DNA from: an uncultured Campylobacterales bacterium
GTDB lineage: Bacteria; Campylobacterota; Campylobacteria; Campylobacterales; Arcobacteraceae
NCBI GenBank assembly: GCA_947503785.1
Contig: CANNFB010000016.1
Coordinates: 1 to 64,000 of the forward strand
Length of the DNA stretch: 64,000 bases
Direction of reading: 5' to 3'
Shown: in pieces, positions 1 to 64,000 of the stretch
How positions within the stretch are numbered: the first letter of the stretch is position 1
How the letters are laid out: the number at the start of each line of letters is the position of its first letter
The notes under the pieces: generated by a model
Seen by the model: only the letters and a program-made list of their open reading frames with translations
What the model was told of the DNA's origin: nothing
The model's database searches: none
Program-made: the position numbers and the translations under genes

Positions 1-74
1 GTACAAATACAATTAAGATATTAACTCCAGCAGAGATTGAGTATTATTTAAATTTTAAAGAAAAAAAGAAGTAG
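1..74 (+). CDS. C-terminal end of an unidentified protein (partial)
   Basis: The third forward frame is open from the window edge to a TAG at 72-74 and encodes about 23 residues ending in a lysine-rich tail (ILTPAEIEYYLNFKEKKK). Most of the gene lies outside the window, so I cannot name it. The open frame ends inside the terminator hairpin at 61-90, the layout expected for the 3' end of a real gene convergent with the tolC-like gene. It could still be a chance short open frame. Confidence 0.5.
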   Translation, partial: TNTIKILTPAEIEYYLNFKEKKK

Positions 75-90
75 TTTCACTTCTTTTTTT
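61..90. terminator. Bidirectional intrinsic terminator
   Basis: A 12-bp stem (AAAAAAAGAAGT at 61-72, ACTTCTTTTTTT at 79-90) closes a 6-base loop. It has A-rich and T-rich flanks, so it can stop transcription in both directions. It separates the partial forward gene from the leftward outer membrane gene. Confidence 0.8.
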
Positions 91-96
91 CACTAA

Positions 97-1290
97 CTAA
101 TGTAGTTTTGCATAAACACTTAGAAGTTCTATTTGCTTATCTATTTCAAAAACTTTTAAATCTAAGACTTTGATTTTTTGTGAGTTTTGTAAAGTGTCTA
201 AGTCACTTTGTGTTTTTAATTGAGCTTCTTTTTCTTCATAAATAATACTTAGAATAGAATCATAAACTGCTAAATCTTCTTTTGTTATATTAATTCTATC
301 TTCAATCATATTTATCTTTTCTAACTTAGATTTGAAGAATGTTTTTTCGTCAGTGATTTTGTTTTTTAAATCAAGTTTTGATTTTAAGTAATCTAGTTTT
401 TTACTTTCAATATCATTAAATGTTCGAGTATCAAAAGGCACATTAACTGTTACTCCATAGTTTTCAGTGTTTTCTTTATCTAAACCAGCTTTGCCATCAG
501 TAAAATGATTTTTTGTGTAAGTATAAAATGCATTTACACTAGGCAAGTATTTAGCTGTTGTAATATCTGCGAAATTGTCTTTTCTAACAATATCAGCTTC
601 TGCTTTTTTAATCTCTATATTATTTTCCATATACTCTTTTTCATTAAATAGTTTTAATGTAGGAAGAGAAAAGTTTGTATAATCTTTTGAGGAAATATTA
701 TGAAAATTATTGATTAATTCTTGTCTTTGATATTTTAAATCAATTAAGCTATGTTTTGAAGAATTAAGTGCTAAAAGTGCATTATCTAAAAAGGAACTAT
801 CTAAAAAACCATTTAGTACTTGTTCTTTTTTTCTATTAACATCAATCTTTGCATTTAGTACAGATAGTTCTGCTTTTTGCATATTTAAATCAGTTTTCTT
901 TATTAGAAAAAGATAATTTGTTGCTGTTTGTATTAAGTTTTTTCTTTGTTGAGAAATTTCTAAACTAGAATAGTTATAGGTAGAGTCTGCATATTTAATT
1001 GCCTTATAAATTCCACCACTTTGGAAAATAGGTTGGTTTATAGAAATTACTGATTTTTCATTTTTATACTCTTCTCCTAAATTTTTTGTATATTGATAAG
1101 TGATTGGATTAATCCAGTCTTTTTTTAATTTAGCGCTATCTTCATTAGCTTTCTTTTGTGTTAAATCAAAACTTCTTTGTCTTGTATCTGATAAGATATC
1201 TTCTTTTAGAGCAAATTCATTTGCAAATAAATTTAATGATATCAAAGAACATAAAAGTACTTTGATATTATTTGATTTTTGAAAGTGCAT
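97..1290 (-). CDS. TolC family outer membrane efflux protein
   Basis: Outer membrane factor of the TolC family, expected to form a trimeric beta-barrel and periplasmic helical tunnel for efflux pumps or type I secretion. An N-terminal signal peptide ends near residues 20-25 (SLISLNLFANEFA). The remainder is long amphipathic helices with K/E/L/N-rich coiled-coil character interrupted by two strand-rich segments, and the 397-residue length is typical. No inner membrane pump or adaptor gene is adjacent. The start ATG lies inside the end of argD (23-base overlap), so the two genes are probably co-transcribed by proximity rather than function. The specific pump partner is unknown. Confidence 0.85.
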   Translation of the reverse strand: MHFQKSNNIKVLLCSLISLNLFANEFALKEDILSDTRQRSFDLTQKKANEDSAKLKKDWINPITYQYTKNLGEEYKNEKSVISINQPIFQSGGIYKAIKYADSTYNYSSLEISQQRKNLIQTATNYLFLIKKTDLNMQKAELSVLNAKIDVNRKKEQVLNGFLDSSFLDNALLALNSSKHSLIDLKYQRQELINNFHNISSKDYTNFSLPTLKLFNEKEYMENNIEIKKAEADIVRKDNFADITTAKYLPSVNAFYTYTKNHFTDGKAGLDKENTENYGVTVNVPFDTRTFNDIESKKLDYLKSKLDLKNKITDEKTFFKSKLEKINMIEDRINITKEDLAVYDSILSIIYEEKEAQLKTQSDLDTLQNSQKIKVLDLKVFEIDKQIELLSVYAKLH

Positions 1291-2452
1291 TTTCTAACCT
1301 TTTAAATCCTTCATTTATCTCTTCTTTTGAGATAGTTAAAGGCGGTAGCAATCTTAAGGTGTGTTTTCCAGCTTTAAGTACAAGTACTCCACAATTAAAA
1401 GCTTCTTTTACAATTGCAGTTAAAGTATCTGCATCTATTACTCTAAGTCCTCTCATTAATCCAAGCCCAACTGTTTTTGTAAATAATTCTTTATGATTTT
1501 CATAAACTTCATTTATCTTACTTTGGAAGTGAATAATAGTTTCATCTAGCGCCCCAGAGTTTTTAGTCTCTTCTAAAATATCTAACACTTCTAATGCAGC
1601 ACTTGTACTTAAATAGTTTCCACCAAATGTAGAACCATGATCGCCTGCTGTTAAAATATCTTTATGCGTAGTTAAAACTGCACCAATTGGAACACCTCCA
1701 CCTAAACCCTTAGCCATAGTAATAATATCAGGAGTGATTTCATATAAATTTGAAGCTAAGAACTCGCCCGTTCTAAATGATCCTGTTTGCACTTCATCAA
1801 CGATTAGTAATATTTTCTTTTCTTTTAAAAATTTAGCTAATTCTTGAACCTTGTCTTTATCTAAAGGTTGAACTCCACCTTCTCCTTGAACTAATTCAAT
1901 CATAACAGCAACAGTTTCTTCATCTATTGAAGTATAAATATCATCAATTGTATGGTTATAAGAGAAACCATCTGGATAAGGAGCAAAGTTTGGAGTATGC
2001 ATAGCTTTTTGTCCAGTTGCTTTTACCGTTGTTATTGTTCTTCCATGAAAAGAATGAGTTAAAGTAATAACTTTATATCTTTTACTATCAAATTGTGTTT
2101 TGCCATATTTTCTAGCAATTTTAATCGCACCTTCATTTGCTTCTGCACCTGAATTTGAAAAGAATATTCCTACATCCATATTCGATAATTCTGCAACCTT
2201 TTTTGCAAGCATTGCCTGTGGTTCAATTGCATAAAGATTTGAAATATGAGTAATATTACTTACTTGCTTATAAATAGCATCTGCTACTCTTTTATTTCCA
2301 TGACCTACTGAAACTACGCCAATACCAGATGTAAAATCAATATAATCATTTTCTTTATCATCAAATAAAGTTGCATTTATTCCTTTTTTAAAATTTACAT
2401 AATTTCTTGCATAAGTTTGTAGTACGTACTGTTTATCTATTTGTTCAATCAT
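1268..2452 (-). CDS. argD: Acetylornithine aminotransferase
   Basis: Class III PLP-dependent aminotransferase that converts N-acetylglutamate semialdehyde and glutamate to N-acetylornithine in cytoplasmic arginine synthesis; family members can also act on succinyldiaminopimelate. Visible signatures are SNSGAEANEGAIK near residues 99-111, the PLP-contacting VDEVQTG at 218-224, and the Schiff-base lysine K248 in TMAKGLGGGVPIGAV. The 394-residue length is standard. Other arginine genes are absent nearby. Its 3' end overlaps the tolC-like gene by 23 bases. The substrate choice between acetylornithine and a related amine is inferred from overall similarity. Confidence 0.9.
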   Translation of the reverse strand: MIEQIDKQYVLQTYARNYVNFKKGINATLFDDKENDYIDFTSGIGVVSVGHGNKRVADAIYKQVSNITHISNLYAIEPQAMLAKKVAELSNMDVGIFFSNSGAEANEGAIKIARKYGKTQFDSKRYKVITLTHSFHGRTITTVKATGQKAMHTPNFAPYPDGFSYNHTIDDIYTSIDEETVAVMIELVQGEGGVQPLDKDKVQELAKFLKEKKILLIVDEVQTGSFRTGEFLASNLYEITPDIITMAKGLGGGVPIGAVLTTHKDILTAGDHGSTFGGNYLSTSAALEVLDILEETKNSGALDETIIHFQSKINEVYENHKELFTKTVGLGLMRGLRVIDADTLTAIVKEAFNCGVLVLKAGKHTLRLLPPLTISKEEINEGFKRLENALSKIK

Positions 2453-2530
2453 TTTATTCCCTGTATTTTATATACTTTTTCTAATTATAAAAGGATTATA
2501 GCTAAAATATTTAAACGATTTATTAATACA

Positions 2531-4876
2531 TTAATTATTAATTGCTTTGCTTATATATCTATTTAAATCCATTAATCCATAATTTAAACTATCTTGTTTT
2601 TTAAATTCATTATTAAACCAATCAAAACTATTCCAAAAGTTTGGATTAGCTCTATTTACAACAAATTTTAGAATTTTCCTTTTGTTTACATTATTGTGTT
2701 TATAGTTTTTTAAAAGATTAAAAAACTCATTTAAATCATCTTGATTAACTTCTACATAAACATTTGGGTATGAACCTACAAATCCCTCTATATAATTAAC
2801 TGTATCTTTAGTGCTATCAAGTCTTGAACTTTCAGAAAAAAGTAAAGCTACATTTTCATGCCATCTATTAATAACCATAGAATAAACCAAATCTTTTTTA
2901 TTATTCATTTTAATTTTAATATGTGCAAGATTTGATTTTGAATCAGTAAACGTTTTAATTATCTGTGAACTATTTGGAAGTGTTAAGGATTTAAGTGTTT
3001 GTTCAATTTCTTTTTTTGTATTATATTTTTCTTTTATGCTTGAATCTATAAAGTCTTTTCTTATAAAATTAATAGAATCTTCTTTTATGTTTAGATATGC
3101 AAAAGCTTTTTGAATAAACTCTTCTTTAAAATTATTTGTTTGATAATTAATTTGACTATTAATCTCTGATGGAACATAATTAGCTAGTTGTGTAGCTAAC
3201 CATCCTTGATACCAAGAATTAAAATAATCTTTTCTTGATTGCTTTGGTAAATATTCTAAAAAATTACTTTCTCCTTCTATTCTTAATCTATCCATGTGCA
3301 TTCGAACTAATAATTGGTGTGGTGTATTCCCAAATATATCAAAACCTGCAACTAATGAATAATAAATACGTTCAAGTAATGGATAGTCAATTACCCATAA
3401 AGTTTTAGGAATATTTCCTAAAGCTCCTTTATGAACTGATGCTGAATCAAAATGCCTATATATTGTTAGAATAGAATCACTTTTAGTATTTTTATTATTA
3501 CCTTTCCATATTGAGTTAAAATCTAGACCTTCAGGATAGTATTGTTTGTATATTTTAGACTTACTAATTTGATATTTTTTTGCTAACTCATAATTATCTA
3601 ATATTGAAGCAGTTTTTAAAATACTTGGATTATCCCCATATTGGTTTGGAATAAATAAGTTATTCATATTATCATGTAAAAAAAACTTATCATGTAAAGA
3701 TAAATCATATTCAGGATCCATAAACATAACCCAAAAGTGGTCTTGGATTACATTTAATGCTATTTGACCTTTACAAACTGGTCCTCTAATAAATGTCATA
3801 ATAATATAGTGAATATCATCAAGCATAAATTGATATCTACTCTTTGCTGGTATTTGCTCAAAAACTTTTAATCCATTTGCTGCAATCGTTTTATTATATG
3901 ATGCTAAATAGGGTTTAATTTCCCATTTTGGTTTTATAAATAGTTCCTGAAATCTAAGTAGTTTCTTATTATTTAGTTTATAAACCATATGTGTCTTATG
4001 TACAATAGTTGATTCAATTTTTCTAAATCTATAAAAAAAATCTTCTTTAATTTCATCATATGGAAATTTTGTAGCAATAATTTCTACTTCTTTTCCACTT
4101 GGTGTTTTTGATCTAATTAACTCATAAAAGTTCTCACTTTTATCATCAAAAGATATGTGAGCTAAAAAAAGATGTTCATAAATATATCTAGCGCTAACTT
4201 TATATTTAATACTTTTATTGTTTAAAAACTTTTCAAACTTATTTATTTGGGCTTGTTCTTTATTTGGAATAATATTTCTTAGAGTGTCATCTTTTGCTCC
4301 ATCTTTTAACCAAGTCATTAATAAATTGTATTCTTTTTTCTCTAAAGCTGGAAAGCCGTAAGGCATTCCTTTATGTGGGTTCTCATCAAAAAAATCACTC
4401 AATTCTTCCTTGTTTTTAGAACAAGATAATTCATCCGTTTCAGGAGAGTAATCACCTATATTTAAGGGGTTTTTGTCTTTTTGAAAAAGATATTGCATCA
4501 TAATGGATTCTTTTGAATTATCTAAAGAATTTACAAGAGTATCAGTAACAGAGAAAAAACCTTTTTCTCTCCATTGTTTTTCATTTACAGCATCTGTAAA
4601 TAATCTTGTAGGATTTGCGGCACTTAATCTATTTGCATAAATATCTTCTTTTGAAGCACCTCTTTGCAAGCCTTCAAAAGAAGATAGTTTTAATTGACAA
4701 GGTGAGTTATAGCACGAATGGCAAGATACGCATCTATTATCTAAAATAGGTTTAATATCATTTGTAAAAGAAATATCTTTTTTAATTGATTCGAATTTTA
4801 CCGGTTCTAGGGGTTTTATTGAACAAGCTGTAAATAAAAATGTAATAAGGCATAGTATGAGTATTTGTAATTTCAT
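2531..4876 (-). CDS. Fatty acid cis/trans isomerase, heme-c containing (CTI)
   Basis: Periplasmic cytochrome-c-type enzyme that converts cis unsaturated acyl chains of membrane phospholipids to the trans isomers, a rapid rigidifying response to solvents, heat or salt. The 781-residue protein has an N-terminal hydrophobic segment with a possible lipobox (TAC, C18), then a heme motif C49-V-S-C52-H53 within the Cys-rich stretch typical of CTI, followed by the long conserved CTI body with many WH and YEH/YDL segments. Known CTIs such as that of Pseudomonas are periplasmic; a lipoprotein anchor here is my inference. The gene stands alone, facing away from pyrB. It lacks an obvious dedicated terminator. 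Confidence 0.88.
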   Translation of the reverse strand: MKLQILILCLITFLFTACSIKPLEPVKFESIKKDISFTNDIKPILDNRCVSCHSCYNSPCQLKLSSFEGLQRGASKEDIYANRLSAANPTRLFTDAVNEKQWREKGFFSVTDTLVNSLDNSKESIMMQYLFQKDKNPLNIGDYSPETDELSCSKNKEELSDFFDENPHKGMPYGFPALEKKEYNLLMTWLKDGAKDDTLRNIIPNKEQAQINKFEKFLNNKSIKYKVSARYIYEHLFLAHISFDDKSENFYELIRSKTPSGKEVEIIATKFPYDEIKEDFFYRFRKIESTIVHKTHMVYKLNNKKLLRFQELFIKPKWEIKPYLASYNKTIAANGLKVFEQIPAKSRYQFMLDDIHYIIMTFIRGPVCKGQIALNVIQDHFWVMFMDPEYDLSLHDKFFLHDNMNNLFIPNQYGDNPSILKTASILDNYELAKKYQISKSKIYKQYYPEGLDFNSIWKGNNKNTKSDSILTIYRHFDSASVHKGALGNIPKTLWVIDYPLLERIYYSLVAGFDIFGNTPHQLLVRMHMDRLRIEGESNFLEYLPKQSRKDYFNSWYQGWLATQLANYVPSEINSQINYQTNNFKEEFIQKAFAYLNIKEDSINFIRKDFIDSSIKEKYNTKKEIEQTLKSLTLPNSSQIIKTFTDSKSNLAHIKIKMNNKKDLVYSMVINRWHENVALLFSESSRLDSTKDTVNYIEGFVGSYPNVYVEVNQDDLNEFFNLLKNYKHNNVNKRKILKFVVNRANPNFWNSFDWFNNEFKKQDSLNYGLMDLNRYISKAINN

Positions 4877-4973
4877 TAAAATATTTCCTAAAAAAAAGTT
4901 TCTTATTATACATAAAACTTCTAATTTTTAAAGAGCTTTTTGCTAAAATCAAAAGTAAAATAAAAGGAAATAA

Positions 4974-5852
4974 ATGCAGCACTTAATTAGAACTTCAGAT
5001 TTTTCAAAAGAAGAGATTTTATCACTTTTTGATGATGCAAGAGATTTTTTAAAATCTGAGCCAAATGATGTTTTAAAAGGTAAAATAATAGTAACTTTAT
5101 TTTTTGAAAACTCTACGCGAACTAGAAGTTCATTTGAAATCGCAGCTAAAAGATTAGGTGCAGAGGTTGTATCTTTAGATGTAGGCTCATCTTCAACTTC
5201 TAAGGGTGAAACTATATATGATACAGTTGCAAATATAAATGCAATGAAACCTGATGCAATTATTATTAGACACTCAGAGTGTGGTTTACCTGAAACTTTA
5301 GTTGGTTATGTTGATTGTCCAATTTTAAATGCAGGAGATGGGAGACACTCTCATCCAACTCAAGCACTTTTAGATTTATTTACAATTTATGAGTATTATG
5401 ATGGTAAAACAGATGGTAAAAAAATTGGTATTGTAGGTGATGTTAGAAATTCTAGAGTTGCAGGATCTAACAGAAGACTACTTCCTCGATTTGGAATTGA
5501 AGTAAATTTAATTGCTCCTGATTGTTTTAAATATGAAAGTGATGATTTTAAACAATTTAGTACAATTTCAGAAGTAATTGATGACTTAGATATTGTAATG
5601 AGTTTAAGAAGTCAACTTGAAAGACATAACTTAACTTATTTTCAATCATTAAATGAATACGCAAAAGATTTTTGTATAACAACAGAATTAATGGCTGATA
5701 AAGATATTTTACTTTTACATCCAGGACCAGTGAATAGAAATATTGATATTACAGATGAAATGCTAAAAGACCCAAGATGTAAAGTTTTAGAGCAAGTTAC
5801 AAATGGAGTTGCAATAAGAGCAGCTGTGTTAAAAAAACTTATATTAGCTTAG
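4974..5852 (+). CDS. pyrB: Aspartate carbamoyltransferase catalytic subunit
   Basis: Catalyses the committed step of pyrimidine synthesis, carbamoyl phosphate plus aspartate to carbamoylaspartate. Carbamoyl-phosphate-binding S-T-R-T-R is at residues 47-51 (FENSTRTRSSFE). Conserved RHSECGLPE around 99-107, HPTQALLD from 127 and HPGPVNR near 250 complete the family pattern. The 292-residue length fits a catalytic chain, and no pyrI regulatory gene is next to it. It begins the rightward pyrB-pabB-pabC operon; the pabB start lies one base after the pyrB stop, implying translational coupling. Confidence 0.95.
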   Translation: MQHLIRTSDFSKEEILSLFDDARDFLKSEPNDVLKGKIIVTLFFENSTRTRSSFEIAAKRLGAEVVSLDVGSSSTSKGETIYDTVANINAMKPDAIIIRHSECGLPETLVGYVDCPILNAGDGRHSHPTQALLDLFTIYEYYDGKTDGKKIGIVGDVRNSRVAGSNRRLLPRFGIEVNLIAPDCFKYESDDFKQFSTISEVIDDLDIVMSLRSQLERHNLTYFQSLNEYAKDFCITTELMADKDILLLHPGPVNRNIDITDEMLKDPRCKVLEQVTNGVAIRAAVLKKLILA

Positions 5853-5853
5853 T

Positions 5854-6816
5854 TTGAACAAAGAAGTAATAAAAGATAAATTAAATAAATTAGGTTCACA
5901 AAAAGAACCTTTTTTGTTTATACTTTCGTATAATTTGGAAAATTTTTATATTGAAAAACTATCACAACTTCCACAAGATGTAAAATATAAACTAAACTCA
6001 AAACATGCTTCTAAAATTAAACATAAAACTACACTTTTAAAAGAGCCAATTTCTTTTGTAGAATACAAAAAAAAGTTTGATTTTCTTCAAGAACAAATTA
6101 AAATGGGAAATTCATATCTTTTAAATCTAACAGCAAAAACAAAAATAAAAACGCAATATTCCTTAGATGAAATCTATGATAAAGTTCACTCGAAATTTAA
6201 ATTAAGATTTAGAAAAGATGACTTTAACTTTGTATGTTTTTCTCCTGAACGTTTTATTGAAATAAAGAAAAACAAAATATATACACATCCTATGAAAGGA
6301 ACTATTGACGCTTCAATCCCAAATGCACAAGCTAAAATTTTAGGTGATATAAAAGAGATGGCTGAGCATACTATGGTTGTGGATTTACTTAGAAATGATC
6401 TATCAATTGTTGCTTCAAAAGTACGTGTTGATAAGTTTAGATATATTGATAAAATAAATGCAGGTGATAAAAAACTACTTCAAATTAGCTCAAAGATATC
6501 TGGACAGTTAGAAGATAATTGGTATGAAAATATTGGGGATATTCTCACATCCTTACTTCCAGCAGGTTCAATTACAGGAACTCCAAAGAAAAAAACTATT
6601 GAATTGTTAAAAAATACAGAAGATTATAATAGAGGTTTTTATACAGGTGTGTTTGGTGTATATGATGGAAAATCATTGGACTCTTCTGTTATGATTAGAT
6701 TTATTGAAGAAAAAGATAAACAACTCTTTTATAAAAGTGGTGGTGGAATTACTTGTGATTCAAAAGTCGAATTAGAGTATGAAGAATTACAAGATAAAAT
6801 ATATCTTCCTTTTTAA
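5854..6816 (+). CDS. pabB: Aminodeoxychorismate synthase component I, short form
   Basis: Converts chorismate and ammonia to 4-amino-4-deoxychorismate for folate synthesis. The chorismate-binding core is clear: P-M-K-G-T with K148 matches the PIKGT signature that distinguishes PabB from TrpE, and AGSITGTPKKKT spans about 237-248. At 320 residues it is much shorter than classical PabB of about 450, so most of the N-terminal tryptophan-binding-like domain is missing. I see no PabA glutaminase nearby. Translation starts at TTG, one base after pyrB ends. The adjacent PabC-like gene supports the pathway assignment. Confidence 0.88.
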   Translation: MNKEVIKDKLNKLGSQKEPFLFILSYNLENFYIEKLSQLPQDVKYKLNSKHASKIKHKTTLLKEPISFVEYKKKFDFLQEQIKMGNSYLLNLTAKTKIKTQYSLDEIYDKVHSKFKLRFRKDDFNFVCFSPERFIEIKKNKIYTHPMKGTIDASIPNAQAKILGDIKEMAEHTMVVDLLRNDLSIVASKVRVDKFRYIDKINAGDKKLLQISSKISGQLEDNWYENIGDILTSLLPAGSITGTPKKKTIELLKNTEDYNRGFYTGVFGVYDGKSLDSSVMIRFIEEKDKQLFYKSGGGITCDSKVELEYEELQDKIYLPF

Positions 6817-6839
6817 AAAGAAAAAAAATAAAGAGAATT

Positions 6840-7412
6840 ATGGTAAAAGAAACTTATTTTGAAACAATAAAATGTGATGATTATGAAGTCCTAAACTTGT
6901 CATACCACTGTAAAAGAATTGCAAATACAATAGCTTTAAATATTAATCTGCAAGATTATATTTACCCACCTTCACATAAACTTTTAAAATGTAAAGTTAT
7001 TTATAATGATGAGGGTATTTTAAACGTAGAGTATAGTGAATATAAAAAAAGAGAAATAAAAACTTTTAAAATAGTTTTTGATGATAAAATTGAATATTCT
7101 AAAAAAACTACAAATAGAGATAAGTTAGATTTACTTTATAAAAAAAGAGATAATTGTGATGAAATCATAATCATAAAAAATGATATTGTTCATGATACTA
7201 GTATTGCAAATATAGCAATTTTATATAAAGGTACTTGGATTACCTCAAAATCTTATCTTTTAGAAGGTACTACAAGAGCTAGACATCTAAATGATAATTT
7301 ATTAATAGAAAATGATATTACCTTAGATATGTTAAAAAATGCCCAAAAAATTGCACTTATGAATGCAATGATAGATTTTGATGTTTTAAGTGATTACTCT
7401 TTATGTTTATAA
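6840..7412 (+). CDS. pabC: Aminodeoxychorismate lyase-like class IV aminotransferase
   Basis: Probably releases pyruvate from aminodeoxychorismate to give 4-aminobenzoate. It belongs to PLP fold type IV, as judged by the T-S-I-A-N-I segment and the later L-L-E-G-T-T-R motif, which correspond to the conserved cofactor and phosphate-binding elements; a candidate Schiff-base lysine lies in the NRDKLDLLYKKRD region. At 190 residues it is shorter than most PabC proteins (about 270). It sits 23 bases after pabB with an AAAGAG-like ribosome site. It converges with the LapG-like gene, the two overlapping by 19 bases at their 3' ends. The function rests partly on context. Confidence 0.75.
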   Translation: MVKETYFETIKCDDYEVLNLSYHCKRIANTIALNINLQDYIYPPSHKLLKCKVIYNDEGILNVEYSEYKKREIKTFKIVFDDKIEYSKKTTNRDKLDLLYKKRDNCDEIIIIKNDIVHDTSIANIAILYKGTWITSKSYLLEGTTRARHLNDNLLIENDITLDMLKNAQKIALMNAMIDFDVLSDYSLCL

Positions 7413-8041
7413 ACTCTTTTTAATAACTTATTCCATTTATCTTCTTTTCCCCAATTTACATTAACTTTTTTAGTAAATCTTTCATTTGTAAATTTATATG
7501 AATCAATTTCATTAAATGCAAACTTTGGAATAAGTTTTTTTCTTTTAGTTAATGGAATTACTCTAAAGCTCAAGTTATCAAGTACAAGAGGAGTTGCATT
7601 TTTATTTTCAAGATATAGCAAAACCATATGACCTGTATTTGAGCCTTTTACTTTTACAACTCCAAAATATAACTTCTCTTTTGGTATATCTAACTCTAAA
7701 AGAGTAAAGTATTTTGAAATAGCATAATCTTCACAATCCCCATGACCTTGTAATAAAAACTCTTTTGGAGTTGCCCAATGGTCAATTGACGATTTTGAAT
7801 CAATATCATGTTTTGAAAATATTTTATTCATAAACGAATTTACATGTGAAAGTTTTCTTATTAATTCATAGTCTTTAACTTTCTCTTTTAGTGTTTGATA
7901 CTTTCCTAATCTATTTTCTATAAATTTCTTTTTATCTGAATTATTTATATATTCTAAATCTTTTTTATTTAGTTCAAATTCATAGGCAAAACTATTTGTA
8001 ATGATAAAGCTTATAAAAATAAGCGCAATTATTTGTTTCAT
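7394..8041 (-). CDS. Transglutaminase-like cysteine protease, LapG/BTLCP family
   Basis: Secreted bacterial transglutaminase-like cysteine proteinase. A signal peptide covers about residues 1-19 (ending NSFA), and a catalytic triad can be read: C103 in GHGDCEDYA, H138 in TGHMVLL and D155 in PLVLDNLS. In Pseudomonas and Legionella, LapG cleaves large adhesins from the cell surface under control of the c-di-GMP receptor LapD. No LapD-like or RTX adhesin gene is in this window; the only GGDEF protein is far away at 34661-35659. The substrate is therefore unknown. The final 19 bases overlap the end of pabC on the opposite strand. Confidence 0.85.
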   Translation of the reverse strand: MKQIIALIFISFIITNSFAYEFELNKKDLEYINNSDKKKFIENRLGKYQTLKEKVKDYELIRKLSHVNSFMNKIFSKHDIDSKSSIDHWATPKEFLLQGHGDCEDYAISKYFTLLELDIPKEKLYFGVVKVKGSNTGHMVLLYLENKNATPLVLDNLSFRVIPLTKRKKLIPKFAFNEIDSYKFTNERFTKKVNVNWGKEDKWNKLLKRVYKHKE

Positions 8042-8083
8042 AAGTTATAATAGCACTAAAATTTAAAAATGGAAATTAAATAA

Positions 8084-8518
8084 ATGATTACAGATATTAT
8101 AGAGAATGAAGAATATAAAAATTTAGTGTGTAAGCAAGTAAAAGAAACTATCGAATACTTATTAGATAATAATCAAGAGTTTTCAATTACAGCAAATATT
8201 GAAGGAATGGTTTTTAATCCAGAACTTCCAAAACCTATCAAAGATCAGTTAGCAAAGTTTTCACTGTTTATTTTAAGTAACTATACTTATACAACTGTTG
8301 AAATAAATGATAACTTCTTAACATTTGAAGCAGGATATGGAAGTGAAAACTTTGGTTCTGTTGCAAAAGTTCCATTGCATTGTGTTTTTCAAATAGTTGT
8401 AGAAGAATCAATTTTATATATTAATTCAGTTGCAACTGTTGATAAGTTTAATAAAAATAAAGAACAAAACTCTATGAATGTATTTAAAAACAATCCTAAT
8501 AATAAAAAATTTAATTAG
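8084..8518 (+). CDS. SspB-like (stringent starvation protein B fold) hypothetical protein
   Basis: A 144-residue cytoplasmic protein without signal or membrane segment. The central region, with FEAGYGSENFGSVAKVPLHC leading into a hydrophobic strand, resembles the beta core of SspB, the adaptor that delivers ssrA-tagged and other proteins to ClpXP. The tail is Asn/Lys-rich and disordered looking, as SspB tails are. I infer only the fold; the C-terminal ClpX-binding motif of E. coli SspB is not obvious. It lies 12 bases upstream of azlC and may share its transcript. Confidence 0.45.
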   Translation: MITDIIENEEYKNLVCKQVKETIEYLLDNNQEFSITANIEGMVFNPELPKPIKDQLAKFSLFILSNYTYTTVEINDNFLTFEAGYGSENFGSVAKVPLHCVFQIVVEESILYINSVATVDKFNKNKEQNSMNVFKNNPNNKKFN

Positions 8519-8530
8519 TAATTTAGTAGT

Positions 8531-9217
8531 TTGAAATACAAAAATGAAATAAAAAAGGCATTTGAAGTATCTATTCCTGTAATGATGGGATATGGTGTTT
8601 TAGGTTTTGCCTTTGGTTTATTGTTAGTATCTTTTGAATATTCATGGTATTTAGCTCCTATTATGTCTTTGTTTATCTACGCAGGAGCTCTACAGTTTGT
8701 AGCTATTAATTTCTTTAATGCAAAAGCAGGTTTTGTAGATATTGCAATTGCAACTTGGTTTATAAATATTAGACAATCTTTTTATGGTTTATCCTTATTA
8801 AAGAGATTTAAAAAAACAGGAAAATTAAAACCTTATTTAATTTTTGGTTTAACAGATGAGACTTATGCATTACTTACTACTATAAAAGATGATGAGCAAT
8901 TAAAAAAAAGGTGGTATTACTTCTTTTTAACAGCTTTTAATCAATCTTATTGGTTTATAGGTTCAACTCTTGGTGCAATTGTAGGTTCTAATATAAAATT
9001 TAATACAGCAGGCTTAGAGTTTTCGCTAACTGCTTTATTTGTGGTTTTGTGCATTGAACAATATAAAAATTTACAAAATATAGTTCCTTTTATAATTGGT
9101 GCAACAGCCTCTTTAATAGCACTGTTTACAGTTCCAAGTGATAAGATGCTAATTGTTTCTATACTTTTAGCATTAATTTTAATGTTTACATTTAGAAAAA
9201 GAGTTGAAAATGAGTAA
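8531..9217 (+). CDS. azlC: AzlC family branched-chain amino acid exporter subunit
   Basis: Inner membrane large subunit of the AzlCD pair, which exports branched-chain amino acids or analogues. The 228-residue protein has about seven hydrophobic segments and the family pattern of GYGVLGFAFGLLL near the N-terminus, followed by YAGALQFVAINFF and NIRQSFYGLSL. The start is a TTG, as no ATG lies near the expected N-terminus. It overlaps azlD by 8 bases, indicating translational coupling. Substrate is inferred from family membership. Confidence 0.88.
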   Translation: MKYKNEIKKAFEVSIPVMMGYGVLGFAFGLLLVSFEYSWYLAPIMSLFIYAGALQFVAINFFNAKAGFVDIAIATWFINIRQSFYGLSLLKRFKKTGKLKPYLIFGLTDETYALLTTIKDDEQLKKRWYYFFLTAFNQSYWFIGSTLGAIVGSNIKFNTAGLEFSLTALFVVLCIEQYKNLQNIVPFIIGATASLIALFTVPSDKMLIVSILLALILMFTFRKRVENE

Positions 9218-9530
9218 TTATGAGATTTATATAGCAATTGCTATTATGACTGTAGTTAATTATTTTACAAGAGTCTTACCATTTTTATTTTTTAAGAAAA
9301 ATGATTTGCCATCTTATATAGTATTTATTGAAAGATTCTTTCCTGCTGTTATTATGACTATTTTAATAGTTTATTCTATTAAGGATATTGATTTTACCTT
9401 AGCCCCTTATGGTTTTAAAGAGATTGGTGCTATTTTATTTACTGCAATTTTGCATTTAACATTAAAAAACTATTTAATTTCTATTTTTACAGGGACAATA
9501 TTTTATATGGGATTAGTTCAGTATTTATAA
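9210..9530 (+). CDS. azlD: AzlD family small exporter subunit
   Basis: Small inner membrane partner of AzlC, with about four hydrophobic helices in 106 residues. I place the start at ATG 9210, six bases after the purine-rich AAAGAG at 9198-9203; a TTG at 9204 would add two residues but overlaps the ribosome site. It overlaps the end of azlC by 8 bases. The strong terminator at 9563-9596 closes the unit. Confidence 0.85.
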   Translation: MSNYEIYIAIAIMTVVNYFTRVLPFLFFKKNDLPSYIVFIERFFPAVIMTILIVYSIKDIDFTLAPYGFKEIGAILFTAILHLTLKNYLISIFTGTIFYMGLVQYL

Positions 9531-9562
9531 AAGATTTTTAGAAGCTGAGTTAAAGAAGTAAA

Positions 9563-9596
9563 AAAAAGGGGAAGAATATAAATTCTTCCCCTTTTT
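9563..9596. terminator. Strong bidirectional terminator between azlD and fabH
   Basis: A 15-bp stem AAAAAGGGGAAGAAT (9563-9577) pairs with 9582-9596 around the loop ATAA. A runs precede it and T runs follow it, so it serves both the rightward azlCD unit and the leftward fabH unit. Confidence 0.93.
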
Positions 9597-9610
9597 ATTT
9601 AAGTAAATTA

Positions 9611-10609
9611 TTACTTATTTGGTGCAAATTTAAATAGTGCTGAACCCCATGTAAGTCCACCACCAAAGGCATCAAATAAAACAGTATCACCTGCTTTAAT
9701 CTTCCCTGACTCGTAAGCATAGTTCATAGCCATAGGAATTGAAGCTGCTGATGTATTACCATATCTATCTACAGTTACAACTGTTTGCTCTTCATTCATT
9801 CCTAAAGCTTTTCCAACAGCAGTAATAATTCTCATATTTGCTTGATGAGGAATAAAATGATTTATATCTTCACTTACAAGATTATGCTTTTTCATCATTA
9901 CTTCTACATCTGAAGTTAAAGTACGAACTGCAAGTTTGAAAGTTTCATTTCCTTTCATTTTAATACAAGCCATTTTTTGATCTAAAACTTCTTGACTACA
10001 AGGATGCTTTGATCCTCCACCTGGAGTTTTAATTAAATCTTCATAGTTTCCATCTGATGAACAATTAACATCAATAATTGCTTCATCTTTATTTGAAGTT
10101 GCTGATATAATTGCTGCACCTGCTCCATCTCCAAAGATGAAACAAGTCCCTCTATCTGTATAATCTAAAATTGAACTATATGTTTCAGCTCCAACAATTA
10201 ATACATTTTTTTTCATACCAGATTCAACAAAGGCTTTAGCAACTGAAGTTGCATAAACAAAACCAGTACAAGCAGCACTAACATCAAAAGCCTGTACAGG
10301 AGGAAGTTCAAGCTTCGCTGCAATTAAACATGCAGTTGAAGGCATACATAAATAATCAGGAGTTACAGTTGCACAAATTACTAAATCAATATCTTCTTTA
10401 GCAATTCCCGCTCTCTCAATAGCAACTTGCGCTGCTTTTGCTCCTAAATCAGATGAAGCTTCATTTTCTTCAGAAATTCTTCTTTCTTTAATACCAGTTC
10501 TTTTAGTAATCCACTCATCACTAGTATCAATTATTTTCTCAAAATCTGCGTTTGTCATAATCTTTGGAGGAACGTATGCTCCAATAGATCTAAAAGCTGC
10601 ATATGTCAT
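9611..10609 (-). CDS. fabH: Beta-ketoacyl-ACP synthase III
   Basis: Starts fatty acid chains by condensing acetyl-CoA with malonyl-ACP. The Cys-His-Asn triad is visible: C114 in SAACTGF, H255 in PHQAN and N285 in GNTSA. The 332-residue length and C-terminal FGGGLTWGSA are typical of FabH. It is the last gene of the leftward yceD-rpmF-plsX-fabH block, which ties membrane lipid synthesis to ribosome supply in many bacteria. It ends just before the shared terminator at 9563-9596. Confidence 0.96.
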   Translation of the reverse strand: MTYAAFRSIGAYVPPKIMTNADFEKIIDTSDEWITKRTGIKERRISEENEASSDLGAKAAQVAIERAGIAKEDIDLVICATVTPDYLCMPSTACLIAAKLELPPVQAFDVSAACTGFVYATSVAKAFVESGMKKNVLIVGAETYSSILDYTDRGTCFIFGDGAGAAIISATSNKDEAIIDVNCSSDGNYEDLIKTPGGGSKHPCSQEVLDQKMACIKMKGNETFKLAVRTLTSDVEVMMKKHNLVSEDINHFIPHQANMRIITAVGKALGMNEEQTVVTVDRYGNTSAASIPMAMNYAYESGKIKAGDTVLFDAFGGGLTWGSALFKFAPNK

Positions 10610-10650
10610 TTACATATCCTTATATAAGAGGTATAGCAAATAAATAAAAT

Positions 10651-11643
10651 CTATTTACTATATTGTGCTAATCTACTCTCAATATTTTCATTAAGGTTAG
10701 AACTCGCTGCACTAATTGCTTGTAAAATTGCATTGTGTATTGCTTTTGGATTAGATTTACCATGTGCAATAATAACAGGTGCTTTTACTCCAAGTAATGG
10801 AGCTCCACCATATTCTGCATAATCAACTCTAACTTTTAAGTTTTTAAATACTTTTCGCATTAATACTGCACCAGCAATTGAAATTAATGATCGCTTAAGA
10901 CTTTTCTTTATGATTTTACCGATTGTATCTGCAACACCTTCGGCAGTTTTCAATAGGATATTTCCTACAAAACCATCACAAACAACAACATCAACTGTTC
11001 CTTTGAAGATATCACTACCTTCTACATTACCTGCAAAATTGGGAACTTTTGATATTAAACCATAAGCTTCTTTAGTAACTTCATTACCCTTGCTTTCTTC
11101 TTCACCATTTGATAATAATCCAATAATTGGATCTTCAAGTTGTAATACAGCTTCTGCATAAACTTGACCCATAACAGCAAATTCGAATAAATTTTTAGCA
11201 TCACTATCTACGTTTGCTCCAACATCTAATACTAAGGTATTTTGATTTTCGCTTGTAGGCATAAGTGTAGCTATAGCAGGTCTTGATACACCTTTAATTC
11301 TACCAATTCTTAAAGTAGCTAATGACATTGAAGCACCAGAGTGACCAGCAGAAACAACAGCTCCAGCTTTTCCATCTCGAACTAATTCTATAGCTTTATA
11401 AATTGTAGATTCTTTTCTTTTAAGTGCATCTGTAGCAGAATCGCTCATACTAATTACATCATCTGTATCTAATATCTCAATTCTTGATAAAAAGTTTTGT
11501 GGTATTAAAGATAATAATTCATCTTTTTTACCTACTGCTATTGCAGTAAAGTTATTATTGCTTTTTAAAGCACTAATAAGCCCGTCAATGATAGGTTCAG
11601 GACCGAAGTCCCCACCCATTGCATCTATTGCTATAGTATGCAT
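10651..11643 (-). CDS. plsX: Phosphate acyltransferase PlsX
   Basis: Peripheral membrane enzyme that makes acyl-phosphate from acyl-ACP, feeding PlsY for phosphatidic acid synthesis. The N-terminal [16 protein letters not shown] and the later [13 protein letters not shown] and [15 protein letters not shown] segments are diagnostic, and the 330-residue length is normal. Its ATG shares one base with the rpmF stop, so translation of the two is coupled. fabH follows after 41 bases. Confidence 0.95.
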
Positions 11644-11795
11644 TAGCTTTTATATTCACCAGTATTTGGGTTAACTGTATGAGGCATTTTCCATGTTCCA
11701 TCAGTATCTTTAACTGGTCTTTTTAACGTAATCTTGTAGTGTGTTCTTCTTTTAGCCGCTCTACTATGAGAGACTCTTCTCTTTGGTACTGCCAT
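11643..11795 (-). CDS. rpmF: 50S ribosomal protein L32
   Basis: A 50-residue basic protein beginning [20 protein letters not shown], which is the characteristic L32 N-terminus, and ending NPNTGEYKS. It is a component of the large ribosomal subunit. The zinc-binding Cys pairs found in some L32 proteins are absent, so this is the zinc-free form. It lies 12 bases after yceD with a clear AAGGAGAAAA-type ribosome site, and its stop overlaps the plsX start by one base. Confidence 0.96.
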
Positions 11796-11807
11796 TTTAT
11801 TTTCTCC

Positions 11808-12185
11808 TTAAAATTCTTTTTCAAAATCATCATTATCATTTGAACATTGTTCACAGATATGATAATCACTCTTAATAGCTTCTAGTTCACTTTGAACAAG
11901 TGCGTCAAAGTCAATTAAACCGTCTTCTATTTCAATTACTAAATCTTCGCGTTCGTCATTTTTAATAATACGATCAGATAATAAAAAATCTAGTTTTTCA
12001 TTAACTTCTATATTGTCTGTTATTCCACATCGGCAACAATCAATATCTGTATTTCCAATTAACGTGGCATCAATTTTTACTAATGATTGCGACATTTTAC
12101 AAAAAGTACCTTCAATTTTAACTGAATCAACAGTAACTTCCAATTTCTTGGGAGTTTGCGGCGCTTTTTTAAATTCTATTTTCAT
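11808..12185 (-). CDS. yceD: YceD/DUF177 family protein with Cys pairs
   Basis: Member of the DUF177 family, whose members are linked to 23S rRNA accumulation and are almost always encoded next to rpmF, as here. The 125-residue protein has the conserved beta-rich core. It also has two Cys clusters, C50-C51-x-C53 and C111-x2-C114, that could bind a metal; the first matches the DCCRCG region conserved in many DUF177 proteins. The molecular activity is not established. It is the first gene of the leftward block after ndk, 26 bases away. Confidence 0.85.
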   Translation of the reverse strand: MKIEFKKAPQTPKKLEVTVDSVKIEGTFCKMSQSLVKIDATLIGNTDIDCCRCGITDNIEVNEKLDFLLSDRIIKNDEREDLVIEIEDGLIDFDALVQSELEAIKSDYHICEQCSNDNDDFEKEF

Positions 12186-12211
12186 TATAAAATATGTTAA
12201 TTAATGAATAA

Positions 12212-12625
12212 TTAACAAATTTCTTTTTGTGCAAAGAAGAAATTAATTTCAATATTTGCATTTTCTACTGAGTCTGAACCATGAACTGCATTTGCATCAA
12301 TTGATTCTGCAAAGTCTGCTCTAATTGTACCAGCTTCAGCTTCTTTAGGATTAGTTGCACCCATTAAGTCTCTGTTTTTACTCATAGCATTTTCACCTTC
12401 TAAAACAGTTACTACAACTGGTCCAGAAATCATAAATTCTACTAAGTCACCAAAAAATGGTCTTTCAGCGTGAACTGCGTAAAATGCTTCCGCATCTGCT
12501 TTACTTAATTGCATTTTTCTAGTTGCTGCAATTCTTAATCCTGCGTCTTCAAATCTTGATAAGATTTTTCCAACAACGTTTTTTGCTACTGCGTCTGGTT
12601 TGATGATTGATAAAGTTTGTTCCAT
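12212..12625 (-). CDS. ndk: Nucleoside diphosphate kinase
   Basis: Transfers the gamma phosphate between nucleoside triphosphates and diphosphates through a phosphohistidine. Active-site H115 lies in NAVHGSDS, and the N-terminal [10 protein letters not shown] and RADFAESID motifs are classical. The 137-residue length is standard. It has its own ribosome site, and the close spacing to yceD (26 bases) allows co-transcription with the lipid/ribosome block. Confidence 0.97.
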
Positions 12626-12676
12626 AGTGTTATTCCTCGATTTTTATTAAGTCGCGGATTATATCTAAAAAATAAA

Positions 12677-12711
12677 AAAAAGGCAAGTAATTAAAAATTA
12701 CTTGCCTTTTT
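12677..12711 (-). terminator. Terminator after the ferredoxin gene
   Basis: A 16-bp stem AAAAAGGCAAGTAATT (12677-12692) pairs with 12696-12711 around a 3-base loop. On the minus strand it is followed by a T-rich run, so it ends ferredoxin transcription before ndk. Confidence 0.9.
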
Positions 12712-12744
12712 GTAAGTGGTGTAAAGTGTAAAACTAATTAAATA

Positions 12745-13020
12745 TTAGTCTTCAACACAAGCTTCACCAGCTGTTTTTCCATCTCTAACTGGATTAGCTG
12801 AAGAATCTCTTGCATCCCATTGAATACATCCCTCAGTAGGACATGCATCAGCACATGCTGGTGCATCATTATCACCAATACACTCTGTACAAGTCTCTGG
12901 GTTTACATAATAAATATCTTCACCTGTTGGGTTCTCATCATTATCTACAATTGATTCTGTTGGACATTCGTCTAAACATGCATCACAACTAATACAAATA
13001 TCTGTAATTATTACTGCCAT
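12745..13020 (-). CDS. 2[4Fe-4S] ferredoxin
   Basis: A 91-residue cytoplasmic electron carrier. The first cluster motif is C9-x2-C12-x2-C15-x3-C19-P. The second is C44-x2-C47-x8-C56-x3-C60-P, the enlarged second-loop arrangement of Allochromatium/YfhL-type low-potential ferredoxins; C65 is extra. It is a single-gene unit with its own terminator at 12677-12711. The redox partner is unknown; in related bacteria such ferredoxins serve pyruvate or 2-oxoglutarate oxidoreductases and complex I. Confidence 0.92.
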   Translation of the reverse strand: MAVIITDICISCDACLDECPTESIVDNDENPTGEDIYYVNPETCTECIGDNDAPACADACPTEGCIQWDARDSSANPVRDGKTAGEACVED

Positions 13021-13131
13021 ATATAACTCCTTAATAAAATTTAAAAAACTTTATCACAGAAATTATAAAATTAACTTTAAAAAAGAGTAATTAGTAATTT
13101 TAATAGAAAAACTAGCAATTATGAAACATTT

Positions 13132-13157
13132 AAATTTATATTAAAAATTTATATTAA
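13132..13157. repeat. Perfect 13-bp tandem duplication
   Basis: AAATTTATATTAA occurs twice head to tail (13132-13144 and 13145-13157) in the 294-base gap between the divergent ferredoxin and peroxiredoxin genes. Apart from this and the peroxiredoxin promoter I see no gene in that gap. Confidence 0.7.
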
Positions 13158-13278
13158 TAAAGAAAGATAAACCAAATTTTAGAATGTAGATATGAAAGGA
13201 TAAAAATTATCAAATAATAAATAGTTGTTAAATTTCAAAATTTAAGCAAACTTTAGTTTTTTTTATAGGAAATTATTA

Positions 13279-13308
13279 TATAATACATTTCTAAACAAAA
13301 CTAAAGGA
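13279..13308 (+). promoter_or_regulatory. Promoter -10 and ribosome site of the peroxiredoxin gene
   Basis: A perfect TATAAT at 13279-13284 is preceded by T-rich tracts, the usual promoter style in this phylum. AAAGGA at 13303-13308 is six bases from the ATG. The AT-rich palindromic context (TTATTATATAAT) is weakly PerR-box-like; that part is speculative. Confidence 0.6.
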
Positions 13309-13314
13309 ATATAT

Positions 13315-13911
13315 ATGTTAGTAACAAAAAAAGCTCCAGATTTTACAGCAACAGCTGTACTTGCAGATGGTCAAATAGTATCAGATTTTAATTTATACGA
13401 AAACATTGGTGAAAAAGGTGCGGTATTATTTTTCTACCCATTAGATTTTACTTTTGTATGTCCATCAGAAATTATTGCTTTTTCTAAAAGAATTGATGAG
13501 TTTACTTCAAGAGGTGTTAATGTTATTGGTGTTTCTGTTGATTCACAATTTTCTCACTTTGCATGGAGAGAAACAGATGTAAATAATGGTGGAATTGGAA
13601 AAATTAAATACCCATTAGTTGCTGATCTTTCTAAGCAAATCTCTAAAGATTATGATGTATTATTTGGTGAAGCTGTTGCATTAAGAGGTTCTTTCTTAAT
13701 TGACGCAGATGGAACTGTAAGACACTCAGTAATTAATGATTTACCATTAGGTAGAAATATTGATGAAATGATTAGAATGGTTGATACAATGTTATTTACT
13801 AATGAGCATGGTGAAGTTTGTCCTGCTGGTTGGGCAAAAGGTGACGAAGGTATGAAAGCATCAACTGAAGGTGTTGCTGAATATTTAGGAAAACATGAGG
13901 GTGATTTATAA
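13315..13911 (+). CDS. 2-Cys peroxiredoxin (AhpC/TSA family)
   Basis: Thiol peroxidase that reduces hydrogen peroxide, alkyl peroxides and peroxynitrite in the cytoplasm. The peroxidatic cysteine is C49 in DFTFVCPSE, and the resolving cysteine is C169 in GEVCPAGW, the typical 2-Cys arrangement. The length of 198 residues is standard. A good promoter precedes it and a strong hairpin follows, so it is probably monocistronic and highly expressed. No AhpF is next to it; thioredoxin probably recycles it. Confidence 0.95.
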   Translation: MLVTKKAPDFTATAVLADGQIVSDFNLYENIGEKGAVLFFYPLDFTFVCPSEIIAFSKRIDEFTSRGVNVIGVSVDSQFSHFAWRETDVNNGGIGKIKYPLVADLSKQISKDYDVLFGEAVALRGSFLIDADGTVRHSVINDLPLGRNIDEMIRMVDTMLFTNEHGEVCPAGWAKGDEGMKASTEGVAEYLGKHEGDL

Positions 13912-13928
13912 TCATCTCATTATAAGAT

Positions 13929-13953
13929 AAGGTGTCAAGTTACTTGACACCTT
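13929..13953 (+). terminator. Terminator after the peroxiredoxin gene
   Basis: An 11-bp stem AAGGTGTCAAG (13929-13939) pairs with 13943-13953 around TTA. It is followed by a run of T, a textbook intrinsic terminator. Confidence 0.93.
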
Positions 13954-14100
13954 TTTTTATGCCTAAATTTAATAAAAAGTCAAAATAATTGACAAATTCT
14001 TAATTTCACACTACAATAACAGCAATACTTAATAAAAAACTACAAAAACTACAAAAATTACATAATCTAAAATATGTACAATCAAAGGTAAACATTACTA

Positions 14101-15429
14101 ATGGAAGAGTCTAAAACTCAGAGCAAAACAACAACGAAAAGTCCTAGAAAAGCTAGAACTCATGTACCAGTTGAAGGGTACAGAATCGAACAACTACGAG
14201 AACTTACACTAGAACAACTTCTAACAATCGCAAAAGAACTTGATGTAGAAAACCCACAAGAATTAAAAAGACAAGATTTAATGTTTAACATTTTAAAGTC
14301 TCAAATTGATGCAGGTGGTTTTATTTTATTTACTGGTATTCTAGAGATTAAAGATGGTGGTTTTGGATTTTTAAGAGCAATTGATGGTAATTTCTCTGAT
14401 ACTTCTAATGATTCTTATGTAAGTGCTACTCAAATTAGAAAGTTTGCACTTAGAACTGGAGATATAGTTTCAGGTCAAGTTAGACCTCCTAATAAAGATA
14501 GTGAAAAATATAATGCTTTATTAAAAATTGAAGCTATTAATTACTTACCTATTAAAGAATCAAAAAACAGACCATTATTTGATAACTTAACGCCTTTATA
14601 TGCTACTGAAAAATTTAAATTTGAATATGATTCAAAGAAAATGACAGGAAGAATGCTTGATTTATTTGCTCCAATGGGTAAAGGTCAAAGAGGTTTAATC
14701 GTAGCTCCTCCTAAAACTGGTAAAACTGAACTTTTAAAAGATTTAGCTCATGGTATTTCAAAGAATCATCCAGAAGTTACTTTAATGGTATTACTAATTG
14801 ATGAAAGACCAGAAGAAGTTACTGATATGCAAAGAAGTGTAAAAGGTGAAGTTTATTCTTCTACTTTTGACTTACCTGCTCAAAATCATGTAAGAGTTGC
14901 TGAGATTGTAATTGAAAAAGCAAAAAGACTTGTAGAAATGAAAAAAGATGTAGTTATTTTATTAGACTCAATTACAAGACTTGCACGTGCTTATAATACT
15001 GTAACTCCAAGTTCTGGAAAAGTACTTTCTGGTGGTGTTGATGCTAATGCATTACATAAACCAAAAAGATTCTTTGGAGCTGCTCGTAATATTGAAGAGG
15101 GTGGAAGTTTAACTATTATTTCAACTGCTTTAATTGAAACTGGTTCAAAAATGGATGAAGTTATTTTTGAAGAGTTCAAAGGGACAGGTAACTCAGAAGT
15201 TGTATTATCAAGAAATGCAGCTAATAAAAGAGTATATCCTGCGCTTGATATTATTAAATCTGGTACTAGAAAAGAAGAATTACTTCTTACTCCAGAAATT
15301 TTACAAAAAACTTGGATTTTAAGAAATGCAATTGCATCTATGGATGAAGTTGAAGCTTTAAAGTTCTTATACTCAAAAATGCAAAAAACTAAAAACAATG
15401 CGGAATTTTTCGCAGGAATGAATGAATAA
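14101..15429 (+). CDS. rho: Transcription termination factor Rho
   Basis: Hexameric RNA-dependent ATPase that terminates transcription. The basic N-terminal extension (about 1-25) is followed by the Rho N-terminal helices and the RNA-binding cold-shock domain with GGFGFLR at 86-92. The P-loop PPKTGKTE is at 203-210, and the [13 protein letters not shown] and [21 protein letters not shown] motifs follow. The 442-residue length is normal. A strong intrinsic terminator at 15428-15456 overlaps its stop region. Confidence 0.97.
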
Positions 15430-15456
15430 AAGGAAAGCTTTTTAAGCTTTCCTTTT
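15428..15456. terminator. Bidirectional terminator after rho
   Basis: A 13-bp stem AAAAGGAAAGCTT (15428-15440) pairs with 15444-15456 around TTT. It is flanked by A and T runs and lies between convergent rho and the glycosylase-like gene. Confidence 0.93.
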
Positions 15457-15464
15457 TTTATGTC

Positions 15465-16127
15465 TTAATCATCTAAAAACACTTTTCTATATTGTTCTAC
15501 TCTAAAATCAAAAGTTGTATAGTTTGGATTTTTCTTTTTTTGTTCTTTATAAAAAGAGTTTGAACCTATAAATCTATTTGCTGCATTTGATGGTGAAGTT
15601 AAACTTATTGTTTGAATATTTCTATTATCAAAAAAGAATGAATGTATTTTTGGGATTTCATTTGAAAGTTGTTTAAACTCTATTTTTTCTTTTTTAAGAA
15701 TTTGTCTTAAAAAATACTCAGGGCCATTTTTGGAGTTTCCACCTGTAAAGATAATAGTTTCAATAGTTTTAAACTTTTTTAAATATCCTAATATATCTCG
15801 AAGTTCAACATCACTCATGCCTATATCACTTGCATCTATTTTTTCTCTTTTGCAAGTATTTACGATATCACAAACGCCGATTTTTTGAGAAATTAAAAAC
15901 CCTTTTCTTTTTTCTATCTCTTCTTTTGTATTTTTATATGTTAGTTTTAAATTAAAAATTACGTCTAAACTTTTCCATAATAAGCCATCTTGTGAGCCAT
16001 AGCAAAAATCTACATCATTTACTTTGTATTCTTTTGTACAAAATCTAGGAGGAGGAAGTGTTCCTACAATGATTTTCTTTGTATTTGTGTTAATAAAAGG
16101 TTCATAAGGATGAAAATGATGGAACAT
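15465..16127 (-). CDS. Uracil-DNA glycosylase superfamily protein
   Basis: A 220-residue protein with the UDG-fold hallmarks: motif 1 region IIVGTLPPPRF at about 19-29, and motif 2 TSPSNAANR at 177-185. The latter matches the T-S-P-S-x-A pattern of mismatch-type (MUG/UdgX-like) glycosylases more than classical UNG. The conserved central GVCDIVNTCKR segment (84-94) also recurs in this family. A role in base excision repair is inferred; catalysis is unproven. Upstream bases to metN (120 bp) carry no gene. It converges on rho and shares its terminator. Confidence 0.75.
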   Translation of the reverse strand: MFHHFHPYEPFINTNTKKIIVGTLPPPRFCTKEYKVNDVDFCYGSQDGLLWKSLDVIFNLKLTYKNTKEEIEKRKGFLISQKIGVCDIVNTCKREKIDASDIGMSDVELRDILGYLKKFKTIETIIFTGGNSKNGPEYFLRQILKKEKIEFKQLSNEIPKIHSFFFDNRNIQTISLTSPSNAANRFIGSNSFYKEQKKKNPNYTTFDFRVEQYRKVFLDD

Positions 16128-16247
16128 AAAAGATACCTTCTTATAAATATATTTTATTTTAATATAGCTAAATATTTTTATTAATTACTTCTTTAATTCA
16201 TATTTTATACATTTTTATATACTATTCCAGCTTGATAAGGACAGATA

Positions 16248-17204
16248 ATGATAAGTATAAAAAATCTAGATAAATATTATGGGGATATAAAAGTTTTAAA
16301 TAATATTTCTATTGATATAAAAAAAGGTGAAATATTCGCAATTGTAGGACATAGTGGTGCTGGAAAATCTACACTTCTACGATGTATTAATGGACTTGAA
16401 GATTACTTTGATGGTTCCTTATTAGTTAATAATAAAGAAATAAAAACTCTTGCAAAAAGTGAACTAAGAGAATTTAGAAAGAATATAGGAATGATATTTC
16501 AGCATTTTTCATTAATCCAAAGAAAAACAGTATTTGAAAATGTTGCACTTCCTATGCAACTTTGGGGATATACTAAAGAAGAAATTGCTAAGAAAGTAAA
16601 AGATTTATTAGACTTAGTTGGATTAGAAGAAAAAACTGATGCTTATCCAAATCAATTAAGCGGTGGACAAAAACAACGTGTTGCAATTGCTAGAGCATTG
16701 ACTTTAGATCCTGATATTTTATTAAGTGATGAAGCTACCTCTGCACTTGATCCAAATACTACAACTTCTATTTTAAATTTATTAAAGCAAATAAATAAAA
16801 AATTGGATATTACAATTATATTAGTAACACATGAGATGGAAGTTGTAAAGCAAATTGCACAAAAAGCATTATTATTAGAGCATGGAAATATTATTGGTTT
16901 TGATGATACGGAAGAATTGTTTTTAAAGCCTGATAATAAAATGAAAGAGTTTTTAGGTGAAACTGAAGTTGTTCCAAATACTGGAGTTAATATAAAGATT
17001 TATTTTCCAAAAGATAATGCTTTTCAGTCATTTATCACAAAAATGGCAAGAGAGCTTGATATGGATTTTAATATTGTATGGGGAAAACTTGAAGAGATAA
17101 ACTCACATATAGTAGGTAATATGGTTATAAATATTGAAGAAAAAAACAAAGAAAAAGTTACAAGCTATATAAAAGAACACAATATTATTTGGGAGGTATT
17201 ATAA
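16248..17204 (+). CDS. metN: Methionine ABC transporter ATP-binding protein
   Basis: ATPase of the D/L-methionine importer. Walker [10 protein letters not shown] is at 34-42, signature LSGGQKQR at 137-144 and Walker B ILLSDEAT follows. A C-terminal NIL domain (about 240-318) senses methionine and inhibits transport when it accumulates. The Walker B carries SDE, the usual MetN variation. The gene shares one base with metI and metQ follows, so metNIQ is one operon. No S-box or SAM riboswitch was visible upstream. Confidence 0.95.
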
Positions 17205-17842
17205 TGTTTGATATTTTAGTTCCAGCTCTTGGTGAAACTGTTTATATGTCATTTATCTCAACTTTCCTAGCCTTAATAATTGGATTTTTTCTTGCAATTA
17301 TTTTAACACTAACTTCAAAAGGTGGATTAAGAGAAAATCTAAAAATATATTCTATGCTTGATGTAGTTATTAATACACTAAGATCTTTTCCCTTTATCAT
17401 TTTGATGATAGTTTTATTTCCTCTTACAAAGTTTTTAATAGGGAAAAGTATTGGTACTACTGCTGCTATTATTCCTTTGACAATTGGAGCGGCACCCTTT
17501 GTTGCAAGATTAATTGAAAGTGCTTTAAAAGAAGTTGATATTGGTGTTATTGAAGCTGCTAAATCTTTTGGAGCAAGTGATTTTCAAATTATATTCAAGG
17601 TTATGTTAGTGGAAGCCTTGCCTGCAATTATTTCAGCAATTACATTAACACTAATTACTGTAATTGGTTTTTCTGCAATGGCAGGAGCTGTTGGTGGTGG
17701 TGGTTTAGGAGATGTAGCTATTAAATATGGTTACTATAGATTCCAAACTGATACTATGATTTACACTGTACTAATTTTAATCGCATTAGTGCAAGTAGTT
17801 CAAAGTTTTGGTGATTATTTATATAAAATTACAAAAAAATAA
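17204..17842 (+). CDS. metI: Methionine ABC transporter permease
   Basis: Inner membrane permease with about five helices and the EAA coupling loop GVIEAAKSFGASDFQIIFKV. I choose the ATG at 17204, seven bases after the excellent GGGAGGT at 17191-17197; an upstream in-frame start would read through that site. The first base is also the last base of the metN stop. The product is 212 residues. Confidence 0.93.
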   Translation: MFDILVPALGETVYMSFISTFLALIIGFFLAIILTLTSKGGLRENLKIYSMLDVVINTLRSFPFIILMIVLFPLTKFLIGKSIGTTAAIIPLTIGAAPFVARLIESALKEVDIGVIEAAKSFGASDFQIIFKVMLVEALPAIISAITLTLITVIGFSAMAGAVGGGGLGDVAIKYGYYRFQTDTMIYTVLILIALVQVVQSFGDYLYKITKK

Positions 17843-17853
17843 AGGAAGAATAA

Positions 17854-18672
17854 ATGATAAAAAATATTTTAAAAATAACAGCACTTAGTGCTTTAGCACT
17901 TGGATTTGTAGCTTGTTCTGATTCATCAAAGAATAAAGAAGAGAAAGTTGAAGTAAAACAAACAACTATTAAGATTGGAGCAACACCTGTTCCTCATGTA
18001 GAGATTTTAGAAGCTGTTAAACCGCTATTAAAAGCTAAAGGTTATGATTTAGAGATTGTTGAATTTACAGATTATGTAACTCCAAATATTGCAGTAGATG
18101 AAGGTGAACTAGATGCTAACTTTTTTCAGCATCTACCATATTTAAATGAGTTCAATAAAAATAAGAATACAAACTTAGTTAAAACTGTAAATGTGCACTT
18201 AGAGCCAATGGGATTATATTCAAATAAAATTAAAGCCTTAAGTGAATTAAAAGATGGTGCTTCAATTGCTGTACCAAATGACCCTACAAATGAAAGTAGA
18301 GCCTTAGATATTTTAGTAAAAGAAGGCTTATTAACATTTAAGGATGTTGATTTTAAAACTATTGTTGATATTATAGAGAACCCTAAAAATTTAAAAATTA
18401 AAGAGTTAGATGCTCCTCAATTACCAAGAGTTTTAGATGAAGTAGATGCTGCTATTATCAATACAAACTATGCATTAGCGGCTAAGTTAAATCCATTAAA
18501 AGATGCGCTTGTAATTGAATCAAAAGATTCTCCTTATGCAAACATTGTTGTTGTTAAAAAAGGAAATGAAAATAAAGAATATATAAAAGCCTTAAATGAA
18601 GTAATAAACTCTGATGAGATTAAAAGTTTTATAAATCAAAAATATCAAGGTTCTATCGTAGAAGCTTTCTAA
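17854..18672 (+). CDS. metQ: Methionine-binding lipoprotein
   Basis: Substrate-binding lipoprotein that captures methionine for MetNI. The signal peptide ends in a lipobox with C21 (LGFVAC), then an Asp/Glu/Lys linker leads into an NlpA-type fold with the characteristic EILEAVKPLLKAKGYDLEIV, DANFFQHLPYL and IAVPNDPTNESRAL segments. At 272 residues it is of normal size. It follows metI by 11 bases. A G-bulged hairpin after the stop (about 18673-18703) may be a weak terminator. Confidence 0.94.
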   Translation: MIKNILKITALSALALGFVACSDSSKNKEEKVEVKQTTIKIGATPVPHVEILEAVKPLLKAKGYDLEIVEFTDYVTPNIAVDEGELDANFFQHLPYLNEFNKNKNTNLVKTVNVHLEPMGLYSNKIKALSELKDGASIAVPNDPTNESRALDILVKEGLLTFKDVDFKTIVDIIENPKNLKIKELDAPQLPRVLDEVDAAIINTNYALAAKLNPLKDALVIESKDSPYANIVVVKKGNENKEYIKALNEVINSDEIKSFINQKYQGSIVEAF

Positions 18673-18780
18673 TTTAAAGGGGAAATCTTATTTCCCTTTA
18701 AATCAAAATATTAACATTGTTTTTAACATATTAGTTATACTCTTTTAGTTATAATCTATAAATTTAATTAAAGGTTTTAT

Positions 18781-19566
18781 TTGAAAGTAGGTATATTTGA
18801 TTCTGGACTTGGTGGACTAACTGTTGTAAGTGCTATCCAAAAAGTTTTCAAAGGTGCAGATATCTTTTATATAGCTGATACTGCTTATGCTCCTTATGGA
18901 GAAAAAACTCCCGAACAAATCCTAGAACGTTGTGATAATATCACAGAATATTTACTAAAAAAACATGGAATAGAAGCATTAATTGTTGCTTGTAATACTG
19001 CAACTTCTGCTGCAATTGTGCACTTAAGAAATAAATTTCCTTTTTTAATTCTTGTAGGTACAGAGCCTGGAATTAAACCTGCTGTTTTAGCTTCTAAAAC
19101 TTCAAAAATAGGAGTTCTAGCAACACCTTCTACGCTAAAGGGCAATAAGTATCAAGATTTAGTAAATGAACTAGCTTCTATTAAGCAAGTTGAAATTTAT
19201 GAACAAGCATGTATTGGCTTAGTTGAACAGATAGAAAAAGGTGAGATTGATTCAAAAAAAACATTTGAAATGCTGGAAAAATGGTTAAGCCCTATGAAAA
19301 ATAAAAATGTTGATACTATAGTTTTAGGATGTACTCACTATCCCTTAGTTGATAGTGTAATAAAAAAAATTATGGGAAAAGATGTAAATTTAATTGAAAC
19401 AGGAAATGCAATAGCAAATAGACTTTTAGTTTTAAGTTCACAAAAAAAGCATATAAACGAAGGTAATTTAAATATTTCTGTATGTTATACAGGAGAAATA
19501 AATATGAAGATGATAGAGAGAATTTTAAAAAATAAAAATATTGAAGTTAGGAATTGTAAAATATGA
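18781..19566 (+). CDS. murI: Glutamate racemase
   Basis: Makes D-glutamate for peptidoglycan by a two-base mechanism. Catalytic C71 (VACNTATSA) and C184 (LGCTHYPL) are both present, and the N-terminal FDSGLGGLTV is diagnostic. The start is TTG preceded by AAAGG at suitable distance; no ATG lies at this position. The end overlaps dnaX by 4 bases (ATGA), indicating coupled translation. The 261-residue length is standard. Confidence 0.95.
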   Translation: MKVGIFDSGLGGLTVVSAIQKVFKGADIFYIADTAYAPYGEKTPEQILERCDNITEYLLKKHGIEALIVACNTATSAAIVHLRNKFPFLILVGTEPGIKPAVLASKTSKIGVLATPSTLKGNKYQDLVNELASIKQVEIYEQACIGLVEQIEKGEIDSKKTFEMLEKWLSPMKNKNVDTIVLGCTHYPLVDSVIKKIMGKDVNLIETGNAIANRLLVLSSQKKHINEGNLNISVCYTGEINMKMIERILKNKNIEVRNCKI

Positions 19567-21563
19567 GTGAAGAGATTATAGAAAGAAAAGTATTAGCTTT
19601 AAAATATAGACCAAATAGATTTGAAGACTTAGTAGGTCAAAGTACTGTATCTCAAACTTTATCCTTAGCATTAGATTCAAATAGATTATCTCATGCATAT
19701 TTACTTAGTGGATTAAGAGGTAGTGGTAAAACTTCAACTGCTAGAATAATGGCGAAAGCATTATTATGCTCAACTGGACCTACCTCAAAACCTTGTGAAG
19801 TTTGTGATAACTGCATTAGTGCAAATGCTAATAGACATTTAGATGTAATTGAAATGGATGCTGCTTCAAATCGTGGAATTGATGATATTAAAGACTTAAT
19901 TGAGCATACAAAATACAAACCAAGTTCTGCAAGATTTAAGGTATTTATAATTGATGAAGTTCATATGCTTACTACACAAGCTTTTAATGCATTATTAAAA
20001 ACATTAGAAGAGCCTCCAGGTTTTGTAAAGTTTATACTTGCAACTACAGATCCTTTAAAGTTACCTGCAACTATTTTAAGTAGAACACAACACTTTAGAT
20101 TTAATAAAATCTCAGATACAGATGTAGTACATCACTTAGCTCATATTTTAAATGAAGAAAATATTGATTTTGATACAGATGCTTTAGAAATAGTAGCACG
20201 AAGTGGGCAAGGAAGTTTAAGAGATACTTTAACTTTGCTAGACCAAGCGATTATTTTTTCACGTGGACGAATTACGACTTCAACAGTTGTTGATATGTTA
20301 GGACTAATTGATCCAAAATTAATGGATGATATTTTTCATGTAATTTTAAATAAAGGTGAGATTACAAGCGTTATAAAAGAGTTAGAAAATTATGATGTTT
20401 CTCAAGTATGTGATGAAATGACGATTTACCTAAAAGATAAGATGATAAGTAAAGATGCAAAGTTTGATTTACTTTTATTTGATAGATTTTTTAGAATACT
20501 AAGTGATGCAAAACATCTTTTAGCTATAAATTCTGATGGTGGATTTGTATTAATTTTAACATTAATGAAAATGATTGAAGCTACAAATATAAAAACTATA
20601 GAAGAAATAATTGCTCAAGTTGAAGATATAAAAGTAAAAGAAGAAAGTGTAAAACCAAGTGTGGCTAATATCGTAAATACAAATACGATAGAAAAGAAAG
20701 CTATAGTAGAAGAAATAAAAAAAGTAGAAATAAAAGAAGAAACCCCCTCTTTTGAATCAAATATTACAGAAGAAGTAATGGAAAATATTCCTGAAACAAA
20801 GATAGAAGAAGTTACCGAAGCTGATAAAATCTTAATTGAAACTACGTCAATGGTTGATTTATCTGTAATTGATTCAATCCCTGAAGTTTCATATCCTACT
20901 CCTTTTGATGATTTACCAACAACTAGAAATGAAATATCTATTCAAGAAGAAACTGTAAGTTCAGAAATAAAAGTTGAAGAAATAGTTGAAGAACAAAAAG
21001 AGGTAAACGCATATCAAGAAGTTGAGGTAGTTCCAATTGAACAACCTCAAATTGAAGAGAAAAATGAACTGTATGAGCAATTAACATCAAAGGTTTATGA
21101 TAGAGATTATACTTTAGGAGAATGCTTTGAGAACAACTTTATCTTTAATGGATATGAAGATAATAAACTTTCTATAGTATCTTATGCGCAAGGTGATGAT
21201 AGAAAATTTTTATATAAACACTTTGCATTAATTAGAACATTTGCTCAAGATGTTTATGGAAATAATGTTGAGCTAGATTTTAAAAAGGAAGAAGCCTCCA
21301 AAGCTATAGAAAAAAGTGTAGAAAAAACTACTAGTGAAGTTAAAAAAGTAGAAGAAAATGAAGATTCAAATTTACAAGATACAGGTTCGATGATTGAAGA
21401 AGTAGAAATGAGTTCAGGATGTGTTGCAGATATGCATAAAAGTTCAACTCCAACTCCTTCTCAGCAAGAGTTACAGCTAAATGATATTATAAATTCTACA
21501 ATGCTAAATAAAGCAAAAGAACTTTTTGATATTAAGAAAATAACTGTAAAATCACGCTCTTAG
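19563..21563 (+). CDS. dnaX: DNA polymerase III subunit tau (gamma/tau)
   Basis: Clamp-loader ATPase that organises the replisome. The Walker A GLRGSGKTS is at 50-58, the zinc-binding C69, C78, C81 and C84 follow, and DEVHM at 131-135 is the Walker B. Domains I-III end near residue 360. A long Glu/Lys/Val-rich linker (about 365-520) precedes the C-terminal region of the 666-residue tau. A run of seven A at 20717-20723 fits the A-AAA-AAA slip pattern in frame, and a -1 shift would end after ten codons, giving a gamma-like form of about 397 residues (see findings). The gene overlaps murI by 4 bases. Confidence 0.95.
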   Translation: MSEEIIERKVLALKYRPNRFEDLVGQSTVSQTLSLALDSNRLSHAYLLSGLRGSGKTSTARIMAKALLCSTGPTSKPCEVCDNCISANANRHLDVIEMDAASNRGIDDIKDLIEHTKYKPSSARFKVFIIDEVHMLTTQAFNALLKTLEEPPGFVKFILATTDPLKLPATILSRTQHFRFNKISDTDVVHHLAHILNEENIDFDTDALEIVARSGQGSLRDTLTLLDQAIIFSRGRITTSTVVDMLGLIDPKLMDDIFHVILNKGEITSVIKELENYDVSQVCDEMTIYLKDKMISKDAKFDLLLFDRFFRILSDAKHLLAINSDGGFVLILTLMKMIEATNIKTIEEIIAQVEDIKVKEESVKPSVANIVNTNTIEKKAIVEEIKKVEIKEETPSFESNITEEVMENIPETKIEEVTEADKILIETTSMVDLSVIDSIPEVSYPTPFDDLPTTRNEISIQEETVSSEIKVEEIVEEQKEVNAYQEVEVVPIEQPQIEEKNELYEQLTSKVYDRDYTLGECFENNFIFNGYEDNKLSIVSYAQGDDRKFLYKHFALIRTFAQDVYGNNVELDFKKEEASKAIEKSVEKTTSEVKKVEENEDSNLQDTGSMIEEVEMSSGCVADMHKSSTPTPSQQELQLNDIINSTMLNKAKELFDIKKITVKSRS

Positions 21564-21630
21564 TATTAACCATGTATTAATGCTAAATAGTTAAACTATT
21601 AACTAATATTTAAATAAAGGAACAATTATA

Positions 21631-22473
21631 ATGAAAACTGCTTCAAAAGTACTAACACTTGCTGTTTTATTAACTACTAGCTTATTTGCGAGTGTAAGTG
21701 ATGATAATGTATTAAAATTTGAGAAAGATAGAATCTCACAAAATCCAAATGTAAAAGTTGAAAATCTAAGTATAAATACGAAAAAAGAATTACCTATCAA
21801 AGGTTGGTATGGTTATATTATTGATGTAGAGGCTACTGTTGAAAATAAAACTGTTAATGCAAAAGATATTGTCTTCTCAGATGGTAGATATATTTCACTA
21901 GACTTAATTGATTCAAAAAATGGTAAATCTTTAAAAGATTTAGTAACACCATCTTTAACTGCAAAATATTATGACAAAGCAAAATTAATTGCAGGTAATC
22001 ATAATGCAAAAGATAAAATTGTAATTTTCTCTGATCCTTTATGTCCATTTTGTATGGATTATGTTCCAGAAGTAATTAATCATGTAAATAAAAATAAAGA
22101 CTCTATTGCTTTATATTATTATCATTTCCCATTATTAAGATTACATCCAGCAGCTGGACCTTTATCTAAATTAATGGAATTAGGAAAAGAAAAAGGGATT
22201 AAAGATATTGAGCTAAAAGTTTATAAAACTGATTGGGATGAGTATTTTGGTTCAAAAGAGACTGATAATAAAAAAATCGTAGCTGGATTTAATAAAGTAT
22301 TTAAAACTTCATTTACAGAAGATAATATTTCATCAATTGATATTTTAGATTCTATGGAAAATGATATGAAAATGGGTGAAGATGTTATGGTTCAAGGTAC
22401 TCCAACTATATTTGTTAATGGAGAAAAAGATACAATGCGAACTAAATATGAAAAACTAGGTAAAAACAAGTAA
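21631..22473 (+). CDS. Secreted thiol:disulfide interchange protein (DsbA/DsbC-like)
   Basis: A 280-residue periplasmic thioredoxin-fold protein. The signal peptide ends near residue 20 (LFA-SV). An N-terminal region of about 100 residues, resembling the dimerisation-type domain of DsbC/G relatives, precedes the thioredoxin domain with redox-active C138-P-F-C141. The cis-proline loop is G-T-P-T near 256. It could oxidise or isomerise periplasmic disulfides; the longer N-terminus favours a DsbC/G-like role. It starts 67 bases after dnaX and is followed by hemC after 14 bases. A further CPWC protein lies three genes downstream. Confidence 0.82.
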   Translation: MKTASKVLTLAVLLTTSLFASVSDDNVLKFEKDRISQNPNVKVENLSINTKKELPIKGWYGYIIDVEATVENKTVNAKDIVFSDGRYISLDLIDSKNGKSLKDLVTPSLTAKYYDKAKLIAGNHNAKDKIVIFSDPLCPFCMDYVPEVINHVNKNKDSIALYYYHFPLLRLHPAAGPLSKLMELGKEKGIKDIELKVYKTDWDEYFGSKETDNKKIVAGFNKVFKTSFTEDNISSIDILDSMENDMKMGEDVMVQGTPTIFVNGEKDTMRTKYEKLGKNK

Positions 22474-22487
22474 TAAGGTAAAGAAAC

Positions 22488-23426
22488 ATGGAAAAATTAG
22501 TAATTGCAACAAGAAGAAGTCAATTAGCTTTATGGCAGTCTGAATTTGTAAAAAGTGAACTTCAGAAACATTATCCTGATATGGAAATAGTACTACAAGA
22601 GTTTATGACAAAGGGTGATAAAATTCTTGATGTTCCATTAGCAAAAATAGGTGGAAAAGGTTTATTTACAAAAGAACTTGAAATCGCTATATTAGAAGGA
22701 AATGCACATCTAGCTGTACATTCATTAAAAGATGTTCCAACTCAATTTGAAGATGGTTTACAATTAACAGCAGTTACTAAAAGATATGATCCAAGAGATG
22801 CCTTATTAAGTAATAAATACTCATCAATTAGTGAATTACCAACAGGAGCAGTTGTTGGAACTACTAGTTTAAGAAGAAGAATGGCTTTAAAGTTACTACG
22901 TCCTGATATTGAATTAAAAGATTTAAGAGGTAATATTAATACTAGAATTGCAAAGCTTAATGCGGACGAGTATGATGCAATTATTTTAGCAGCTACTGGA
23001 GTTCAAAAACTTGGGATACAAAATGAAGTAAAATACTTTGTTCCTATTTCAACTGATGAAATGATTCCTTCAATGGGTCAAGCTACTTTAGGAATTGAAA
23101 CTACAACTGATCCTAAAATTATTGAAATATTATCAGTATTAAATGACAAAAATGCACAAATAGAATCAACAATTGAAAGAAGTTTTGTTCATACATTAGA
23201 AGGTGGTTGTCAAGTTCCAATTGGAGTAAAAGCTACAATTATTGATGATAAATCAGTTAGAGTTCAAGCAATTGTAGGAATGCCAGATGGTAGTGAATCA
23301 ATTTCTGAAGATATTACTGCTGATATTAATAATTATGAAAATATTGGGCAAACTCTAGCTCAGTTATTTATAGACCAAGGTGCAAAAGATTTACTTGAAC
23401 GTGCAGAAAAAGTAGCTTTTAAATAA
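22488..23426 (+). CDS. hemC: Porphobilinogen deaminase
   Basis: Joins four porphobilinogen units to form hydroxymethylbilane in heme synthesis. The dipyrromethane cofactor attaches at C241 in LEGGCQVPIG. The substrate-contacting segments LAVHSLKDVPT (75-85), GTTSLRRR (124-131) and LRGNINTR (146-153) are intact. The 312-residue length is standard. It follows the DsbC-like gene by 14 bases, and no other hem gene is adjacent. Confidence 0.96.
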   Translation: MEKLVIATRRSQLALWQSEFVKSELQKHYPDMEIVLQEFMTKGDKILDVPLAKIGGKGLFTKELEIAILEGNAHLAVHSLKDVPTQFEDGLQLTAVTKRYDPRDALLSNKYSSISELPTGAVVGTTSLRRRMALKLLRPDIELKDLRGNINTRIAKLNADEYDAIILAATGVQKLGIQNEVKYFVPISTDEMIPSMGQATLGIETTTDPKIIEILSVLNDKNAQIESTIERSFVHTLEGGCQVPIGVKATIIDDKSVRVQAIVGMPDGSESISEDITADINNYENIGQTLAQLFIDQGAKDLLERAEKVAFK

Positions 23427-23502
23427 ATTTAAATTGTCAATATTTTCCAAGATATTTCGATATATAAATAGTATTATATAAAATAAATTTTAAGGAGTGA
23501 AG

Positions 23503-24045
23503 ATGAGAATTAATGTAGAAGATACAGTATTTTGTTTAGTTGATGTTCAAGAGAGGTTATATCCTCATATGACTAATAAAGATGAAATAGAAAAAAACTT
23601 AATGACTTTAGTAAAAGGTTTAAAAATCCATTGCGTTCCCTTTATTGTAAATGAACAATATAAAAAAGGTATTGGTGAAACGATCCCAAGTTTAAGAGAA
23701 CTTGTAGATGCCGATCCTCATTTTGAAAAAACTACTTTTTCATGTTGTAAAAATGAAACAACAATGGATGCAATAAAAGCTGCTAATAAAAGAATAGTCA
23801 TTGTCGCAGGTATTGAAACACATGTATGTGTTTTACAAACTTGTATTGACTTACTTGAAGCAGGATTACAACCTGTACTTGTAACTGACTGTGTGACTTC
23901 TAGAAAGCAAAGAGATACAGATATGGCAATTTCAAGATTAGTTCAAGCAGGCGTAATTCCTACTACGTATGAATCTTTATTATTTGAATTAACTGTAAAT
24001 GCTAAGAACCCAGTATTTAAAGAAGTTTCATCATTGGTGAAATAA
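23503..24045 (+). CDS. Isochorismatase-family hydrolase
   Basis: Cysteine hydrolase of the isochorismatase-like superfamily, with catalytic D14 (LVDVQERL), K76 (FEKTTFSC) and C109 (GIETHVCVLQT) all readable. Related proteins hydrolyse nicotinamide, small amides or phenazine precursors; the substrate is not predictable here, and true isochorismatase activity is unlikely without siderophore genes. I start at ATG 23503, five bases after AAGGAG (23492-23497); an upstream GTG lies within this site. The product is 180 residues. Confidence 0.85.
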   Translation: MRINVEDTVFCLVDVQERLYPHMTNKDEIEKNLMTLVKGLKIHCVPFIVNEQYKKGIGETIPSLRELVDADPHFEKTTFSCCKNETTMDAIKAANKRIVIVAGIETHVCVLQTCIDLLEAGLQPVLVTDCVTSRKQRDTDMAISRLVQAGVIPTTYESLLFELTVNAKNPVFKEVSSLVK

Positions 24046-24059
24046 AGAAGAAGAGTTAG

Positions 24060-24443
24060 ATGAAAAGAATATTTATTTTATGTTTTTTTATAAGTTTGTT
24101 AATAACAGGTCAAGCAAAAGAATTTAATAGTATAAAAGAAATGCCTTCAAATAAGGATATATTTATAATGTTTAGTATTCCTTCTTGTCCTTGGTGTACA
24201 AGACAGTTAAAAGTATTAGAAGAAATAAAAGAAACAAGAGATAATTTTGAATTTATGAAAGTTCAAGATGATAATATAATACATGATGAATTAATAGAAA
24301 ATTATCCTTTTCCAGTTGAAGTTTATCCTACATCATTTATTGTGACTAAAGAAGATGGTGAATTAAATATTAGATATGAATTTCAAGGTTATCAGAAAAA
24401 AAGCAGTATTCTTAAAATTTTAGATAGTGATGATGATTTTTAA
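24060..24443 (+). CDS. Secreted thioredoxin-like protein with CPWC
   Basis: A 127-residue protein with a signal peptide of about 19 residues and a thioredoxin-like fold; the active motif is C43-P-W-C46. A cis-proline candidate is in VYPTSFIV. The CPWC dipeptide is unusual compared with the CGPC of thioredoxin and the CPYC of glutaredoxin. It probably acts as a periplasmic thiol reductase, perhaps with the DsbC-like protein three genes upstream. Its partner is unknown. It closes the run of genes and is followed by a strong terminator. Confidence 0.78.
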   Translation: MKRIFILCFFISLLITGQAKEFNSIKEMPSNKDIFIMFSIPSCPWCTRQLKVLEEIKETRDNFEFMKVQDDNIIHDELIENYPFPVEVYPTSFIVTKEDGELNIRYEFQGYQKKSSILKILDSDDDF

Positions 24444-24460
24444 ATAAATTTAGTATAAAT

Positions 24461-24497
24461 AAAAAAGGCTTATGATTTTAAATCATAAGCCTTTTTT
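24461..24497. terminator. Bidirectional terminator before prpF
   Basis: A 16-bp stem (24461-24476 with 24482-24497) centred on GGCTTATGAT encloses loop TTTAA. It is flanked by A6 and T7, so it stops both the forward thioredoxin-like gene and the leftward prp operon. Confidence 0.93.
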
Positions 24498-24531
24498 TAT
24501 GGAAGTTAATATAATAATCTTGTATTAAATA

Positions 24532-25707
24532 TTAATCCATAGTTCCAGCAGGAACATGAACATTACCATCCATAATAATTCTTGCACTTCTACTCATAGA
24601 AGCTTTTTCAACAGTATATTTACCATCTTTTTCTGTAAGTGCAGCACCTACTTTAATAGCACCTGAAGGATGACCAAAAGTAACAGTGTTTTTATCTCCA
24701 CCACCAGCAGCTATATTCACTAAAGTTCCAGGAATACAAGCTGCAACTCCAATAGCTACACTTGCTGTTCCCATCATAGCATGATGTAATTGTTGCATAG
24801 ATAATGCACGTACGTGTAAATCCATCTCAGAAGCTTTTACTTCTTTACCACTTGAAGTGATGAATTCTTGAGCAGGAGAAACAAAAGCAATTTTTGGAGT
24901 ATGTTGTTGAGTCAATGCATCCGAAGCATCTTTCATCACACCCATTTTAAGAGCGCCAGCGATTCTAATTTTTTCAAATCTAGCTAAGGCTTCTGTATCT
25001 GAATTAATATCACCTTGAAGTTCAGTACCTTTATATCCAATATCCTCAGCATTTACAAATACAGTTGGAATACCAGCTGTGATCATAGTAGCTTTAAATG
25101 TACCAACACCTTCAACTTCTAAATCATCAATTAAGTTTCCTGTAGGAAATAATTCTTCAGAAGGGTCAACTGGTTCAACGAATTCTAATTCAATCTCTTC
25201 AGCTGGGAATGCAACACCATCAATTTCATAATCACCCATTTCTTTAACAATACCATTTTCCATAGTAACATAGCAAAGGATTGTTTTTTTGATATTTGCT
25301 TGCCAGATTCTTACACAACAAACACCATTTTCTGGAACGTTATCTACCATTCCTTCAGTAATTGCAAAAGGACCAACCGCAGATGATAAGTTTCCACAGT
25401 TTCCACTCATATCAACGAAATCTTTATCAATAGCAACTTGACAGAAGTAATAATCAACATCATGATTAGCAACATCTGATTTTCCAACTAAGATAGCTTT
25501 AGATGTAGAAGAAGAAGCTCCTCCCATTCCATCCATTTGTTTTTTATAAACATCAGGACTTCCTACAATTCTTTGAAGTAATTTATCTCTTTTTTTTGAG
25601 TCTTCTTGTGCTTCTTTTGGTAAGTCTGCTATATTAAAAAATGTACCTTTTGAAGTACCACCTCTCATATATGTTGCTTTAACTTTAAATTGTGGAGTAT
25701 ATGCCAT
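24532..25707 (-). CDS. prpF: 2-methylaconitate cis-trans isomerase PrpF
   Basis: Isomerises trans-2-methylaconitate to the cis form and works with AcnD, replacing PrpD in the methylcitrate cycle. The 391-residue protein begins with the family pattern K-A-T-Y-M-R-G-G-T-S-K-G and has D-M-S-G-N-C-G-N-L, which marks the DapF-like fold active site. It is the last gene of the leftward prpB-prpC-acnD-prpF run, 113 bases after acnD. Two overlapping hairpins lie in that gap. Confidence 0.92.
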   Translation of the reverse strand: MAYTPQFKVKATYMRGGTSKGTFFNIADLPKEAQEDSKKRDKLLQRIVGSPDVYKKQMDGMGGASSSTSKAILVGKSDVANHDVDYYFCQVAIDKDFVDMSGNCGNLSSAVGPFAITEGMVDNVPENGVCCVRIWQANIKKTILCYVTMENGIVKEMGDYEIDGVAFPAEEIELEFVEPVDPSEELFPTGNLIDDLEVEGVGTFKATMITAGIPTVFVNAEDIGYKGTELQGDINSDTEALARFEKIRIAGALKMGVMKDASDALTQQHTPKIAFVSPAQEFITSSGKEVKASEMDLHVRALSMQQLHHAMMGTASVAIGVAACIPGTLVNIAAGGGDKNTVTFGHPSGAIKVGAALTEKDGKYTVEKASMSRSARIIMDGNVHVPAGTMD

Positions 25708-25740
25708 TTTATTTTCCTTGAGTTTGATTTTAAGTGTTAA

Positions 25741-25801
25741 AAGTATTTAGAAAAAATTTTATAATTTCTTCTAAATACTTTTAGGGCAAAGCCCTAAAAG
25801 T
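25741..25801 (-). other. Two overlapping hairpins between acnD and prpF
   Basis: On the minus-strand transcript a first stem pairs ACTTTTAGGGC (25777-25787) with 25791-25801 around AAA. A second pairs AAGTATTTAGAA (25741-25752) with 25769-25780. They share bases 25777-25780, so they partly compete. The first is stable but not followed by a T run, so it may be an mRNA processing or stability element rather than a terminator. Confidence 0.6.
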
Positions 25802-25820
25802 GTTCTGTTAATGTATCTAA

Positions 25821-28421
25821 TTATTTTTTAGAAGAAGCAATAACATCTTTAGCGAATTTTTGTAGAATACCACCATTTTTGTAAACATCAACTTCAGCTG
25901 AAGTATCTAATCTACAAAGAACAGTGAACTTAACAACTTCACCATTTGCTCTAGTCATTACAACTGTTAAATCAGTTCTTGGAGTGATATCACCTTCGAT
26001 ATCAAAAGTCTCAGAACCATCAATTGCATAAGTATGTCTAGTATCACCAGCTTGGAATTGTAATGGTAAAACACCCATTCCAACTAAGTTAGTTCTATGA
26101 ATTCTTTCAATTGATTCAGCAATTAAAACTTCAACACCTGCAAGTCTAACACCTTTTGCAGCCCAGTCTCTAGAAGACCCTTGACCGTAGTTAGTACCAG
26201 CAACGATAATTAAAGGTTGTTTTCTATTTGTGTAAGTTTCAATAGCTTCCCACATTCTAGACTCAGTACCTTCAGGCATGATTTTAGTTAAAGAACCTTG
26301 TTTAACAGAACCATCTTCATTTTTAACCATTTCGTTAAATAATTTTGGATTTGCTAAAGTTGCACGTGATGCTGTATGATGATCCCCTCTATGCGTAGCA
26401 TAAGAGTTTAAATCTTCAACAGGTAATCCCATTTTTAAACAATATTCACCAGACGCAGACGTTGGTAAAATTGCATTTGATGGAGATAAGTGATCAGTAG
26501 TGATATTATCAGGGAATACACCTAATGGTCTCATACCTTTAAGTTCAGGCATTTCCATATATTCAGCTTCCCAGTAAGGTGGCTTGTTAATATATGTAGA
26601 TTGAGTATTCCATTTATAGAATGGAGAAATTTCGATTCCACTCAATTCGCTTTTTGCAAACATTGGATCATAAATTGCACCAAACATTTCTGGTCTAACT
26701 GAAGCTTTTTCAACTGCGTTGATTTCAGCATCTGTTGGCCATAAATCTTTTAATGTAATAGGATTACCATTTTTATCTGTACCTAATGAATCAGTTTCAA
26801 TATCAAATCTAATAGAACCAGCTAATGCGTAAGCCACAACAAGTGCTGGAGATGCTAAGAATGCTTCTTTTACATATGGGTGAATTCTACCATCAAAGTT
26901 TCTGTTTCCAGATAATACAGCAGTTGAATAAATATCATTATCAACAACTTCTTTTTGAATTTTAGGGTCTAATGCACCTGACATACCATTACAAGTAGTA
27001 CATGCAAATCCAACAATACCAAATCCTAATTTTTCAAGTTCTGGAAGTAAGTTAGCATCTTTTAAATAAGTTTCAACTACTTTTGAACCTGGTGCTAATG
27101 AAGATTTAACCCATGGCTTTCTTTTAAGACCTAATTCATTTGCTTTTTTAGCAAGTAAACCTGCTGCAATAACATTTCTAGGATTAGAAGTATTAGTACA
27201 TGAAGTAATAGCTGCAATTAAGATTCCACCATCTGGAATTTTAGTTTCGTCTTCTTCTTTAAAGTCTTTAATTAAACCTTCAGATACTAATGTATTTGTT
27301 GGTACTAATTTATGTGGTTTAGATGGACCTGCTAATGATCTTGTAACTTCAGTTAAATCAAATACAATTTCTCTAGCATATGTAGCTTTAGCTAATTCAG
27401 TAGCCCATAGACCATTTGCTTTAGCGTATGCTTCAACTAATTTAACTTGTTCTGATTCTCTACCTGTTAAAGTTAAATAATCTAAAGTTTGTTCATCAAT
27501 ACCAAACATAGCAGCAGATGCACCATATTCAGGAGTCATATTAGAAATAGTAGCTCTATCACCTAAGTTTAAGTACTCTAATCCAGGACCAAAGAATTCT
27601 AAGAATGCAGAGATAACATTGTTTTCTCTTAAGAATGATGTTAATGTTAATGCGATATCAGTTGCAGTAATTCCTTCTGCTCTAATACCAATAACTTTAA
27701 CACCAATAACTTCAGGAACTCTCATAAATGAAGGGTTTCCAAGCATTACGTTTTCAGCTTCTAATCCACCAACACCAAGTGCATAAACACCAAGAGCATC
27801 AACATGAGGAGTATGTGAATCAGTTCCTACTAATGTATCAGGAGAAGCAATACCATCGATGTTATGAATAACAGGAGACATTTTTTCTAAGTTAATTTGA
27901 TGCATAATACCATTCCCTGGAGGAATAACATCTACATTATCAAATGCTTCTTTAGTCCAGTTAATAAAGTGGAATCTATCCGCATTTCTTCTATCTTCAA
28001 TATCTCTATTATTTTGGAATGCTTCAGGATCAAATCCACCACATTCTACTGCTAATGAGTGATCAACGATTAATTGAGTAGGAACAACAGGGTTAACTTG
28101 TTTAGGATCTCCACCACCAGCTTCAACTGCTTCTCTTAAACCAGCTAAATCAACTAATGCAGTAAGTCCTAAAATATCATGAGTTACAACTCTTGATGGG
28201 TACCAAGGGAAATCTTTATCAGTTCTTTTTTCAATTAATTGAATTAAAGAATCTTTTAAATCTTCACTAGGACATTTTCTAAGTAAGTTTTCTGCTAATA
28301 CTCTTGAAATGTAGTTTAGTTTCTCAAAAGAACCAGGAGTGATGTCTTCAACAGCAGCTTTTACATCGTAAAATTTAGTGTTAAAACCTTCTAAGTCTTT
28401 TAGATATTTTTCATTTGTCAT
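25821..28421 (-). CDS. acnD: Fe/S-dependent 2-methylisocitrate dehydratase AcnD
   Basis: Aconitase-superfamily enzyme that dehydrates 2-methylcitrate to 2-methylaconitate in propionate breakdown; PrpF completes the reaction. The [4Fe-4S] ligands are C408 (AITSCTNTSN), C474 and C477 (FACTTCNGMSG). The aconitase-like DSHTP and swivel-domain GTNYGQGSSRDWAAKG segments are intact. The 866-residue length suits AcnD, which is distinguished from housekeeping AcnA by its position beside prpF and prpC. Its transcript crosses a terminator-like hairpin after prpC. Confidence 0.93.
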   Translation of the reverse strand: MTNEKYLKDLEGFNTKFYDVKAAVEDITPGSFEKLNYISRVLAENLLRKCPSEDLKDSLIQLIEKRTDKDFPWYPSRVVTHDILGLTALVDLAGLREAVEAGGGDPKQVNPVVPTQLIVDHSLAVECGGFDPEAFQNNRDIEDRRNADRFHFINWTKEAFDNVDVIPPGNGIMHQINLEKMSPVIHNIDGIASPDTLVGTDSHTPHVDALGVYALGVGGLEAENVMLGNPSFMRVPEVIGVKVIGIRAEGITATDIALTLTSFLRENNVISAFLEFFGPGLEYLNLGDRATISNMTPEYGASAAMFGIDEQTLDYLTLTGRESEQVKLVEAYAKANGLWATELAKATYAREIVFDLTEVTRSLAGPSKPHKLVPTNTLVSEGLIKDFKEEDETKIPDGGILIAAITSCTNTSNPRNVIAAGLLAKKANELGLKRKPWVKSSLAPGSKVVETYLKDANLLPELEKLGFGIVGFACTTCNGMSGALDPKIQKEVVDNDIYSTAVLSGNRNFDGRIHPYVKEAFLASPALVVAYALAGSIRFDIETDSLGTDKNGNPITLKDLWPTDAEINAVEKASVRPEMFGAIYDPMFAKSELSGIEISPFYKWNTQSTYINKPPYWEAEYMEMPELKGMRPLGVFPDNITTDHLSPSNAILPTSASGEYCLKMGLPVEDLNSYATHRGDHHTASRATLANPKLFNEMVKNEDGSVKQGSLTKIMPEGTESRMWEAIETYTNRKQPLIIVAGTNYGQGSSRDWAAKGVRLAGVEVLIAESIERIHRTNLVGMGVLPLQFQAGDTRHTYAIDGSETFDIEGDITPRTDLTVVMTRANGEVVKFTVLCRLDTSAEVDVYKNGGILQKFAKDVIASSKK

Positions 28422-28449
28422 ATTTTATATCCCTTTTATATAATTAAAA

Positions 28450-28479
28450 AAAAGGATGAGTTTATAGACCCATCCTTTT
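28450..28479 (-). terminator. Terminator-like hairpin inside the prp operon, between prpC and acnD
   Basis: On the minus strand AAAAGGATGGGT pairs with ACTCATCCTTTT (one G-U pair) around a 6-base loop and is followed by about eight T. This is a good intrinsic terminator in the direction of the operon, so it likely reduces acnD-prpF expression relative to prpB-prpC. Confidence 0.75.
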
Positions 28480-28529
28480 AGTGTTTGTCATTTAGTTTTC
28501 ACTATGTGACACTTGAATATTTTAAAGTA

Positions 28530-29678
28530 TTACGGTCTATCAGCTAAAGGAACGAATGTTAAACCTTCAGGTCCAGTGTAAGTAGCAGAAGGTCTAATGA
28601 TTTTACCATCTTCTCTTTGCTCAATTACGTGTGCACCCCATCCCGTAACTCTTGAGATAATGAAAATTGGAGTAAACATATCTGTTGGAATTCCCATTTG
28701 ATTATAAGAAACTGCTGAGAACCAATCTAAGTTAGGGAACATTTTCTTTTTGTCCCACATAATTGATTCAATTCTTTCTGCAACGTCATACATTAACATG
28801 TCATTGTTTTCTTTAGATAAATCTTCAGCTACTTTTTTAATTACTACGTTTCTTGGATCACAAGAAGTATAAACTGGGTGTCCAAATCCGATAATAATTT
28901 CTTTTTTAGCCATTCTTTCTAGAATATCTTTTTCAGCTTCATCAGCTGAAGAATATCTTTCTTGAATTCTAAATGCAACTTCATTAGCTCCACCATGTTT
29001 AGGACCTCTTAAAGCTCCAATTGAACCAGTGATACAAGAGAACATATCTGAATTTGTTCCAGCAATCACTCTTCCTGTGAATGTAGAAGCATTAAATTCA
29101 TGCTCTGCATAAAGGATTAAAGATACATGCATAGCTTTTACCCAAGATTCTCTTGGTTTTTCACCATGTAATAAATGTAAGAAGTGTCCACCAACAGTAT
29201 CATCATCTGTAACTACATCAATTCTTTTACCATTATATGCATAGTGGTACCAGTATAATAAAATAGAAGAGAATGATCCCATTAATCTATTAATGATATC
29301 TTGAGCTTCATCTTTTGGATGCTCTTCTTTTTCTTGATCAATAGCACCAAGTACAGAACAACCAGTTCTCATAACATCCATAGGATGACATGTTTTTGGT
29401 AATTGTTCTAAAGCAACTTTAACACCAGCAGGTATATCTCTAAATGATCTAAGTTTTTCTTTATATGCATCTAACTCTGCTTGATTAGGTAATGTACCAT
29501 GAACAATTAAGTGAGCAATTTCTTCAAATTCTGCTTTATCAGCAAATTCTAAAATATCGTAACCTCTATAATGTAAATCATTTCCACTTTTTCCAACTGA
29601 ACAAAGAGCTGTATTTCCTGCTGAAGTTCCAGAAAGTGCAACTGATTTCTTTGGTTTAAATCCTGTAGGTGTACTCAT
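28530..29678 (-). CDS. prpC: 2-methylcitrate synthase
   Basis: Condenses propionyl-CoA with oxaloacetate to 2-methylcitrate; citrate synthase family. Family marks are [18 protein letters not shown] with its active-site histidine, F-G-H-P-V-Y, and the C-terminal R-P-S-A-T-Y-T-G-P. The 382-residue length fits PrpC rather than the longer hexameric GltA. It lies 63 bases after prpB. It is followed by the terminator-like hairpin at 28450-28479. Confidence 0.94.
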
Positions 29679-29741
29679 AATCTTTTTCCTTTTTATAGTT
29701 AATTAATTAATATTGTTTTCTGTCTAGTGTAATAAAGCGAA

Positions 29742-30626
29742 TTACTTCGCTTTACTTTGTGCAAATAATGAATCCATTTTTTGCTCATACTCGTGGTAAC
29801 CTAACATATCGTAAAGTTCCATTCTTGTTTGCATTAATTCTAAAGTACCTTCTTGAGTACCTTTTTCTCTTAAGTCTTGGTATACAGTTAAAGCAGCTTT
29901 ATTCATTGCTCTAAATGCTGATAATGGGTAAAGAACCATTTCAATTCCAACAGAACCTAATTCTTCAGTTGTAAACATTGGAGTTGCACCGAACTCAGTA
30001 ATGTTTGCTAATACTGGAACAGACATTTGGTCTGTAAATTCTTTGTATTCTTTTAAAGTGTGAACAGCTTCTGCAAAAATTGCATCTGCTCCAGCTTCAA
30101 CATAAGCTTTAGCTCTGTCAATTGCTGATTGTTGACCTTCAGAAGCATGAGCATCTGTTCTAGCAATGATATAGAAATCAGGGTCTAATTGCATTTTTGC
30201 ATCAACTGCAGCTCTGATTCTATCACACATTTCTTCAGTAGATACTAACTCTTTGTTAGGTCTGTGTCCACATCTTTTTGCAGCAACTTGATCTTCAATA
30301 TGAAGTCCCGCAGCTCCAGATCTGATAAATTCTTTAACAGTTCTTGCAACATTAAATGCATGTCCCCAACCTGTATCAGCATCAACGATTACTGGTGTAT
30401 CACAAATAGAAGTAATTCTTCTAATATCAATACATACATCTTCAATCATTGTCATACCTAAATCTGGTAAACCATATGATGCATTTGCAATTCCTCCACC
30501 TGAAAGGTAAATTGCTTTATAACCAACTTTTGTAGCTTGTAATGCTTGGTATGCATTAATAGTTCCAACGATTTGTAACGGTGTCTCTTCACTTAAAGCT
30601 TGTCTAAATTTTTTTCCTGCGCTCAT
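29742..30626 (-). CDS. prpB: 2-methylisocitrate lyase
   Basis: Splits 2-methylisocitrate into pyruvate and succinate, the last step of the cycle. The catalytic K-R-C-G-H motif is at 117-121, the metal-binding DADTGWG at 82-88, and [11 protein letters not shown] near 160 matches the PEP mutase/isocitrate lyase fold. The 294-residue length is typical. It is the promoter-proximal gene; a candidate promoter and paired inverted repeats lie upstream, facing the divergent regulator at 30801. Confidence 0.94.
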
Positions 30627-30655
30627 ATATATCCTTCAATATTTATTTGTGTAAT

Positions 30656-30771
30656 AGTATACATCATTTATAGATACTAGTGATGTATCATTTCTGTATT
30701 GTAAAATACAACTTTTTGTACTATTAAGTCAATATGTACAATATTTGTTTTTTTGCTTTAAAATGGTACAA
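30656..30771. promoter_or_regulatory. Shared prpB / regulator control region with paired inverted repeats
   Basis: On the minus strand TATACT (30661-30656) is a good -10 for prpB, about 30 bases before its ATG. ATACATCA (30659-30666) pairs with TGATGTAT (30681-30688) over a 14-base spacer and covers the -10 to -39 region. TTGTAC (30716-30721) pairs with GTACAA (30736-30741), again with a 14-base spacer, and GTACAA recurs at 30766-30771. TGTATT-N4-AATACA lies at 30695-30710. These are likely regulator sites; which protein binds is inferred. Confidence 0.6.
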
Positions 30772-30800
30772 TTATAAATAAAAATTATAAAGGGCTGAAA

Positions 30801-31778
30801 ATGAATTATAAAAGTTCAATTGATAAATTTATTGAAATATTTAAAAGATCAAACTTAAGTATTTCTAAATTTGCATCATTAATTAACAAAGATAGAAGGA
30901 CTGTAACTTCATGGATTGACAATGTTACAGATATTGAGCCAAGCAACGATATAAAAGATAAAATTTGTAGTATTTTTAGATACCCAGATTATATATGGGA
31001 AGAGGGTTGTAATAGTGATGAGTTTCTAAAATCAATCACACAAATACCTCAAAAAGAAGTTAGAATTATTGATGAAGACTATCATGGACGTCTAAAATAC
31101 ATAATGGAACTAGAACAAAATAGAAGATTTGTTATTCAAGCTCAGTTTCCAGGACCAATGTATAGAGATACTGCTGTACAAGAAGTGTACAGAACAAAAA
31201 GTACTAAAGATATAGAAGAATTAAAATTAGCAAGAATTGATCAGATGTTAAGATACGATTATGATACAACTGAATGGTATTCTATTAAATCTATTTTATC
31301 TTTTTGTTTTGCAAGTATTGGTAACTTTTACTCTAAAGAAGAGAAGATTAAAATATTAGAACTTATATATGAGTTATTTAACAATAACTATAATAAAAAA
31401 CTTTTTCTTTTTGATAGTTTTTCAAGAAAAATATATGGAATGGAAACAACATATATTTCAATTAATGTAAAACAAAAAATACTTTTCTTTAAATCCCCAA
31501 TTGAATCTGTATTTATTGAAATTAGAAATAAAAATTTGGTTGAAAGAATGCATAAATATTATAGCTCACCAATTGAAGCACCTTCACATGTAAACTTTTT
31601 AGAATCGGTAAAGATAATCAAAATCTTACAAGATGCTTTAAAATATAATAATACTTTAGTTCAAGCTTATGAGATTATAAATAGAACTACAGATTATGGA
31701 GAACTTTTCTATCATAATTTATCAATTGACTTACAAAAAGAAGTAAGCGCTCCTAAACCAGGTCAAAGAAGAAATTAG
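30801..31778 (+). CDS. Unrecognised DNA-binding regulator, divergent from prp operon
   Basis: I do not recognise this 325-residue protein beyond its start: residues 1-60 look like a helix-turn-helix (SISKFASLINKDRRTVTSWIDN), resembling phage-repressor-type HTH with R-R-T-V-T-S-W as recognition helix. The rest has no membrane segments and is rich in aromatic and charged residues. Because it faces prpB across 174 bases full of inverted repeats, a role in controlling propionate use is the best inference. PrpR, the sigma-54 activator of enterics, is a different family. It is followed by tetR after a single base, so the two regulators are co-transcribed. Confidence 0.6.
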   Translation: MNYKSSIDKFIEIFKRSNLSISKFASLINKDRRTVTSWIDNVTDIEPSNDIKDKICSIFRYPDYIWEEGCNSDEFLKSITQIPQKEVRIIDEDYHGRLKYIMELEQNRRFVIQAQFPGPMYRDTAVQEVYRTKSTKDIEELKLARIDQMLRYDYDTTEWYSIKSILSFCFASIGNFYSKEEKIKILELIYELFNNNYNKKLFLFDSFSRKIYGMETTYISINVKQKILFFKSPIESVFIEIRNKNLVERMHKYYSSPIEAPSHVNFLESVKIIKILQDALKYNNTLVQAYEIINRTTDYGELFYHNLSIDLQKEVSAPKPGQRRN

Positions 31779-31779
31779 C

Positions 31780-32355
31780 ATGAGTAGTTCTCGAAATAAA
31801 TTATTAGATATTGCATTTGAAGAGATTTATACTAATGGATATCATGCGACATCTATAGATAAAATTCTTAAAAAAGCTTCTATGAATAAAGGCTCAATGT
31901 ATCATTTCTTCAAATCAAAGAAAGAGCTTACCTTAGCCATTATAAATGAAAGAGTAAGTTTATATATTGAAAATAAATACTCAGATTTATTTCAATATGA
32001 AGAAAATATTATTGACGAATTAATGAAGCTTATTAAGAAAAGAGATAATTTTAATTTTGTCTGCGGATGTAAACTTAATAACTTTGTTCAAGAATTATCT
32101 TCAAATGATAAGGATTTTAAAATAGCACTTGAAAAAGTTTATTTTAGATTTGAAGAAATTATTGAAGTGGTTTTACAAAAAGCATGTGATAAAAATGAGA
32201 TAAATCATAATGACCCTAAAACTTTATCTATTTATGTAGTTGCATCTATCGAAGGTTGTCTAGGAACTGCAAAAAAATCACAAGATGCAGAAGTATTTGA
32301 AACTTGCATTTCTCAATTAGAACTTTTTCTCAACTCACTAAAAACTAGTAAATAA
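31780..32355 (+). CDS. TetR/AcrR family transcriptional regulator
   Basis: A 191-residue repressor. The N-terminal helix-turn-helix (about 24-43) reads T-S-I-D-K-I-L-K-K-A-S-M-N-K-G-S-M-Y-H-F-F, the standard TetR pattern. The ligand-binding C-terminal half is all helical. Downstream lie two matched 16-bp operators (32373-32388 and 32408-32423) that straddle the promoter of the next operon, so it probably represses the tautomerase/EamA/dehydrogenase genes. It begins one base after the upstream regulator. Confidence 0.88.
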   Translation: MSSSRNKLLDIAFEEIYTNGYHATSIDKILKKASMNKGSMYHFFKSKKELTLAIINERVSLYIENKYSDLFQYEENIIDELMKLIKKRDNFNFVCGCKLNNFVQELSSNDKDFKIALEKVYFRFEEIIEVVLQKACDKNEINHNDPKTLSIYVVASIEGCLGTAKKSQDAEVFETCISQLELFLNSLKTSK

Positions 32356-32372
32356 AATAAAAATTTAAAATA

Positions 32373-32423
32373 TTGACTAATCAGTCAATATTTTGCTATA
32401 CTTTTATTTGACCATGCAGTCAA
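32373..32423 (+). promoter_or_regulatory. Promoter with twin TetR-type operators
   Basis: TTGACT at 32373-32378 (-35) and TATACT at 32397-32402 (-10) are 18 bases apart. TTGACTAATCAGTCAA (32373-32388) covers the -35 and TTGACCATGCAGTCAA (32408-32423) covers the expected start. Both share TTGAC/GTCAA arms with a 6-base centre, 35 bp apart. Confidence 0.75.
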
Positions 32424-32444
32424 GCAAAAACTAAAGGATCTATT

Positions 32445-32825
32445 ATGCCATTTATAAATGTTAAAGTTAATGTTCTTAAAAGTGATGAGTTAGTTGAAAG
32501 TATTACAGAAATTGTTTTAGATAAAACTAGTAATATTTTGAATAAAAAGCATGATGTAACATCTGTGTTAGTAGAATTTGTATCTCCTAGTAATTGGACA
32601 GTGGGAGAGAAAAGATATAGTACTTTTTATTTTGATATTAAAATTACAAAAGGTACAAATACTAAAGATCAAAAACAAGAGTATATAAAAGAAGTATATA
32701 AATCATTTAAAGACTTATTAGGAAATATTAGTAATGCAAGTTATATTGTAATAGATGAAATAGATGCTGACTCTTGGGGATTTGAAGGTTTGACCCAAGA
32801 ATCAAGATATATTAAAAGTAAATAA
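32445..32825 (+). CDS. Tautomerase-superfamily protein (4-oxalocrotonate tautomerase-like)
   Basis: A 126-residue protein whose N-terminus MPFINVKV exposes Pro-1 after methionine removal, the catalytic base of tautomerases and MIF. A second tautomerase-like half with DVTSVLVEFVSPSNWTVGE follows. The length fits the MIF/CHMI-like subgroup. Substrate is unknown. It is the first gene of the operon controlled by the twin TetR operators, and is followed by the EamA transporter after one base. Confidence 0.72.
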   Translation: MPFINVKVNVLKSDELVESITEIVLDKTSNILNKKHDVTSVLVEFVSPSNWTVGEKRYSTFYFDIKITKGTNTKDQKQEYIKEVYKSFKDLLGNISNASYIVIDEIDADSWGFEGLTQESRYIKSK

Positions 32826-32826
32826 G

Positions 32827-33726
32827 ATGAACATAAATATAAAAGATTTTTTACTTCCTTTAGGATTTATATTTTTATACGGAAGTGGATTTATCTTTAC
32901 TCAGTATGGATTAGAAAATTCAAGTCCTATGGCTTTTTTGGCTATTCGATTTTTTATTGCATTTTGTATTTTATTGCTAATTGCTATTATTCTAAAAGTA
33001 AGCTGGCCAAAAACTAAAGAAGAATTCTTTCATATTAGTGTTGCTGGAATTTTAACTGTAGGTACTTTCTCCGTAGGCGTTTTCATATCTATATCATATG
33101 GAATATCGGGTTCAATAAATGCGCTTATTATTGCTTTACAACCTATACTAGTCTCTTTTTTAGCATTTAAATTTTTGAATGAAAAATCAAATAGTAGAAT
33201 ATGGATAGGGTTGGTTATAGGTTTTGTAGGTGTAAATATTGTAGTTATTTCAAATATTGATACAAGTATTGGTGCAATTGCAGGAATTACTTGGTCATTT
33301 GTTGCTCTTTTTGGCTTGAGTTTTGGTAATTTATATCAAAAAAAGTATTGTAAAGATATGAATTTATTTTCAGGTGGGGCTATTCAAACACTTAGTTCAA
33401 CTATATTAGTCGTACCTTTTTTATTAAATGAAGAAATTAGGATTACTTGGAACTTTGAATTTTTCATAGCCTTGTTTTATATGGCAATTGGTGTAAGTAT
33501 TGGTGCCTTGTCTTTTTTATATGTGATGATTGAGAAAGGGGATGTTTCAAAAGTATCTTCAATATTTTATTTAGTACCTGTAAGTGCTTCAATTGTCTCC
33601 TTTTTATTACTGGATGAGCCATTTAAACTTAGTATTTTAATTGGTATAATAACAGTATTAATTGGAATTTTATTTATACACAAAAAAACAAAAAAGGAAA
33701 AATATGAAAATAGTAATTTTAGATAG
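32827..33726 (+). CDS. EamA/DMT family transporter
   Basis: Ten-helix drug/metabolite transporter of 299 residues made of two EamA repeats. Each repeat ends near a short Gly-rich turn, as in LIGIITVLIGILFI at the C-terminus. Substrates in this family range from amino acids to sugars and drugs, so none is assigned. It lies one base downstream of the tautomerase gene, and its end overlaps the dehydrogenase gene by 23 bases. Confidence 0.85.
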   Translation: MNINIKDFLLPLGFIFLYGSGFIFTQYGLENSSPMAFLAIRFFIAFCILLLIAIILKVSWPKTKEEFFHISVAGILTVGTFSVGVFISISYGISGSINALIIALQPILVSFLAFKFLNEKSNSRIWIGLVIGFVGVNIVVISNIDTSIGAIAGITWSFVALFGLSFGNLYQKKYCKDMNLFSGGAIQTLSSTILVVPFLLNEEIRITWNFEFFIALFYMAIGVSIGALSFLYVMIEKGDVSKVSSIFYLVPVSASIVSFLLLDEPFKLSILIGIITVLIGILFIHKKTKKEKYENSNFR

Positions 33727-34642
33727 AGCAACTTTAGGTTTTGATATGGACGTATCTATTTTTAATGGTTTAGGTGATGTTATATCTTATGATACTACTT
33801 CATCTTCTGAAACTAAAAATAGAGTTAAAAATGCAGATATTGTAATAACAAATAAAGTTGTTGTAGGAAGTGAGGAGATGGAAAACTCTTCGATTAAATT
33901 AGTAGCAATTACTGCAACTGGAACAAATAATGTAGATTTAGAATATGCAAAAAAGAATAATATTGAAGTTAAAAATGTAGCAGGTTATTCTAGTTCTTCC
34001 GTTTCTCAAGTAGCTTTTGGAATGATATTTCATTTTGTTCAAAAACTAAACTATTATAAAAATTATGTAAATGAAGGTAATTGGCAGAAATCAGAAATTT
34101 TTACGCACATAGATAAACCTTTCTTTGAACTTGACAATAAAAGAGTAGGGGTTATTGGACTTGGGGATATTGGATCATCATTTGCAAAAAGAGCTAAAGC
34201 TTTTGATTGTGAAGTAGTGTATTATTCTACAAGTGGAAGAAATAATAATAGTGAATTTAAAAGAGTTGAACTAGATGAATTACTTAAAACTAGTGATATT
34301 ATCTCAGTTCATTGTCCATTAAATGAACAAACAAAAGATTTATTAAATTATTCAAATATGAATACTATGAAAGATGGTGCAATATTATTAAACCTTGGAC
34401 GTGGAGGAATCATAAATGAAGATGATTTATCTAGATTAATAGATGAAAAAGAAATTTATTGTGGAATTGATGTAGTAAATAAAGAGCCAATTGAAGAATC
34501 AAATCCCTTATTAAAAGTAAAAAATAAAGATAGATTAGTTCTAACTCCACATATTGGATGGGCTAGTATTGAAGCTAGGACTAGGCTTATAAAAATGGTT
34601 GCAAATAATATTATTGAGTTTTTAAATAAAAAGAGGGATTGA
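33704..34642 (+). CDS. D-2-hydroxyacid dehydrogenase (NAD-dependent)
   Basis: Reduces 2-oxo acids or oxidises D-2-hydroxy acids. The Rossmann motif G-L-G-D-I-G is at 152-157, and the catalytic residues are R233 (LGRGG), E261 (NKEP) and H283 (TPHIGWAS). I choose the ATG at 33704 after the AAGGA around 33693-33700, giving 312 residues; an upstream start would extend into the transporter tail. The substrate is unknown, though the operon (tautomerase, exporter, dehydrogenase) suggests handling of a small keto/hydroxy acid. Confidence 0.88.
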   Translation: MKIVILDRATLGFDMDVSIFNGLGDVISYDTTSSSETKNRVKNADIVITNKVVVGSEEMENSSIKLVAITATGTNNVDLEYAKKNNIEVKNVAGYSSSSVSQVAFGMIFHFVQKLNYYKNYVNEGNWQKSEIFTHIDKPFFELDNKRVGVIGLGDIGSSFAKRAKAFDCEVVYYSTSGRNNNSEFKRVELDELLKTSDIISVHCPLNEQTKDLLNYSNMNTMKDGAILLNLGRGGIINEDDLSRLIDEKEIYCGIDVVNKEPIEESNPLLKVKNKDRLVLTPHIGWASIEARTRLIKMVANNIIEFLNKKRD

Positions 34643-34649
34643 TAAACTA

Positions 34650-34683
34650 GGAAAATAAAATTAGCATATAATTTTATTTTTCC
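34650..34683. terminator. AT-rich terminator between dehydrogenase and diguanylate cyclase genes
   Basis: GGAAAATAAAATTA (34650-34663) pairs with 34669-34683, with one bulged T, around a 5-base loop. The stem contains the stop codon of the leftward diguanylate cyclase gene. It follows the rightward dehydrogenase by a few bases and probably serves both. Confidence 0.6.
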
Positions 34684-35659
34684 CTGAAGATTTTGCCTGA
34701 TACATTTTTTTATCTGCTAAAGTATAAACTTCTTCCCCTGAATTATATGAAGGATTAAATTCTTCAATACCTATACTATATGTTACTGAATATTCTTCAT
34801 TTTTAAAGAAATCATTTGTATCTGTCATTATTCTTTGTGCTAATTGTTTTGAATTGTGTTTATTAGAATTAAGACAAATTATTCCAAACTCTTCACCTCC
34901 AACTCTTGATACAAAATCAACATCTTTTCTACAAGTTTCTTTTAAGATTCTACCTACTTCTTTTAAGATGTAGTCTCCTGCTGAATGACCATAAGTATCA
35001 TTGATATTTTTAAAATTATCTAAGTCTAAGAATATGATACTTGCTTTATTAAAATCTCTTTTTGATTGTTTATATACTTCTTCACATTTTTGTGAAAAAA
35101 ATCTTCTATTGTATAAGTTTGTTAATGAGTCTTTAATTGAGAGTTCAAAGAGTTTTTTCATCATCTTTTGATTTTCATTTTCTAATATAATTCTTTGGTA
35201 TTCTGCTTCAATTCTTCTTGAAAAAATGTGAGCAATATCTTCAATTTCTTTTGGCAGTTCTCTTCTCTTATTAGATATTATTGCAATATGTCCAATACAT
35301 TGATTGTTTTTATCATTGATTGGAATTCCATAAAAACTTTCAAAACCTGTATTTATAAATTTTTCAAAATCTATATTTACGCCTTCTTTGATTTGAATAA
35401 TTTTATTATCATAAGTTAATTTACAAGGAGTTCCTTCAAGAAAAAAATCCTTTGGAGATTCTTTGCTTGTAGAATATAATATTTTAACTTTAGTAGTTGG
35501 ATTAGAGTCAATTGCTTCTGTAATAAAAACTAATTGAGCATCAAATAATATTTTTAATTCATCACATATAACTTTTAAATAGTCTTTTCCCATATGCGAT
35601 GAGGTAACTTGAATTATTGATTTTAATGTTTGGTAAGGGTCAAAATTAAAAGTAATCAA
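34661..35659 (-). CDS. Diguanylate cyclase with N-terminal GAF-like domain
   Basis: Cytoplasmic protein of 332 residues with no membrane segment. Residues about 10-155 form a GAF-like sensor, and about 170-332 form a GGDEF domain with active-site GGEEF at 254-258 and the D-L-D-N-F-K-N-I-N-D metal-site segment. It should make c-di-GMP. The inhibitory-site R of RxxD is replaced by K (K245-D-V-D248), so product inhibition may be weak. It starts at TTG overlapping the GMC gene stop (TTGA), indicating coupling. Confidence 0.88.
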   Translation of the reverse strand: MITFNFDPYQTLKSIIQVTSSHMGKDYLKVICDELKILFDAQLVFITEAIDSNPTTKVKILYSTSKESPKDFFLEGTPCKLTYDNKIIQIKEGVNIDFEKFINTGFESFYGIPINDKNNQCIGHIAIISNKRRELPKEIEDIAHIFSRRIEAEYQRIILENENQKMMKKLFELSIKDSLTNLYNRRFFSQKCEEVYKQSKRDFNKASIIFLDLDNFKNINDTYGHSAGDYILKEVGRILKETCRKDVDFVSRVGGEEFGIICLNSNKHNSKQLAQRIMTDTNDFFKNEEYSVTYSIGIEEFNPSYNSGEEVYTLADKKMYQAKSSGKNKIIC

Positions 35660-37317
35660 ATTAAATCCTTGTAATTTTTTTTAATATAAGAAGCTACTCT
35701 AAAAGAGTTTGCATAAATAGTAAAAGTAAAGGGAACTGAACCACCCGTTGGCATAAAACTTCCATCTGTAACAAAGAGGTTTTTAACTTCATGTGCTTGG
35801 CAATATTTATTTAAAACAGAAGCTTTAGGATCATTTCCGAATCTACATCCACCAGCTTGTAAATTTGATGAAGGAAGTGCATCAATATTGCTTTGAATAT
35901 CTTTTGCTCCCATTTGTTTTAAAAGTTTGATAGATTTTTCTGCTAAAAAGTTTGATACTTCTAAATCATGTTTTAATGTGCCTATTCGTATATTAGCAAC
36001 TGGTGTGCCGTATTTATCTTTGTATTTTTCATCTACACTTACAAAAGAATTATCATTTGGAGTCCAGTCTGCAAATACTTCCATATTTAAAGTTTTTGTT
36101 TTTGTAAAAGATGAAAAAAGCTTGTCTTGAAGTTCTTTTCCAATTAAAAGTTTACTTGAATCATTTTCATTCCATTTAAAAAAATTAGCACGCCTTATTG
36201 GGTTTGCATGTTCAAAAACCATTTCTACCATGCCACCTTTAAACTCTTTTGTAAAATAAAAATCTTTAATAGCTCTATTTACAAAAAGTCCTGGTGTCAT
36301 CAAATCTTTTAAAGGTATTGTCTTTTCATTAAATATTCCTGTTACTATTCCACCACTTGAAGAGAGTAGATTTTTCCCTACATTTAAAGAGTTGTTAGCA
36401 ACTCCATTTGGAAAGTTTTCATCTTTTGAGTTTAGCAATAATCTTGAAGTCTCAACCGCTTGAGCAGCTAGAATAAATAGCTTTGCTTTTAACTCTTTCT
36501 TATTTCCATTTTTTGTTAAGTATGTAGCTGAGATAATTTTTTTATCTGCATTTGTATTTAGTTTAATCACATTTGCATTTGTAATTATTATAAGATTATT
36601 TGTTTTTAGTGCTGGCAAAATCAAAGCTTCTCTTGAACTTCCTTTTGCTCCACTAGAACAACCATACGAACCACAATAATTTGAGTAATAGCAAGCACTA
36701 CGGTGATTAACACCTTCACTAATAATTGCTCTTGGAGTTTTTACAATACTAAAGTTTAACTCTTTTGATGCTTTATCAATTAACCTTGTAATGGGATGTT
36801 CATCTAAAGCTTTAAAAGGAAAGTTTTTTGAAGACCTAGGTTCTTGATGTGCATAATTGGAAACTTCTCCCGATACACCAATAACCTTTTCAAGTTTGTC
36901 ATAATACATTTCCATATCATCATAAGATATTGGCCAATCTACGATATTTGAATCTTTTATTTTTCCATATTTAGAAGCTAATTTAAAATCATCAGGTTTT
37001 AATCTATAAAAAAATCCACTCATAAAGTTTGATGAGCCACCGATTAAGTTTCCATTATTAAAATCCCAACCCGTATCATAAGTTGGAAATTTAGTCCATT
37101 TATTATCAACAAATTCCTCAACTGTATGGTATTCATCTTCTAATTTTGGATTATAAACACTTCTTCTTGTAACTGCAAGTTCATCTTTTGAAAAATCGGC
37201 TCTTTTATAAAACTCACCTTTTTCTAAAACACAAACTTTTAAGCCTTTTTTGCTTAACTCATAAATAATAGGACCAGCTCCTGCTCCACTTCCGATAACA
37301 CATACATCATAAATCAT
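35656..37317 (-). CDS. GMC oxidoreductase, large subunit
   Basis: FAD-dependent sugar- or alcohol-oxidising large subunit (gluconate 2-dehydrogenase or sorbosone/sorbitol type). The FAD-binding GSGAGAG is at 9-15, and C-terminal GMC segments such as HEVKNLFVTDGSFMPTGG are present. The 553-residue protein has no signal peptide. Its neighbour, three bases upstream, is a gluconate dehydrogenase subunit-3-like protein with a twin-arginine signal, consistent with the known piggyback Tat export of such complexes. No cytochrome subunit is adjacent, so the electron acceptor is unclear. Confidence 0.87.
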   Translation of the reverse strand: MIYDVCVIGSGAGAGPIIYELSKKGLKVCVLEKGEFYKRADFSKDELAVTRRSVYNPKLEDEYHTVEEFVDNKWTKFPTYDTGWDFNNGNLIGGSSNFMSGFFYRLKPDDFKLASKYGKIKDSNIVDWPISYDDMEMYYDKLEKVIGVSGEVSNYAHQEPRSSKNFPFKALDEHPITRLIDKASKELNFSIVKTPRAIISEGVNHRSACYYSNYCGSYGCSSGAKGSSREALILPALKTNNLIIITNANVIKLNTNADKKIISATYLTKNGNKKELKAKLFILAAQAVETSRLLLNSKDENFPNGVANNSLNVGKNLLSSSGGIVTGIFNEKTIPLKDLMTPGLFVNRAIKDFYFTKEFKGGMVEMVFEHANPIRRANFFKWNENDSSKLLIGKELQDKLFSSFTKTKTLNMEVFADWTPNDNSFVSVDEKYKDKYGTPVANIRIGTLKHDLEVSNFLAEKSIKLLKQMGAKDIQSNIDALPSSNLQAGGCRFGNDPKASVLNKYCQAHEVKNLFVTDGSFMPTGGSVPFTFTIYANSFRVASYIKKNYKDLI

Positions 37318-37320
37318 ATA

Positions 37321-37815
37321 TTACAACCTTTGTCCATATCTTTTTTGAGGTCTTGGATAACCAATCTTATGATTAATACTATTCCATCCAACTTGTGAAG
37401 TATTCCCACCATAAAGAGGATCAGCAAATAGTGCTTCAATTCCAAAAGTTAATAGTTTTGAAATCCAAGTTTGAGCATAATCATTTGTGTTTACTATAGA
37501 ATAAATAAGCTCTTTTTTCTCTTCTTGTTTTAAAGTTAAGAACTCAGGAAAGTTTGCTATAAAATCTTGTGTACCTTCAAGTACTAAAGTTTTATCATAA
37601 TCTAAAAAACTCTTATTATTTATATTATCAAGTAAATAATTTATAACATTGAATTCTCTAGAACTGGGCATATTCGAAGTCTTAGGAAATAGTACTTCGT
37701 AAACTTCATCTAAAACTACAAGTACATCTTTTTGTATAGTTTTTGCAATTGAAAGTTGTGTTGATAATGCTAATACTGATATTGTTGTGAATTTAAAAAA
37801 TGTTCTTCTTTTCAT
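37321..37815 (-). CDS. Gluconate 2-dehydrogenase subunit 3-like protein with Tat signal
   Basis: Small subunit (164 residues) of a GMC-type dehydrogenase. The N-terminal K-R-R-T-F-F-K then hydrophobic stretch is a twin-arginine signal. Such small subunits carry the Tat signal for the FAD-containing large subunit, which here is encoded just downstream and lacks one. The conserved C-terminus has GGNTSQVGWNSINHKIGYP. It begins the leftward unit that ends in the diguanylate cyclase. Confidence 0.82.
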   Translation of the reverse strand: MKRRTFFKFTTISVLALSTQLSIAKTIQKDVLVVLDEVYEVLFPKTSNMPSSREFNVINYLLDNINNKSFLDYDKTLVLEGTQDFIANFPEFLTLKQEEKKELIYSIVNTNDYAQTWISKLLTFGIEALFADPLYGGNTSQVGWNSINHKIGYPRPQKRYGQRL

Positions 37816-37892
37816 ACTTTAATTATAGCTAATGTTGTGTGTATGTAATATGTAGTAATTATTTTGTATATAATTTATATATTAAAATAGCA

Positions 37893-37919
37893 ATTTGAGA
37901 GTAGTATTAATTCTCAAAT
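37893..37919. promoter_or_regulatory. Inverted repeat upstream of the AraC-type gene
   Basis: ATTTGAGA (37893-37900) pairs with TCTCAAAT (37912-37919) across 11 bases, 40 bases before the ATG of the AraC/GyrI regulator. It could be an operator or a leader hairpin. The distance to the gene favours autoregulation, but the binder is not known. Confidence 0.4.
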
Positions 37920-37959
37920 AACAATAAAATACCACATAAAGTTTTGAAAGAAGTCAATC

Positions 37960-38805
37960 ATGAATGAAGCAACAAAAAATGAGTATATACAAAGTGTATG
38001 TAAAGTTATTTTATATATTGAACAAAATTATAATAATGAACTTACTCTTGATGAGTTATCAAAAATTGCGAGTTTTTCAAAGTTCCATTTTCATAGAATT
38101 TTTAAATCAATTGTTGGCGAGAGTATGAATGATTATGTTAGAAGAGTAAGATTACAAAGTACTACTTTGCATTTTAAGACAAAACAGAAGATTACTCAGA
38201 TTGCTATGAATAGTGGTTATGAAACAAATGCCTCTTTTTCAAAAGCTTTTAAAAAACATTTTGGTGTTACTCCTAAGGAGTTTTCAAAAATGCAAAAAAA
38301 GATAAAAGGAAATAAAATGTTAGAAGCTAAGATTGTAGAGTTAAAAGATGTTGAGATTTTATATGTAAGAAAAACAGGTAAATATCAAATTGCAGCCCAA
38401 AATGCTTGGGAAGTACTTATGCCTTTTGTTTATAAGAATAAAATTAAATATAAAAAGAATCTTATGGGAAAAGATGCCATGATATTTGGAATAGGCCATG
38501 ATAATCCTCATCATACAGATGTTGATAAACTAAGATATGATGCGTGCATTTCATGGGATGATAAAACAGTAAAACCAGAAGGTGAAATTCAAACAAAAAT
38601 TATAGATGGTGGTAAGTATGCAATGTTTTTACATAAAGGTTCTTATGAAACATTGATTAATACTTATGATGGTGTTGCAGATTGGATTGTTGAAAGTTCA
38701 GTTGAGTTAAGAGAGTTGCCAATAATAGAAAAATATCTAAATAGAGATCCACGAAGAACCAAAGAAGAAAACTTAAAAACTGAGATTTATATACCTTTAG
38801 TTTGA
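37960..38805 (+). CDS. AraC family regulator with GyrI-like effector domain
   Basis: A 281-residue protein. The N-terminal two HTH motifs (about 15-115) contain F-S-K-F-H-F-H-R-I-F and N-S-G-Y-E-T-N-A-S-F-S-K-A-F-K-K-H-F-G-V-T-P, the AraC signature. The C-terminal half (about 125-281) is a GyrI/Rob-type effector-binding domain, with EIQTKIIDGGKYAMFLHKGSY. Such proteins respond to small hydrophobic or cationic compounds, as MarA/Rob/BmrR relatives do. It is preceded by an inverted repeat. The gene downstream has its own promoter. Confidence 0.9.
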   Translation: MNEATKNEYIQSVCKVILYIEQNYNNELTLDELSKIASFSKFHFHRIFKSIVGESMNDYVRRVRLQSTTLHFKTKQKITQIAMNSGYETNASFSKAFKKHFGVTPKEFSKMQKKIKGNKMLEAKIVELKDVEILYVRKTGKYQIAAQNAWEVLMPFVYKNKIKYKKNLMGKDAMIFGIGHDNPHHTDVDKLRYDACISWDDKTVKPEGEIQTKIIDGGKYAMFLHKGSYETLINTYDGVADWIVESSVELRELPIIEKYLNRDPRRTKEENLKTEIYIPLV

Positions 38806-38839
38806 AATAATTTAATAATAAATATATAATTATATGTGA

Positions 38840-38859
38840 TATAATTTCTTCTTATGGAG
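38840..38859 (+). promoter_or_regulatory. Extended -10 promoter and ribosome site of the 937-residue protein gene
   Basis: TGTGATATAAT has an extended -10 with TATAAT at 38840-38845, and GGAG at 38856-38859 is five bases before the ATG at 38865. It indicates that the gene is expressed separately from the AraC-type gene. Confidence 0.65.
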
Positions 38860-38864
38860 AACTC

Positions 38865-41678
38865 ATGGCAAATATTTGTATAAAAAAAGATTGTAATAAT
38901 GAAAGACATGAAGAAGGTAGATATTGTGTCTTCCATTGTGATAAAAAAGATTTTTCAGATGAAAATATCACATTGTTTTGGAGAACTATAAAAGAAACAT
39001 ATTATATAGATGACCGCAGAAATAGTACGTATAAACCAGTTGAAATATTCAATGTAAAATTTCCAAATTTCGAAATTGATAGAAGTAGGTATAGGTCTAA
39101 TACAAATTTCTTTCATGACCATTTTTCTTCTCGTAACCAAACTATAAAATTTATAGACTGCATATTTTTTAATGATTTCAATTTAAATAGTGAGGAGATA
39201 AAACATATAATATTTGATAATTGTATTTTTCATGGAGATTTAAAAAAAATACAACTTCAAACACTAGAAATAATAAACTCAGAATTTAAAAATAAAATCT
39301 CCTTTGAGAATATAGTATGTGATGTGCTAAAGATAAATAAAAATTCAGAATTTCGAAAAGATGTAAACTTTGTTGTTTCAAAATCTTTTAATGTTGTTGA
39401 TTCAGTATTTAAAGGTAATTCTATATTTGTGGGAAGAATTGAATGTTTAGCAATAATTGAAAAATCCAAATTTAACAAAACACTTGAAATCTCAAATACT
39501 GATAAAATAAATATAGACAATATTGAAATAAAATCCCATTTGTCATTTTTTAACAAAAATAACAATATACATCTAGAAAATATAGTTTTCTCAAAAAATA
39601 TTAATTTTAATGATTCAATTACCAATATAGTACTAGATAAAGTAGAGATAAATAATGACATTAGTTTAAAATCTTTAAATACCTTAGATATAAAAAATAA
39701 TTCAATTATAAATGGGAATCTAAATTTAGAAAATCTTGGAAGTAATTTAATAATTCATGACAGTAAAATTCGTAAAAAAATTAATGCTTCAAACTTAAAA
39801 AATGTTGATATTAATAATTCAACACTTAATGATAAATTCACTAATATTTGTGCTACTAATGATTTTAAGATAGAAAATTCTGTAGTAAAAGATTTAGAAT
39901 TATGTACAACTCACACATTAATTTTAAGCAATACAACATTAGTTGGTATTGTCAATCTTTTTGGAGATAACTATACTAATGTTACAATTGAAAATTGTAC
40001 ATGTACTAAAGAGTTAATACTCAACAATATCACTGAAAAATTGAATGTGACAAAATTGATTGGATACCCATCATTAAAAATGATTATGGATTGTAAATCT
40101 ATAGTCTTTGATAATTCAAGAATATCTAGTTTTACAATAAACAAAGCAAAAGACTTGTTGATAAAGAAGTCAATTATCAAAGATGATTTTATTATCGAGG
40201 AAGATGCTAATCATCAACTTATATTTGATAATACAAAATTTAAAAAAGAGTGTAACTTTCCAACTATAAATACTCTGACTATTAAAAATAAATGTACTTT
40301 TTCAAAAGATGTTAGTTTTAATAAAATTGAAGTAGGTAATTTTTCGAATACAGATTTTAATGAAAGTGTGAAATATAAAGTTGCTTCTAATGATTTGAAA
40401 TTCACAAAATGTAATTTTAAAAAAGATACTTCTTTTTCATCAACAAAAAAATTATCATTTGATAATTCAGAATTTAATGGTGATTTAATATTTTTTGAAA
40501 CGGTTTTAGATGAAATTGATTTTTTAGATACTATTACGGAAAATATAAATTTCAAAAAAACTACAATAAAAAAGATTTTTTTTAGATCTTCACGGATTGA
40601 AGATAATAAGACTAGAATAAATGGAAATGTAGATTTCTCATACTCAAAGGTTTTTGATATAAAAATTAAGAATACATTATTTTCTGGTCAAGTAATATTT
40701 AATCAACTTAAAAATAATTTAAATTTAAATGATTGCATACATGATACGACTTTTGAAGATAAGTTATTAATCAATAACTCCAAAGTCTTAAATTTATTTC
40801 ATAACTCAGAGAATCTAAAAATTAACCATTTTGACCTAAGTAACTCTACCTTGTTGGTTGAAAATAATGCAATAAAAAAGAGTTCTTTAATTCTAAAAAA
40901 CATAAAAATAAATATCTTTAAATTGAAAGATATTATCTTTGAAGATGATGTTAATTTTCAAAATCTAGAAATAGACAAATTAATTTTTACAAATTCAAAT
41001 ATTGAAACAGTATTTAGAATAAAAAACTGCTTTATAAAAGATATTGAAAGCGAAGATAATATCTTTGAGGATTTACAACTTGTAGATAATCAGTATAATA
41101 ATCATAAAGATATAAAACGTAATATTAGTTTCAAAAATACAACTATTAAAAATGCGGTATTTGATAAATTAAAGTTTAATGAATTTAAGATGAATGACGC
41201 ACATGTTAGTTCGGCAAAAATAGGATATGTGGAGTTTGAAAAAGCAAGTCGAGAAACAAATAGATTCTTTAAAAACTATTATGATTCTATCAGCGATTTT
41301 GTTACGGCAAATAAATACTATGCTCGTGAAATGATAGAACAATTAAAAGTTTCAAAAGGACAAGATAAGTTTATATTTTATTTGAATAAAGGATTTTCAA
41401 ATTTTGGACAAAGTTGGTTATTACCTCTTTTTTGGATGCTAATATGTACACTTATCTTTTATCGAATAGCTAACTTTGATTTATTATCATTAGATGGATT
41501 TAGGGAAAATCATATTACATGGATGTTGAATGATATTTTAAAGTTTTCTAATCCTTTTAGTAAAACATCAACAAGTAGTTATGGAACAATGTATTGGGCT
41601 TGGTTAGGACATAAATTATTGATGACAGTATTTATATATCATTTTGTGGTAGCTATAAAACGTAGAACAAAAAGATAG
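38865..41678 (+). CDS. Large beta-helix-like membrane protein with N-terminal Cys/His cluster
   Basis: A 937-residue protein I cannot name. Residues 5-25 hold C5, C10, H15, C21, H24 and C25 (ending GRYCVFHC), which could form a zinc site. From about 70 to 800 it repeats a unit near 20-21 residues of the form (D/E)-N-S-x-F-x4-x-F-x5-L-x-I, roughly thirty times. This is what a right-handed beta-helix of degenerate pentapeptide repeats looks like. Two membrane segments follow (about 850-867 and 917-931), ending in the basic tail IKRRTKR. The segment before them (SAKIGYVEFEKASRETNRFF, YYAREM) and the two helices resemble C-terminal domains of membrane-linked pentapeptide proteins. It lies alone between AraC and recQ, and function is unknown. 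Confidence 0.8.
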   Translation: MANICIKKDCNNERHEEGRYCVFHCDKKDFSDENITLFWRTIKETYYIDDRRNSTYKPVEIFNVKFPNFEIDRSRYRSNTNFFHDHFSSRNQTIKFIDCIFFNDFNLNSEEIKHIIFDNCIFHGDLKKIQLQTLEIINSEFKNKISFENIVCDVLKINKNSEFRKDVNFVVSKSFNVVDSVFKGNSIFVGRIECLAIIEKSKFNKTLEISNTDKINIDNIEIKSHLSFFNKNNNIHLENIVFSKNINFNDSITNIVLDKVEINNDISLKSLNTLDIKNNSIINGNLNLENLGSNLIIHDSKIRKKINASNLKNVDINNSTLNDKFTNICATNDFKIENSVVKDLELCTTHTLILSNTTLVGIVNLFGDNYTNVTIENCTCTKELILNNITEKLNVTKLIGYPSLKMIMDCKSIVFDNSRISSFTINKAKDLLIKKSIIKDDFIIEEDANHQLIFDNTKFKKECNFPTINTLTIKNKCTFSKDVSFNKIEVGNFSNTDFNESVKYKVASNDLKFTKCNFKKDTSFSSTKKLSFDNSEFNGDLIFFETVLDEIDFLDTITENINFKKTTIKKIFFRSSRIEDNKTRINGNVDFSYSKVFDIKIKNTLFSGQVIFNQLKNNLNLNDCIHDTTFEDKLLINNSKVLNLFHNSENLKINHFDLSNSTLLVENNAIKKSSLILKNIKINIFKLKDIIFEDDVNFQNLEIDKLIFTNSNIETVFRIKNCFIKDIESEDNIFEDLQLVDNQYNNHKDIKRNISFKNTTIKNAVFDKLKFNEFKMNDAHVSSAKIGYVEFEKASRETNRFFKNYYDSISDFVTANKYYAREMIEQLKVSKGQDKFIFYLNKGFSNFGQSWLLPLFWMLICTLIFYRIANFDLLSLDGFRENHITWMLNDILKFSNPFSKTSTSSYGTMYWAWLGHKLLMTVFIYHFVVAIKRRTKR

Positions 41679-41748
41679 AACGGTTCTTATTTAGGGAGTT
41701 ATTAAAGTGTTGAATTTCCTTTAACTCATAATATGATAATATCCATTT

Positions 41749-43857
41749 ATGAATAAAAAACTAAGAATATTAAGAAACATATTCGGACACGATAATTTCA
41801 GATCTTTCCAAGAAGAAGTAGTTGATAACATTTTAGAAAAAAAAGATGTATTAACTATCCTACCAACTGGTGGTGGAAAGTCATTATGTTATCAACTTCC
41901 TGCACTTTTAATGGATGGTGTCACAGTTGTGATCTCTCCCCTTATTGCACTTATGCAAGACCAAGTAAAAGCTTTAAAAGACTTAGATATAAAAGCTTCG
42001 ATGATTAGCTCATCTCAAAGTAATGATGATAATACACGTACTATGCAAGCTTTATTAAAAGGTGAATTGAAATTTGTATATGTAGCTCCAGAAAGATTTA
42101 CTTCAAATGAATTTGTTGGAGTTTTACAAAGAATAAATATTAACTATTTTGTAATAGATGAAGCGCACTGTGTATCTGGATGGGGACATGAGTTTAGAGC
42201 TGAGTATAGAAATCTCAATCGACTTAAACAATTCTTTCCTGATACTTGTATTGCTGCATTTACAGCAACGGCTACAAAAAAAGTAGAAGCAGATATTGCC
42301 GCTAGTTTAAAGCTAGTAAATGCAAAACACTTTAGAGCAAAAACGCAAAGAGACAATCTTGAGATCAAAGTTGAACCTCGTATTGCAAATGGTAGAACTC
42401 AAATACTAAACTTTCTAAAATCACACAAAGGTTTATGCGGAATTATCTATACCTTTACAAGAAAAGAAGCAGAAACAACAGCTCAATTCTTACGTGATAA
42501 TGGATATAAGTCAAAAGCTTATCATGCAGGATTAAGTGCGCAAACTAAAGACGAAGTATTTAATGATTTTGTCTATGAAAATGTTGATATTGTGGTAGCC
42601 ACAATTGCTTTTGGTATGGGGATAGATAAATCAAATATTAGATTTGTTATACATACAAGCTTACCTAAAACATTAGAGAATTATTATCAAGAAATTGGAC
42701 GAGCTGGACGTGATGGTGCGATGGCTTATGTGTATTTACTTTATTCAAAAGGTGATGAGGTAAAAAGAAAGATACAAATAGAAGATGCTATTGATGATTC
42801 ATACAAACAAACTGGACTTGATAAGTTAGAGTTTATGTATAGGTATTGTGTTTCTAATAACTGTAGACATCAAATAATAGCTTCGTATTTTGAAGATGAA
42901 ATAGATACTTGTAATACATTATGTGATAACTGTACTAAAGGTGAGATTGCGCAAATTGATGTAAGTGTAGATGCGCAAAAGTTCTTATCGGCAGTATACA
43001 GAAGTGAACAAAGATTTGGAACAAACCATATCATTGATATTCTAAGAGGTTCAAAGAATCAAAAGCTTTTAGAGTTTGGACATGATAAATTAAAAGTATA
43101 TGGTTTAGGGTCAACTAAGAGTAAAAATGAATGGGTAGCAATAGCAGATAAACTAATAGATATGCAAGCACTTAACTTAGGTGAATTTAGAGTACTAAAA
43201 CTCAATAATCTTGGTATGCAAATTCTAAAAGGAACTGAAAAACTTTTAATAGATGAAGATAAACTAGGAATTGCAGTAAAACAAGAAGAATCAGAACTTG
43301 TACTTTCTTTTGATGAAGAACTGTATGAGAAGTTTAGAACCTTACGAAGACAAATGGCATCAGAACATGAAGTGCCAGCTTATGTAATCTTTGGAGATAA
43401 GAGTTTAAAAGAGTTTTCTTCAAAACTACCAACTACAAAAGAAGAGATGTTAGAAGTAAATGGAGTAGGGCTTGTAAAGTTTGAAAAGTATGGAGAAGAG
43501 TTTATTAATTTATGTAAAGAGATAAAAGAAGAGTTTAAAGAGAAGATAGAAACAAAAGTTCCTTTAAAGAAACTAACTAAAACATATACAGATACTTATG
43601 AATTAGTACAAGAAGGATTTTCATTAGAAGATATTGCAGCGAAAAGAGACTTAGGGATTACATCAGTTTTAGGACATATCTCAGTTTTATTTGAACATGA
43701 AAAAATATCAAGAGAAAAGAAAGAAGAACTTTTAAAAGTTTTTGAAATCCCTGCCGAAATAGAAAGTTGGATTCAAACAGGCTTGAAATTAGATAGTTTA
43801 AAACAATTAAGACAATATTTGTACCTTTACGAGTACATGTTAAAAGAAAAAAGATAG
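41749..43857 (+). CDS. recQ: ATP-dependent DNA helicase RecQ
   Basis: 3'-5' helicase used in recombination and repair. Walker A T-G-G-G-K-S at 40-45 and DEAH at 137-140 lead the helicase core, which ends with the G-R-A-G-R-D motif. Four Cys in C-R-H-Q and C-N-T-L-C-D-N-C form the RecQ zinc-binding region, then winged helix, and the HRDC domain (about 525-600) is followed by an extra helix-turn-helix-like C-terminal extension. The 702-residue length is slightly longer than E. coli RecQ. It starts 70 bases after the beta-helix gene. It overlaps no other gene. Confidence 0.95.
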   Translation: MNKKLRILRNIFGHDNFRSFQEEVVDNILEKKDVLTILPTGGGKSLCYQLPALLMDGVTVVISPLIALMQDQVKALKDLDIKASMISSSQSNDDNTRTMQALLKGELKFVYVAPERFTSNEFVGVLQRININYFVIDEAHCVSGWGHEFRAEYRNLNRLKQFFPDTCIAAFTATATKKVEADIAASLKLVNAKHFRAKTQRDNLEIKVEPRIANGRTQILNFLKSHKGLCGIIYTFTRKEAETTAQFLRDNGYKSKAYHAGLSAQTKDEVFNDFVYENVDIVVATIAFGMGIDKSNIRFVIHTSLPKTLENYYQEIGRAGRDGAMAYVYLLYSKGDEVKRKIQIEDAIDDSYKQTGLDKLEFMYRYCVSNNCRHQIIASYFEDEIDTCNTLCDNCTKGEIAQIDVSVDAQKFLSAVYRSEQRFGTNHIIDILRGSKNQKLLEFGHDKLKVYGLGSTKSKNEWVAIADKLIDMQALNLGEFRVLKLNNLGMQILKGTEKLLIDEDKLGIAVKQEESELVLSFDEELYEKFRTLRRQMASEHEVPAYVIFGDKSLKEFSSKLPTTKEEMLEVNGVGLVKFEKYGEEFINLCKEIKEEFKEKIETKVPLKKLTKTYTDTYELVQEGFSLEDIAAKRDLGITSVLGHISVLFEHEKISREKKEELLKVFEIPAEIESWIQTGLKLDSLKQLRQYLYLYEYMLKEKR

Positions 43858-43868
43858 TAAACTTAATT

Positions 43869-46800
43869 ATGAAGAAAATATTTGTTATTTTATTTTTATT
43901 AGTTTATTCTGCTGTTATGTTAAATGCATCTAGTGCCAAATTTACAGAAGAAGAAAAAAAATTTATTAAAAGCTCACCTAAAATAAAAATTGCATCAATG
44001 GATAACTTTATCCCTTTTAATATTATAAAAAATGGTGAAAAAATTGGGTTTACACAAGATTTGATAAATATTATTGCAGAAAAAAGTGGCTTGAAATTTG
44101 AAAAAGTTGGAGGCACTTGGCCTGAAATTTATAAGTTATTTCTTGATTCTAAGATTGATATTATTTCAGAATTATCATATAGAAAAGAAAGACTACCTTT
44201 TACTATTTATACTCAATCATATTATGAAATTCCTATTGGAGTTTTTACAAGAACAGACTTTGGAAACTATAAAGGAATTGCTTCTTTAAAAGATAAAAAA
44301 ATTGGAGTTGTAAAAAATACATATATTATAGATATTTTAAAAAAAGAGAATATTGAATATGTTGAATTCAATGATGCTAATGAAAGATTTTTTGCACTTA
44401 ATGAAAAGAGAATTGACGTTGTAATAACAAATAGTTTGAATATTCATAAAGTAGAAAATCTTATGATTCCAAATATCAAATTAGCTGGTATATTTAAACA
44501 TGATCAAACACAAAAAGAAGACCTTAGATTTGGAATAAGAAAAGAAAATCCAATTTTAGCCTCAATAATTAATAAAACATTAGATTCTCTCTCTTTTACT
44601 ACTATGACCAAAATAAGACAAAACTGGATTTTAAATTTAAATGTATCAAAATCATATGCTTCTTTGACTTTAAAAGAAAGAAATTGGATTAAAGATAATA
44701 AGATTAAAATAGGAATAGAGCAAGCAAAACCTTATATATTTTTGGACAAAAATAAGAATAAAACAGATGGCTTATACAATGATATTTTACAAAAAGTGAT
44801 AAAGAATACGGGACTAAAAGTAGAATACATCTATTCTCCTTGGTCGATTCTTTTAAAAGATTTCAAAAAACAAAAACTAGATTTACTTCCAGCAACATTT
44901 TATAATAAAGATAGAGAAAGTTTTGGGCTTTTTAGTAATGAGTATTATAAAGTAAGAGAGTATATATATGTATCAGATAAAAATAAAAAAATAAAAAATT
45001 TTAATGATTTAGAATATAAAAAAGTAGCAGTTGTAAAAGGTTATACGACTATAAAAAAAATAAAAGAAAAATTTCCAAAAATTATAATAGTTGAAACTAA
45101 TAACTTAGATGAATCAACAAGTAAAGTTTTAAATCAAGAAGTCGATGCTTTAGTTGATTATCACTTAGTTGTAGATAATTATATACGAGATAACTCAATT
45201 GTTGGTTTAACAGATATTGCACAAGAAGATTTAGAAGCAGCATCCGTTCACCTTTTTTCAAATATTAGAAAGCCTATATTAAAGTCAATTTTGCAAAAAG
45301 GCTTAGATGATATATCAAGAGAAGATATGAATATAATATTACAAAAATGGATTATCAGGCCATATAGTAGTAACAATAAGAATACTCTTACTTTAGATGA
45401 AAAGAAGTTTATTAAAAAGCATAAAAAAATACGATTTGGTATTAGAGCCAATAAGCCACCTTTTGAATTTTTTGACAATAATGAAGCTTCAGGTATTGCA
45501 GTAGATTATATTAAACAAAGTGCAAAAAATGTCGGACTAGAGGTTGAATTTGTTTTTGAAAATATGTCTGTAGAAGATTCTTATAATATGATTGAAACTA
45601 GAGAAAAGTTTGATACGATTTTATTTACAGTTAAAAGTAAAGAAAATGTTAAAAGGTTTTCTTTTGGGGAAGCATTTCTTTCTTATCCAATGATGATTAT
45701 AAAACATAAAAACTCTCCATATATAGGTTCAATGAAAGACCTAGCAAATAAAACTATAGTTTTAGAAAAATCCTTTCAAACAAATAATTGGATAAAAAGA
45801 GATTATCCAAATATTAAAATCATTAATGCTTCTGATACTGTAAAAGCTTTAGAATATATTAATGCTGGGAAAGCAGATGCTTATATTGGTAATTTAGCAG
45901 TTGCAAATTATTCAAGTGTTTTTGCTGGATTAGAGAATTTAAAAGTTGCTGCGCCTTCTGGTTATGGAAATATAAACTACAATTTTGTTGCACCAAAACA
46001 GTGGCCTGAACTTACAAGTATTCTTTCTAAAGGATTTAATAAAATAAGCTCAGTAGAGCATAGTGCAATTCAACAAAAATGGTTTTCTTTACAAACAATA
46101 GAAAGAGTAGATTATTCTCTTGCTTGGAAGTTTATGATTATTGCCTTATTTATAATTTTTTGGATTTTATGGTGGAATAGAAAACTTTCTATTGAAAAAT
46201 ATAGAACTAAAAATGCTTTAGAAGAGTTAGAAAAAGCTAAGTATTCTTTAGAGCAAAAAAATATTGAAGTGCAAGAATCAAAGAAGTTTTTAGAATCTGT
46301 TTTAGATGAGACACCTGACCCAATAATTATAAAGACTTATGATGGAAAAATCTTACTAGTAAATAATTCATTAGCTGAGCTTTTTAATACAAAAGCTGAG
46401 AAAATGATTGGTAAATATGATTATGATTTTGAAAGTAAAAAAGGAATATCAAATTTCTTTAAAAAAGATTTTAAAAATATACTTGATAATTGTAAAACAG
46501 AAGTGGTATATGAAGACTTTATAGATTCAGAAAATAAAGAATTATTACACTATGTAACTACTAAAAAACCTTTTGTAGATGAAAAAGGCAAAAAAATTAT
46601 TCTAATGATGGCTAATGATATATCAAATATAATAAAGTTAGAAAAAGAACACTTAAAACAGCAAGAGATGTTATTAACTCAATCAAAAATTGCATCTATG
46701 GGTGAAATGTTAGGAAATATTTCTCATCAATGGAGACAACCATTATCTGTAATAACAACAAATGTTTCAGCTATAGATGTTTGGATTGATTTAGGAAAAG

Positions 46801-47399
46801 AAATCACAACAAAGGAATTAAAAGATTGTGCTTCAAGTGTAATAAATCAAGCTAATTATTTATCTAAAACTATTGATGACTTTAGAAATTTCTTTATGTC
46901 TGATTCAACTAATAAAGGTATATATAAATTAAAAGATATTATTTCAAAATTAGAAACTTTAATAAAAATAGCGTATGATAATAATTTCATAAAAATCATT
47001 AATGATATAGATGAAGATATTGAACTTGAACTTAATGATAATATACTTATTCAAGCTTTTATAAATATATATAATAATACAAAAGATTCTTTTATAGAAA
47101 ATAGTGTTGGAAGTGAAGATAGATATCTTTTTGTAACAACAAAAAAAGACGATAAAAATGCAATTATTACTTTTAAAGATAGTGGAACAGGGGTAAAAGA
47201 AGAGGCTATTGATAAAATTTTTGAGCCATACTTTACTACTAAGCACCAATCAATAGGAACAGGTATTGGTTTATATATGACAAATCAAATTATTACAAAA
47301 CATTTAAAGGGTAAAATTGAAGTTTGCAATGAAACATATACTTATAATCAAAAAACCTATACAGGTGCGAAATTTACTGTAGAGTTACCACTTAACTAA
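43869..47399 (+). CDS. Sensor histidine kinase with three solute-binding domains and a PAS domain
   Basis: An unusually long (1176 residue) membrane sensor kinase. A signal peptide (about 1-21) leads to three successive family-3 solute-binding domains, about 33-255, 270-495 and 510-745, each opening with a recurrent x-L-x-E-x-K-x-F-I-K-x segment (K-I-K-I-A-S-M-D, K-I-K-I-G-I-E and K-I-R-F-G-I-R). One transmembrane helix at about 753-773 precedes a coiled coil, a PAS domain (about 815-925), a HisKA domain with phospho-acceptor H953 (SHQWRQPLSV), and an HATPase with G-T-G-I-G-L-Y. It probably senses amino acids or related solutes. No response regulator is adjacent. Confidence 0.93.
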   Translation: MKKIFVILFLLVYSAVMLNASSAKFTEEEKKFIKSSPKIKIASMDNFIPFNIIKNGEKIGFTQDLINIIAEKSGLKFEKVGGTWPEIYKLFLDSKIDIISELSYRKERLPFTIYTQSYYEIPIGVFTRTDFGNYKGIASLKDKKIGVVKNTYIIDILKKENIEYVEFNDANERFFALNEKRIDVVITNSLNIHKVENLMIPNIKLAGIFKHDQTQKEDLRFGIRKENPILASIINKTLDSLSFTTMTKIRQNWILNLNVSKSYASLTLKERNWIKDNKIKIGIEQAKPYIFLDKNKNKTDGLYNDILQKVIKNTGLKVEYIYSPWSILLKDFKKQKLDLLPATFYNKDRESFGLFSNEYYKVREYIYVSDKNKKIKNFNDLEYKKVAVVKGYTTIKKIKEKFPKIIIVETNNLDESTSKVLNQEVDALVDYHLVVDNYIRDNSIVGLTDIAQEDLEAASVHLFSNIRKPILKSILQKGLDDISREDMNIILQKWIIRPYSSNNKNTLTLDEKKFIKKHKKIRFGIRANKPPFEFFDNNEASGIAVDYIKQSAKNVGLEVEFVFENMSVEDSYNMIETREKFDTILFTVKSKENVKRFSFGEAFLSYPMMIIKHKNSPYIGSMKDLANKTIVLEKSFQTNNWIKRDYPNIKIINASDTVKALEYINAGKADAYIGNLAVANYSSVFAGLENLKVAAPSGYGNINYNFVAPKQWPELTSILSKGFNKISSVEHSAIQQKWFSLQTIERVDYSLAWKFMIIALFIIFWILWWNRKLSIEKYRTKNALEELEKAKYSLEQKNIEVQESKKFLESVLDETPDPIIIKTYDGKILLVNNSLAELFNTKAEKMIGKYDYDFESKKGISNFFKKDFKNILDNCKTEVVYEDFIDSENKELLHYVTTKKPFVDEKGKKIILMMANDISNIIKLEKEHLKQQEMLLTQSKIASMGEMLGNISHQWRQPLSVITTNVSAIDVWIDLGKEITTKELKDCASSVINQANYLSKTIDDFRNFFMSDSTNKGIYKLKDIISKLETLIKIAYDNNFIKIINDIDEDIELELNDNILIQAFINIYNNTKDSFIENSVGSEDRYLFVTTKKDDKNAIITFKDSGTGVKEEAIDKIFEPYFTTKHQSIGTGIGLYMTNQIITKHLKGKIEVCNETYTYNQKTYTGAKFTVELPLN

Positions 47400-47474
47400 A
47401 TCCTTAGCCATCTCTCACTTTTATTTGAATATAATAAGCCAATTAAAATAAGAATAGTTAACTAAGGAAAGCAA

Positions 47475-48338
47475 TTGAAACAATATTTAGATTTATTAAA
47501 TCACATCTTAGAAAAAGGTGTTAAAAAAGAAGATAGAACAGGAACTGGTACAACATCAGTTTTTGGATACCAAATGAGATTTGATTTATCTGAAGGATTT
47601 CCTTTAGTTACTACAAAAAAGACTTTCTTAAAAGCTATTATTTCTGAATTGTTATGGTTTATTGAAGGAAGTACAGACGAAAGAAGATTGGCTGAAATTA
47701 ATTATGGAGATAAAGCTTCTAATTTAATTGGTAAAAAAACAGTATGGACTGCAAATGCCGATGCTCAAGGTAAAGATTTAGGATATGTTAATACTGACAC
47801 TATAAAAGAACTTGGACCTGTTTACGGAGCTCAATGGAGATCATGGAAAGGTACTGATGGAAAGTCAGTTGATCAGTTAGCTGAGTTAATCAATCAAATC
47901 AAAACAAACCCTGATTCTAGACGATTGATCTTATCAGCTTGGAATGTAGGAGAGTTGGAGAAGATGGCATTACCACCTTGTCATACATTCTTTCAATTTT
48001 ATGTAGCAGAGGGAAAACTATCTTGTCAGTTATATCAAAGATCTGCAGATACATTTTTAGGCGTTCCTTTTAATATTGCTTCTTATGCATTACTAACTAT
48101 GATGATTGCGCAAGTGTGTGATTTAGAAGTAGGAGATTTTGTACATACTTTTGGTGATGCTCATATATACTCAAATCACTATGATCAAGTAAACTTGCAA
48201 TTAAGTAGAGAACCATTTGCTAAACCAACTATGAAGATTAATCCTTTGATTAAAAATATAGAAGATTTTAAGATGAGTGATTTTGAATTAGTTGGATATG
48301 AATCACATGAGGGTATTAAAGCCCAAATGGCAGTATAA
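47475..48338 (+). CDS. thyA: Thymidylate synthase (ThyA type)
   Basis: Methylates dUMP to dTMP with methylene-tetrahydrofolate, producing dihydrofolate. Catalytic C169 is in [11 protein letters not shown]. The folate and dUMP-binding segments R-T-G-T-G-T-x-S-x-F-G near 21-31 and [10 protein letters not shown] near 148-157 are intact. Translation starts at TTG 47475. The downstream folA gene (10 bases later) regenerates tetrahydrofolate, the expected partnership for ThyA but unusual for this phylum, where ThyX without FolA is common. Confidence 0.96.
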
Positions 48339-48347
48339 GGATAATAG

Positions 48348-48851
48348 ATGAAAATTTCAATGATAGTTGCATACGGAAAGAATTGGGAAATTGGTTTAAA
48401 CAATGAAATGTTATGGCATATAAGTGAAGATTTTAAGAACTTTAAAACTATTACATCTGGACATCATATTTTAATGGGAAGAAAAACATTTGAAAGCATA
48501 GGGAAACCACTTCCAAATAGAACATCTTTAGTATTATCAAACAGTGGATTTGAGCATGAAGGTGTTCATACTTTTTCTGATGTTCAAGAAGCTTTTAATT
48601 TTGCAAGAGAGAGTGCAGAAGAAGAGCTATTTATAATAGGTGGTGCAAATATATATGAAACACTATTTCCTTATGTTGATAAAATGTATTTAAGCGAAGT
48701 AGATTTTGAGGGTGTTGCTGATGCTTTTTTAAAACCTATTGATTTCTCAACTTGGGATTTGACAGAAGAAAAATTATATGATGAAATACTTGAACATGGA
48801 AAAGTTAAATCTCCCGCTTGGAAATTTAAAGTTTGGGTTAAAAAAGACTAA
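48348..48851 (+). CDS. folA: Dihydrofolate reductase
   Basis: Reduces dihydrofolate to tetrahydrofolate with NADPH. The start MKISMIVAYGKNWEIGLNNE and the segment LMGRKTFESIG plus F-I-I-G-G-A-N-I-Y are classical DHFR marks. The 167-residue length is normal. It is translationally close to thyA and needed to recycle the dihydrofolate made there. The methyltransferase gene starts 3 bases later. Confidence 0.95.
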   Translation: MKISMIVAYGKNWEIGLNNEMLWHISEDFKNFKTITSGHHILMGRKTFESIGKPLPNRTSLVLSNSGFEHEGVHTFSDVQEAFNFARESAEEELFIIGGANIYETLFPYVDKMYLSEVDFEGVADAFLKPIDFSTWDLTEEKLYDEILEHGKVKSPAWKFKVWVKKD

Positions 48852-48853
48852 TT

Positions 48854-49657
48854 ATGAAATATGAAGATATAGATTTCAATAAACTTTATGTAGAACAAAA
48901 ACAGCTTACTTCTTTTAAAGCAAAAGGAAAAGATGCCTGGGATGAAAAAGCTCCTTTTATGAATAAGAAAGTTCATAAGTCAATTTATAATGAGCAGTTC
49001 TTAAAATTATTAGATTTAAGTGAAATAAATAGCGTTTTAGACGTTGGATGTGGAGTTGGAAACTTATCTTTAAGACTTGCAAAAAATGTAAAAGAAATAA
49101 ATAGTTTAGATTACTCGCCTGTGATGTTAGAAATACTTCAAGAAAATGCAAAGCAACAAAAAATAGAAAATATAAATATTATAAATAAATCTTGGTATGA
49201 TTCTTGGGATGAGGTAGCTAATTGTGATTTAGTTATAGCTTCCCGTTCTATGGAAGTTAAGAATATGAAAGAAGTTTTAGTTAAACTAAATAACAAAGCT
49301 AATAAAAAAGTAGTCTTAACATATAAAAAAGGAGGGTCTTTTGTAAGTGAAGAGATTCTTGAAGTTTTACAAAGAGAGATTATACGAAAACCTGATTATA
49401 TTTATCTTGTAAATATATTATATTCACTTGGAATAAGTGCAAGTGTTAATTTCATACAAAGCGAGGGAAGAAGTACAATATATACTTCAAAAGAGAAATT
49501 TATTAAAAGTGTTTCTTGGAGTATAGATGGACTTAGTTCAGATGAAATTAGTCGATTAGAAAAATATTATGATAGTTTAGATAAAAATAAAAAAGAAGAA
49601 AAAGACTTTGCATACTGGGCTGTAATTTCTTGGGATAAAACTTCAAATTTAATTTAA
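48854..49657 (+). CDS. Class I SAM-dependent methyltransferase
   Basis: A 267-residue methyltransferase. The SAM-binding motif V-L-D-V-G-C-G-V-G-N-L is at about 57-67, with an acidic residue at the end of strand 2 (N-S-L-D-Y-S-P). It has no target-recognition features of a restriction-modification enzyme. Substrate is unknown; co-transcription with folA may be only positional. The hairpin after its stop ends the unit. Confidence 0.85.
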   Translation: MKYEDIDFNKLYVEQKQLTSFKAKGKDAWDEKAPFMNKKVHKSIYNEQFLKLLDLSEINSVLDVGCGVGNLSLRLAKNVKEINSLDYSPVMLEILQENAKQQKIENINIINKSWYDSWDEVANCDLVIASRSMEVKNMKEVLVKLNNKANKKVVLTYKKGGSFVSEEILEVLQREIIRKPDYIYLVNILYSLGISASVNFIQSEGRSTIYTSKEKFIKSVSWSIDGLSSDEISRLEKYYDSLDKNKKEEKDFAYWAVISWDKTSNLI

Positions 49658-49662
49658 AAAAT

Positions 49663-49696
49663 AATAGAGTAGAAAAGGGAGACAATCTACTCTATT
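49663..49696. terminator. Convergent terminator after the methyltransferase gene
   Basis: AATAGAGTAGA (49663-49673) pairs with TCTACTCTATT (49686-49696) over a 12-base loop. It lies between the rightward methyltransferase and the leftward small repeat protein; the T-run on the minus strand (TATTTTTT) makes it best for the latter. Confidence 0.7.
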
Positions 49697-49705
49697 TTGT
49701 ATAAA

Positions 49706-49933
49706 TTATTTTAAATTGTTTTTTGCATATTGTCTTACTTGTTTATTACTGTCGTGTGTTAAGATTTCTAAAACTTTTAACGAAGTCTTAGGATCTTTAG
49801 CAATAACCGTTCTTACATTTAGCGAAGCATTATTTGTTAAGTAATCTTGAGTGATATTACTGAATTTATCTCCAGCGTATGCTGTACTAAATATTAATAA
49901 CGAAAACAAAATAGATTTGAAAGATCTTTTCAT
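49706..49933 (-). CDS. Small secreted leucine-rich-variant (LRV)-like repeat protein
   Basis: A 75-residue protein. Residues 1-20 are a clear signal peptide ending A-Y-A. The mature part (about 36-75) reads like one and a half leucine-rich variant repeats: N-V-R-T-V-I-A-K-D-P-K-T-S-L-K-V-L-E-I-L-T-H-D and then Q-V-R-Q-Y-A-K-N. LRV repeats form curved alpha/3-10 solenoids in other bacteria. I can name no function. It has a perfect FNR-type box at the -41.5 position (see findings) and AAGGAT five bases before its ATG. Its own terminator lies at 49663-49696. Confidence 0.72.
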   Translation of the reverse strand: MKRSFKSILFSLLIFSTAYAGDKFSNITQDYLTNNASLNVRTVIAKDPKTSLKVLEILTHDSNKQVRQYAKNNLK

Positions 49934-49962
49934 TTTTATCCTTTTTTTAAATTTGTATGGGA

Positions 49963-50004
49963 AGTATAGTTAAATAGGATAAAAATTGTCTTGATTTAAA
50001 TCAA
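49963..50004 (-). promoter_or_regulatory. FNR-type class II promoter for the small LRV-like gene
   Basis: On the minus strand TATACT (49968-49963) predicts a start at 49956, 23 bases before the gene. TTGATTTAAATCAA (49991-50004) is a perfect palindrome, the FNR consensus TTGAT-N4-ATCAA, centred exactly at -41.5, the class II activator position. Confidence 0.7.
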
Positions 50005-50030
50005 TATAGGATAGAAATTGTCCTATTTAA
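49970..50030. repeat. Repeats framing the FNR box
   Basis: TAGGATARAAATTGTC occurs at 49975-49990 and 50007-50022 (one mismatch), one copy on each side of the FNR box. TTAAATAGGA (49970-49979) is matched as the inverted TCCTATTTAA (50021-50030). They may be regulator sites or only a local duplication. Confidence 0.5.
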
Positions 50031-50054
50031 AGAAAAGTATTAAAAAAAGGATAA

Positions 50055-50079
50055 TTATAAGAGGAAAATCCTCTTATAA
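50055..50079 (-). terminator. Terminator at the end of the glycosyltransferase gene
   Basis: TTATAAGAGGA (50055-50065) pairs with TCCTCTTATAA (50069-50079) around AAA. The gene stop codon lies in the stem, and the minus-strand transcript continues into a T7 run a few bases on. Confidence 0.8.
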
Positions 50080-51183
50080 AATATTTAATTGGTGAGCTAA
50101 ATCATCAGCTATTCGTTTATAATTTCTAACTGCAAGCAGTCTTGCTTGTCCCTCAAGTCCTACTTGTGTTACTTCATCTTTTGTTAATCCTAAGATGTAG
50201 TCAAGTTTTTCTTTAATATCTTCTTTTGTAAAATTACACATCCATGCACTTGCATCTTTATCAAAAATTGATTCATTATTTTCATTTTGTGTCATAATAC
50301 AAGGAACGGCTGAAGAGTAATAGTCTAGTACTTTCATTGGTGTTGAAGAGTTAAATAATTCAATATCAGGTAATAGTGCAAGACCAATATCTGCTTTTGA
50401 AATTAAGTCTAAAAGTTCATCTTTTGTTTTAGCATTATGTACTTCTATATGTTCTTTAATACTTGAATACTTTTCAACCAACTTTTGAGTATATTCAGGA
50501 TCTTTTGAAGAAATCATAATCTTATATGTTCCATCTGATAATTCACTAAAGGCATCTAGAATAGTTTCAAATTCTCTTAGTTTATCTAAAGTTCCTGCAT
50601 AGAAAAATCTTTTTTCAACACCTTCATGTTGAATGTTTTTTGTCATAACTTCAGGATCAATTCCTGATGGAATAACAAAAGTTCTTGTTTTAACTTTCTT
50701 TAAATAATCATCTCTCATTTTTCTAGATGTTGGCAAGAAAATATCACAATCATTTATAAGGCTTGTTTCTCCATATAATTTAATTTTGTTATTAATAACA
50801 TCTAAAAAACTCTTTTTGTTATTTGCTTCATCTTTTTGAAGTTTTGCAATTCTTTTTGGATAAGACAATCTAAATGCAACTTTATAGTTGAATATTGGTC
50901 TTTTTTGTATAACTTCTTTTAAAATATCAGTATCATTTCTTACTGCTACAAAATCATAATCTCCAAGACTTATATTATTTTCTTCTAATATTGATAGTGT
51001 ATTTGTTTTTTTCTCGTGCGGAATAATAAACTTATTATCATAACTTTCAAAATTGGTTTTAGTTTTAGAAAAATAGATAATATTTATTTCATAATGTGCA
51101 GTTAGATATTTTTCAAAAAGCGGGCCAATAAAACTATGTTCTTTATGCTCAAGCTGGTCTGTAATATATAGAAATTTACTCAT
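50074..51183 (-). CDS. Glycosyltransferase, family 4/GT-B type
   Basis: A 369-residue cytoplasmic GT-B protein. The C-terminal half has F-F-Y-A-G-T-L, then K-A-D-I-G-L-A-L-L-P-D-I-E-L-F-N-S-S-T-P-M-K-V-L-D-Y, the GT4 donor-binding pattern. The N-terminal half is less conserved. The substrate is unknown; no other polysaccharide gene is nearby, so it could glycosylate a lipid or surface protein. It has its own terminator. Confidence 0.82.
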   Translation of the reverse strand: MSKFLYITDQLEHKEHSFIGPLFEKYLTAHYEINIIYFSKTKTNFESYDNKFIIPHEKKTNTLSILEENNISLGDYDFVAVRNDTDILKEVIQKRPIFNYKVAFRLSYPKRIAKLQKDEANNKKSFLDVINNKIKLYGETSLINDCDIFLPTSRKMRDDYLKKVKTRTFVIPSGIDPEVMTKNIQHEGVEKRFFYAGTLDKLREFETILDAFSELSDGTYKIMISSKDPEYTQKLVEKYSSIKEHIEVHNAKTKDELLDLISKADIGLALLPDIELFNSSTPMKVLDYYSSAVPCIMTQNENNESIFDKDASAWMCNFTKEDIKEKLDYILGLTKDEVTQVGLEGQARLLAVRNYKRIADDLAHQLNIL

Positions 51184-51252
51184 TTAATGCTCCTAAATAA
51201 AATGTATAACAATATTATCTATAAAAAGTAGCATTAAAAAAGCAAGTTTTAA

Positions 51253-52131
51253 CTATGCTTTTTTCTTAAATTGTAACTCTGCTATTAAAGTGGCTAATAT
51301 AATTAAAGCAGCGCCAGTGATTTGTATACCCGTAAGTACCTCTCCACCTACTACATAGCCATACACTGCAGCACTAACAGGTTCCATAGTAAAGATAACA
51401 GCTGTTTTAGTTGCAGTTGTAAATTGCTGCATATATGTTTGTATTAAAAAAGCATATACTGTTGCAAATACTGCTGTTACAATTACAGCTTTAAAAAAAA
51501 TATAATCATAATTTAAATCAAAAGTTGTAACATCAAGGCTTAGGGAAAAAATAAGTGATAAAACTGTTACTGTAACTAATTGGAATAGAACTAATAGATA
51601 TACATTAACTTCTTTTGAATATTTGCCTGTGAAAATAATATGTAAAGCAAAAAGAAAAGCACAAATAAGTGTTAATAATTCGCCAAAACCTAGAGTAAGT
51701 TTTCCAGACATTGTAAGTAAATATAGGCCAATAACTGCAACTAGAGATGCTATAAAGACATTTTTACGTACATGATCTTTAAATATAAAATAAGCTAAAA
51801 AAGGAACACAAATTACATTAAGTCCTGTAATAAAAGCAACAATAGAACTTTTTGTATACGTTAGCCCAAAAGTTTGTGTGGCAAATGCTGAAAATAAAAA
51901 AGTACCTAATAATATACCAATTAGGACAGTTTTTTTATTTATCTCTTTTAGATATTTATATGCAATAAAAAACATCAAAATACTAGCAAGTCCAAATCTA
52001 AAGAATAAAAAAGAGTAAACAGGAGTTGAGTCAATAGCTTCTTGAACCATCAAAAAAGTAACACCCCATGCAATTGCAACACTTAAAAGTAATAAATCTG
52101 CTCTATATTCATATATCTTTGTTTTTGTCAT
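51253..52131 (-). CDS. EamA/DMT family transporter
   Basis: A ten-helix, 292-residue inner membrane transporter of the drug/metabolite superfamily with two EamA repeats. The N-terminal repeat has LLLSVAIAWGVTFLMVQEAI and the second has the conserved Pro in F-T-M-E-P-V-S-A-A. It differs from the EamA gene at 32827 in most positions, so it has its own substrate, which cannot be named. It lies between a leftward glycosyltransferase and the rightward amino acid ABC operon. Confidence 0.88.
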   Translation of the reverse strand: MTKTKIYEYRADLLLLSVAIAWGVTFLMVQEAIDSTPVYSFLFFRFGLASILMFFIAYKYLKEINKKTVLIGILLGTFLFSAFATQTFGLTYTKSSIVAFITGLNVICVPFLAYFIFKDHVRKNVFIASLVAVIGLYLLTMSGKLTLGFGELLTLICAFLFALHIIFTGKYSKEVNVYLLVLFQLVTVTVLSLIFSLSLDVTTFDLNYDYIFFKAVIVTAVFATVYAFLIQTYMQQFTTATKTAVIFTMEPVSAAVYGYVVGGEVLTGIQITGAALIILATLIAELQFKKKA

Positions 52132-52280
52132 AAAAACATATCCTTATTTTAAAAAATGGATTATATCATAGTCTAAATAAAGAATTAAATTATAAATTGA
52201 TTATGTAAAAATTACAACTTAATTGTATTTTAAATAAGTTTTCAGTAACATTTAAGCTTGATTCTAAAAAGAGAGTATTA

Positions 52281-53021
52281 ATGAACGAAAATATAATTTC
52301 TATGAGTAAAATTAATAAGTATTATGATGACTTCCATGTACTTAAGAATATTGACTTTAGTGTAAAAAAAGGTGAGATTGTTGTTGTATGTGGACCATCA
52401 GGTTCTGGAAAATCTACATTAATTAGATGTATTAATGGACTTGAAGATATTGATGAGGGAATTATTCTTGTTGACAATATTGATATTCATGCTAGTAAAA
52501 AGAATCTAAAAGAAATTAGAAGTGAAGTAGGAATGGTTTTTCAGCACTTTAATCTTTTCCCTCATTTAACTATTTTAGAGAATATAACACTTGCGCAAAA
52601 CCTTGTAAAGAAAAGATCAAAAGCTGAAGCTATAAAAATTGGAAGAGAATTACTTGAAAAAGTAAAACTTTCAGATAAAGCTGATTCTTATCCTGCTGAT
52701 TTATCGGGGGGTCAAAAACAAAGAGTTGCAATTGCAAGATCTTTAGCTATGAAACCAAAGGTTATACTTTTTGATGAGCCAACATCTGCACTTGATCCTG
52801 AGACAATTGGAGATGTATTATCTGTAATGAAAGATTTAGCTCAAGAGAACTTTACAATTGTATGTGTTACTCATGAGATGGGTTTTGCAAAAGAAGTTGG
52901 AGATAGAATTGTATTTATGGATCATGGTACAATTGTTGAAGAAAATTCTCCAGAAGAGTTTTTTAATAACCCAAAAAGTGATAGAGCTCAAAAGTTCTTG
53001 AAAGAAATTTTAACACATTAG
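52281..53021 (+). CDS. Polar amino acid ABC transporter, ATP-binding subunit
   Basis: A 246-residue ATPase of the GlnQ/HisP group, driving amino acid import. The Walker [10 protein letters not shown] is at 38-46, the signature L-S-G-G-Q-K-Q-R at 141-148 and Walker [15 protein letters not shown] follows. It is the first gene of a rightward importer; the substrate-binding protein and permease follow. The permease's large insert is unusual. Substrate is not predictable from the sequence. Confidence 0.92.
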
Positions 53022-53046
53022 TCCATCTTAAATAAAAAGGAAACAC

Positions 53047-53883
53047 ATGAAGAATTTAGTTAAAAAGTTTTTAGTAGCAGTTTTTGCTATTAGTACATTA
53101 TTCACTGTAAATTCATTTGCAGATGATATTGAGTTGTGGAAAAAATCTACATTAAATCAAATCTTACAAAGAGGTGAATTAAGAGTAGGTATGGAGCCTG
53201 GTTACATGCCTTTTGAAATGAAAGATAAAAAAGGTCGAATCATAGGTTATGATGTTGATATGGCTAAAAAAATGGCTAAAGAAATTGGTGTTAAGTTAAA
53301 ACTTGTTCCTACTTCATGGGATGGTATTATTGCTGGATTACTTACTAATAAGTTTGATATTATTATGTCAGGTATGACTATTACTCAACAAAGAAACTTA
53401 AAAATTAACTTTGCTGATCCTTATGTAGTTGTTGGTCAAACAATTATGATTAGAAAAGAGTTAGCTGGAAAAATTAAATCAGCAGCTGATTTAGATAAAC
53501 CAGAATATACGGTTGTAACTAAACTTGGTGTTACAGGTGAAATTGCTACTAAAAAATTCTTTAAAAAAGCAAAAATAATTACTTTTGAGACAGAATCTGA
53601 TGCAGCTTCTGAAGTTTTAAATGGTAAAGCAGATGGTATGGTTTATGATCAACCTTACAATATTCTATTTATGAGTGATAAAGGTAAAGATAAATTAGTT
53701 CACCTAGATGCACCATTAACTTATGAACCTCTTGGTTGGGCTATTAGAAAAGGTGATCCTGATTTTCTTAATTGGTTAAATAATTTCTTAAGACAAATTA
53801 AGGGTGATAAAGTTGTAGATTTCCATGAAAAATTAAATGAAAAATGGTTAAGAGATACTTCTTGGCTAAAAAGAGTTCAGTAA
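53047..53883 (+). CDS. Amino acid ABC transporter substrate-binding protein
   Basis: Periplasmic family-3 solute-binding protein (278 residues). A signal peptide ends near residue 25 (NSFA). The mature start has RGELRVGMEPGYMPFE, and GMTITQQR with the N-F-A-D-P-Y segment are typical of polar amino acid binding proteins. It starts 25 bases after the ATPase gene and shares the operon with the permease, beginning three bases later. The ligand is uncertain. Confidence 0.93.
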   Translation: MKNLVKKFLVAVFAISTLFTVNSFADDIELWKKSTLNQILQRGELRVGMEPGYMPFEMKDKKGRIIGYDVDMAKKMAKEIGVKLKLVPTSWDGIIAGLLTNKFDIIMSGMTITQQRNLKINFADPYVVVGQTIMIRKELAGKIKSAADLDKPEYTVVTKLGVTGEIATKKFFKKAKIITFETESDAASEVLNGKADGMVYDQPYNILFMSDKGKDKLVHLDAPLTYEPLGWAIRKGDPDFLNWLNNFLRQIKGDKVVDFHEKLNEKWLRDTSWLKRVQ

Positions 53884-53886
53884 CAT

Positions 53887-54852
53887 ATGGCTAAGAGACA
53901 ATCATTAGCAGAGAATAAAACATTAGGGCATTTTATTGCCATAATGTTTTTTGTAGCCGTAGGTTACTTCTTTTATGCAGCTGCTGCAAACATGAATTAT
54001 GTTTGGAAATGGAATAGTGTTCCAAAATATTTTGCATATGAAGAAACAACAGAAATAGAATCTCCAATAGATGGAAAACTAGTATTCGAAGATAACAAAT
54101 ACTTTATTCAAGGTGATGAAAAAGTTGAAGTTGAGAATTTAGATAGTAGTTTTCTATTTGACTATAAAGTTGGTGAAGATATCTATGAAAGTGATGTTAT
54201 TGCTTTAAAATCTGAAATGAAAGCAGGTCCTGTATTATCAGGGCTTTGGATAACCCTTAAAATTTCATTTTTTGCAATGATTTTAACTTTAATTATTGGT
54301 ATTATTGTAGCACTTATGAAGCTATCTTCAATGATTTTTTTACGAGATATAGCAACTGTATATATTACAATTGTAAGAGGTACTCCTCTGCTTGTTCAAA
54401 TATTTTTATTTTACTTTATAGTTGCAAATATCTTTGAACTTGAAAGATTTGTTGCAGGTATTTTATCCCTTGGGATTTTCTTTGGTGCTTATATGGCAGA
54501 GATTTTAAGAGGTGCCATTCAGTCAATTGATAAAGGGCAACTTGAAGCTGCTAAATCACTTGGTATTTCAAACTTCCAAGCTATGAGATATATTATCCTC
54601 CCTCAAGCTTTTAAAAGAGCTTTGCCAACACTAGTTGGTGAAACTATTGCACTTGTAAAAGATTCTTCTTTAGTTTCTGTAATATCTATTACAGATTTAA
54701 CAAAAGTTGGAAAAGAGATAGTTGCAAACACTTTCTCTCCTTTTGAAACATGGATTGTTATTGCCCTGTTATATTTATGTATTACTTCCATATTAAGTTA
54801 TATTGGGCATAGATTAGAAAAACGAATGGCCTCCAAGGGTGGAATGAGTTAA
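53887..54852 (+). CDS. Amino acid ABC transporter permease with periplasmic insert
   Basis: A 321-residue permease of the GlnP/HisQ type. One helix at about 12-35 precedes an insert of about 75 residues with charged, beta-like sequence (SPIDGKLVFED), which is probably periplasmic. The usual transmembrane domain starts near 120 and has the EAA motif GAIQSIDKGQLEAAKSLGIS. The insert is not in most GlnP proteins and could contact the binding protein. It overlaps marC at neither end; marC starts at the next base. Confidence 0.9.
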   Translation: MAKRQSLAENKTLGHFIAIMFFVAVGYFFYAAAANMNYVWKWNSVPKYFAYEETTEIESPIDGKLVFEDNKYFIQGDEKVEVENLDSSFLFDYKVGEDIYESDVIALKSEMKAGPVLSGLWITLKISFFAMILTLIIGIIVALMKLSSMIFLRDIATVYITIVRGTPLLVQIFLFYFIVANIFELERFVAGILSLGIFFGAYMAEILRGAIQSIDKGQLEAAKSLGISNFQAMRYIILPQAFKRALPTLVGETIALVKDSSLVSVISITDLTKVGKEIVANTFSPFETWIVIALLYLCITSILSYIGHRLEKRMASKGGMS

Positions 54853-55479
54853 GTGGAACTCATTTCAAACTTCTTACAACAATCAATAACATTTTTTGCC
54901 ATTATGGATCCTATTGGAATAAGTGCTATTGCATTGTCTTTATTAAGTACAAATATTACTAAAACTCAGATATCACAAGTAGCTTATAAATCAACGCTAA
55001 CAATTATAATTGCATTTTTTGTAGTACTTATTAGTGGTGAGTTTATTTTAAAAATCTTTGGTATTGATGAAAACTCATTAAAAGTTATGGGTGGAATCAT
55101 TCTAATCTTAATGGCAATTTCTATGGTAAATGGTGCAACAAAAGAAAAAACTGATAATGAAGAAAAAGACTATACTGAACTAGCAATTATTCCTATTGGA
55201 ATTCCTATTGCTTTTGGAACAGGGTTATTTACTACTATTATTATTTTTAAACACCAAGCTACAACTTTTCTTGATTTATTCTCTATTTCATTAGCCTTTT
55301 GTTTAAATGCATTAGTATTTTATTTTGTTTTAAAAAACTCTATTTATATTAAAAAATATTTAGGAATAACAGGACAAAATATTATTACAAAGCTTATGGG
55401 ATTGATTGTAGGAGCAATTGCAGTTCAATTTATCATAAGCGGAATTGTACACCTTTCAAAAGGTTATATGGGTGCTTGA
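54853..55479 (+). CDS. MarC family integral membrane protein
   Basis: A 208-residue six-helix inner membrane protein of the MarC/YchE family, whose function is not firmly established; some members affect branched-chain amino acid or drug tolerance. Translation starts at GTG directly after the permease stop. The N-terminus has ITFFAIMDPIGISAIALS. It ends overlapping the lysE-like gene by 8 bases. Its location beside amino acid genes hints at, but does not prove, transport of amino acids. Confidence 0.87.
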   Translation: MELISNFLQQSITFFAIMDPIGISAIALSLLSTNITKTQISQVAYKSTLTIIIAFFVVLISGEFILKIFGIDENSLKVMGGIILILMAISMVNGATKEKTDNEEKDYTELAIIPIGIPIAFGTGLFTTIIIFKHQATTFLDLFSISLAFCLNALVFYFVLKNSIYIKKYLGITGQNIITKLMGLIVGAIAVQFIISGIVHLSKGYMGA

Positions 55480-56086
55480 TATTTATATAAAAGGTTTTAT
55501 CGTAACTTTTTCCTTAATAGTTGCAATTGGAGCTCAAAATGCTTATATCTTAAAACTTGGATTATTAAAACAGTATGTTGGAATCGCAGTAACTTTATGT
55601 GTATTATTTGACTCGATTTTAATTTCAGCAGGGGTATTTGGACTTGGATTTTTTGTAAAAGGAAATCAAGTTTTAATAAATAGTATTGCAATTATAGGAA
55701 TACTATTTTTATGTTTTTATGCTTTTTTATCTTTTAAATCAGCTTTGAAAAATGAAAGTATAAAAATAGATGATCAAATAAAAACTAATCCTTTAGGAAA
55801 AGTGTTATCAATGCTTTTAGTTTTTACTTTTTTAAACCCACATACATATTTAGATACCGTACTTTTAATTGGTGGTATTGGTGCAAATTTAAGTGATGAT
55901 TTAAAGTTATACTTTTTAATAGGTGCTATTTCTGCTTCTTCTGTTTGGTTTATATCTTTAGGATATGGTGCTAGACTTCTAATTCCTTTATTTAAAAAAC
56001 CAATTACTTGGAAGGTTCTAGATATTTTTATTGGTTTGATAATGCTTTTAATTGCGTATACTTTAATAGATTTAATTGTATATTAA
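55472..56086 (+). CDS. LysE/ArgO family amino acid exporter
   Basis: Inner membrane exporter of about six helices; members export lysine or arginine. The characteristic G-A-Q-N-A-Y-I-L-K-L-G-L near residues 20-30 and L-N-P-H-T-Y-L-D-T-V near 112-121 are present. I start at GTG 55472, seven bases after AAAAGG; this makes 204 residues and leaves an 8-base overlap with marC. An upstream TTG would extend it by nine residues. Confidence 0.87.
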   Translation: MLDIYIKGFIVTFSLIVAIGAQNAYILKLGLLKQYVGIAVTLCVLFDSILISAGVFGLGFFVKGNQVLINSIAIIGILFLCFYAFLSFKSALKNESIKIDDQIKTNPLGKVLSMLLVFTFLNPHTYLDTVLLIGGIGANLSDDLKLYFLIGAISASSVWFISLGYGARLLIPLFKKPITWKVLDIFIGLIMLLIAYTLIDLIVY

Positions 56087-56123
56087 AAAGTATTTAAAAT
56101 TATAAAATGTAAAGGTTTAAATT

Positions 56124-56900
56124 ATGAATAATACAAGTATAGAGCAAATAGGGTGTTTTAAAACTATTTTAGACCCATATAATGGAATAACAATAGAACA
56201 ATCATCCCTTCCAAATTCTAAAGAAGAATTTGAATTAAACTTGGATTATCTAATAGAAAATACCAAAGATAGACGAAATCTTATTTGGATATATATTGAT
56301 ATAAATCGTTCTGATTTTATTCCAATTGCTACAAAAAAAGGTTTTTTCTTTCATTCTTGTGATGAAAAATATGTTTTAGTAGTAAAACGACTAATTAACG
56401 ATGCTATAATCCCAACTGCTGCAAACCATACTTTAGGTGTAGGAGCAGTTATAATAAATGAAAAAAATGAATTATTAGTAATAAAAGAAAGAAACTCAAA
56501 CCTTGGTTTTAAACTTCCAGGCGGTCATATAGATAATGGTGAAATGATTTCTACTGCTCTTGTACGAGAAGTAAAAGAAGAAACTGGGATTGATATAGAG
56601 TTTGATTCTATTATTAGCTTGGGTCACTTTTATCCACATCAATTTCATAAATCAAATTTATATATATTATGTATTGGACATGCAAAATCAAGTGAAATAA
56701 ATATTGAAGATACTAAAGAGATTTTAGAAGCAAAATGGATGGATGTAAATGAATACTTAGCAGATGAAAATGTTCTTTCTTACTCAAAAGCAGTTGTTAT
56801 TTCTGCTATAGAATATAAAGGTTTTAAACTTGCGAATCATGAAACACTTTGTCATATAAAGAAAGATTTTGAACTGTTTTTTCCCGTAGTGGAAAAATAG
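56124..56900 (+). CDS. Nudix hydrolase with a pre-Nudix N-terminal domain
   Basis: A 258-residue cytoplasmic protein. Residues about 5-92 resemble the pre-Nudix domain of eukaryotic NUDT6-like proteins, with W-I-Y-I-D-I-N-R-S-D-F-I-P-I-A-T-K-K-G-F. The Nudix box is at 134-156 (G-x5-E-x7-R-E-V-K-E-E-T-G-I), complete. It should hydrolyse a nucleoside diphosphate derivative; substrate is unknown. It begins 37 bases after the lysE-like gene. The pre-Nudix pairing is uncommon in bacteria. Confidence 0.85.
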   Translation: MNNTSIEQIGCFKTILDPYNGITIEQSSLPNSKEEFELNLDYLIENTKDRRNLIWIYIDINRSDFIPIATKKGFFFHSCDEKYVLVVKRLINDAIIPTAANHTLGVGAVIINEKNELLVIKERNSNLGFKLPGGHIDNGEMISTALVREVKEETGIDIEFDSIISLGHFYPHQFHKSNLYILCIGHAKSSEINIEDTKEILEAKWMDVNEYLADENVLSYSKAVVISAIEYKGFKLANHETLCHIKKDFELFFPVVEK

Positions 56901-56952
56901 TTTAAATTTTATAAAAATTAAATATAATACATTTTAAAATTAAAGGAAAATT

Positions 56953-57336
56953 ATGAAAGAAATTATATCAACTAAAAAAGCTCCAGATGCAATCGGACCT
57001 TATAACCAAGCAACAGCATTAGCTAACTTAGTATTTACATCAGGACAAATAGCCTTAAATCCTGAAACAATGGAAATAATAGAAGGTGGAATCAAAGAAC
57101 AATCAAAAGTTGTTATGGAAAACTTAAAAGCAGTATTAGAAGAAGCTGGGTCATCTTATGAAAATGTATTAAAAACTACTTGTTATTTATCTGATATGGA
57201 TAACTTTGCCGCTTTTAACGAAATTTATGGAGCATATTTCAAAGCTGAAACTGCACCAGCACGTGCAACAGTTGCTGTTAAAACTTTACCTAAAAATGTT
57301 TTAGTTGAAGTAGATGCAATTGCTTTTAAAAACTAG
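56953..57336 (+). CDS. ridA: RidA family reactive-intermediate deaminase
   Basis: Hydrolyses reactive enamine/imine intermediates, such as 2-aminoacrylate formed by PLP enzymes. The 127-residue protein has the family start K-K-A-P-D-A-I-G-P-Y-N-Q-A and the R-A-T-V-A-V-K-T-L-P catalytic arginine segment. An AAAGGAAAA ribosome site precedes the ATG. The stop codon lies in the terminator stem. Confidence 0.94.
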   Translation: MKEIISTKKAPDAIGPYNQATALANLVFTSGQIALNPETMEIIEGGIKEQSKVVMENLKAVLEEAGSSYENVLKTTCYLSDMDNFAAFNEIYGAYFKAETAPARATVAVKTLPKNVLVEVDAIAFKN

Positions 57337-57355
57337 AGAATTTTCTCTAGTTTTT
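57328..57355 (+). terminator. Terminator at ridA end
   Basis: AAAAACTAGAGAA (57328-57340) pairs with 57343-57355; the inner pairs open to give a small loop in practice. A T-rich run follows. The ridA stop is within the stem. Confidence 0.88.
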
Positions 57356-57366
57356 ACTTTACTTTT

Positions 57367-57801
57367 TTAAACTACGAACATTAACTTCGCAATTATTACA
57401 ATAGCAATTCCTAAAACTAAAGCATAAGTATGAAAATAATTCATAAAAGCAACAGGCTCAGTTTTTGTAAGCTTACAATACATAGTATAAATCACTCCAA
57501 GAACGATAAGAACAACAAAGAACAGTTTAATCCATAGTAATACTTGCATTGAAGTTTCAAAGTATCCTACTTCACTATTTACGTATTTTGAAAACATATA
57601 TCCACCAGTACCCATAAGTAGTACAACAATTGCCGGATAGATTTTAAGACCACGTCCTACTATCGCTTCTATCATTTTTGTATGAAACTCAACTCCGAGT
57701 TTATTTTTAACTGCTGGAAAAACTATTACGTCCGCAAAGATAAAACCTATAAAGATTATTGCAGAAAGTAGGTGGATGATTAGGATGAATGTATATTCCA
57801 T
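57367..57801 (-). CDS. CopD-like four-helix membrane protein
   Basis: A 144-residue integral membrane protein with four helices. It has conserved His in the first helix (LIIHLLSA, H10) and near the last (NYFHTYALV), which resembles the CopD/cytochrome b-like family. The residue pattern could bind heme or copper. Function is unknown. It has a perfect FNR-type box at -41.5 with a TATAAT -10 and AAAGGT before the ATG, so it is likely regulated by oxygen or redox state. Confidence 0.7.
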   Translation of the reverse strand: MEYTFILIIHLLSAIIFIGFIFADVIVFPAVKNKLGVEFHTKMIEAIVGRGLKIYPAIVVLLMGTGGYMFSKYVNSEVGYFETSMQVLLWIKLFFVVLIVLGVIYTMYCKLTKTEPVAFMNYFHTYALVLGIAIVIIAKLMFVV

Positions 57802-57828
57802 GTATTGACCTTTAATTTATTTATGATA

Positions 57829-57870
57829 ATTATAATCAATATTATGTGTTTATTTATTGATTTTGATCAA
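57829..57870 (-). promoter_or_regulatory. FNR-type class II promoter for the CopD-like gene
   Basis: TATAAT on the minus strand (57834-57829) predicts a start at 57822, about 21 bases from the ATG. TTGATTTTGATCAA (57857-57870) matches TTGAT-N4-ATCAA perfectly, centred at -41.5. The geometry is identical to that at 49963-50004. Confidence 0.75.
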
Positions 57871-57891
57871 TCATGGAGTTAACTTTGAATT

Positions 57892-60240
57892 TTATTCTTG
57901 ATTAAACTTTTTAGAGTTTACATTTTTTACTATACCTTTTGAGATAGATGATGTTTTTATTGCAATTTCATTAGTGTGGCTAGCAACAGTTGCAATTTGC
58001 TGAGTTTGCTGATCTTGCTGTGATACTGCATCATTAATTTGTTCTATACCTGCTTGTTGCTCTTTGGATGCTAGTTCTACATCTTTGATTAATTTTATAG
58101 TTTCTTTAATATCTTGATTTAATAATTCATAACCTTGAATCATTTTATCAGATGTTGTTTTTCCCTCATTAGTTGTTATATTGGCATTTTCTACTAAATC
58201 TTTTATCTCTTTTGCAGCCTCTGCACTCCTTGAAGCTAGATTTCTTACTTCTTGTGCAACAACAGCAAACCCTTTTCCTGCTTCACCAGCTGTTGCTGCT
58301 TCTACAGCGGCATTTAGCGAAAGAATATTTGTTTGAAATGCAATTTGATCTATTATTCCAATAGAATTATTTATTGCACTAACTTGTTCATTAATTTTTT
58401 CCATTGATAAAGTAGTTCTATTAGCTAAGTGATTTCCTTCTTCCACTGATGTTATTACTTTATTTGCAAATTGAGACATCTCTTCTACATTTTGTGAATT
58501 ACTAACAATTGTACTTGTAATTTCTTCAAGTGCTGCTGCTGTTTCTTCTAGCGATACTGCAGCTGCGTTTGATGTGTCATTAAGTGTTTTAACATTGTCT
58601 AAAAGAGTATTTGATGAATTACTTAGTGTTAATCCAACTTCTTTATTTTCTTTGAGCATATTTGTTATTGAATCACCTAATAAATTTACTCCGTTTGCAA
58701 GTTTTAATAAATGCATTTTAATATCACTTGTTTCAACTTTATTAAGATAATTATAATTTGAATACTCTTCTAATATATCTAATACATGCTCGATATTATA
58801 TTCAATATTTGTTCCCATTTGATTTAGTAGTTTTGTTAACTCTTGTAGTGCTGGATTTGATGTTTTTGCACTAACTCTTTGACATAAATCACCTTGTTCA
58901 AACTCCGATAAAACAACTATTGTTTCATCTATAACTTTTCTATCTTCTTCTATTCCTAGCTTTGTTAAGTTAATATTTTTATTAACTATTTTTGCCATCA
59001 TTCCTAATTCATCTTTTGATGAATCATCTAATAATTGAGCATCTTTTGTTTCTCTATTTAAATATTTAAAAAAGTCTAGTAATCCATCTTGAAAATTATC
59101 TAAAGGCTCTAAAATTAATTTTTTTGCAATATAAAGTGAAATAAGAATTAGTAAAATTAAGGCTAAACTTGCACCAATGGCTATTGTAAATATAAAATCA
59201 TTAATATCTTGATTTGTTTTTTCTATCATCAAGTTTACGTTATCTTCAATTTCATCTACATAAGCACCAGTTCCAATAACCCAATTCCATGGTTTAAATT
59301 TAGTAATATATGAGAATTTTTCTTCTGCTTTATTTGCTTGTGTTTTTTTCCAAAAATATTTATATAAACCGTGACCTTTTGTGTTAGCAATCTCTGTCAT
59401 TTCTTTAAATATATATTTTCCATTTGTGTCTTTTATTTTTGATACATCTTGTCCATTTAAAGATGGAGATAAAGGATGTAGTAACATTTTTGAATCACTA
59501 TCATTAATCCAAAAATAGCCATCTTTCCCATATCTAATATTAGCAATTGATTTTAATGCCTCTTTTTGTAATTTTGAATTAATATCATTTACAAAAGTTC
59601 CAGTACCTATAATCCAATTAAAAGGCTTAAATAATTTAACATAAGAAATTTTTGTTTGAGGAGATTGAAATCCTTCATTTTGCCATGAATATGCTAATGT
59701 TCCTTCATTTTGTTTATTTACAATATTTGTCATTTCTTTAAATATATATTTACCATTAATATCTTTGATATCTGAAATATCTTTGCCATTTAATTTTTTT
59801 GATATTGGATGTAAAACCATATAGCTATTTGTATCTTGTATCCAAAAATAACCATCATTTTCATATCTAGAATTATTAATTAGGTCTTTTATTTTATTCT
59901 GTAATTCTTCTACTGATAAAGTATCTTTATTTTTAGAATAAATAGTATTAATTATATTTAGGATGAAGTTAACTTTATCAGATAAGTTTTTTTCTACTTC
60001 TTTTTGAATTTTTTCCTCTGAAGTTCTTTCATAATATGAATCAACAGTTTTTTCTATAATTGAAACATAATTTTTCAATTCAAGTTCTTTATTTTTATAA
60101 GCTTCAACTTTATAAGCTTCGATTTTTTTGTCTGATTGTATTTCCATTGATATTATTGCTTGAATTGCAATGGCAATTGAGATAATAATTGATAAAAAAA
60201 CAATTATTTGTATTTTAGTTTTTATGGAATAATTTTTCAT
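57892..60240 (-). CDS. Methyl-accepting chemotaxis protein with two Cache domains
   Basis: A transmembrane chemoreceptor. I start at ATG 60240, preceded by AAAGAGAGA; an ATG 18 bases further upstream has no ribosome site. One helix (about 8-30) precedes two tandem single-Cache domains, each with the D-G-Y-F-W-I segment followed by L-H-P-[IL]-S-x-x-L-N-G; a second helix is near 355-375. The signalling tip has the [17 protein letters not shown] motif. It ends without a CheR-binding pentapeptide. The ligand is unknown, but double Cache receptors often sense organic acids or amines. Confidence 0.9.
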
Positions 60241-60349
60241 AAGCAGTCTCTCTTTCATTAATTATTAAAAATAATTATTCCGAATTATTCTCTTTATATT
60301 ATAAGAGTATACTTAAATGATATGTAACTAATGTGTCACTGGTGTATTT

Positions 60350-60380
60350 AATACCCTATAATTCTATGTTTTAGGGTATT
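60350..60380. other. Palindrome upstream of the chemoreceptor gene
   Basis: AATACCCTA (60350-60358) pairs with TAGGGTATT (60372-60380) over 13 bases in the gap between tex and the chemoreceptor. No T run follows on either strand, so it could be an operator or a weak tex 3' structure. Otherwise this 209-base gap has nothing. Confidence 0.4.
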
Positions 60381-60467
60381 TAGTAATATTTTATATTTAT
60401 AAATACTTTTTGAATTTTATTGATATTAAACTACAAAAAATATATTTTATAAATAAATAATTTATTT

Positions 60468-62585
60468 TTATTCATATTTTAAACTCAATCCCACTCTTTG
60501 TTTTTCTAAATCAACACTTACAACTTTTATTTTTTCTAAGTTCTGATTGATACTTAAAACTTCACTTGGATGGTTTATTCTTTTTGCGCTTATTTGTGAA
60601 ATATGAAGTAGGGCGTCATTCTTTAGACCAATATCAACAAAAGCTCCGAAGTCAGTAATATTTCTTACAATTCCACTTAACATAAATCCTTCTTTTAAGT
60701 CTTCAAGTTTTGTAATATCACTTGCAAATTTCACTTGATTAAATTCATTTCTTACATCATATCCTGGTTTCTTTAGTTCTTGGATTATATCTTGTAGTTT
60801 TAATATACTTGTGTTTAGCTTAGTAGCAATACTCTCTAATTGATTATCTTGTATCTCTTCTATCTTGTAGCTTTTTTGTAAAGATTTTGTAAGAGCGTAA
60901 TCTTCTGGGTGAATTGCTGTATTATCAAGGATTGATTTCCCTTCTTTTATTCGCAAGAAACCTACTGCTTGTTCATACGCTTTTGCTCCTAAACCTTTTA
61001 CTTTTAGAAGTTCATTTTTACTATTGAACTTTTTTATAGTATCTCTGTGTTCGATTATATTTATTGCTAGTTTTTCTGAAATCCCTGAGATAAAAGATAG
61101 TAGTTTATATGAAGCAGAGTTTAAATCAACACCTACTTTATTTACTAAATCAACTGTTGTATTTTCAAGTTTTAAAGCTAACTCTTTTTGATTTACGTCA
61201 TGTTGATATTGACCAATTCCTAAAGACTTTGGATCTATTTTTACAAGTGTTGCCATTGGGTCACGAAGTCGTCCTGCAATTGAAATAGCACCTCTGATTG
61301 TTACATCTAGGTTTGGGTATTCTTGGGCTGCTATTTTTGATGCTGAGTACACACTTGCACCTATTTCACTTACTATTGCATAGTTTATATCTAAATCATT
61401 TTCTTTTATAAGGTTTATTATAAATTCGGCTGTTTCTCTTGATGCTGTTCCATTTCCAATTGCTATTGAAGTTACTTTATACTTTTTGATTAAAGCTAAA
61501 ACTATCTTACTTGAAAGTTCCATATTCTCTCGTGGTTTTGTAGGATAGATTACATTTGAATCTAGATAAATTCCATTTTCATCTATTACTGCTAATTTAC
61601 AACCAGATACAAAACCAGGATCCATTCCTAAAATGACTTGATTTACAAGTGGAGCTGTTTGAAGTAATTCTTTTAAGTTTTTACCAAAAAGTTCAATTGC
61701 TTCACTTGATGCTTTTTCTTTTATTGTGTTTATAGCTTCTCTTTTTAGACTTGGAAGAAGTAATCTTTTTAAACCATCTTTATAACTTTCAAAAACTATA
61801 TCTTTAGAACTTGATGCCCATTGTGGAATTTTGTATTTTTTTATATTTTCCAATAGGTGATTTTCATCAATTTCTATTTTTACAGAAAGCTCTTTTTCAT
61901 TTACTGCTCTCAAAATTGCTAAAGTTCTATGAGATTTAATATATTTTATCTTTTCAGACTTATTTGCAAAGTTTGAATAAACACCCTTTTTATCAAAGGC
62001 TTTTCCTTCTTTTATTTGAAGTTCTCCCCATGAAGCTATTAGATTTCTTACAATCTCTTTTGATTTAAAATCATCAGCATATCTTTGAGCTATTATGTCT
62101 TTAGCTCCTTGTATTGCTTCCTCACTTGATTTTACTTTATTATTGACAAACTGTTTTGATTTTTGTTGTATCTCTTCATTTGTATATTTTAAAGATTGGA
62201 TTATATTTGCTAAGGGTTCTAATCCATTATCAATTGCATCACTTGTTCTTGAAGATTTTTTATCTTTAAATGGTGCATAAATATCTTCTAAAACTTGTAT
62301 CGTTTTAGCTTCATTTATACTATTTTTTAGCTTTTCATTTAAAAAGTTTTTTTCATCTAAGAGGTTTAAAATATCTTCTTTTCTTTTTATAAGTTTTTTC
62401 GAATAATTAAAAACTTCCTCAAAAGCTCTTAAGTCTTCATCCGTGGCATTTTCCGTTTTATCTTTTCTATATCTAGCAATAAAAGGAATAGTACATCCTT
62501 CATCAAGTAAAGTGATTATATTCTTAATTGAATTATTTGATAACTTTGTTTTTTCTTTTAATAGATTTATTAAATCACTAGTCAA
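60468..62585 (-). CDS. tex: Tex family RNA-binding protein
   Basis: A transcription accessory protein of 705 residues. An N-terminal Tex helical region precedes the YqgF-like RNase H-fold domain (about 320-440, with I-L-G-M-D-P-G-F), a helix-hairpin-helix segment (about 485-560), and a C-terminal S1 domain (about 635-705, with G-I-V-R-N-I-T-D-F-G-A-F-V-D-I). The role in RNA metabolism or toxin expression is known from other bacteria; its molecular job is unclear. Its start overlaps the PhyH-like gene by 8 bases. Confidence 0.93.
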   Translation of the reverse strand: MTSDLINLLKEKTKLSNNSIKNIITLLDEGCTIPFIARYRKDKTENATDEDLRAFEEVFNYSKKLIKRKEDILNLLDEKNFLNEKLKNSINEAKTIQVLEDIYAPFKDKKSSRTSDAIDNGLEPLANIIQSLKYTNEEIQQKSKQFVNNKVKSSEEAIQGAKDIIAQRYADDFKSKEIVRNLIASWGELQIKEGKAFDKKGVYSNFANKSEKIKYIKSHRTLAILRAVNEKELSVKIEIDENHLLENIKKYKIPQWASSSKDIVFESYKDGLKRLLLPSLKREAINTIKEKASSEAIELFGKNLKELLQTAPLVNQVILGMDPGFVSGCKLAVIDENGIYLDSNVIYPTKPRENMELSSKIVLALIKKYKVTSIAIGNGTASRETAEFIINLIKENDLDINYAIVSEIGASVYSASKIAAQEYPNLDVTIRGAISIAGRLRDPMATLVKIDPKSLGIGQYQHDVNQKELALKLENTTVDLVNKVGVDLNSASYKLLSFISGISEKLAINIIEHRDTIKKFNSKNELLKVKGLGAKAYEQAVGFLRIKEGKSILDNTAIHPEDYALTKSLQKSYKIEEIQDNQLESIATKLNTSILKLQDIIQELKKPGYDVRNEFNQVKFASDITKLEDLKEGFMLSGIVRNITDFGAFVDIGLKNDALLHISQISAKRINHPSEVLSINQNLEKIKVVSVDLEKQRVGLSLKYE

Positions 62586-63312
62586 GAACTATCTCCTTAG
62601 AATCACTTCTTGTATTTTTAATTGGAGTATTTTCTTTCGCTCTCACTGTATAAACAAATGAAATTTTTGCATCATCACTTTGGTTTTTACTTGCATGATG
62701 TAAAGTTTTACAATGAAATAAGACTACATCACCTTTTTTAAGTTTTTGCGATGTTCTAGTTTTTATTAGTTCTTGGTTTTCCTTGTTTTCATCTAAAAAA
62801 TTTGAATCTTCATCAAATCTATCTTTTGAGAATTGAATTTTATGTGATGCAGGAATAAATTCTAGAAGTCCATTTTCTAAGAACTCATCACCTAAGCTAA
62901 GCCATACTGAAACTAAGTTGTCACCATTAAAATGCCAATATCTTCTATCTTGATGCCAATAAGTTCTAGTACTTTCATGTGGTAATTTAGTCATAATTGA
63001 ATTATGATGAGCTAAAGTAAGTATAGGAGTGTCGTTTAGTATTTGTTTTAAAATTGGCCTAATTTTTTTATTTGTCATCCAATCTCTAAATACTTCTTCT
63101 CTATTATACACTTGTCTTAATCTTCTAACTGTGATTTTTTCTTCATCTACATTCATATATTCTTGTTCACTCTCGATTGGAGCTTCTTTTCTTTGCAAGT
63201 GTTCTTTCGCTTTTTCTAAAATATCATCGCATAGTTCTTCCTTTGCGAAGTTTTTTAGGATTATAAAGCCATTTGAATTGAATTCTTCTAATTGTATATT
63301 TGATAGTTTCAT
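62578..63312 (-). CDS. Phytanoyl-CoA dioxygenase-like iron/2-oxoglutarate oxygenase
   Basis: A 244-residue Fe(II)/2-oxoglutarate oxygenase. H120-x-D122 (WHQDRRYW) and a distal H in K-T-L-H-H-A (H205/H206) are the iron ligands, and R224 (Y-T-V-R-A) the 2-oxoglutarate anchor. Substrate is unknown; families include ectoine hydroxylase and halogenases, but the H-x-D indicates hydroxylation, not halogenation. It overlaps tex by 8 bases, so the two are co-transcribed. Confidence 0.85.
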   Translation of the reverse strand: MKLSNIQLEEFNSNGFIILKNFAKEELCDDILEKAKEHLQRKEAPIESEQEYMNVDEEKITVRRLRQVYNREEVFRDWMTNKKIRPILKQILNDTPILTLAHHNSIMTKLPHESTRTYWHQDRRYWHFNGDNLVSVWLSLGDEFLENGLLEFIPASHKIQFSKDRFDEDSNFLDENKENQELIKTRTSQKLKKGDVVLFHCKTLHHASKNQSDDAKISFVYTVRAKENTPIKNTRSDSKEIVLD

Positions 63313-63553
63313 ATTTTCTCTTAGTGTTATTAGTTTGTTATATTATAGTGAAAAATCTATTTTTCTTTGATTATTTAATATGACATTTAAATAAAATAGT
63401 TCCGTTGCTAATACTATCGTAAAAAGAATTTTTTAAATAAATATAGATATATTAATAAGTTTATCTTATATTTTAATTATTAGTATTAATTATAATATAA
63501 GGATTAAATGATTATAATTCTTTTGAAATACATATTTTAAAAGGAAAAACTAT

Positions 63554-63979
63554 ATGAAAAAAATATTCGCAATCACTCTAGCAGCAATGCTATTTATCCC
63601 AAACTTATTAAGTGCAAACTCTGCAAAAGGTCTAAATGTTGTAGTTACATCACCTGATGCTCAAACGCAAATGATGGCTATGGTTTTATCAATGATGACA
63701 TTAAAACAAAAAAAAGAAATCAATATGACTCTTTGTTCAAGTGCAGGAGATTTAGCTGTTAAAGGTATGGATAGTAAAGTTTTAAAGCCACAAGATAAAA
63801 GTCCTAAAATGATGCTTCAAGCTATTATGAAAAAAGGCGCAAAAGTTAGTGTATGTCCTCTATACTTACCAAATGCAGGAAAAGATAAATCTGTATTATT
63901 AGATGGAATTACAGTTGCAAAACCTATGGATGTTGCAAATGAATTATTAAACAAAGATTATCAAAACTTAAGTTACTAA
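63554..63979 (+). CDS. Secreted DsrE-like family protein
   Basis: A 141-residue protein with a signal peptide of about 20 residues (ending LLSA-N). The mature fold resembles DsrE/DsrF-like proteins: V-V-V-T-S-P-D-A-Q-T-Q-M-M-A-M-V near 29-44, C61 in M-T-L-C-S-S-A-G-D-L-A, and C101 in S-V-C-P-L-Y-L-P. Sulfur-carrier function is known for cytoplasmic relatives; for this exported form the role is unknown. The 241 bases upstream hold only AT-rich sequence and a ribosome site AAAAGGAAAA. Confidence 0.72.
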   Translation: MKKIFAITLAAMLFIPNLLSANSAKGLNVVVTSPDAQTQMMAMVLSMMTLKQKKEINMTLCSSAGDLAVKGMDSKVLKPQDKSPKMMLQAIMKKGAKVSVCPLYLPNAGKDKSVLLDGITVAKPMDVANELLNKDYQNLSY

Positions 63980-64000
63980 AAACTAATATCTTTAATTTTA

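Follow-up and report, generated by a model that had tools for sequence, protein, structure and literature searches.

The window, which is the whole stretch of 64 000 nucleotides that was analysed (contig CANNFB010000016.1 of an uncultured bacterium of the Arcobacteraceae), carries a gene for a protein of 937 residues between an AraC/GyrI-like regulator gene and recQ (Table 1). The reading frame at 38865-41678 is intact, starts with ATG and is preceded by a good ribosome-binding site, GGAG at 38856-38859. As it is intact and its product is conserved in relatives, a chance open reading frame is implausible. The protein is 44, 42 and 33% identical to three full-length relatives of 958-992 residues (G072, G002 and G082, respectively) and its C-terminus is near-invariant. 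The gene is present in a single copy in its genome. Its G+C content is 22.9%; the genes of the window average 28.6% (sd 3.1). A preliminary description of this DNA had given the gene its own promoter; a strong candidate was found in the promoter-like site TTGAAA-17-TATAAT (11/12), which shares its first bases with the last ones of AraC/GyrI. Weaker promoter matches in that region are expected by chance at 2.6 per shuffle.

Table 1. Features of the pentapeptide-repeat gene and of its site (positions in the window).
Feature	Position	Strand	Basis
Variable segment; ZorB-ZorA-AbiH-like genes here in congener G003	37750..41721		same flanks compared
AraC/GyrI-like regulator gene, upstream, in variable segment	37960..38805	+	neighbour
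Promoter-like site TTGAAA-17-TATAAT, sigma-70 type	38802..38830	+	11/12 consensus match only
Whole gene, 937-aa pentapeptide-repeat membrane protein	38865..41678	+	ORF, conservation, AlphaFold2
Head, residues 1-30, C5 C10 C21 H24 C25, candidate zinc knuckle	38865..38954	+	conserved in relatives
Right-handed beta-helix, diverged pentapeptide repeats, ~35 20-residue coils, residues 90-795	39132..41249	+	AlphaFold2, VIA-align 2, periodicity, Pfam on L029
Conserved helical linker, residues 796-845, RETxRxxK...AN..Y..EM	41250..41399	+	family conservation, AlphaFold2 tail model
Membrane helix 1, residues 852-869	41418..41471	+	hydropathy, AlphaFold2
Short helix between membrane helices, residues 884-895	41514..41549	+	AlphaFold2 tail model
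Membrane helix 2 and basic C-terminal tail, residues 904-937	41574..41675	+	conservation, hydropathy, AlphaFold2
recQ, conserved right flank	41749..43857	+	neighbour

The central part of the protein was predicted by AlphaFold2, run on four long homologues, to form the beta-helix that had been proposed from the letters of the sequence; it extends over residues ~90-790 (pLDDT mostly 80-95) and solved beta-helices align to it. The thirty coils of 20-21 residues given for it were revised to ~35 coils of period 20 in residues 90-790. Hydrophobic residues in this part recur with a period of 20 (autocorrelation z 4.4) and also of 40, 10 and 5; the 20/10/5 periodicity is the pentapeptide-repeat signature, with four pentapeptides per coil. 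Using VIA-align 2, HetL, AlbG and EfsQnr were aligned to residues ~530-814 (Z 12.3-13.7; HetL Z 13.7, 3.5 angstroms, 227 residues), and the first half of the rod was matched to right-handed beta-helices, for example the phage Sf6 tailspike (Z 19.3). The right-handedness of the rod is taken from these structural matches. The Pentapeptide_3 profile (PF13576, curated cut-off 27 bits) scored 16.2 bits on the window protein, below the cut-off, 36 bits on the orthologue L029, 82 bits on the relative L039 and 26.3 bits on L028. From the period, the AlphaFold2 model, the HetL-type alignments and the Pfam scores of the relatives, the rod was identified as a diverged pentapeptide-repeat solenoid. The window protein is a diverged pentapeptide-repeat protein and not a nameless fold. 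The earlier statement that it has no known name is right only in part: the repeat is of the pentapeptide kind, an orthologue lying above the Pfam cut-off, and the whole architecture is that of a family which recurs and is mostly undescribed. With the beta-solenoid rise of ~4.8 angstroms per coil, ~35 coils would give a rod of ~165 angstroms (160-170).

Known pentapeptide-repeat proteins (PF13576/PF00805; HetL, AlbG, EfsQnr) have the same right-handed beta-helix with 20-residue coils. The window protein differs from them by its far greater length, its very irregular repeat, its Cys/His head and its C-terminal two-helix membrane module. Membrane-bound HglK also joins transmembrane helices to pentapeptide repeats (PMC8145042). 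The common repeat fold (Z 12-14 with HetL, AlbG and EfsQnr) and the adjoining AraC/GyrI gene would suit a pentapeptide protein of the topoisomerase/DNA-mimic kind, acting like Qnr or MfpA in gyrase protection or in blocking a DNA enzyme. This is most improbable for a protein that is several times longer and, having two membrane segments, is not soluble; the DNA-mimic reading was dropped on the charge of the rod, which is not acidic (net charge −1 over 700 residues).

The head of the window protein has the spacing C-x4-C-x10-C-x2-H-C. The Cys and His positions of the preliminary description (C5, C10, H15, C21, H24 and C25) were found as stated, but H15 is not conserved: in ten aligned heads, C5, C21, H24 and C25 do not vary and C10 hardly does. 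In 38 members of the family there is a C-x2-H/Y-C core, and x-K comes after it in nearly every case. The head resembles a small zinc knuckle and is a candidate for metal binding; the AlphaFold2 confidence is low over it.

The two membrane segments that had been read from the sequence were retrieved by hydropathy and by two models at residues ~852-869 and ~904-934, followed by the basic tail KRRTKR. Within the family, conservation is highest in the linker that precedes them (R-E-T-x-R-x-x-K ... A-N-x-Y ... E-M). The C-terminal end is fixed, with KRRTKR in the window protein and IRQNTRRK in many members; in the linker and the C-terminal tail, residues R, K, N, E, S, T and R vary little or not at all. 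Residues 774-937 were modelled with AlphaFold2 from 45 sequences (pLDDT 82, pTM 0.72); the model consists of three linker helices, the membrane helix 852-869, two short helices and the membrane helix 904-934. The short helix 884-895 would occupy a position like that of a pore helix. The top two solved matches of this model are both ion channels. The first is HalA of the anti-phage system Hailong (Z 8.0, rmsd 4.3, 148/164 residues); with helical models, a Z of 8 is close to what chance gives. The second is the pore of Kv1.3 (Z 6.3, 82 residues aligned). Other solved structures gave Z 5 or below. Foldseek also ranked HalA first, but weakly (E 0.66). The likeness of the predicted tail fold to ion-channel pore domains is suggestive only. 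The order TM helix, short helix, TM helix is also that of two-TM potassium-channel pores (Ion_trans_2, Kv). In contrast to these, the window protein has no Pfam match to Ion_trans_2, and the filter motif [TS][VIL]G[YFL]G was found in the last 220 residues of 0/64 members; membership of the K+ channels was dropped on this absence of a T-V-G-Y/F-G selectivity filter. Searches of NCBIfam and PADLOC profiles with the window protein gave no family (PADLOC up to E 1), the full length, head and tail had no meaningful sequence match to solved structures, and Foldseek returned no match of the full-length model at E < 0.001. A weak sequence match of the relative L064 to MthK (E 0.4) was not counted as evidence.

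Homologues were searched by the terminal parts and a recurrent family was found, so the window gene is no orphan. The linker and membrane tail, often with the head, recur across Campylobacterota: with the tail profile, relatives were obtained in 65/397 genomes of this phylum when 4-TM proteins that stand alone are counted too, and at 37 named loci, some of them in Gammaproteobacteria, Bacteroidota and Cloacimonadota. Proteus, Colwellia, Psychrobacter and Pseudohongiella are among the genera with relatives. Shorter relatives, typically of 350-650 aa, keep the linker and tail, and many of them the head; the window copy belongs to the longest form of the family, with a rod of ~35 coils. In a maximum-likelihood tree, whose bootstrap is not fully settled, the five long proteins group together (100/100) with L069, L036 and L082 as sister (97/86). 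Besides those of G072, G002 and G082, there is a full-length relative in Sulfurospirillum UBA6810, where it is split by a frameshift. The presence of the family is patchy among genomes. Broken copies were observed at L073:5635-8480 (Sulfurospirillum, frameshift), G002:C1:659558-660697 and G007:C10:16390-16932 (stops), which fits the status of an accessory gene. A literature search found no publication naming this family. A phage or plasmid origin was rejected, as neither the window protein nor the Proteus relative matched any record of a phage or plasmid; the tail profile found no relatives in viral contigs.

The site of the window gene was compared with that of congeners. In G003, the flanks are the same (GMC oxidoreductase operon on the left and recQ, with 85.5 and 85.4% nucleotide identity, respectively), and between them ZorB-like, ZorA-like and AbiH genes replace the AraC/GyrI gene and the window gene. 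The same ZorB/ZorA-like and AbiH set lies by recQ in G001, and G005 has a ZorA/ZorB-like pair, identified by eye from sequence likeness. From the content of these three genomes, the site is variable, and relatives carry defence genes there. The immediate neighbours of the window gene itself, AraC/GyrI and recQ, are not defence genes. No signal-making partner gene or HalB-like gene lies beside it; no RADAR genes adjoin it and no RdrB match was found in its genome.

The preliminary description knew of no described system with this architecture. That is retained for the exact architecture; however, the neighbourhoods of the relatives point to phage defence. When gene neighbours were examined across genomes, restriction, RADAR, toxin-antitoxin and other defence genes were found to recur beside members of the family. 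At four type I restriction loci a family gene lies within the operon or beside it, in the orders HsdM, YhcG, HsdS, family gene, two-gene toxin-antitoxin-like pair (by eye), HsdR (L032); HsdM, HsdS, HsdR, YgjP, family gene (L104); HsdM, HsdS, family gene, KAP NTPase, one more gene, HsdR (L166); and HsdM, HsdS, one more gene, HsdR, family gene (L167). HsdS lies within 6 kb of 3/44 family genes outside the sec site (0.35 expected, P 0.005 by random placement); within Arcobacteraceae this link consists of few cases. An Eco57I-type methylase lies within 6 kb of 15 of the 21 genes of a distant set (1.0 expected, 0/200,000 simulations as high), the 15 spanning five genera; the genomes compared are kin, so that the 21 are not independent events and the simulated P values overstate independence. 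This set belongs mostly to two other families of the order, and its membership was re-examined: the linker and/or tail signature is present in the loci examined. Inside Arcobacteraceae, an Eco57I gene was found within 6 kb of 0/25 family genes. A published comparison in Campylobacter jejuni names a gene described as pentapeptide-repeat that adjoins an Eco57I methylase in a phage-resistant strain; the sensitive strain has an AAA ATPase there (PMC8713573).

Other defence genes lie close to members of the family. At L036 (L036:4207-13987, in G002), RdrA and RdrB are followed after 9 bp by a family gene. The L036 RdrA-RdrB locus adjoins DndC and DndD-like genes, with which a third, small gene is found. 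MNT and HepT genes come after the family gene at L069/L173, KAP-like candidate defence NTPases are adjacent at L082 and nearby at L034, and RhuM-like and PrrC-like candidates are near L101. A ParE/RelE-like toxin gene lies directly upstream of the family gene at L039, L051, L091, L095 and L109. ParE/RelE-like toxin genes are closely alike in several Sulfurimonas-type genomes. At L161:10445-12071, an AAA_21 ATPase and DUF3226 pair, which resembles an OLD/Gabija-like pair, comes directly after the family gene and an Eco57I system. The PADLOC tally of 118 neighbours was without a matched control and was not used as a statistic. By protein clustering, no co-inheritance of the long clade with any single neighbour was found. 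Integrase islands of one kind, with integrases that are 50% identical, hold a long gene (L027) and a short one (L079). In G072, the long gene of the L027 island is followed after 5 bp by the start of another gene (L027:11033-12658), which encodes a different pentapeptide-repeat membrane protein, of 541 aa. Such islands, together with the patchy presence, the G+C content of 22.9% and the broken copies, are what would be expected of a membrane-anchored surface or stress protein that has no immune role and gathers in variable genome spots; we regard this as quite improbable, since tight positions that recur inside restriction operons and behind RdrB are more specific than that.

A second recurrent site was found in Arcobacteraceae. 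In many of these genomes a stand-alone protein of ~160 aa with four TM segments, homologous to the membrane module and with no Pfam match, is encoded between secF and DUF6394-leuS. In 41/41 cases with secF on the contig, its gene follows secF and has the same orientation. The window genome has it too (L110:7402-7890, i.e. G000:C6:29413-29901), and there are equivalents in 44 Arcobacteraceae genomes. This 4-TM protein may be a partner or a brake of the fused module. In addition, 20/53 Arcobacteraceae fusion genes lie in the secF-leuS gap downstream of secF. Both placements favour an envelope or Sec scaffold, in which the membrane module would cooperate with the SecDF translocon or take part in the biogenesis of membrane proteins, the solenoid being a cytoplasmic docking platform. 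Yet secF is present in 104/104 genomes and the module was found in only 62, the clade of the window protein is never at this spot where its location is visible, and the sister genes of the long clade adjoin defence genes. The gap may be merely a tolerated insertion spot. On this balance, we consider the Sec-linked role unlikely.

A role of the family in defence is likely: the family recurs by restriction, RADAR, MNT-HepT and KAP genes, and the site of the window gene holds Zor/AbiH in a congener. This link is supported as an association; the mechanism is one that we infer. Our best explanation, with a rough probability of 0.45, is that the window gene encodes an inner-membrane-anchored pentapeptide-repeat protein, a probable component of anti-phage immunity, in which the solenoid or head senses and the linker opens a pore. 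The head and rod would be in the cytoplasm (N-in/C-in), judging from a basic tail on the inner side and the lack of a signal peptide. What the head or rod recognises may be a signal of infection or else a partner from the adjacent defence system; the linker could act as a transducer that opens an oligomeric membrane pore. Depolarization and growth arrest would follow, on the model of HalA of Hailong. Against this explanation stand the absence of a PADLOC match, the non-defence neighbours in the window, the lack of common neighbours of the long-clade genes, the location of 20/53 genes at a housekeeping secF spot and the absence of the Eco57I link in Arcobacteraceae. The weak HalA match, the missing K+ filter and the lack of an adjoining signal-making gene also count against it. 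The same defence neighbourhoods would also fit a membrane-tethered scaffold or adaptor without a pore, bringing restriction or other enzymes to the place of phage DNA entry. The long solenoid is suited to protein docking and the selectivity filter is absent, but a polar linker that is conserved and a C-terminal tail that is kept strictly would suggest a role beyond anchoring, and the tail model resembles channels, so this alternative is given a low probability. We put forward only tentatively, as something we would sooner doubt than accept, that the family is a widespread new class of anti-phage effectors, an ion-channel-like pore gated by a pentapeptide solenoid with a zinc-knuckle sensor, used alone or as an add-on to restriction, RADAR or toxin-antitoxin systems.

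HalA and RADAR are among the closest known systems. HalA (Hailong, PDB 9nyi) has a DNA-binding part, and the beta-solenoid and Cys/His head stand in its place in the window protein. The predicted fold of the linker and membrane module may be alike in the two, and the family has a defence context as well; however, no sequence match to HalA was found and the window gene has no adjacent HalB nucleotidyltransferase. HalA is described as an ion channel that is blocked by the poly-dA of HalB (PMC13275509); as the window gene has no HalB-like neighbour, only the design of HalA was compared. RADAR variants carry optional small membrane proteins, SLATT or Csx27 (PMC11676413). At L036, a pentapeptide-repeat membrane protein is found where SLATT or Csx27 would stand. 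The likeness to RADAR (RdrA-RdrB) concerns this one locus only: the family is neither SLATT nor Csx27, the window gene is without RADAR neighbours, and no family gene was found in the short stretches examined around the RADAR loci L147-L153 of the phylum.

The superfamily of pentapeptide-repeat proteins is very large, and few of its functions are known (PMC8145042). A membrane-anchored branch lying by defence genes gives many genes annotated as ‘pentapeptide repeat-containing protein’ a concrete function that can be tested. If the explanation is true, a sensor-rod-pore design would be added to bacterial immunity. The recQ-side and secF-leuS sites of Arcobacteraceae are spots worth scanning for defence genes. 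On the recQ side, the ZorB/ZorA-like genes are located at L143:4958-8487 (G003), L146:4828-8302 (G001) and L145:5543-8005 (G005), and in G003 and G001 AbiH takes the place in the Zorya-like set that is expected for other Zor genes (PADLOC scan of G003 only).
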